This document shows, one piece after another, positions 1 through 25,635 of a stretch of 25,635 nt of DNA. Source of the DNA: a virus. The translations under genes were made by a program, and so were the position numbers. The stretch's first letter is position 1. The number at the start of each line of letters is the position of its first letter. Below the pieces are notes generated by a model. It did no database searches. It was given only the letters and a program-made list of their open reading frames with translations, and had not been told where the DNA came from. Location of the stretch: IMG/VR virus record IMGVR_UViG_3300007345_000244, positions 1 through 25,635 of that record. One strand, given 5' to 3'.

Positions 1-119
1 CGGGCTATCTGCATATGGGTGACGCCAACTGCGTTGGCCATGCGGTTTTTAACGCCTTGAAATCTTGTGTCTAACAAATACCGGCAGTTTTCTCTGCGGA
101 TATCAGCAGCAGTTCTCAC
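1..119 (-). CDS. CI-like XRE-family phage repressor, N-terminal part (runs off the left edge)
   Basis: Reading leftward from a GTG at 117-119 gives 39 residues of open frame to the window edge. They start MRTAADIRRENCRYLL and continue with VKNRMANAVGVTHMQIAR. This has the layout of helix 1 and the start of helix 2 of a Cro/CI-type helix-turn-helix: an N-terminal RRxNxxxLL stretch, then a small-residue/Gly turn and T-x-x-x-IAR. The start is supported by a good Shine-Dalgarno (GGAAAGGAG, six bases before the GTG) and by an in-frame stop at 156-158 upstream. It is divergent to the early replication operon, where a lambdoid repressor belongs. The C-terminal half (peptidase or dimerisation domain) is outside the window, so the subtype cannot be given. 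Confidence 0.72.
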   Translation of the reverse strand, partial: MRTAADIRRENCRYLLDTRFQGVKNRMANAVGVTHMQIA

Positions 120-397
120 GCTGAGCTCCTTTCCTGGGGAACATGAGTGGTGGTCTTACCTGGTGGCTGTCTGGGGTATTTTTATTTCCCCGTCACCACG
201 GAATCCAGAATTGAAAACTAGGCTGCGCGTGGTCTCTTCCCATGTCCATACATTACACATTAATGGATGGAAAATAAACGAATTTGACAAAATTTTGTTT
301 GGTTGTCACTTATCGCAGGCCAACTAACCTCCTGCTGATCCAAAAAAAGTTGCAAGTCAGTCCATAATGGATATATCTTTGCCGCAGGAGGGTAAAT
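120..397. promoter_or_regulatory. Divergent control region between repressor and early operon
   Basis: This 278-base gap has no convincing gene. It holds a perfect 12-base palindrome ACAAAATTTTGT (287-298) overlapping a TTGACA box (284-289), and a perfect 5-1-5 inverted repeat TCCATAATGGA (361-371). A related copy, ACATTAATGGA (257-267), matches it at 8 of 11 positions. A half-site TCCAT lies at 245-249. A GGTG/GGGG to CCCC/CACC imperfect hairpin lies at 162-197. These are the expected elements of an operator region for the divergent repressor. Which palindrome is the operator cannot be decided from sequence alone. No cro-like gene is seen here. Confidence 0.5.
350..377 (+). promoter_or_regulatory. 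Candidate early rightward promoter
   Basis: TTGCAA (350-355) and TATATC (372-377) are separated by 16 bases, each matching the sigma-70 boxes at 4 of 6 positions. The palindrome TCCATAATGGA (361-371) fills the spacer, where repressor binding would block polymerase. Transcription would start near 384, leaving a short leader with the AGGAGG ribosome site at 386-391 ahead of the ATG at 398. The alternative TTGACA at 284-289 has the better -35 but no good -10 at 16-18 bases. Confidence 0.35.
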
Positions 398-778
398 ATG
401 AAAAACATTCTGGGGTATTTCGACCGCGTTAAGGAAAGGAAAAGCAGCAGGGGATTCCGGGAGTGGGACGCAATGTGCCCAGCGCATGACAGCTCGAGCC
501 GAACGCGCAAGCTGGTAATCACTGAGAAGCCGGACGGCTATGTTTTTTACTGTCGCAGCGGCTGTAGTCACCGAGAAATCCTTTGGGCTGCTGGCCTAAA
601 TTGGCGCGATATTAAGACTGAATCAGGCGTATCCGCAAGGATCCCGAAGTTCGACACATATCACCAGGCACTGATCTTGATTGCCGAGGCAGAAGTGAAG
701 AAGGGCAAGGTGCTCAGCTCTGGGGATCGAGCACTTTACCGGGATGCGATCAGGCGTAGAGCCGGGGCAAACGCGTGA
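398..778 (+). CDS. Primase-type CHC2-like zinc-finger protein (no polymerase domain)
   Basis: The 126-residue protein has the zinc-binding module of DnaG/T7-type primases: C27-P-x-H30 followed by C52-x3-C56, with the typical strand pattern between (KLVITEKPDGYVFYC) and AAGL after the last cysteine. In primases this module reads the single-strand initiation site. No TOPRIM or other catalytic domain follows; the rest is a short helical tail (about 75-126). Comparable zinc-only proteins sit in front of replication genes in other prophages. The ATG follows a strong AGGAGG. It is the first gene of the early operon, and its stop overlaps the next start (GTGA). I infer that it works with the replication protein and helicase downstream, or with host DnaG. 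Confidence 0.7.
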   Translation: MKNILGYFDRVKERKSSRGFREWDAMCPAHDSSSRTRKLVITEKPDGYVFYCRSGCSHREILWAAGLNWRDIKTESGVSARIPKFDTYHQALILIAEAEVKKGKVLSSGDRALYRDAIRRRAGANA

Positions 779-1428
779 AGTGGCTCAAGTTGTACGTCGA
801 TATCGCACAGAATCCTCGCATCAAGCTCCTGGCTTTCGAGGATCGCTGGCATTACATCTCGCTCCTCTGCGCTAAAGCGGAGGGATATCTCGATGAGCGG
901 CCAGAGCTCCGCGATCGAATGGTCAGTGTTCACCTGGGCCTCACTCCGACCGAGCTCGAGAACGTCAAGGATCGACTGGTCGATGTCGGTTTAATCAGTG
1001 ACCAGTGGCAAATCTATAACTGGGACGAGAAGCAATCCAAGGATGCGACCGGCGCAGCCAGGAAGCGGAGACAACGTGCCCGGGAGAAAGCCGAAAAAGA
1101 AGCGTCCCTTACTAATAAGAATATAGAAGTAGTAGAGAAGGAAAATGTGACAGTCACGCGACCGTCACGGGACAGTCACGGGACAACAACCACTAAGCGC
1201 TCTAAAACCTTTGTTCCACCTACGATTAGCGAGGTTCGGGAGTACATCAAAGAGAAGGGTTACACCTTCGACCCGGATCGCTTTGTCAGCTACTACGGCG
1301 CGAATGGCTGGATGGTGGGCAAGAACAAGATGAAGTGCTGGAAATCTGCCTGTACCAACTGGCAGTCCCGGGAGCCGGCAAAGGCTTCATTGGGCCCGGC
1401 TACAGATGCGGGGGTAATCGCGGCATGA
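775..1428 (+). CDS. DnaD/lambda O-like replication initiation protein
   Basis: The 217-residue protein looks like a phage replisome organiser. Residues 1-85 form a helical domain with a winged-helix look (LGLTPTELENVKDRLVDVGL, then WQIYNW). A charged, basic linker covers about 92-145. Residues 148-197 carry the DnaD/DnaB_2-like tail seen in many phage replication proteins: FDPDRFVSYYGANGW followed by MKCWKSACTNW. Such proteins bind the origin and load the helicase. It starts with GTG overlapping the upstream stop, and its own stop overlaps the helicase start (ATGA), giving an O-P-like pair. Three iteron-like repeats lie inside the linker-coding DNA (1153-1184). The family call is by motif and context only. 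Confidence 0.65.
   Translation: MKWLKLYVDIAQNPRIKLLAFEDRWHYISLLCAKAEGYLDERPELRDRMVSVHLGLTPTELENVKDRLVDVGLISDQWQIYNWDEKQSKDATGAARKRRQRAREKAEKEASLTNKNIEVVEKENVTVTRPSRDSHGTTTTKRSKTFVPPTISEVREYIKEKGYTFDPDRFVSYYGANGWMVGKNKMKCWKSACTNWQSREPAKASLGPATDAGVIAA
1147..1184. repeat. Three iteron-like direct repeats inside the replication gene; putative origin
   Basis: GTCACGSGAC occurs at 1153-1162, 1164-1173 and 1175-1184, an exact 11-base step, close to one helical turn. A 5-1-5 palindrome GTGAC-A-GTCAC (1147-1157) overlaps the first copy, and an A/T-rich tract (about 1110-1148) lies just upstream. Because 11 is not a multiple of 3, the copies are read in different frames, so protein-level repetition cannot explain them. 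The layout matches lambda, where the O-binding iterons and the adjacent A/T-rich tract lie inside gene O. Confidence 0.5.
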
Positions 1429-2384
1429 CTCCCGACATAGACGATTTCAGAAACATCGATATCCAGTCTGAGCTGGCCGACATGGAAGCGCTCGATATGC
1501 GCCCGGCTGGCCAGCTCGCAGAGCGCACGATCGCTCGCCGGTCAGAGGTTGACGAGGGCATGGATCTGCCTTGGGCTAAGCTCCAGGGGCACCTGACACT
1601 CAGGAAACGTGAGCTGGTGCTATTGGGTGGTTTCACTGGTCACTTTAAGACCACTATTACCAGCCAGATCGGGGCCTACGCTATGCGCTCTGGCCACAAG
1701 GTTGGCGTGTGCAGTCTTGAGCTCAATGCAGAGGACATCATCGAGCAGTTCGCAGAGATCAGCGCGACTGTATCCCGGCCTTCAGAGGGATATCTGAAAC
1801 GCTGGTGCGATTGGGCCGACGATAAGCTAGTGATCTACGACCGACTGGATTCGATCAAGCCGCATGACGCCATCCGTATGGCGATCAAGTTTGCTCAGCT
1901 CGGGTGCCGGCTCATTATCCTGGATTGCTTGATGATGATGGGCGTGTGTGACGATCTGGAGCGGGAGCGGGAGTTTGTGCAGACCGTCAAGCGGGTCGCT
2001 GCAAAGTTCCAGGTCACGATCATTCTTGTACACCACATGAAGAAACCCCAGGGGCAAGAGGGCGAGCACGCCGCCCCCGGCAAGTACCAGTTCAACGGAT
2101 CGAGTCACATCAGTAACACCCCGGATACCATCCTCGTCGCTTGGCACGATAAGCGGCAAGCAGCGCTCCGCGCGAAGGTCGAGGATATGGAGGTCGAAGA
2201 TGAGAATTACGACTCCAGCAAGCGGGATATGCTCCTGAGTTGCGTCAAGCAGCGCAATGGCAAATACGAAGGCGCGATATCTCTCTGGCAGACCAAGGGG
2301 AGTAGGGCGTTTGTCGATAGGGCTGACCGCAAGATCAAGGCGTTCGATCCCCCGGCTAATCTCAGGGTAGTGAGCGATGTCTGA
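1425..2384 (+). CDS. DnaB-like replicative helicase
   Basis: The 319-residue protein has a RecA/DnaB-type ATPase core. Walker A is G69-FTG-HF-K75-T76, Walker B is LIILD167, followed by the switch LVHHMKKP (201-208). GSSHISNTPDTILVAW (225-240) is the DnaB H4-like segment. KQRNGKYEG (275-283) matches the KQRNG arginine-finger loop of DnaB. The DnaB N-terminal collar domain is replaced by about 60 unrelated residues. I chose the ATG at 1425, overlapping the upstream stop as ATGA; the same frame stays open back to 1335 but would overlap the previous gene by 94 bases. It presumably unwinds the phage origin after loading by the upstream protein. The residue before K75 is F where Gly is usual. Confidence 0.85.
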   Translation: MTPDIDDFRNIDIQSELADMEALDMRPAGQLAERTIARRSEVDEGMDLPWAKLQGHLTLRKRELVLLGGFTGHFKTTITSQIGAYAMRSGHKVGVCSLELNAEDIIEQFAEISATVSRPSEGYLKRWCDWADDKLVIYDRLDSIKPHDAIRMAIKFAQLGCRLIILDCLMMMGVCDDLEREREFVQTVKRVAAKFQVTIILVHHMKKPQGQEGEHAAPGKYQFNGSSHISNTPDTILVAWHDKRQAALRAKVEDMEVEDENYDSSKRDMLLSCVKQRNGKYEGAISLWQTKGSRAFVDRADRKIKAFDPPANLRVVSDV

Positions 2385-2805
2385 GGGGTTCTTTATCGAT
2401 CGCAAGGGCCAGATCGAGCACCTGATTAAACGGGTCACTGAGATCGTAGAGGGCGGCAATGTCGTGTCTCTGTCGATGCTGATCGGGCGCACCAGGTCGA
2501 GCCGTCAGCGAGCGGCCCTCGAGGTCTGGTGTCGCACAGTCGCTGATCTGTTTAACGAGTCAGGCATCACCAGGTCGATCCATTCCTCGATATTCCGGGA
2601 TGGCGAGATGGAGTGCCCGTGGAGCCAGGCGTCCGTGAAGGATGAGGTATGGCGTCCCATGCAGCGGGCGATCGCCAAGGTGGAATCCACTACCGAAGCC
2701 ACTACCAAACAGTATGTCGAGGTTTACGAGGCCCTGGTTAGGGCGTTCGGTAACAAGGGAATCACCCTGCCTAAATGGCCGGTAAGGATGGATCGTGGGG
2801 GTTAA
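2377..2805 (+). CDS. NinB/Orf-like recombination protein
   Basis: The 142-residue protein resembles the NinB-type family found in phage early operons. Features include an RSSRQRAALEVWCRTVADLFN block (37-60) like the QNR-x-LW region, WSQASVKDEVWRPM (82-95), and STTEATTKQYVEVYEALVR (104-122), ending in LPKWP. Lambda NinB (Orf) binds single-stranded DNA and SSB and helps load the recombinase. The match is by pattern, not alignment, and the family is divergent. The ATG overlaps the helicase stop by eight bases. The NinG-like neighbour downstream strengthens the call, since ninB and ninG are linked in lambdoid phages. Confidence 0.5.
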   Translation: MSEGFFIDRKGQIEHLIKRVTEIVEGGNVVSLSMLIGRTRSSRQRAALEVWCRTVADLFNESGITRSIHSSIFRDGEMECPWSQASVKDEVWRPMQRAIAKVESTTEATTKQYVEVYEALVRAFGNKGITLPKWPVRMDRGG

Positions 2806-3178
2806 ACGGGAAGCCTGCGATGTTCACTTTTCCAAGGCGGTCAGGCACCGGGATCAGCACCGCTGTCAGTATTGTTTTGGGGAGGGCACCGATTGCGCCC
2901 ATGTGTACGGGCGCGCTAAGAAATCTGTGCGTTGGTCTATGGATAATGCGCTTTGTCTGTGCCGATACCATCACCGTTATTTCACTGCGAACCCGATCGA
3001 ATTCCATGACTTCCTGCTGAAAATTTGGGGCGAGGGGCATATGGATATCCTTCGAGAGAAGGCAAACCAGACATACAAAACAACCAAAGAGCTGCGAAAG
3101 GAAATCTCAGCGCATTACAGGGAACAACTCAAACTCGCGGAGGCTGACTGGAACTACGAAATCGAGAGCTGGAATTGA
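2795..3178 (+). CDS. NinG/Rap-like HNH-type nuclease
   Basis: The 127-residue protein has a zinc/HNH-like core. C24-x2-C27 is followed by DCAH36-VYGR, then N51-ALCLC with H59-H60. The order CxxC, (C)xH, N, CxC-x2-HH is that of small HNH/treble-clef nucleases and of lambda NinG (Rap), a Holliday-junction and D-loop nuclease. The C-terminal third (80-120) is a charged helix. The start is a GTG overlapping the NinB-like stop by 11 bases, preceded by GGTAAGGA. A generic phage HNH protein is the alternative. Placement right after the NinB-like gene favours NinG. Confidence 0.55.
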   Translation: MGVKREACDVHFSKAVRHRDQHRCQYCFGEGTDCAHVYGRAKKSVRWSMDNALCLCRYHHRYFTANPIEFHDFLLKIWGEGHMDILREKANQTYKTTKELRKEISAHYREQLKLAEADWNYEIESWN

Positions 3179-3195
3179 ACCGGGGGTATATCGAT

Positions 3196-3408
3196 ATGGG
3201 TGTTCAAGAAAGATTCGATCTGTGGAAGGCGAGGGAGGAGCGGCGTAAGTACCTGGGGCCCATGCCCCTATGTGCGCGCTCGGATACCATGCTGATTGCT
3301 ATGCGGGCCCTGAAGGATCAGGCCGCGGCGGCTTACGAGTTGAGCGAGAAAAGGGATTGTGAGCGCCGGCTTTACAAGATCCTCGAGCTCTATGAGGCCC
3401 AGCAATGA
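3196..3408 (+). CDS. Small unknown early protein
   Basis: I do not recognise this 70-residue protein. It is highly charged and helical, with a WKAREERRKY stretch near the N-terminus and a long basic/acidic helix at the C-terminus (ELSEKRDCERRLYKILELYE). No cysteine pairs or membrane segments are seen. ATG at 3196 is chosen because GGGGG lies nine bases upstream. A TTG at 3175 in the same frame overlaps the previous stop (TTGA) and would add seven residues. Its stop overlaps the next gene by four bases. Position alone suggests a nin-region accessory protein. Confidence 0.6.
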   Translation: MGVQERFDLWKAREERRKYLGPMPLCARSDTMLIAMRALKDQAAAAYELSEKRDCERRLYKILELYEAQQ

Positions 3409-3758
3409 TTGAGCGGTTCCTGGCACACAAGCTGTTGCGTATGTGGGCTGATGCCGAAACCAGGGAGGTGCGGCACGTTGATTTCCCCAAGGTGTCGCCA
3501 ATGTTTCGGGACTACCAAAGCGGGTACCGGGCCACAGTATTCACTGATGACGATGAGATGATCCCGGAGCGGGTGGGTAGGGTACTGCAGGAAATGCACC
3601 CTGCGTTGTCCAGGGCGCTCAAGCAATTCTATTTCGAGGGTAGGGATCCCAGGGGTCGCAGGAAAACATTTAACCTGGCGATGTCTGACTTCTGCCGGCG
3701 CTATGACTCAACCCCGCTTGATCTTGGATATAACACGGCACTCGATCGAGCAGTATAA
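3405..3758 (+). CDS. Q-like late antiterminator candidate
   Basis: The 117-residue protein is the last gene of the early operon, directly after the NinB/NinG-like genes, where lambda carries Q. Its C-terminal half (about 63-105) reads as a helix-turn-helix: HPALSRALKQFYF, then a basic turn (GRDPRGRRK) and NLAMSDFCRRYD, similar in layout to the sigma-region-4-like part of phage Q/ArpU-type regulators. Such proteins bind polymerase at the late promoter and make it ignore terminators; a matching leader terminator exists at 6963-6989. The N-terminal half is unrecognised. Its 3' end overlaps the opposite-strand zinc-finger gene by 51 bases. The function is inferred mainly from order. Confidence 0.42.
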   Translation: MIERFLAHKLLRMWADAETREVRHVDFPKVSPMFRDYQSGYRATVFTDDDEMIPERVGRVLQEMHPALSRALKQFYFEGRDPRGRRKTFNLAMSDFCRRYDSTPLDLGYNTALDRAV

Positions 3759-3938
3759 AACCCGCTTGTCGTTGGTAAATACCTCGATGCCGCAGCTCCT
3801 GCACGGCTGAGAGAAATACGCCTGGCGTTTGTTGGCGTACTTTCGGCGCTGCTTGCACTTGTTCGAGCAATACATCGCGTCGCTACGTTGGGCGATAAAC
3901 TCCTCGGAGCACACCGCGCACATCATCTTCGTTTCCAT
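3708..3938 (-). CDS. Double zinc-finger small protein
   Basis: The 76-residue protein has two copies of a treble-clef-like motif: C7-x2-C10 with YC24-SNKC28, and C46-x2-C49 with YC63-SIEC67, joined by a basic segment (KQRRKYANKR). Two tandem CxxC...YCSxxC units suggest a nucleic-acid or protein binding adaptor. The start is the ATG at 3938, whose A is the last base of the upstream gene's stop (TAATG). A longer frame back to 4112 is open but lies inside that gene. This is the last gene of the leftward operon and ends inside the oppositely read Q-like gene. Confidence 0.7.
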   Translation of the reverse strand: METKMMCAVCSEEFIAQRSDAMYCSNKCKQRRKYANKRQAYFSQPCRSCGIEVFTNDKRVLYCSIECRVISKIKRG

Positions 3939-4228
3939 TAGTGAACCGTCCTGCCAGGGTCTACCGCCAGGCTCAGTATGTCGTTCCAGTTGACGCCGAC
4001 ATTTCGGTAAGCCTGCCCGGCTACCATGGGATAATAACCTTTCTCGTCCTGCTGGATCGCTCCCCTGGATAACAGGCTGGCGATAGCGATATAGATTTCG
4101 GCTGGGCTCCATGAATCTGACAGCCAGTGCTCAAGGGATTCAAGGTCTGCCCCCGCATCCCCCAAGCACCAGAACAGCAGAAAATTCCAGACTGCCGCCT
4201 CTGACGCAGTGAAAGGCCCGTCAGTCAT
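3938..4228 (-). CDS. Unknown small protein, winged-helix-like
   Basis: The 96-residue protein is unrecognised. The run of helices followed by LLSRGAIQQDEKGYYPM could be a small winged-helix domain (helix, then strand-turn-strand), which is typical of DNA-binding regulators, but no family can be named. The ATG at 4228 overlaps the upstream stop by eight bases (ATGACTGA), the same junction as at 4501. The frame is open back to 4321 without a better start. It sits in the middle of the leftward operon. Confidence 0.6.
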   Translation of the reverse strand: MTDGPFTASEAAVWNFLLFWCLGDAGADLESLEHWLSDSWSPAEIYIAIASLLSRGAIQQDEKGYYPMVAGQAYRNVGVNWNDILSLAVDPGRTVH

Positions 4229-4433
4229 CGCGCTTTCGGTGCCTGATTTTCTTGGCCATGAACTCGATGGCATCCTCATCCCAGGAACTAACCCCCTTCG
4301 GTATCTGTTGGATTTCCCCACCGCGCTCCAGGAAGCTCTGAGTGTCCTCCTGGATGCGCTTGCGATTGATTTCGATCTGTGGGGTGCGTTTTATTTTCAG
4401 CCAGTCACGGGCCGTCACGGGATCGACGTCCAT
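4221..4433 (-). CDS. Unknown 70-aa phage protein with FLxRGGxIxxIPxG motif
   Basis: The 70-residue protein is basic, with a central FLERGGEIQQIPKGVS motif. Small phage proteins with this FLxxGGxIxxIPxG pattern occur in other phages, as far as I recall without assigned function. An N-terminal segment (MDVDPVTARDWLKIKR) and a basic C-terminal tail flank it. The ATG at 4433 lies inside the upstream 28-aa membrane peptide gene; no clear ribosome site is seen, so it may depend on translational coupling. Its 5' DNA contains two GTCACGGG copies (4404-4423). Confidence 0.6.
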   Translation of the reverse strand: MDVDPVTARDWLKIKRTPQIEINRKRIQEDTQSFLERGGEIQQIPKGVSSWDEDAIEFMAKKIRHRKRDD

Positions 4434-4501
4434 ATCTCGAGGGCGATGCCCACGGCGACAATAAACGCCAGTGCCATGTAGTGCTCGGATATGTCAGTCA
4501 T
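4415..4501 (-). CDS. Hidden 28-aa single-membrane-span peptide
   Basis: A short frame from the ATG at 4501 encodes 28 residues: MTDISEHYM followed by about 16 strongly hydrophobic residues (ALAFIVAVGIALEIW) and TSIP. The ribosome site AAGGGGG lies six bases upstream. The start overlaps the previous stop by eight bases (ATGACTGA), like neighbouring junctions, and without this gene 60 bases of an otherwise gapless operon would be empty. A small inner-membrane peptide is likely. The role is unknown; exclusion, toxicity or modulation of a host membrane protein are all possible. Confidence 0.5.
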   Translation of the reverse strand: MTDISEHYMALAFIVAVGIALEIWTSIP

Positions 4502-4838
4502 TGTTTCCCCCTTGATTCCAGGGGCGAGGGATCACAGTCGGCACCAGTTTGCCCGAAAACTTCCGGGTTTCGCCTCTGCCGTTGGTGATGAATAAAGTCT
4601 CTTTGTACTCGATGCCATAGTTGCGGCCCCGGGGCTTCAATGGGATCCGCGTCCATTTGGTTTTGCATTTGCCGTGATCGAACACGCCAGGCCACAAATC
4701 CTGCATAGCGAATGAGGCATCTAGCAGATCGAGCAGTCGGTCGTATTCTTTGCGGTTCTCGCGCAGTTTAGCCATAGCCTCCCTGCGCGCCTGTACGTTG
4801 GCGATCTCCTCGATCACCTGGTCAGCCGTTTGCGGCAT
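4494..4838 (-). CDS. Unknown 114-aa protein of the leftward operon
   Basis: The protein is unrecognised. The N-terminal 50 residues are a charged helix, probably coiled coil (IEEIANVQARREAMAKLRE then RKEYDRLLDLLD). The C-terminal half is beta-rich and basic (WTRIPLKPRGRNYGIEYKE, then RKFSGKLVPTVIP). The ATG at 4838 has GGGGAGG ten bases upstream and overlaps the preceding gene's end by 17 bases. The two-part layout suggests a small dimer or trimer with a basic head. No motif allows a function. Confidence 0.6.
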   Translation of the reverse strand: MPQTADQVIEEIANVQARREAMAKLRENRKEYDRLLDLLDASFAMQDLWPGVFDHGKCKTKWTRIPLKPRGRNYGIEYKETLFITNGRGETRKFSGKLVPTVIPRPWNQGGNND

Positions 4839-5046
4839 AGTTATCGCCTCCCCATTGGCGTTCTAAAAGGTATTCCTCGGCCTTGTCGTAATCGCAGTTG
4901 ACTACCTCATGGCCGCAGTAAGTGAGAGTGATATCGAAGTCGAAGAGCTTGCCCCCGACTCCGTTATCAGTTGGTGTGAAGGTCGAGCTATCCCAATCCA
5001 AATCTGGATCGGTTACTTCGACCTCGATCGTGATCCAGAGCTTCAC
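4822..5046 (-). CDS. Unknown 74-aa acidic protein
   Basis: The protein is small, acidic and beta-strand rich (MKLWITIEVEVTDPDLDWD, then KLFDFDITLTYCG), ending in a short helical acidic tail. Very acidic small proteins in phage early or accessory operons sometimes mimic DNA or block nucleases, but nothing specific is seen here. The start is a GTG overlapping the upstream stop (GTGA), and its 3' end contains the ribosome site of the next gene. Confidence 0.58.
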   Translation of the reverse strand: MKLWITIEVEVTDPDLDWDSSTFTPTDNGVGGKLFDFDITLTYCGHEVVNCDYDKAEEYLLERQWGGDNYAANG

Positions 5047-5411
5047 GCGGCGATCTCTTGCTGTGCCAGGTCAGCTAGGCTTTCGTAGGCGTAGAGCTCG
5101 CCGCCTTCCTCTGGGCCAGTGGTCATCCCGGGATTGAAGATCTGCCCCAGGCATGAGAGCGCGCGGTACTCTAGGGAGCGCTGCCCCCCGTGCCATTCGG
5201 TGTAATGCCAGTACGCGCCGATAATTAGATCGGCCAAGCTGAATTCGTCATCTTCGCCAATCCACCAAACGTCAGACTCTTCGCGCTCCTCAAGCTGGAT
5301 AGCCAGGAGAATGATTAGACGGGTCGCCCGCTCATAATCGCGCTTGTTTAGGATCTCGTTGCGGATATTTTCATAGAGCTCGGTAAAGCCCTCCACTCGA
5401 TCGGCACTCAT
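5043..5411 (-). CDS. Unknown 122-aa protein, mostly helical
   Basis: The protein is helical and acidic (FTELYENIRNEIL, YERATRLIILLAIQLEEREE, LADLIIGAYWHYTEW). I recognise no catalytic motif; the WWIGEDDEF segment is unusual but uninformative. It starts with an ATG at 5411 preceded by GGAGG and overlaps the upstream gene by four bases. It ends in QQEIAA, matching the (E)xAA tails of other genes in this operon. An anti-host or metabolic accessory function is possible but not shown. Confidence 0.58.
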   Translation of the reverse strand: MSADRVEGFTELYENIRNEILNKRDYERATRLIILLAIQLEEREESDVWWIGEDDEFSLADLIIGAYWHYTEWHGGQRSLEYRALSCLGQIFNPGMTTGPEEGGELYAYESLADLAQQEIAA

Positions 5412-5719
5412 TGGGTAACCTCCACGGTTAGGGTTTCGGGGCGCTGAAAGGCAAGCATTGCAGCTCTGCCGGTCGCCATATCGGCGGGCGTGATGTATCC
5501 CTGCTCTCGCGCATATTGGTCGGGGTGTGCCAGGTAATCAGCGTGTGAGCGCAGCTCAAGTGCCCCAGGGCCAAAGGCGTCGATCCAGGCATGAGTGCGA
5601 TTCGATTTGATGGGCTCAGGCATAGGCACCGGAAGGTAAGCCCGCCGGGCCCTTTGGATAAATTTCCAGCTCAGCCGGTAGGCGGTGACAGTCTGGGTCG
5701 AGGTAAATAAATCGGTCAT
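5408..5719 (-). CDS. Unknown 103-aa protein
   Basis: No domain is recognised. The N-terminal part is beta/helical with a basic patch (SWKFIQRARRAYLPVPMP), and a middle part contains SHADYLAHPDQYAREQGY. The ATG at 5719 is chosen because AAGGAGGTGGCGGC lies directly upstream and it overlaps the upstream stop (ATGA). The frame stays open to 5788 but that part lies inside the upstream gene. It belongs to the leftward operon. Confidence 0.58.
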   Translation of the reverse strand: MTDLFTSTQTVTAYRLSWKFIQRARRAYLPVPMPEPIKSNRTHAWIDAFGPGALELRSHADYLAHPDQYAREQGYITPADMATGRAAMLAFQRPETLTVEVTQ

Positions 5720-5982
5720 GCCGCCACCTCCTTGGCTCCGGGAAGAATGTCGCTCACAAGATCCAGCGCCTCGGCTTTGGACTGGCATTTAAATACCTCC
5801 CTCACCTGGCCCTGCTGCCCCTCTGGGCGCTCCACAAATACGACTCGGTAAACGGCTTGCTCCGGGAAGGGTTCGCGCCTGGTCGGGCTGTGCGGGCTCC
5901 CAGCGATGTGGTGCTCGGGCGTGGAATAGCGGTGTATGGCCGCTATGGCGTAATCGGTAACGAACGAGGCTATGTGACTCAT
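5716..5982 (-). CDS. Unknown 88-aa protein
   Basis: The protein is unrecognised. Its C-terminal half (YRVVFVERPEGQQGQVREVF, then SKAEALDLVSDIL) has the strand-strand-helix look of small beta-alpha folds. The N-terminus is helical (MSHIASFVTDYAIAAIHRY). The start is an ATG at 5982 with GAGGAGGTGGCGGC upstream. The protein ends in KEVAA, whose codons are the ribosome site of the next gene. Confidence 0.58.
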   Translation of the reverse strand: MSHIASFVTDYAIAAIHRYSTPEHHIAGSPHSPTRREPFPEQAVYRVVFVERPEGQQGQVREVFKCQSKAEALDLVSDILPGAKEVAA

Positions 5983-6347
5983 GCCGCCACCTCCTCGGGG
6001 AGCGCTTTAGCTGTGACGCGCATCCAGTCTTTGCGGTGATCGAAAGGGCGAGACTTGTCGCCTGCCCAGTACCATTCGCCGTCGATCTGGCGGATCGGGT
6101 CGAAACCCAAGTGGTGCGCCAGGGCGTTGAGGCGTGACTTCGTGGTGTTGGTCAGCCAGCCGCAGTGGTCGAACCTGACCACAAACCAGCCGTCATACAC
6201 GGTCAGATCGCAGATCAAGTTTCGATGTAGATACACGCGGACTATTTTGCTGGCGAGCGAGTGCGCTACGGTCACCTGTGTGTTGGCCTGCTTCCAGGGC
6301 TGACGCTCCTGCACGGCCTCGATCATTGCTTCCTCGATCTTCCTCAT
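5979..6347 (-). CDS. Conserved small phage protein with TNTTKSRLNAL motif
   Basis: The 122-residue protein starts MRKIEEAMIEAVQER and has the core GWLTNTTKSRLNALAHHLG, then a C-terminal WYWAG segment. I recall similar small proteins (W-x3-NT, vertebra-like beta strands, CGW-x-TxTTKSRLNAL) from phages of aquatic bacteria, all without known function; this is memory, not a search. The ATG at 6347 follows AAGGGGGTGCGGC. The protein ends in EEVAA. It may be a nucleic-acid-associated early protein, but nothing proves it. Confidence 0.65.
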   Translation of the reverse strand: MRKIEEAMIEAVQERQPWKQANTQVTVAHSLASKIVRVYLHRNLICDLTVYDGWFVVRFDHCGWLTNTTKSRLNALAHHLGFDPIRQIDGEWYWAGDKSRPFDHRKDWMRVTAKALPEEVAA

Positions 6348-6754
6348 GCCGCACCCCCTTTGGCTTCTGCGTGACGGGCTTTGGCCTTGGCGATGTAGTG
6401 GGCGTCTGCCTCGGTGCTGTAGGACTGGCCGACAAAACAGCCGCCGTGACTCTTGGCGCGATAGACTGACCAGCCCAGGGAGTTGGCTATCTCTTTGGCG
6501 GTGGCGTAATCGTTGTGAAACGCCAGGAAGTGAAGGACGTAGCGGGGGTTTCCGTTGACGTCATTATCGATTCGCTGCATCTGATCTTGGATCGCTTTGG
6601 CAGCGGTGCCGATTGGATCGATGTCAGCGTCCGGGTGGATCTTGATCTCTGGCAGTGTGAGTATTTCCAGGATCGCCTGGATCTCTCCGATGACTTCTTC
6701 GAGCTGGTCGTTTGTTGAACGCTTGCCGATGATTGGATTGGTTTGGCTGCTCAT
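6344..6754 (-). CDS. Conserved small phage protein with NGNPRYVLHF motif; first gene of leftward operon
   Basis: The 136-residue protein has an N-terminal helical part (1-70) and a C-terminal domain starting DVNGNPRYVLHFLAF, with KSHGGCFVGQSYS further on. The NGNPRYVxHF...GGxxVxxSY pattern is familiar from small phage proteins of unknown function. A ribosome site GGAGAG precedes the ATG at 6754. As first gene after the promoter at 6810-6839 it should be the most expressed of the operon. The protein ends in KGGAA, again overlapping the next ribosome site. Confidence 0.62.
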   Translation of the reverse strand: MSSQTNPIIGKRSTNDQLEEVIGEIQAILEILTLPEIKIHPDADIDPIGTAAKAIQDQMQRIDNDVNGNPRYVLHFLAFHNDYATAKEIANSLGWSVYRAKSHGGCFVGQSYSTEADAHYIAKAKARHAEAKGGAA

Positions 6755-6809
6755 GTGAATCTCTCCGTATAATTGTTAGAAACATAGTCCAAAATAGATG
6801 GACTGTCCG

Positions 6810-6839
6810 AATCTACTACGGAAGAAATAGCGGTGTCAA
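6810..6839 (-). promoter_or_regulatory. Promoter of the leftward small-gene operon
   Basis: On the minus strand a perfect TTGACA lies at 6839-6834, then 18 bases, then TAGATT (6815-6810, 4 of 6 matches to TATAAT). The transcript would begin near 6803, about 48 bases before the first ATG at 6754. An inverted repeat AGTCCA-N7-TGGACT (6786-6804) overlaps the start point and may be an operator. Confidence 0.5.
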
Positions 6840-6877
6840 CATATGGGAATTAAATTATTTATCCCGAGCTTATTATG

Positions 6878-6912
6878 GTTGACAATCAACAGCGGGCAAA
6901 GCTCCGTCTATT
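6878..6912 (+). promoter_or_regulatory. Candidate late promoter region (pR'-like)
   Basis: TTGACA at 6879-6884 sits inside a 5-3-5 inverted repeat GTTGA-CAA-TCAAC (6878-6890). A -10-like TCTATT is at 6907-6912, but the spacer is 22 bases, too long for a standard sigma-70 promoter. The placement, 50-100 bases ahead of a strong terminator and the late genes, is what suggests a regulated late promoter. It may need an activator or use another -10 such as TATTAT (6871-6876). Confidence 0.28.
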
Positions 6913-6962
6913 TTTTGTGGATGGAAACCTAGTCCGTTGTGAACCTCCTAAATGAGTTATTC

Positions 6963-6989
6963 GCCCCGCCTTGTGCGGGGCTTTTTTTT
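6963..6989 (+). terminator. Strong intrinsic terminator ahead of late genes (tR'-like)
   Basis: A perfect 7-base-pair stem GCCCCGC (6963-6969) / GCGGGGC (6975-6981) with a 5-base loop is followed by eight T (6982-6989). It faces rightward, yet no gene lies between the candidate promoter and it. It would therefore end a leader RNA unless polymerase is modified, as at lambda tR'. Confidence 0.85.
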
Positions 6990-7007
6990 GCTTTCAGAAA
7001 GGGATCG

Positions 7008-7388
7008 ATGATGCTCAGATTGATACTTGCTGCGCTGGCGCTCAGCACTGCCCAGGCTTCCGCGGAGACGGTTATTAACTTTGATGACGGGTCCACCTAC
7101 ACGCTCGAGGAAGGTCAGGAAATCTATATCAGCACCTCGAACGGCACGTTTTTTAAGCGCAAGGTGTTCAAGAACAAAAACACCTATTTTATCGCCCAGG
7201 AGCCTTGGTCGAAGCGTGACTATGTTCCGCAGCCGACCGACGGGCTCAGCCCGGGATCGCATGAGTGGTGTCAGGCTTATGTGCCATGGTCTGAGGGCTT
7301 CACGTTCAATATGCAGACCTGGCAACGCCACTGCGACAGTAACGGTGATGGCGTTTACGATGAAAACGACGATCGCTGGCCCGGCTAA
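7008..7388 (+). CDS. Secreted protein with EF-hand-like calcium loop
   Basis: The 126-residue protein has a clear signal peptide (MMLRLILAALALSTAQASA, cleavage likely after A19). The mature part is beta-rich, with two cysteines (C88, C109) that could pair. At residues 110-121 the loop DSNGDGVYDEND places D, N, D, D and D at positions 1, 3, 5, 9 and 12, as in EF-hand or dockerin calcium loops. It is the first gene after the leader terminator. The ATG at 7008 follows GAAAGGG; the frame opens earlier, but that part spans the terminator. The role is unknown; a periplasmic lysis helper or exclusion protein is possible. Confidence 0.7.
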   Translation: MMLRLILAALALSTAQASAETVINFDDGSTYTLEEGQEIYISTSNGTFFKRKVFKNKNTYFIAQEPWSKRDYVPQPTDGLSPGSHEWCQAYVPWSEGFTFNMQTWQRHCDSNGDGVYDENDDRWPG

Positions 7389-7678
7389 TGACTGATGCCC
7401 GGGTTCAAGGTCTGCTCAAAAAGCATAACCTCGAGGGCGTCAACAAACCCAAGCGCACCCCCGGCCATGCCACAAAAAGCCATATGGTGCTGGCCAAGCA
7501 AGGCGACCAGACAAAGCTGATCCGGTTCGGCCAGCAGGGGGTTAGCGGCGCCGGGAAGAACCCGACAAGCGCCAAAGACAAGGCTAGGAAGAAGTCTTAT
7601 TACGCCCGGCACAATGCACAGGATTCCAACCCGTCGAAGCTGAGCGCTCGCTACTGGTCACATAAGGTGAAGTGGTAA
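7388..7678 (+). CDS. Conserved small phage protein (NKPKRTP...KSHxVxA...LIRFGQQG)
   Basis: The basic 96-residue protein has the motifs GVNKPKRTPGHATKSHMVLA, KLIRFGQQGVSG and RKKSYYARH, ending in SARYWSHKVKW. I recall this pattern from many phages of aquatic bacteria, where it sits beside structural and lysis genes; no function is known to me. High Lys/Arg content and the conserved aromatic tail suggest a virion or DNA-associated protein. Its ATG overlaps the upstream stop by one base (TAATG) and has no separate ribosome site, implying coupled translation. Confidence 0.7.
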   Translation: MTDARVQGLLKKHNLEGVNKPKRTPGHATKSHMVLAKQGDQTKLIRFGQQGVSGAGKNPTSAKDKARKKSYYARHNAQDSNPSKLSARYWSHKVKW

Positions 7679-7800
7679 TGGGATCGTCTCGGATCGAGGG
7701 GATCCTTATCAGCGTCTCGGCTGCGATGGTGTTCACATTGTGGCTGATGACCGTCACGGTTCTGGGCTGTTTCCTATTGATTTCTAAGGTGTTTTTGTAA
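7678..7800 (+). CDS. Hidden 40-aa membrane protein
   Basis: A short frame linked by TAATG junctions on both sides encodes 40 residues: a short polar start (MGSSRIEG), then about 28 mostly hydrophobic residues (ILISVSAAMVFTLWLMTV, then TVLGCFLLISKVFL). One long or two short membrane spans are possible. Its position before the lysozyme, in the lysis region, makes a pinholin or holin-antagonist role conceivable, but a larger holin-like protein is encoded downstream. No family is recognised. Confidence 0.6.
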   Translation: MGSSRIEGILISVSAAMVFTLWLMTVTVLGCFLLISKVFL

Positions 7801-7973
7801 TGAAGGGATTGCTGAAGCGCCCTGGGCTATACGCCAATATCCACGCCAAGCGGGAGCGGATCGAGCGCCAAAAGGCGGCAGGAAAAACCCCGGAGCGGAT
7901 GCGTAAGCCAGGGAGCAAGGGAGCGCCAACAGATGAGGCGTTCGAGAAGTCAAAGAAAACCGCGAAGCGATAG
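7800..7973 (+). CDS. Conserved 57-aa phage protein (GLYANIHAKRxRI...KPGSKGAP)
   Basis: The short basic protein begins MKGLLKRPGLYANIHAKRER and continues with RMRKPGSKGAPTDEAF. The YANIHAKR...MRKPGSKGAPT pattern recurs, as I recall, in many phages of aquatic bacteria, often at the end of or inside other small proteins, with no known function. Its ATG shares a base with the upstream stop (TAATG). A DNA-binding or minor virion role is a guess based on its charge. Confidence 0.68.
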   Translation: MKGLLKRPGLYANIHAKRERIERQKAAGKTPERMRKPGSKGAPTDEAFEKSKKTAKR

Positions 7974-7980
7974 GTAAATC

Positions 7981-8412
7981 ATGGCTGGTATGGGGGCAAG
8001 TCAGGATCCCGAGCTATTGGCGCGGGTTAAGGAATTCGAGGGTTATCGGCGGCACGCTTATCGGTGCAGTCTGGGACATCTCACGATCGGGTACGGCACC
8101 ATGATCGAAGAGGGCGGGCATGGTGTCCCGTCCTACATTGCCGAGCTTTTGCTGCGGGACTATCTGCAAACCATCGAGACGCGCCTTAAAGCGCATGAGT
8201 GGTACGGCGAGCTCAATACCCCACGCCAGCACTGCATCCTTGAGATGGCCTACCAAATGGGCGTTGAGGGCGTCCTGGGCTTCGAGAACATGATCGAGGC
8301 ACTGAAGCGCGGCGACTGGCCCGCGGCCGAGGCTGAGGCGCTGGATAGCTTGTGGGCTAAGCAGACCCCTGCCAGGGCCCGGGATGTGGCTGAGCGTCTA
8401 AAGCTGGGTTGA
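7981..8412 (+). CDS. Endolysin, GH24 (T4/P22-type) lysozyme
   Basis: The 143-residue protein cleaves the glycan strands of peptidoglycan. Motifs: catalytic E20 in KEFEGY, then Y27-R-C29, and T35-IGYGT. These align with the T4 lysozyme E11, D20 and T26 positions, the aspartate being Cys here. The C-terminal GH24 signature W125-AKQTPARARDV is intact, so the enzyme is full length. There is no signal peptide or N-terminal membrane anchor, so it needs a holin to reach the cell wall. An E-C-T triad occurs in other GH24 lysozymes, and a Cys at this position is known to support activity in T4 lysozyme. The weak ribosome site TAGG precedes the ATG. Confidence 0.92.
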   Translation: MAGMGASQDPELLARVKEFEGYRRHAYRCSLGHLTIGYGTMIEEGGHGVPSYIAELLLRDYLQTIETRLKAHEWYGELNTPRQHCILEMAYQMGVEGVLGFENMIEALKRGDWPAAEAEALDSLWAKQTPARARDVAERLKLG

Positions 8413-9584
8413 TGGACAAATACGAATACCTCCGGCCGTTTGTGGAGACTCAGGCCCAAACGAAAATGCTGGATGCGATGATTCAGTGCGGCTCAGTGTC
8501 GGAAGCCGCCAATATGCTCGACATATCCGAGCGCAATACATACCAAATGCTGAAGCGGCTGAAGAAGAACGCTGCCGTCAGGGGCGTATCCCCCGAGCAT
8601 GACATGACGCACCAGACCGCTGAGGGCTTTGTGGTCAAGGGCACCTCGACGCTATACGGCGAAGAAGGTGACGTCCGGGCCCAGTGGGTCAAGACTCAGC
8701 AGGCCCCGGCCCAAGCGCTGAGCCAGATCCGCGAGGCCATTGTCGAGGCGATGGAGGATTACCGGGGCGTATACCGGCCCAGGAAAGCGCCGACGTCGGA
8801 TACCGGCGATCTGCTGGCCTGTTATGTGATGGGTGATCCCCACATCGGGGCATATGCTCACGCCGAGGAAGCTGGCGAAAACTTTGACGTCAAGATAGCC
8901 CGCGAGGATCTGCTGAACGCGACCTCCCGGCTAGTGTCAGTTGCGCCCAAGACTGACCATGCCTTGATTGCGAACCTGGGTGATTTTTTCCACGCTGACA
9001 ACAGGGGTAACACCACGACCCGGGGCACCCCGGTGGATGTTGATACTCGATGGCCCCAGGTATTGCAGGCCGGCTGTATGCTCATGGTGGATCTAATCAC
9101 CCTGGCCTTATCTAAGCACCCGCGTGTGTCGGTAGTGAATTGCATAGGCAATCACGACGATCACACCAGTGTGATGCTAAGCGCCTTCCTGGCTGCTTAC
9201 TTTCACGCTGAGCCCCGGGTCGAGGTACTGCCGACAACCAATAAGTTTCACTATTTCGAGCACGGTAAAACGCTGATTGCCTGCACCCACGGCGACACGA
9301 TCAGGCTACAGGCGCTGTCCGAGATTATGGCGACAGATCAGCCTGAGATGTGGGCGAGGAGCCAGCACCGTTACTGGTATACGGGGCACATACACCATTC
9401 GACCCGGCAAGAGCTGCGGGGCAGTGTGGTGGAGTCATTCCGAACCCTGGCGGCTAAGGATGCCTGGCACATGAATTCGGGCTACCGATCGGGCAGGGAT
9501 ATGTACTGCATCGTCCATGACAAGGAATTTGGCGAGGTAGAGCGCCACCGCTGCGACATCAGGCGAGCTAGGGCAAATGGGTGA
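8412..9584 (+). CDS. HTH-metallophosphoesterase fusion protein
   Basis: The 390-residue protein has a helix-turn-helix at about 21-52 (CGSVSEAANMLDISERNTYQM), a linker, then a complete calcineurin-like phosphoesterase: GD142-PH144-IG, LGD191-FFHAD, GNH248-D249, TH293-GD and GH326-IH328-H. All metal ligands are present, so it should hydrolyse a phosphodiester or phosphate. Such HTH-phosphoesterases are recurrent in phages near packaging genes; the substrate is unknown (DNA ends or a nucleotide signal are possible). The ATG at 8412 overlaps the lysozyme stop (TGATG). A TTG three bases earlier is possible but unnecessary. Confidence 0.85.
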   Translation: MDKYEYLRPFVETQAQTKMLDAMIQCGSVSEAANMLDISERNTYQMLKRLKKNAAVRGVSPEHDMTHQTAEGFVVKGTSTLYGEEGDVRAQWVKTQQAPAQALSQIREAIVEAMEDYRGVYRPRKAPTSDTGDLLACYVMGDPHIGAYAHAEEAGENFDVKIAREDLLNATSRLVSVAPKTDHALIANLGDFFHADNRGNTTTRGTPVDVDTRWPQVLQAGCMLMVDLITLALSKHPRVSVVNCIGNHDDHTSVMLSAFLAAYFHAEPRVEVLPTTNKFHYFEHGKTLIACTHGDTIRLQALSEIMATDQPEMWARSQHRYWYTGHIHHSTRQELRGSVVESFRTLAAKDAWHMNSGYRSGRDMYCIVHDKEFGEVERHRCDIRRARANG

Positions 9585-9804
9585 CCTGGTTGGCATTGAC
9601 GGCGGCAAGAAGGGCGACAAGGTTGTAAAGATCGAGCTCGAAGTGGTCGAGTGCGGTAACTGCGAATCGGCCATGTTTGCTTGGAAGGTAGACGCCAGTA
9701 ACCCCAAACAGCACATCCTTTCCTGCTGTGTGTGTGGGTATTTGTTCCCGCTACTTGAGGATGAGCGGTCTGACGTATTCGCTGAGTTCGAGAGCGACGA
9801 TTAG
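9577..9804 (+). CDS. Small zinc-ribbon protein
   Basis: The acidic 75-residue protein has one zinc ribbon, CGNC (about 27-30) and CCVCG (about 50-54), with strands between, and an acidic tail. Single zinc-ribbon proteins of this size are common among phage late genes. The ATG overlaps the phosphoesterase stop by eight bases, so the two are probably translated together. It may be a partner of the phosphoesterase, but this is inference from coupling only. Confidence 0.7.
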   Translation: MGDLVGIDGGKKGDKVVKIELEVVECGNCESAMFAWKVDASNPKQHILSCCVCGYLFPLLEDERSDVFAEFESDD

Positions 9805-9817
9805 AGGAATTTAACCG

Positions 9818-10279
9818 ATGGCGATAGGTGCGCTAGTAGGCAAAATTTTCGGCTCTGAGAAGGCCATAGGCGCGGCCGTAGAGGGCATATCAAATAGCCT
9901 GGATGCGCTGGTTTATACCGATGAGGAGCGGGCAAACGATGCCGCTGCGGAGCGACAAAAGGCCCGGGCGATGGTTATCGACTGGATGCAGGCCACAAGT
10001 GGGCAGGCACTGGCCCGCCGGCTGATCGCCTGCTCGATTACGTTCATCTGGCTCCTGCAGTATGTATTTGGCTGGGCGATGGTCACTGGCGCGGTGTTTA
10101 GTGACGCTGAGATTGCTGCCCGGATGCAGGAAGCCAGCGAGATCACTAGGGCACACGCTGACAGTATGACCGGGGCGGTGATGCTGATACTGAGTTTTTA
10201 CTTTGCGGCTCCACACTTAGACAAAGTGGTGGGGCCTGCTATGGAGCGATTTGCTAACCGGGGAGAGAAGAAATCGTGA
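9818..10279 (+). CDS. Holin-like membrane protein
   Basis: The 153-residue protein has an amphipathic N-terminal part, a charged helix with the TDEERANDAAAERQKAR pattern (34-50), then two clear membrane spans at about 69-93 and 117-131. The charge-rich TxEER segment followed by RR and hydrophobic helices resembles the three-span holin group that includes gene-transfer-agent holins. It would permeabilise the inner membrane for the lysozyme encoded 1.4 kb upstream. A ribosome site GAGG precedes the ATG by about ten bases. It could instead be a virion-associated membrane protein. Confidence 0.6.
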   Translation: MAIGALVGKIFGSEKAIGAAVEGISNSLDALVYTDEERANDAAAERQKARAMVIDWMQATSGQALARRLIACSITFIWLLQYVFGWAMVTGAVFSDAEIAARMQEASEITRAHADSMTGAVMLILSFYFAAPHLDKVVGPAMERFANRGEKKS

Positions 10280-10560
10280 AACTGCAGATAGATCCATCGA
10301 TAAGCTGGGGCGATATTGTGCTCGGCACCGGCTTGGTCGTGAGCGGGATCCTGGCGTTTACCGATGTCTCGGCAAAAACCACACTGAACAGCGTATCGAT
10401 TGACCATTTGGAATCTAACGTCAACCAGTTGGAATCTAGCCACCGTGAGCACTTGGCCCAGGAGCGGCTTGAGCGCCAGCTAATGCGCGAAGAAGTACGC
10501 GAGGATCTGCAGGCCATATCAGCCAAGCTAGACCGGATGCTAGAGCGGGGCGCTGGCTGA
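10276..10560 (+). CDS. Membrane-anchored coiled-coil protein, i-spanin-like
   Basis: The 94-residue protein has one N-terminal membrane span (about 13-28, IVLGTGLVVSGILAF) followed by a long charged coiled coil (about 40-90, LESNVNQLESS, RLERQLMREEVREDL). This is the layout of Rz-type inner-membrane spanins. No outer-membrane lipoprotein partner (lipobox) is visible next to or inside it, so the spanin call is weak. It starts with GTG overlapping the holin-like stop (GTGA), which supports a lysis role. Confidence 0.5.
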   Translation: MKLQIDPSISWGDIVLGTGLVVSGILAFTDVSAKTTLNSVSIDHLESNVNQLESSHREHLAQERLERQLMREEVREDLQAISAKLDRMLERGAG

Positions 10561-10916
10561 TGAGCCTTTTAAACCCGGTCGGGCTTGCCGCCAATTTGAT
10601 CTCGTATGGCGTGACGGGTAACAGCCTGCTGGAAAATGTGGCCAATGGGATTCTGAAGAATACCGCAGGAATCAGTTACGACGAGGCGGTGTCCCGGGCT
10701 ACTCAGGCGATCAAGCAGGCAGGATCGGGGTCAATACCCCAGCCAGCCCCCCAAATGGGCGGCACGGTGGTTCCTGCTGGCGTTGGATCTGGCCAGAGCC
10801 CAATAAATTCTGGTGATTTTGATAGGGGCAGTTTCGCTACTGGCCCGTCACCCACTATGCGATATGACGATCAAACAGTTGGCGCAATGGAAATGCGTAA
10901 TCCTGCGAGGCGTTGA
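10560..10916 (+). CDS. Unknown 118-aa late protein
   Basis: The protein is unrecognised. The N-terminal 55 residues look helical with small residues (LAANLISYGVTGNSLL, then a DEAVSRATQAIKQ helix). The rest is Gly/Pro/Ser-rich and likely disordered. The ATG shares a base with the upstream stop (TGATG). Late timing and position before the packaging genes suggest a minor virion or scaffold-associated protein. Confidence 0.6.
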   Translation: MSLLNPVGLAANLISYGVTGNSLLENVANGILKNTAGISYDEAVSRATQAIKQAGSGSIPQPAPQMGGTVVPAGVGSGQSPINSGDFDRGSFATGPSPTMRYDDQTVGAMEMRNPARR

Positions 10917-10925
10917 GGAGAAGCT

Positions 10926-11207
10926 ATGGCCATGCAACCAATACAGCCAATGACGGGATCACCTTACGGCGGCGTTCGCTCACTGCGTATGACCGCACCC
11001 CAGGCACCTAGCGGCACGGTGCAAGGGCAGGCGCTGTCAGGACAAAACAGGGTAGTTGATGGCTTGACCATGCAAGCCCAGCAGACCATGGGCGTACCAG
11101 CGACCCCGGTTAAAGGATTGCTAAAGCGAATGAATCCAATGGCCCAGGGCGTTGCAGGGATGAACCCGGCCCAGGGGAGGGCTAATTATGTCCGACCAAT
11201 GGGATGA
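10926..11207 (+). CDS. Unknown 93-aa Met/Gln/Pro-rich late protein
   Basis: The protein is low in complexity, rich in Met, Gln, Pro and Gly (MQPIQPMTGSPYGG, MQAQQTMGVPA, MNPMAQGVAGMNPAQG), with no predicted fold. Such disordered proteins occur among phage virion accessory genes. GAGGAG lies seven bases before the ATG. It overlaps the terminase small subunit start by 20 bases. Function unknown. Confidence 0.62.
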   Translation: MAMQPIQPMTGSPYGGVRSLRMTAPQAPSGTVQGQALSGQNRVVDGLTMQAQQTMGVPATPVKGLLKRMNPMAQGVAGMNPAQGRANYVRPMG

Positions 11208-11493
11208 TGATTACGACTCTTTCGAGGAAGAGCCCAAGAAAAAGCGTGGGCGTCCAAAGGGGAGTTTTAACAAGGCTTCACAAGCTCAGATCGACCGGGT
11301 GTGTGCTGATGGCGGGCTATCCCCCCTTGAGTATCTTGCGTCGATCTACCAAAACGATGCAGAGGACATCCGCTACCGGATAGACGCTGCCAAAGCCGCC
11401 GCACCTTACGTCCATGCCAGGTTGTCATCGACGGAGATCAAGGCCGCATTGACTGAGGTAACCCAAGAGGAATGGCTAGAGAGCTTGAGCTAA
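11188..11493 (+). CDS. Terminase small subunit
   Basis: The 101-residue protein starts with an acidic tail and an AT-hook-like KKKRGRPKGSFNK, then a helical domain: LSPLEYLASIYQND and RIDAAKAAAPYVHARLSS. The SPLEYL...RxxAAKAAAPYxHxRL pattern is typical of small proteins lying directly before terminase large subunits, and I take it as the DNA-recognition subunit of the packaging motor. It overlaps the large subunit by 22 bases, which supports a stoichiometric complex. Confidence 0.65.
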   Translation: MSDQWDDDYDSFEEEPKKKRGRPKGSFNKASQAQIDRVCADGGLSPLEYLASIYQNDAEDIRYRIDAAKAAAPYVHARLSSTEIKAALTEVTQEEWLESLS

Positions 11494-12995
11494 CCCGGCT
11501 CAAACTAAAGGATGATTTCGAGTTTTATGCTCGGAACTGCCTAGCGGTCAGGTCAAAGTCTGGTGAAGTTAAATCACTGGTACTGAACAAAGCCCAGAGA
11601 TATATCCATAGCTGTATCGAGCAGCAAAAGCGTGAAACCGGCCAGGTGAGGGCGATCATCCTCAAGGGTCGGCAGCAGGGTGTGTCTACCTACGTTGAAG
11701 GCCGGTATTACTGGAAAACGACGCACAGGAATGGTGTCAGGGCGTTCATATTGACGCATGAGGCCGATTCGACTGCGGCCCTGTTCGAGATGGTAGAGCG
11801 GTATCACCAGTCGGCACCGAACTTTGTGAAGCCGTCAACCGGGGCCAGCAACCAGAAAGAGCTCAGTTTTGACAAGCTGGACTCGGGTTACAAGGTCGGG
11901 ACGGCAGGAAACAAGAGTGTTGGTCGTGGAACAACGATCCAGTATTTCCATGGGTCGGAGGTGGCTTACTGGCCTAATGCCTCAGAGCACGCCAAGGGCA
12001 TCCTGCAGGCGGTGCCAGATGAGGCGGATACGGAGATCATTCTGGAGTCTACTGCCAACGGCGTAGGAAACTTTTTCTACCAGCAGTGGCAGCAGGCAGA
12101 GACGGGGGCCAGCCCGTTCCAGGCGATCTTTGTGCCCTGGTTCTGGCAGGACGAGTACCGCAAGGATCCGAAGGGGCTCAAGCGCTCTGACGAGGAGCAA
12201 GAGCTCGCAGAGATATACGGGCTCGACGATCACCAGATAGCTTTTCGGCGCTCGAAGATTGCTGAGTTATCTGCTGACGGCATCGACGGAATCTTTGCCT
12301 TCCGGCAGGAATATCCGATGACTGCCCAGGAAGCCTTCCAGGTATCCGGGGGAGACAGCCTGATACGCCCTGAATTGGTCGTACAGGCAAGAAAGAACAA
12401 AGTCCTAGCTGTAGGCCCTCTGATTATTGGCGTCGATCCTGCGCGTTTTGGAGACGATAGGACGGCGATTGTCAGGCGCAAGGGTAGATCGGCTTACTTC
12501 CTCGAAGTGTTTGAGAATCTTTCGACAATGGAAGTGGCGGGCATTGTGCATACGCTGATTAAGAATGAGAGCCCGGATCAGGTTGCGATCGATGTCGGTG
12601 GCCTGGGTGCCGGGGTTGTGGATCGGCTGTTGGAGCTGGGTCACGACGATGTGGTGGTGCCGATTAACTTCGGTAGCGCTGCTCTGGATCCCCAGCGGTT
12701 TATCAATCGTCGAGCTGAGATGTGGTGGAACATGAAGGATTGGCTGGCGTCTGATATGCCGGTAATGATCCCGGATCGCGACGATCTGCATACCGATCTA
12801 TGTGCGCCGCAGTACAAGTACGACTCGAACTCACGGCGAAAGCTGGAGAGTAAAGACGAAATTAAAAAGCGTGGATACCGCTCGACTGACTGTGCGGATG
12901 CCCTCGCACTGACGTTTGCTGAGCCCCTGATATTGGATAGGGACGCTGAGCTCATCACGCAACCGACGATCGTTGACAAGGTTGCCGGTTACTAA
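11472..12995 (+). CDS. Terminase large subunit
   Basis: The 507-residue packaging ATPase-nuclease has Walker A in the phage form K-G66-RQQGVS72-T73, a Walker B-like region ending G161-S162-E163, coupling motif EST (192-194), and a C-terminal RuvC-like nuclease with D322 (IIGVDPARFGDD), D374 (AIDVGGLGAG) and D473/D476 (STDCADAL). It cuts concatemeric DNA and pumps it into the procapsid through the portal. All parts are present and of usual length. The ATG at 11472 lies inside the small subunit gene. Headful or cohesive-end mode cannot be told from sequence. Confidence 0.93.
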   Translation: MARELELTRLKLKDDFEFYARNCLAVRSKSGEVKSLVLNKAQRYIHSCIEQQKRETGQVRAIILKGRQQGVSTYVEGRYYWKTTHRNGVRAFILTHEADSTAALFEMVERYHQSAPNFVKPSTGASNQKELSFDKLDSGYKVGTAGNKSVGRGTTIQYFHGSEVAYWPNASEHAKGILQAVPDEADTEIILESTANGVGNFFYQQWQQAETGASPFQAIFVPWFWQDEYRKDPKGLKRSDEEQELAEIYGLDDHQIAFRRSKIAELSADGIDGIFAFRQEYPMTAQEAFQVSGGDSLIRPELVVQARKNKVLAVGPLIIGVDPARFGDDRTAIVRRKGRSAYFLEVFENLSTMEVAGIVHTLIKNESPDQVAIDVGGLGAGVVDRLLELGHDDVVVPINFGSAALDPQRFINRRAEMWWNMKDWLASDMPVMIPDRDDLHTDLCAPQYKYDSNSRRKLESKDEIKKRGYRSTDCADALALTFAEPLILDRDAELITQPTIVDKVAGY

Positions 12996-13004
12996 AGGGA
13001 AGCC

Positions 13005-15275
13005 ATGCAAGAGATGATCGAATCATACGGCGATTTCGAGGACGCCTTCGCGGAGACTCCTACCCAGGAGGAGCGCGAGCTCGAAATGGCTGAGCGCCTG
13101 CACGTTTTTGCTTCCCGGCTAAACAAGCTGGCGTCTGAACAGGTAGCTAAGCGCAACCAGATTGAACAGCGCTGGCTAGATGATATCCGCCAGTATCACG
13201 GCGAGTATGCCTCTGATGAGCAAGTGAAGCTCAAGCGGGCTAAGGGCTCTGAGGTATTCGTCAACATCACCCGGAACAAGACCAATGCAGCCGAAGCCCG
13301 GTTGCAGGATATGTTGTTTCCGACTGATGACCGCAATTTCAGCATCCAGGCTACGCCAGTGCCGGAGATCGATTATCTGAGCAAGCAGCAGCCGATGGCC
13401 CCGGAGCAGGAAGCCCCGATCCAAATGGCGCGCCAGATGAAGGCAGAGGCAGAAGAAAAAGCGATTGCCATGCAGGATGTCATCGATGACCAGCTTTTGG
13501 AGTCTCGATATCACATTAAGGCACGGGACATCATCCACGATGCCTGCCAGCTTGGCACGGCGGTGCTGAAGGGCCCGATCATTATTGGCCGCACTAAGAA
13601 GCGCTGGGATGTCATGCCTGACGGTATGAGTATGTTGCAAATCGTTGAGGCGCTAGAGCCCACGGTCGAGCGCGTTGATCCCTGGGATTTCTACCCGGAT
13701 ATGTCGGCTAAGACGATTGCAGAGGCGGAGTTTGTATTTGAGCGCCGCAGACTGTCTAAGAAGCAGCTCCGGGATATGGCGAATCTGCCTGGCGTATTGG
13801 TCGGCCAGCTCCGCGAGATCGTCAAAGAAGGGGCCAAGAGCACCCATATTGCCAAAGACTTTACCGATGACATCCGAAATATCACGGGGATCAACACGGT
13901 AGGCGAGGGCAATAAATACGAGATATGGGAATACCACGGGCCTATTTCTAAGTCGGAACTTGTCGATGCGATGTCGATGTCTGATGACCGCATGGAAAAA
14001 GAAGAGATAGACGAGCTCGATGACGAAATCGAAGCGACTGTATTTTTCTGCGGCAACCGGGTCATCAAAGTCTCGTTGAATCCAATGGATTCCGATGAGC
14101 GACCATTCTCGGTGTTTAACTGGGAGAAGGATGAGTCCTCAATCTTTGGCTTTGGTGTGCCCTGCCTCATGCGTAGCGCTCAGAAGGTCATAAACGCCTC
14201 CTGGCGAATGATGATGGACAACGCAGGGTTATCGGTAGCCGACCAGCTAGTGATTAACAAGGAGCTCCTGTACCCGGCTGACGGGTCATGGGATATGACG
14301 CCCAAGAAGATTTGGTATTTGCGAGATAAGACCAGATCGGTGCAAGAGGCGTTTGCTTCGTTTGCAACACCCAGCCACCAAGTAGAGCTATCCAATATTT
14401 TTACGATGGCGCGCCAGCTTGCTGACGAAGAAACCAATCTGCCGCTGATTGCCCAGGGCGAAATGGGCCCGCACGTTACTAAGACGTCATCCGGTATGGC
14501 GATGCTGATGAACAGCTCGAATATCGTATTGCGTAAGGCGGTAAAGAATTGGGATGACGATATTACTCGGCCGCTGATTACCCGGTTCTACGACTGGAAT
14601 ATGCAGTTTAACGAGAAGCCGGATATCAAGGGCGATTTCAGCATTGAAGCGCGTGGATCGGGTGCGCTGCTTGTTCGCGAGAAACAGCAAGAAAACCTGA
14701 TGATTTACTCAAACCTGTCTATGTCGGTGCCAGAGTTTGCTAAGCGCCGTGATTGGGCTGAGCTTGACCGGGAGATCGCCAAGTCCCTCGAACTGCCTTA
14801 TGAGCAGATCACGCTGGGCGAGGAAGAGATTGCAGAGATGGAAGCCCAGCAGGCCGAAATGATGTCTATGCAGCAGGCCGACCCCCGGCAAGAAGCGGCG
14901 ATGATCCAGGCGCAACTGAAGCAAATTGATTTGCAGATACAACAGCAAAAGCTAGAGCTTGATGCACAGAAGGCCAGTGCCAACATTGCCCAGGATCAAG
15001 CTGCATTGCAGGCACGAACAGCGCTCGAGCAGGCGAGGCTCGAACAGGTAGAGAGACTGGAGATAGCGAAGCTGGAGCTGTCAGAGCGCCTCAAATTAGC
15101 AGAGCTTAACGCTAAATACACAATGAGCACCGAGTCATTACAGGCTCGTTTGGCGATTGATTCAGAGAAGATCAGAACCGATCGGGATAAAGCGGCGGCG
15201 AATACCAACGTCCGGCTAACGGATGCTTCGTTACGTTCCCGCAACATCTCCAACGGTTTCGATACATTCGGTTAA
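13005..15275 (+). CDS. Portal (head-tail connector) protein
   Basis: The 756-residue protein follows the terminase, as portals do, with AAGGG before the ATG. Its length and acidic N-terminus fit podovirus portals, as do the stretch IIHDACQLGTAVLKGP and the GERPF/FNWEKDESSIFGFG region with an aromatic patch in the middle. From about residue 600 it becomes a long Gln/Ala/Glu-rich coiled coil (about 605-730), like the helical barrel of P22-type portals, which projects into the head. It forms the DNA channel. Identity rests on position, length and these features. Confidence 0.82.
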   Translation: MQEMIESYGDFEDAFAETPTQEERELEMAERLHVFASRLNKLASEQVAKRNQIEQRWLDDIRQYHGEYASDEQVKLKRAKGSEVFVNITRNKTNAAEARLQDMLFPTDDRNFSIQATPVPEIDYLSKQQPMAPEQEAPIQMARQMKAEAEEKAIAMQDVIDDQLLESRYHIKARDIIHDACQLGTAVLKGPIIIGRTKKRWDVMPDGMSMLQIVEALEPTVERVDPWDFYPDMSAKTIAEAEFVFERRRLSKKQLRDMANLPGVLVGQLREIVKEGAKSTHIAKDFTDDIRNITGINTVGEGNKYEIWEYHGPISKSELVDAMSMSDDRMEKEEIDELDDEIEATVFFCGNRVIKVSLNPMDSDERPFSVFNWEKDESSIFGFGVPCLMRSAQKVINASWRMMMDNAGLSVADQLVINKELLYPADGSWDMTPKKIWYLRDKTRSVQEAFASFATPSHQVELSNIFTMARQLADEETNLPLIAQGEMGPHVTKTSSGMAMLMNSSNIVLRKAVKNWDDDITRPLITRFYDWNMQFNEKPDIKGDFSIEARGSGALLVREKQQENLMIYSNLSMSVPEFAKRRDWAELDREIAKSLELPYEQITLGEEEIAEMEAQQAEMMSMQQADPRQEAAMIQAQLKQIDLQIQQQKLELDAQKASANIAQDQAALQARTALEQARLEQVERLEIAKLELSERLKLAELNAKYTMSTESLQARLAIDSEKIRTDRDKAAANTNVRLTDASLRSRNISNGFDTFG

Positions 15276-15278
15276 TCC

Positions 15279-15452
15279 ATGATTGACCCGCACTCTCTGA
15301 CCTGGAAAGCGGTAGAGAAGTTTATTGCAGAGCAAAAGCAGGACTGCATTGATTTCTTGATCGCTGATAGAGACTCAGAGCGACAGCGCGGTGCGCTGAT
15401 TGTTCTTGAGAAGCTAGAAGGCTTGGCGCAAGCCGAGTCAGACAACAACTAA
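15279..15452 (+). CDS. Small 57-aa structural-cluster protein
   Basis: The protein begins MIDPHSLTWKAVEKFIAEQK and forms a short helical hairpin ending QAESDNN. Small proteins beginning with a TWKAV-like stretch and a repeated charged helix occur after portals in several phages, without a known role. The start is four bases after the portal stop. No separate ribosome site stands out; translation may be coupled. Confidence 0.6.
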   Translation: MIDPHSLTWKAVEKFIAEQKQDCIDFLIADRDSERQRGALIVLEKLEGLAQAESDNN

Positions 15453-15468
15453 CCAACCTTAACTAACC

Positions 15469-15489
15469 AGGGCCTTCGGGCCTTTTTTT
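15469..15489 (+). terminator. Intrinsic terminator before the scaffold gene
   Basis: GGCC-TTCG-GGCC (15471-15482), extended by A-T and G-T pairs, is followed by seven T. The TTCG tetraloop makes it stable. It lies between the 57-aa gene and the scaffold with no obvious new promoter after it, so late polymerase must read through at least part of the time. Confidence 0.78.
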
Positions 15490-15521
15490 ATGGCCGCTCG
15501 CGAGAGCCGCTAGGGATATGT

Positions 15522-16385
15522 ATGTCTGAAGAAAACCAGGAGCAGTCTTTCGAGGATGCTTTCAACGAATTGGTAGATGGCGATGCGCCGGCTACTGAAA
15601 CCACTGCAGAGCCTGCGGGCGAGGAGATTGACGATGCCGTATCACAAGGGCAAGAAAAAGAAGAAGAGCAGACCGGGGTACTAGACCCCGAACCGGAACC
15701 GGAACCAGAACCAGAACAGGAAGAGGCTGAAGAGCCTGATCCAGCCAGTGAGCTTGCCGCCGCTAGGGAAGAGCTCCAAAAGTGGCAGCACAAATACAAC
15801 TCTGATCTAGGCAGGCAGAACGCCTACCAACGTCAGATCCAGGAAAAAGACCAACTGATCGCTCAGTTACAGAGCGCCCAGTCGGCCAACCCCGGTGTGG
15901 TCAATAAGCACTGGGATACGCTGAAGGAAGATTATCCCGATATAGCGCAGGGCATTAGCTCTTTGCTTGAGGAAAAGGATGCGAGACACGCTCGAGAGAT
16001 TGAGTCTCTGAAGAATTCTATTGCGCCGATCCAGGCCCAAGCCCAAGAATCTTTTGTCTCACAGCAGTACCAGATACTCGCACAAGAGCATCCAGATTAT
16101 TCGCAAATTGCCGCTTCGCCTGAATTTACTCAGTGGGTTCAGACACAGCCGCACAATGTTCAACAGATGATGGAGAGCGACAACGCGGCAGACGCCGCAT
16201 ATTTGTTGCGAACCTACAAGAATGAGATGTCACCTGGCTTACAGGCGACCTCAGAACTGAAGCAGCGACGAGAGAAGCAGCTTCGACAAGCGCAGAACGT
16301 CCCTTCCCGGGGAGGGCGATCTCAACAAGTCATGCCGCCTGATGATGATTTCGAGGCCGCGTTTGACTACTTCGCAGATCGCTAA
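15522..16385 (+). CDS. Scaffolding protein
   Basis: The 287-residue protein precedes the major capsid protein, as scaffolds usually do. It is very acidic at the N-terminus, with a PEPEPEPEPE run (about 57-66) and Glu-rich flanks. It then forms coiled coil (about 75-120, ELAAAREELQKWQHKY), and ends in a basic, then aromatic C-terminus (RREKQLRQAQ..., DDDFEAAFDYFADR) of the type that contacts the capsid shell. The ATG at 15522 follows TAGGGA. The protein should guide assembly and leave the procapsid. Confidence 0.78.
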   Translation: MSEENQEQSFEDAFNELVDGDAPATETTAEPAGEEIDDAVSQGQEKEEEQTGVLDPEPEPEPEPEQEEAEEPDPASELAAAREELQKWQHKYNSDLGRQNAYQRQIQEKDQLIAQLQSAQSANPGVVNKHWDTLKEDYPDIAQGISSLLEEKDARHAREIESLKNSIAPIQAQAQESFVSQQYQILAQEHPDYSQIAASPEFTQWVQTQPHNVQQMMESDNAADAAYLLRTYKNEMSPGLQATSELKQRREKQLRQAQNVPSRGGRSQQVMPPDDDFEAAFDYFADR

Positions 16386-16556
16386 CCCGCAGAGACATCT
16401 GCATCTGACTAACACCGCCTTACACCAGCGACGTAGAGATGCCTTTTGCCGCGCAAGCCGCAAGCCCTGGCGGATCTCCCTCTTTGGTTCGGTGAATTGT
16501 CAATTAAACCCAACCCTTAATTGCCAAATCAGTGATCCATATCAAGGAGATTAACC
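16386..16556 (+). promoter_or_regulatory. Leader of the major capsid gene with an A/T-rich stem-loop
   Basis: This 171-base gap holds no gene I can support. A perfect 7-base inverted repeat CAATTAA (16501-16507) / TTAATTG (16517-16523) with a 9-base loop lies about 35 bases before the capsid ATG, followed by the strong ribosome site AAGGAG (16543-16548). The stem lacks G/C pairs and a T-run, so it is not a terminator; an mRNA-stabilising or processing element is more likely. TTGTCA at 16498-16503 lacks a matching -10. Confidence 0.4.
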
Positions 16557-17546
16557 ATGGCAACTTCTACCTATAGCAGTATTTCGCAGCGTACTAATGC
16601 CTTCGCTGCGAAGGAGATGCTCGCACACGCTGAGCCTATCCTCTGCCTGTCTAAATTCGGCATGCCCAAGCCTATGCCTAAGAACAAGGCCGACACCGTT
16701 AAGTTTCGTCGTCCCGTTCCCCTGGCAGTAGCAACCACTCCTTTGACAGAAGGCACTCCGCCTACTGCAAAGGCGATGACGTATGAAGATGTAACTGTTG
16801 TGCTCTCGCAGTATGGCGACGTCGTTGAAATCACCGATGTTGTTCATGATCTGGCGGAAGATCCTGTACTCAAGGATGCCGCTATGATGTGTGGTGAGCA
16901 GGCCGCTGAGACGATCGAAACCCTTATGTGGGGCGTGATCCGTGGTGGCACCAACGTGTTTTACGCTAACGGCGCTGCACGATCTGCCGTAAACACCGTA
17001 ATCACGTTGAACAAGCAGCGCGCTATCACTCGTCAGCTCAAAGGCAATCGAGGCAAGAAGGTGACTTCAATGCTGTCATCTTCTGTGAAGTTCAACACTC
17101 AGCCAGTAGCGGCGGCGTTCATTGCGTTTGCTCACACTGATCTCGAGTCTGACATTCGCGGCCTCGCGGGCTTCACCCCGACTGAGCAGTACGGGTCAAT
17201 GCAAGCTCTGCCTTATGAAATCGGTAAGGTCGAAGATGTACGTTACATCCTCACCCCCGTTCTGAGCTCTTTTGCTGATGCAGGCGGCACTGCCGGAAGC
17301 ATGGTTTCCACTACTGGAACCAGCGCTGACGTCTACCCCGTTGTCTACGTCGCTAAAGACGCTTATGGCCACGTTGCACTGAAAGGTGCTGAGGCTATGA
17401 CTCCGACCATCATCAACCCCGGTCAGCTCGATAAGAGCGATCCCCTGGGTCAGAAGGGCATGGTTGGCTGGAAAACTTATCACAAGTCTTTCATCGCCAA
17501 TCAGTCTTGGATGTGCCGTCTGGAGTGTGCAGCCACTGCACTCTAA
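16557..17546 (+). CDS. Major capsid protein, N4-gp56 type (HK97 fold)
   Basis: The 329-residue protein shows hallmarks of N4-gp56-like capsid proteins: an N-terminal MATSTYSSISQRTNAFAAKE helix, KADTVKFRRPVPLAV (E-loop region), then LTEGTPPTAKAMTYEDVTVVL and QYGDVVEITDVVHDL. A central YANGAARSAVN is followed by basic helices. The end is WKTYHKSFIANQSWMCRLEC. About 330-400 residues is usual. A strong AAGGAG precedes the ATG, fitting the need for many copies. Flanking terminators and the scaffold gene upstream agree with the call. Confidence 0.9.
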   Translation: MATSTYSSISQRTNAFAAKEMLAHAEPILCLSKFGMPKPMPKNKADTVKFRRPVPLAVATTPLTEGTPPTAKAMTYEDVTVVLSQYGDVVEITDVVHDLAEDPVLKDAAMMCGEQAAETIETLMWGVIRGGTNVFYANGAARSAVNTVITLNKQRAITRQLKGNRGKKVTSMLSSSVKFNTQPVAAAFIAFAHTDLESDIRGLAGFTPTEQYGSMQALPYEIGKVEDVRYILTPVLSSFADAGGTAGSMVSTTGTSADVYPVVYVAKDAYGHVALKGAEAMTPTIINPGQLDKSDPLGQKGMVGWKTYHKSFIANQSWMCRLECAATAL

Positions 17547-17565
17547 GCAGTAACGCAGTAACCAG

Positions 17566-17593
17566 AGGGGCCTTCGGGCCCCTTTTCTTTTTT
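17566..17593 (+). terminator. Intrinsic terminator after the major capsid gene
   Basis: AGGGGCC (17566-17572) and GGCCCCT (17577-17583) pair perfectly across a TTCG loop, followed by a T-rich run broken by one C (to 17593). It resembles the terminator at 15469 in stem core and loop, so scaffold and capsid genes are bracketed by the same element. A weaker second GCC-TTCG-GGC hairpin follows at about 17597-17606. Confidence 0.85.
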
Positions 17594-17621
17594 AGCCGCC
17601 TTCGGGCCGCAGGAGATCAGT

Positions 17622-18020
17622 ATGTCTGACATCAATCTGTACAACCTCAGTCTGGAAGAATTAAAGGAGCAAGCGAGAATCTTGGGCATTGTCATTCGCG
17701 GCAATCCCAGCGCAGACACGCTACGCGAGAAGATCCGCCAAGCTGTAAACATCGAGCCGGCAGCAGATGCAAAGCCTGTTGCTGAAGAAGATTTAGACCG
17801 CAAGAAAGACTGGATAACGGTTGTTATTGCAGAAGATGAAAACGATCAGCACCCCGTGTTCGTTGGGGTGAATGGCAAGAATCATTGGATTCGCAGAGGT
17901 GAGCCAGTACCTGTACCTCCAGAGGTGGTAACGGTTCTGCAGGATGCGATCCAAGTAGGCATGGACTCAAAGGGCAACGCCACTACCAGGCCAACGTATC
18001 CATTTAGCATAGTGAGGTAG
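17622..18020 (+). CDS. HeH/LEM-like domain virion protein
   Basis: The 132-residue protein has an N-terminal helix-extended loop-helix (LSLEELKEQARILGI, then NPSADTLREKIRQAV, residues 8-43), like SAP/LEM/HeH folds. A Glu-rich linker follows, then a beta-rich C-terminal half with VFVGVNGKNHWIRRGEPVPVP, then VVTVLQDAIQV. Proteins of this pattern follow N4-gp56-type capsid genes in several phages and are presumed head or head-tail components. GCAGGAG precedes the ATG. Confidence 0.6.
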   Translation: MSDINLYNLSLEELKEQARILGIVIRGNPSADTLREKIRQAVNIEPAADAKPVAEEDLDRKKDWITVVIAEDENDQHPVFVGVNGKNHWIRRGEPVPVPPEVVTVLQDAIQVGMDSKGNATTRPTYPFSIVR

Positions 18021-18021
18021 C

Positions 18022-18645
18022 ATGAATTATTTGCAGCTCTGCCAGCGGCTAGTACAGGAGTCAGGGATCGCATATGACGGCCCTGCTACGACTGTCGGCC
18101 AAGTTGGCGACATGGGCAGGGTTGTAAATTGGGTGAACGATGCCTGGCTCAAGATTCAGTCCATGCGCGCAGATTGGAACTGGATGTGGGCAACAGGCAC
18201 GGGCACTCTCACTGCCGGCACTAACACCATCACCTTGCCCTCGACAGTTGAGACGATTGATCGTGTGTCGTTGGGCGAGAACTTTTTGCAGTCTGAGTAT
18301 TACAACGACTTTGCGGATGTTTACCGCAATATCCAGAGCGGCGATCCGTCTGTTTACACGATCCGCCCGGATGGCGTCTTGTTGTTTAACGCTCAGCCGA
18401 CAGAAAACAAAACTGTCACTTACGAGTATTACAGCGTACCCACCTCAATGTCAGCGACTACGGATTCCCCTGGGTTGCCAGAGCGCTACCATATGTTGAT
18501 TGTTTATGAGGCATTGAAGAGTTACGCCCAATTTGATGAAGCCCCGGAGCTTGAGAAGCGAGGTTTCCTTTACTTTGAGGAGATGCTTGCCGACCTCGAG
18601 CGCGACCAGCTTGCGCGCATTGTTGCGCCTGAGTCGCTTGCATGA
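18022..18645 (+). CDS. Tail adaptor / head-completion protein (SU10-type)
   Basis: The 207-residue protein is mainly helical at both ends with a beta insertion in the middle. The N-terminus (MNYLQLCQRLVQESG, then VNWVNDAWLKIQSMRADWNWMW) and the helical C-terminus (YHMLIVYEALKSYAQFDE, then GFLYFEEMLADLERDQL) match, by memory, the adaptor family of short-tailed phages such as SU10. It would form the ring under the portal to which nozzle and fibres attach. It starts one base after the previous stop and overlaps the next gene by four (ATGA). Confidence 0.62.
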   Translation: MNYLQLCQRLVQESGIAYDGPATTVGQVGDMGRVVNWVNDAWLKIQSMRADWNWMWATGTGTLTAGTNTITLPSTVETIDRVSLGENFLQSEYYNDFADVYRNIQSGDPSVYTIRPDGVLLFNAQPTENKTVTYEYYSVPTSMSATTDSPGLPERYHMLIVYEALKSYAQFDEAPELEKRGFLYFEEMLADLERDQLARIVAPESLA

Positions 18646-20129
18646 GTATTCAGCTCGAATATTTCCCGGCGGCTGGCGGCTTGAACCAAGAAGCACCACC
18701 CCTCTCTCTGAGCCCTGGAGAGCTCGTAGACGTCGCGAATTACGAGTGCCTACCTAATGGTGGGTATCGCCGTATTTTTGGCTACGAGCTGTTTGACGGC
18801 CAATCAACGGCATCTCAGTCCGTACCTGGCACTGGCCCGGTCAAAGGCGTCCATATTTACCAGGGCGATGTCTACGCAATCCGCGAAGATGGCACAAACG
18901 CCAGGATGTATAAGGCGACTGCCTCGGGCTGGACGCAAGTTAATTCAGCCAAAACCTGGTCGCTAAATGGCGACTTCCGGTTTGCTAATTACAACTTTAG
19001 CGGCCAGGACGATGACCAAAAGATGTATATCGTCAATGGTATCGATCAGGCCACGGAGTTTGATGGCTCGATCTTTAATCTCATCAGCACTGGTGCCACC
19101 CAGGACAACCCATCACTAGTGGTTGGTTACAAGAAGCACCTTGTGCTTGGCATCCAGTCATCGCTTCATATCTCTGAGATCGGTAACCCAAGTGGCTATA
19201 CGGTAGCCGGGGGCGCGGCGGAGATCGCCGTTGGTGACACGGTGACGAATCTTAAGGAGCACTCCAGCGCATTGATCGTAGGGTGCGAGGATTCCACCAA
19301 ATCACTTTACGGATCATCTGCTGCAGACTGGCAGCTTGACGATTTGAACAAGGCCGGCACTTACAAGGGCACCATGCAGTCCATCGGTGGCCAGGTTATT
19401 GGCTTGGATCGACAGGGCTTGATGAGCCTGGCGGCGGCACAGCAATACGGTAACTTTGCTTATGCGTCATTGTCAGGGAAGGTAAAGACGCTAATTACTG
19501 AATTTACTACAAGCAGTGTCTCTGTCTTAAATCGAGCTAGCGGGCAGTACCGACTATTCAATGGCCAAAACGGCCTGTATTTTACCTTTAACGGCCCGGA
19601 TCTCGTTGGCGTTACCAAGACCCGATTCCCACATGAAGTGAAATGCGCGGCATCGGCAATCGATGAGACAGAAACAGAGATTTCTGTATTCGGTGCTGAC
19701 GATGGCAACGTCTACAAGATGGATACTGGTTATCGATTTGGCACCAGCAACATCTACTCATTCATTCTGACCAATTTCACCGCCTATCAGGGCCCCACTA
19801 TTCGCAAGCGATACCGGCTGGTTCAGCCCGATATTCGCGTGCAGGGATCTCCAATACAGGTGGTGGTCAGAGCGACAACGGAGTATGGCCTGGGTAATCA
19901 ATCAGCCGGCACATCTCCTCTTTTGTACACATCTCCTGGATCCCTGTGGGACGTCAGTGAGTGGGACGAGTTTTCCTGGGGTTCCGCTTACTCGAATGAC
20001 GCAAAGATCAGGGTGTCGGTAACCGGCGCAAACATGGGCGTTTATATCGGCACTGACGGCAGTGAGAACGCCAGTCACACGATCCACGGGGTAACCCTTC
20101 ACTACTCTCCCAGGAGACTCATACGGTGA
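18642..20129 (+). CDS. Tail nozzle / stabilisation hub protein
   Basis: The 495-residue protein is beta-rich and of propeller-like composition, with repeated short strands and turns: GYRRIFGYELFDGQ at the start, KGVHIYQGDVYAIREDG, DDDQKMYIVNGIDQATEFDG. The N-terminus AAGGLNQEAPPLSLSPGELVDVANYE is typical of nozzle or stabilisation proteins of short tails (role like P22 gp10). It lies between adaptor and fibre, as expected for the channel tip. The ATGA overlap with the adaptor implies coupled expression. Confidence 0.65.
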   Translation: MSIQLEYFPAAGGLNQEAPPLSLSPGELVDVANYECLPNGGYRRIFGYELFDGQSTASQSVPGTGPVKGVHIYQGDVYAIREDGTNARMYKATASGWTQVNSAKTWSLNGDFRFANYNFSGQDDDQKMYIVNGIDQATEFDGSIFNLISTGATQDNPSLVVGYKKHLVLGIQSSLHISEIGNPSGYTVAGGAAEIAVGDTVTNLKEHSSALIVGCEDSTKSLYGSSAADWQLDDLNKAGTYKGTMQSIGGQVIGLDRQGLMSLAAAQQYGNFAYASLSGKVKTLITEFTTSSVSVLNRASGQYRLFNGQNGLYFTFNGPDLVGVTKTRFPHEVKCAASAIDETETEISVFGADDGNVYKMDTGYRFGTSNIYSFILTNFTAYQGPTIRKRYRLVQPDIRVQGSPIQVVVRATTEYGLGNQSAGTSPLLYTSPGSLWDVSEWDEFSWGSAYSNDAKIRVSVTGANMGVYIGTDGSENASHTIHGVTLHYSPRRLIR

Positions 20130-20144
20130 TACGGAGGCTAAGAA

Positions 20145-22121
20145 GTGCCTAACAATTATGTACCAACGCTAACGGCGCTACAGGCTGGTGAGCTGGCGCG
20201 AGCGGCTGATATCAACACGCGCTATGACTATGTTGAGTCGGCTTTCGACAAGCTGCCTACTCCTGTTTCTTCCGGCCAGGGCTTTTCCGATCCGGTTCCC
20301 GTAGGCACTCCAACCGCCAATGAACACGCTACCACCAAGCTCTATGCTGAGACGGTAATTATTGCGGCGGCAGAAGCTGCGGCCCTGGCGTACATCACCC
20401 CTAGCACGACTGCGGCGGCGGCGAGTGCGGCGGCAGCGCTAACTAGCGAGACAAATGCGGCCTCGAGCGCGACAGCGGCGGCTACGTCTGCCACTAACGC
20501 GGCTACGAGCGAAACTAATGCCGCAACGTCTGAGACTAACGCCAGCACAAGCGAAACCAATTCGGCCGCAAGTGAAACAGCAGCGGCTACCAGCGAGACT
20601 AACGCGGCCACTAGCGCGACTGCCGCAGCGGCCAGCCAGGTTGCGGCGGCTGGAAGTGCAACAGCGGCGGCATCATCGGCTACTGCCGCAGGCACCAGTG
20701 AGACTAATGCCGCTACTAGCGAGACCAACGCGGCTACTAGCGCCACTAACGCCACTAACAGTGAAACTAACGCAGGGGCGAGCGAAACGGCGGCGGCGAC
20801 TAGCGAGACAAATGCCGCTACTAGTGCAACTGCGGCGGCAGGATCGGCCACAGCGGCCGCGACCAGCGCGACCAATGCGGCGACCAGTGAAACAAACGCC
20901 AGTACGAGCGAAACCAATGCTTCTACGTCAGCCACACTGGCAGAGGATTGGGCGACCAAAACCAGCGGAACCGTAGATGGAGTTGATTACTCTGCGAAGT
21001 ATTATGCGACTAGCGGGAATGTCTCTACGGTTGCTACAAATATCGCTAACGTAAATACAGTCGCGACAAACATTACTGACGTCAACGCTTTTGCAGAAAC
21101 CTACTTCATCTCTGCAACAGCACCAGGAAGCCCGACCACGGGTGATCTGTGGTTCGACACCAGCACAAACACTATGAAGGTGTACGGAAGCTCTGGCTTT
21201 CAGAACGCGGGCTCATCCGTAAACGGAACCTCTGAGCGAGCAGAGTATGTGGTTGGCACCAGCTCTGGTTCGTACACCGGATCCACTACCACCTTCCCGG
21301 CTACCTATGACCCCGGCTATGTAGATGTTTACATGAACGGCATCAAGCTCGCGGAGACTGACTTTACGGCAACCAACGGCAACACTGTTGTACTCGGTAG
21401 CGCGGCTGTTTCTGGGGATCAGATTTCTATTGTTGCGTATGGCACGTTCAATGTTTCTACCGCGCTGGCGAAAGCATCAAACCTTTCGGATCTAACCAGC
21501 GCCGCAACTGCGCTGTTAAACCTGGGCCTAACGGCCACAGCGGCTGAGCTGAACCTCCTCGATGGCGTTACGGCTACTACATCTGAAATCAACACTCTTG
21601 CTGGTGTCACGGCTACTGCTTCAGAAATCAACACATTATCTGGAATCACTGCGACAGTAGCAGAGCTAAACATTTTAGACGGTGTTACAGCTACTACAGC
21701 AGAAATAAATTATTTGGATGTAACAACTCTAGGAACTTCAGAGGCTTCTAAAGCTGTGACAGCAGATGCTAATGGTGTAGTGACTTTTGACAATGGAACG
21801 ATTGAAGAATCAACGGCATTGTCCGGAACATCTGTAACAATAAACCTAAGAGACGGCGATAACTTTACCCATACGCTGTCAGGCAACACGACTTACACGT
21901 TTAGCAATCCAGCGGCTACAGGTAAAACATCTTCGTTTACGTTAAAGGTAACTCAAGACGTTACAGCTAGAACAATTACATGGCCTGCAGCAGTTAAGTG
22001 GGCTGGTGGAACTGCGCCAACAATTAGCACTGGCTCTGGCGATGTAGATGTATTTGTTTTTATTACTTATGACGGCGGCACAAACTATTACGGATTTACC
22101 TCTGGTCAGGATATGTCGTGA
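20145..22121 (+). CDS. Tail fibre with heptad repeats and TAxExN modules
   Basis: The 658-residue protein starts at GTG 20145 after GGAGG. Parts: a conserved N-terminal attachment domain (1-95); about 24 seven-residue repeats of the ATSETNA type (100-266), like lambda Stf-type shafts; EDWATKTSGTVDGVDYSAKYYA; GDLWFDTSTNTMKVY (about 340-355); a small beta domain (YVDVYMNGIKLAETDF); TAAELNLLDGVTATTSEIN-type repeats (about 465-530); and a C-terminal domain (560-658) with FTLKVTQD and ITWPAAVKW. It should bind a host surface structure as a trimer. From about 21,580 the DNA turns AT-rich, a likely recombination joint. Confidence 0.85.
   Translation: MPNNYVPTLTALQAGELARAADINTRYDYVESAFDKLPTPVSSGQGFSDPVPVGTPTANEHATTKLYAETVIIAAAEAAALAYITPSTTAAAASAAAALTSETNAASSATAAATSATNAATSETNAATSETNASTSETNSAASETAAATSETNAATSATAAAASQVAAAGSATAAASSATAAGTSETNAATSETNAATSATNATNSETNAGASETAAATSETNAATSATAAAGSATAAATSATNAATSETNASTSETNASTSATLAEDWATKTSGTVDGVDYSAKYYATSGNVSTVATNIANVNTVATNITDVNAFAETYFISATAPGSPTTGDLWFDTSTNTMKVYGSSGFQNAGSSVNGTSERAEYVVGTSSGSYTGSTTTFPATYDPGYVDVYMNGIKLAETDFTATNGNTVVLGSAAVSGDQISIVAYGTFNVSTALAKASNLSDLTSAATALLNLGLTATAAELNLLDGVTATTSEINTLAGVTATASEINTLSGITATVAELNILDGVTATTAEINYLDVTTLGTSEASKAVTADANGVVTFDNGTIEESTALSGTSVTINLRDGDNFTHTLSGNTTYTFSNPAATGKTSSFTLKVTQDVTARTITWPAAVKWAGGTAPTISTGSGDVDVFVFITYDGGTNYYGFTSGQDMS
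20442..20942 (+). repeat. 21-base coding repeats of the fibre shaft
   Basis: About 24 imperfect 21-base units encode seven-residue repeats of the form A-T-S-E/A-T-N/A-A. Third codon positions vary freely (for example ACG/ACT/ACC/ACA), so the repeat is kept at protein level. These tracts form the shaft of trimeric fibres and are common recombination sites between phages. They also make a false 205-residue frame on the other strand. Confidence 0.9.
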
Positions 22122-23026
22122 GTGCTTCCAGAAAGTTAATGCAAATTGGAGCCTCAGGTGCTGAAGATTTTAGTGCTGACATTTTAGTTGTTGGAGGGGG
22201 TGGAAACGGCGGCAACGGCGCAAATAACAACATTGGTGGTGGCGGTGGTGGCGGTCGTGTTGTTCATGTAACTAACGCTACATTGTCAACTACGGTTTTG
22301 TATGCCGTTACTGTTGGCGGTGGCGGGGCTGGCACTGGCGGTAAAGGAGGGACTTCTCAGTTTAGTGTTAGTGGACAAAATGGGTCATATAACATAACCG
22401 CAATAGGCGGTGGCGTTGGCGGGGGAAGCAATACTTCAGCCGCTAACATGACAGGCGGGTGTGGCGGTGGTGGAGATTTGCAAACATCTCCTAGCACTGG
22501 AGGGTCTGCAACTGGTTCTGGTTCTGGGATAACAGGTTTTTCTGGGACTTTAAATGCTAATCGCGGCTTTGCTGGAGGGCGCGGAGATGGCCCAGAAGGA
22601 TACCCGTATTCAAACGCTGGCGGAGGCGGTGGCGCTGATGGTGGCGGCTATAACTATACCTCTACTCAAGGCGGTTCAGGCGGAAATGGCTGGATAAGCA
22701 CCATTACGGGAGCAGTCGGACGTTACGGCGCTGGTGGAGGTGGTGGTGGATATACTGGTGACGGTGGAGATGGAGGACAAGGCGGAGGCGGAAACGGCGG
22801 AAATAGAAGCTACGTTCCTACCGCAGGCACTGATGGTCAAGGTGCTGGAGGCGGTGGAGGCGGTCATGGAAGTACCGCTAGAGAAACAGGCGGAGCAGGC
22901 GGAGATGGAACCGTAATTATTCGCTCACTAAAAACCGCATCAGCTATAACAGGAAGCCCAACCTTAATTAATTATGGCTCTTACAAAATTTATGTATTTA
23001 CGTCTAGCGGGACTATAACTTTTTAA
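22118..23026 (+). CDS. Glycine-rich tail adhesin-like protein
   Basis: The 302-residue protein starts with GTG overlapping the fibre stop (GTGA). About residues 25-270 are built of Gly-rich segments (for example GGGGNGGNGA, GGGGGGGR, GGAGGDGT) spaced by short loops, as in proteins with packed polyglycine II helices such as the gp38 adhesins of T-even phages. The ends are typical: FSADILVVGGGG at the start, and GTVIIRSLK with YKIYVFTSSGTITF at the C-terminus. It probably forms or caps a receptor-binding tip. Loops between Gly runs are the likely specificity parts. Confidence 0.72.
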   Translation: MSASRKLMQIGASGAEDFSADILVVGGGGNGGNGANNNIGGGGGGGRVVHVTNATLSTTVLYAVTVGGGGAGTGGKGGTSQFSVSGQNGSYNITAIGGGVGGGSNTSAANMTGGCGGGGDLQTSPSTGGSATGSGSGITGFSGTLNANRGFAGGRGDGPEGYPYSNAGGGGGADGGGYNYTSTQGGSGGNGWISTITGAVGRYGAGGGGGGYTGDGGDGGQGGGGNGGNRSYVPTAGTDGQGAGGGGGGHGSTARETGGAGGDGTVIIRSLKTASAITGSPTLINYGSYKIYVFTSSGTITF

Positions 23027-23037
23027 GGGAAGTTGAA

Positions 23038-23511
23038 ATGGAATACCTGAAAATAGATACAAATGAAGTTATTAACGAAGATCAGTTAAAGCAACTAAAC
23101 CCTAATGTTTCGTTTGGACTTCCTTTGAATGACTCGTCTGCTGAAGCGTTAGGTGTAAAAGTAATTCAGAGAACAGATATGCCCGATACGGACGAGTTTT
23201 ACCATGCTGAACCTGATGGCGTAGAAGAGGTGGATGGCGTTTGGCGAGAAAAATGGAAAATTGTCGCAGACTTTGAAGAGTACACGGATCAAAAAACAAA
23301 TGCGGTGGTATCTGTCGAAGAGCAAATCCTGAACAAACAAAAGTCACAAGCTAGGACTAAGCGGGACGATCTCTTAAAGGCTACAGACCACTTTGGATTA
23401 GCTGACGTTAATGTATCAGCAGAAATGACAGCTTACAGGCAAGCACTTAGAGATGTGCCACAGCAGGCCGGTTTCCCCGGCGAAATAACCTGGCCTACCA
23501 AACCGGAGTAA
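23038..23511 (+). CDS. Tail-fibre assembly (chaperone)-like protein
   Basis: The 157-residue protein has a polar N-terminal domain (1-100, DGVEEVDGVWREKWKI) and a conserved C-terminal segment RDDLLKATD, then TAYRQALRDVPQQAGFPGEITWP. This R-D-x-L-L-x-x-[ST]D ... YRQALRD ... FP ... WP signature is typical of fibre-assembly and tail-chaperone proteins of Caudovirales. It sits between two fibre-type genes. AAGGGAAGTTGAA precedes the ATG. Confidence 0.7.
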   Translation: MEYLKIDTNEVINEDQLKQLNPNVSFGLPLNDSSAEALGVKVIQRTDMPDTDEFYHAEPDGVEEVDGVWREKWKIVADFEEYTDQKTNAVVSVEEQILNKQKSQARTKRDDLLKATDHFGLADVNVSAEMTAYRQALRDVPQQAGFPGEITWPTKPE

Positions 23512-23515
23512 AAAT

Positions 23516-25635
23516 ATGAGCAGGGCAAGAGATTTTGCGGACATCATTAGCAGTGGTGTCCTGGCTGATGGCCAGGTTAGCTTCTCTGAGATTACTGGAG
23601 TCACCGCAACCGCCTCTGAGATTAACTATCTCTCTGGTGTTACCTCTGCGATCCAGTCTCAATTCAGCAGCGTTCAATCTGACCTTGCCACGAAGGTAGG
23701 CGCTAGCTACACAGGCGACGTAGACATCACAGGCGAATTGCTAGTTGATAGTTATAACGAGACTTTTAAAACTGTTTCTAATTCAAGCTCTACGCTTTAT
23801 TACGATATTGCAAACACATCTTACGATTCTGTAAGTTTTAGTAGTAGTCTTCCTACTCAACCTAAAGATTTGTTTTTAAAGCCAGACGGCACAAAACTTT
23901 ATGTTATGGGAGAAGGTGGAGACGAAGTTAGACAATATTCTTTAAGCACTGCCTTTGATTTATCTACAGCTTCTTATGATAGTGTATTGTTTGATGTTGG
24001 CACTCAAGCTCCCGGTTCTCGTACACTTTATTTTAAGTCAGACGGAACCAAAATGTACGTAGGTGGAGACAGTACTGACACTATTTGGGAATATGATTTA
24101 AGTACGGCATGGAATGTTTCTACAGCTTCTTATAACTCTGTTAATCTTGTTTTAGGCACTTACACTGGAGCAGACCCAGAAGGTTTAGAATTTAAACCAG
24201 ACGGAACTAAAATGTATGTTGTAGGCAGTCAAGACACTGTTTATCAATATGCTTTAAGTACCGCTTGGGACTTATCCACAGCCTCTTACGAAAACAAAGC
24301 ATTTAACGTAGCAAACGAAGCGTATGATCCACACGGAATCCGATTTAATTCTGATGGCACACGGTTAATTGTTATAAATGATGCTACAGGTGTTCTTGGT
24401 GGTTTTTATCAATATTCTTTGTCTACTGCTTATGACGTTAGTACAGCGTCTTATGACTCTGTTTTTTATGATATAGATTCAGAAAGCACAACAGTTACGG
24501 GGCCACAAGGACTTCATTTCAGCGCCACAGGCGATAAAGTTTATGTAATAGATTCAGATGCAAATGCTGTTTTTCAATATAGTACTTCTTCTACGTCTAA
24601 TACCACAACTCTTAACTGTGAAAACGCTAATGTTTTTGCAACACAATTATCTTCAAACACAACTGTTGTTTTTAGTAACCCACCTTCAAGTGGAACTACG
24701 ACAGCAGTTTCAGGATCATCTTATGATTTAACTAATCCTACGTTTATTGATAAATTAAATGTTGCATCTAGGGTTGGTGATTTAATAGATGTTCATTTTA
24801 AACCAGACGGGACAGAAATGTATGTCATAGCTTCTGGTACTCTTGATACTGTGCATCAGTATACATTATCAACTGCTTTTGATTTAAGCACCGCTAGTTA
24901 TGCTTCAAAAACATTAGATGTATCTGGACAAGACGGTGGCCCAACTGGAATATTTTTAAAGCCTGACGGAACAAAAATGTTTTTAGTAGGCGCGTTAGGA
25001 GATTCTGTTTATCAATACAGTTTAAGCACCGCATGGGATATAAGTAGCGCCAGTTATGATTCAGTAAGTTTAAGTGTTGCTGGGCAAGACACGAGTCCAA
25101 ACGGAATTGTGTTTAAACCAGACGGAACTTCTATGTACATTGCAGGGAATACTTCAAATGCCCTATTTCAATATACTTTATCAACTGCATGGGATTTAAG
25201 CACAGCTAGTTACGCTTCTAAAACCTTTTCAGTAAGTTCTCAAGATACTATTCCATATTCAATAGCGTTTAATGCTGATGGTACAAAAATGTTTGTTACT
25301 GGTCTTAGTGGAGACGCCGTATATCAATATAGCCTTAGCACAGCATACGATATATCTACAGCAAGTTATGATTCTGTTTCATTTAGTATGTCAGGAATTA
25401 TGTCTGAAGGGCCGGTTGGAATGTTTTTTGGTGATTCTGGCACTAAACTTTTTCTTGCTCATAGTACTTCAGATACTATATTTGCTTATTTTTCTGCTGA
25501 TACTGAAATTCAAGACAGCACAGCCTACGCAATGTCACTCAAGGTTGTCCAAGACTCTGGAGCCTCTGGGTACACTGTAACGTGGCCTACGTCTGTTGAT
25601 TGGCCTAGTGCTACAGCGCCTACCCTGACAGCTAC
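23516..25635 (+). CDS. Tail fibre with ten propeller-type repeats, open at the right edge
   Basis: An ATG at 23516, four bases after the previous stop, opens a frame that stays in phase to 25635 (706 codons, no stop). The N-terminus carries FSEITGVTATASEINYLSGV and a short coiled segment (to about 60), shared in style with the 658-aa fibre. From about 23,835, ten blades of about 52 residues follow, each with FKPDGTKMYV and an xQYSLSTAWDLSTASYDSV strand. Blade cores start near 23882, 24037, 24196, 24351, 24521, 24801, 24961, 25118, 25274 and 25432. The end SLKVVQDSG...VTWPTSVDWPS matches the C-terminal module of the 658-aa fibre, so the protein probably ends soon after. The DNA is strongly AT-rich. 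A receptor-binding fibre is likely. Confidence 0.8.
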   Translation, partial: MSRARDFADIISSGVLADGQVSFSEITGVTATASEINYLSGVTSAIQSQFSSVQSDLATKVGASYTGDVDITGELLVDSYNETFKTVSNSSSTLYYDIANTSYDSVSFSSSLPTQPKDLFLKPDGTKLYVMGEGGDEVRQYSLSTAFDLSTASYDSVLFDVGTQAPGSRTLYFKSDGTKMYVGGDSTDTIWEYDLSTAWNVSTASYNSVNLVLGTYTGADPEGLEFKPDGTKMYVVGSQDTVYQYALSTAWDLSTASYENKAFNVANEAYDPHGIRFNSDGTRLIVINDATGVLGGFYQYSLSTAYDVSTASYDSVFYDIDSESTTVTGPQGLHFSATGDKVYVIDSDANAVFQYSTSSTSNTTTLNCENANVFATQLSSNTTVVFSNPPSSGTTTAVSGSSYDLTNPTFIDKLNVASRVGDLIDVHFKPDGTEMYVIASGTLDTVHQYTLSTAFDLSTASYASKTLDVSGQDGGPTGIFLKPDGTKMFLVGALGDSVYQYSLSTAWDISSASYDSVSLSVAGQDTSPNGIVFKPDGTSMYIAGNTSNALFQYTLSTAWDLSTASYASKTFSVSSQDTIPYSIAFNADGTKMFVTGLSGDAVYQYSLSTAYDISTASYDSVSFSMSGIMSEGPVGMFFGDSGTKLFLAHSTSDTIFAYFSADTEIQDSTAYAMSLKVVQDSGASGYTVTWPTSVDWPSATAPTLTA
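23835..25500 (+). repeat. Two sets of five propeller-blade coding repeats
   Basis: Ten units of about 155-170 bases encode the blades of the edge fibre. The step between blade five (24521) and six (24801) is about 280 bases and contains a non-blade segment (NCENANVF, NTTVVFSNPPSSG), so the array is five plus five. Its NTTVVFSNP part resembles the NTTYTFSNPAATG segment near the C-terminus of the 658-aa fibre. Confidence 0.8.

Follow-up and report, generated by a model that had tools for sequence, protein, structure and literature searches.

An origin of replication placed inside the gene of its own initiator is a known kind of arrangement. The ori of phage lambda lies inside gene O, beside a strand-asymmetric A-T-rich tract (PMC4488673). 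In the plasmid pSK41, the Rep boxes occupy the central part of rep, and the protein still works once its linker has been deleted in frame (PMC5703833). For phage 80alpha, a deletion of ORF20 abolishes replication and is not complemented in trans, from which its authors inferred an embedded origin; ORF20 was also linked to G38P of SPP1, a protein whose binding site oriL is within gene 38 (PMC5499656). A further binding region of SPP1 is oriR (PMC5615212).

Here, we analyzed a stretch of viral DNA of 25,635 bp, a partial virus record from IMG/VR (IMGVR_UViG_3300007345_000244), referred to below as the window. Its sequence suggests that the phage very probably starts its copying within its own initiator gene.

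Initiator gene and replication module

The replication initiator gene (775-1428, plus strand) has a GTG start and codes for 217 amino acids arranged, from the N- to the C-terminus, as a winged helix, a basic helix, a linker and a C-terminal domain. The assignment was based on matches to phrog_3926 (replication initiation, 3e-9) and to phrog_10469 (DnaD-like helicase loader, 4e-6), as well as on a match to PF09681 (Phage_rep_org_N) that scored 16.5-19 bits, below the gathering cut-off of 23.3. The PF09681 matches of Gram-positive relatives reached 3.5e-54, and an iterated HMM united the window initiator with the Gram-positive replisome organisers.

The N-terminal domain (residues 1-86; 775-1032, plus strand) is winged-helix-like according to the AlphaFold model, in which residues 1-119 had a pLDDT of 88.6. 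A structure model made from the single initiator sequence had a pLDDT of 43 and was unusable. The top Foldseek matches of the N-terminus were the DNA-binding domains of RepA_N plasmid initiators, at non-significant E-values of 0.2-0.6, and the initiator had no Pfam match by sequence to the RepA_N domain (PF06970). We treated this modelled resemblance of folds as a lead only. A long basic helix (residues 93-118; 1051-1128, plus strand) follows in the AlphaFold model. This helix is the proposed reader of the iterons, given the model and the alignment column of residue 97, whose codon, for lysine in the window, is located within the helix segment at 1063-1065 on the plus strand.

The gene has neighbors that belong to a replication module. 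A primase N-terminus-like gene is situated upstream (398-778, plus strand; phrog_6088, 9.5e-9). A gene of a DnaB/RecA-like replicative helicase is situated downstream (1425-2384, plus strand; phrog_239, 3.7e-41; PF03796, 1.8e-9; profile-scanned as 1335-2384), and this helicase is the probable partner of the initiator. The module also contains a NinG/Rap-like or HNH nuclease gene at 2795-3178 (phrog_5034, 2.6e-14).

Repeat array within the initiator gene

The original prediction described three GTCACGSGAC copies at a step of 11 bases within the initiator gene, a palindrome on the first copy and an A/T-rich flank, and we found each of these features. Exact sequence matches on the plus strand placed iteron 1, GTCACGCGAC, at 1153-1162, and iterons 2 and 3, both GTCACGGGAC, at 1164-1173 and 1175-1184; no further GTCACGSGAC at zero mismatches was present elsewhere in the 25,635-bp window. 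A 14-mer, GACMGTCACGSGAC, recurs at steps of 11 and 11. The iterons occupy the middle of the gene, about codons 125-137 of 217, between the DNA-binding and the C-terminal domains; their distance to the start codon of the initiator is about 375 bp. The palindrome, GTGACAGTCAC at 1147-1157, is made of an inverted half-site and half of the first iteron.

The adjoining A-rich, strand-asymmetric tract (1110-1146, plus strand) was delineated by composition, with 20 A, 9 T, 9 G and 1 C in 1110-1148, and the GC content was low, 0.31-0.33, across 1094-1153. By analogy with lambda, this tract is a candidate unwinding element.

The three-copy lag-11 score of the initiator gene was 19 of 20. None of 20,000 synonymous shuffles, which left the protein unchanged and followed the codon usage of the phage itself, reached this score (the maximum was 18), and none of 300 dinucleotide-Markov windows had any three-copy tandem. 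Thus, a chance origin of the array was excluded.

At 4404-4423 in the window, two copies of GTCACGGG, 10 bp apart, are located near the start of a minus-strand ORF. As a second iteron cluster the pair was rejected: it was kept in the close relatives L003 and L004 and altered to GTCATTGCTGGTCACGGC in L006 and L008, and we therefore treated it as probably due to chance. GC skew was uninformative as a test and says nothing on the origin, since the record is partial and most genes of the window point the same way.

Iterons across the relatives

Relatives of the initiator were gathered by N-terminal protein similarity, with the repeats ignored. Among 38 representatives, a lag-11 repeat of a 10-mer was observed in 18 linkers, compared to one N-terminal segment and no C-terminal segments. 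The half-sites GTMACG/CGTKAC numbered 129 per 7,980 nt of linker, where they occupied all three reading frames, compared to 15 per 20,907 nt elsewhere in the same genes. Nearly all relatives had iterons in the same linker, usually 11 or 22 bp apart. The 11-base step, anticipated to be conserved in homologues with diverged linkers, was indeed seen in 39 of the 75 same-strand spacings from 61 representatives, and 16 of the 75 were 21-23. With spacings of 11 and 21-23, the sites stay on one face of the DNA helix.

The same motif fills the linkers of Gram-positive Phage_rep_org_N initiators. When viral contigs were scanned for two copies of GTCACGNGAC at any spacing from 10 to 23, distinct cases were obtained with spacings of 11 (at least 46), 10 (at least 21), 12 (at least 10) and 22 (at least 9). 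Among the matches listed, the pairs were mostly situated in linkers of phage initiator-like ORFs, and many of the genes were Gram-positive replisome organisers. As far as can be read from the sequences, the layout with the origin in the initiator gene is very probably shared by hundreds of relatives among phages whose bacterial hosts differ widely.

We also observed, in both families, initiators in which an in-frame insertion of an HNH nuclease-like domain separates the basic helix from the iterons (L212, L242 and L274 in the Gram-negative set; L422, L437, L443 and L493 in the Gram-positive set). Such relatives were considered as iteron-less controls and rejected, since the iterons persist 3' of the insert. 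The insertion is reminiscent of origin-directed nucleases such as Odn of ICP1 (PMC8263062), except that in the initiators described here the nuclease domain is within the initiator itself.

Another observation concerned (GATACA)n tracts just 3' of the iterons, in the linkers of L204, L207, L213, L214, L219, L224, L230 and others. The tract usually encodes DTDTDT, and L207, L213 and L217 use another frame, with IQIQIQ as the product. Given the differing frames, this tract too may be selected as DNA, and it is perhaps an unwinding element. The clade of the window has the A-rich tract 5' of the iterons in place of (GATACA)n 3' of them.

Residue 97 and the half-site type

Two types of half-sites were distinguished, GTCACG (C-type) and GTAACG or GAAACG (A-type), with each genome having mainly one of them. 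Among all alignment columns, residue 97 was the best at separating the site types in both families, and residue 93 was the second best in the Gram-positive set. For the scored genes of the Gram-negative set, the sites were C-type (GTCAC) in 35 of 35 genes with K97, 9 of 9 with T97 and 1 of 1 with S97, and A-type in 61 of 61 genes with V97; genes with Q97 were split, five being C-type and five A-type. Two V97 genes with the HNH insert (L212 and L242) had mixed half-sites 3' of the insert, outside the scored linker.

For the Gram-positive set, it was stated before the scan that K97 would go with GTCAC and V97 with GTAAC. We found 40 of 40 and 19 of 19, respectively, in counts that take in closely related phages; in the same counts N97, not predicted in advance, had GTCAC in 29 of 29 genes, and the single Q97 gene was A-type. 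This set had been widened by a second scan, as the first one gave mostly near-identical Staphylococcus prophages.

Across these alignments, the third base of the half-site can be predicted from residue 97, K, T, S or N going with GTCAC and V with GTAAC. The repeats covary with the helix of the protein encoded around them, which is what binding by this protein would lead one to expect. As a chemical basis, the side chains of K, N, T or S could form a bond with the G that pairs with C, while that of V could contact the methyl group of T. In the Gram-positive members, the helix has an i, i+4, i+8 pattern (N/T93, K/N/V97 and R101), which would presumably parallel, in prokaryotes, the basic region of bZIP proteins.

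A natural swap was found between phi11 and a phiPV83-type prophage. Residues 1-102 of the two initiators had 100% protein identity and 98-99% DNA identity, and the sequences diverged at NWEKHQ, where the helix NIEGLEKIRAQNRLRKQKQR gives way to SLDSKAKHKEKNKLRQQRYR; the sites, GTCACGTGAC in the first, are GTAACGTTAC in the second. Five more pairs, in which the winged-helix protein was at least 90% identical, differed both in the helix and in the site type. Such a change of helix and sites over an identical winged helix suggests that the third base is read by the basic helix rather than by the winged-helix part.

On the other hand, the association of helix and site could be due to common descent of a few lineages, with residue 97 having no contact to the third base. 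The sequences are related, and each family provided four informative well-supported pairs, whose 4-0 outcome in the independent-pair test was not significant alone (p = 0.125). Still, the pairs combined gave 8-0, with an exact two-sided sign test of about 0.008 when the families are treated as independent. The site type changed 13 and 12 times on the trees of the two families, winged-helix parts that are 94-100% identical bear different helices along with different iterons, and it was the same column that ranked at the top in both families. Common descent alone is, in our judgment, an unlikely explanation. As for the broader picture, we lean slightly towards one origin system in Gram-negative and Gram-positive phages, in which the basic helix, rather than the winged helix before it, would read TGAC-/TAAC-type sites, residue 97 would set the third base, and the helix and the iterons would make up one cassette that moves between initiators otherwise identical.

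Proposed origin and alternative roles of the repeats

It is highly likely that the repeats are origin iterons bound by the phage's own initiator and that 1110-1186 is the replication origin or its core. The view of the window repeats as probable initiator sites rests on the covariation of helix and site. In the mechanism that we propose, the initiator (775-1428) would bind the three iterons inside its own linker-coding DNA, which consist of GTCACG/CGTGAC half-sites and are in phase with the turn of the DNA helix. The basic helix (93-118) would do most of the specific reading, with residue 97 touching the third base pair, and several bound initiators would sit on one face of the DNA. The bound array would strain the adjoining A-rich tract (1110-1146), which would then open, and the C-terminal domain would recruit the helicase encoded just downstream and hand it over to the open strand. 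What the sequences show is that the repeats are conserved as DNA, where they lie in the gene, how they are phased and that they covary with the helix; from this we infer the binding, the melting, the helicase loading and the start of replication.

The helix covariation is more direct evidence for binding than for a role as origin. The repeats might bind the initiator for another purpose, for example to repress the initiator's own operon or to control incompatibility, and replication might start elsewhere; phage operators are often short palindromes. Conversely, the sites are mid-gene and adjoin an A-rich tract, and their copy number and phasing are those usually seen in origins. This layout has experimental support as an origin in lambda (PMC4488673) and in pSK41 (PMC5703833), and has been inferred to be one in 80alpha (PMC5499656). 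We consider it quite improbable that replication starts elsewhere, though the sites could serve autoregulation alongside, or in place of, origin function.

Origins are known for few phages. The motif, together with where it lies in the initiator gene, would locate the origins of many uncultured phages from sequence alone. If confirmed, the residue-97 rule would predict which initiator uses which origin and, by extension, between which phages or satellites interference is possible. In the open-licence literature, the short phased sites and the helix code appear undescribed: papers there on phage iterons and DnaD-like initiators contained no account of this family of sites, and among the papers listed for the motif letters all were unrelated, while older work may exist.

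Conservation of the iteron DNA in another reading frame

An 11-base step shifts the reading frame each time, which was the argument of the original prediction for selection on DNA. While suggestive from one sequence, this argument was borne out by the homologues L177-L179. Alignment and translations showed that a 51-bp block of the window (1136-1186) is identical in L177 and is read there one frame over, with the translation being ENVTVTRPSRDSHGT in the window and GKCDSHATVTGQSRDK in L177. In the iteron block proper (1141-1185), 45 of 45 bases were the same in L177, L178 and L179, with a different peptide. The DNA identity between the window and L177-L179 was 89-90% in the N-terminal part and 74-79% in the linker directly 5' of the iterons; 3' of the iterons it was 63% for L177 and 28% for L179. 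The most conserved DNA of the gene was therefore the sole stretch translated differently.

A 51-bp block kept in another frame indicates that selection acts on the DNA, and these homologues make an unusually clean example of such selection within a coding sequence. Amino acids kept with the repeats lost would have spoken against the predicted origin; we observed the opposite, DNA kept with the peptide changed. The linker peptides of the relatives are similar in composition, but the idea that a low-complexity peptide (VT/SRD/SHGT) is what is selected, with the DNA repeat merely following, is refuted by the identical DNA encoding unlike peptides in two phages and has next to no credence given the half-sites in all three frames and the shuffles that never matched the repeat score.

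Directly 3' of the iterons, the C-terminal domain is swapped between the window (1187-1428) and L179 (contig of L008) as well as L181-L200, the exchanged types being NGWMVGKNKMK and YPRKVGKK or RYI..ERW. In L179 the whole domain is replaced, and the helicase-like ORF that follows begins differently too. An exchange at this position fits a possible split of the protein into origin-reading and helicase-loading parts.

Comparison with known systems

Lambda has its origin in the linker of the initiator gene, between a DNA-binding N-terminus and a partner-binding C-terminus (PMC4488673). The original prediction that the window reproduces the logic of the lambda ori in gene O is supported: the repeats are in the initiator's own gene, they are selected as DNA, and they adjoin an A-T-rich asymmetric tract. 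The likeness does not extend to the length of the iterons or to the side of the tract. A lambda-type ori is characterized by four iterons of 18-19 bp, and in lambda itself they number four, measure 19 bp and have the A-T-rich tract on their right, compared to three sites of about 10 bp at a step of 11 in the window, with the tract on the 5' side.

The RepA_N replicons of the pSK41 type resemble the window in the winged-helix N-terminus, the mid-gene sites and the separate C-terminal domain, and the pSK41 linker, encoded by the origin, is dispensable as protein (PMC5703833). The central location of origin sites between the DNA-binding and C-terminal domains, typical of RepA_N, was observed in the window as well. 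The pSK41 DNA-binding domain was at the top of the fold search for the window, as a non-significant match. On the other hand, the Rep boxes differ in sequence from the iterons of the window, pSK41 is a plasmid rather than a phage, and the window initiator is without RepA_N by sequence.

SPP1 G38P is, by description, a replisome organiser that binds an origin, oriL, in its own gene (PMC5499656), as proposed here for the window initiator. The phi11 ORF15 and 80alpha ORF20 proteins are Phage_rep_org_N replisome organisers of Staphylococcus phages, and ORF20 of 80alpha belongs to the wider family of the window initiator, a link read from the phi11 homologue. ORF15 of phi11 shares with the window the N-terminal fold family, the basic-helix signature and the half-sites in the linker (CGTAACGTTACCGTAACGTTACGTAACG). 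The two initiators have about 20-25% identity, and the sites are A-type in phi11 and C-type in the window.
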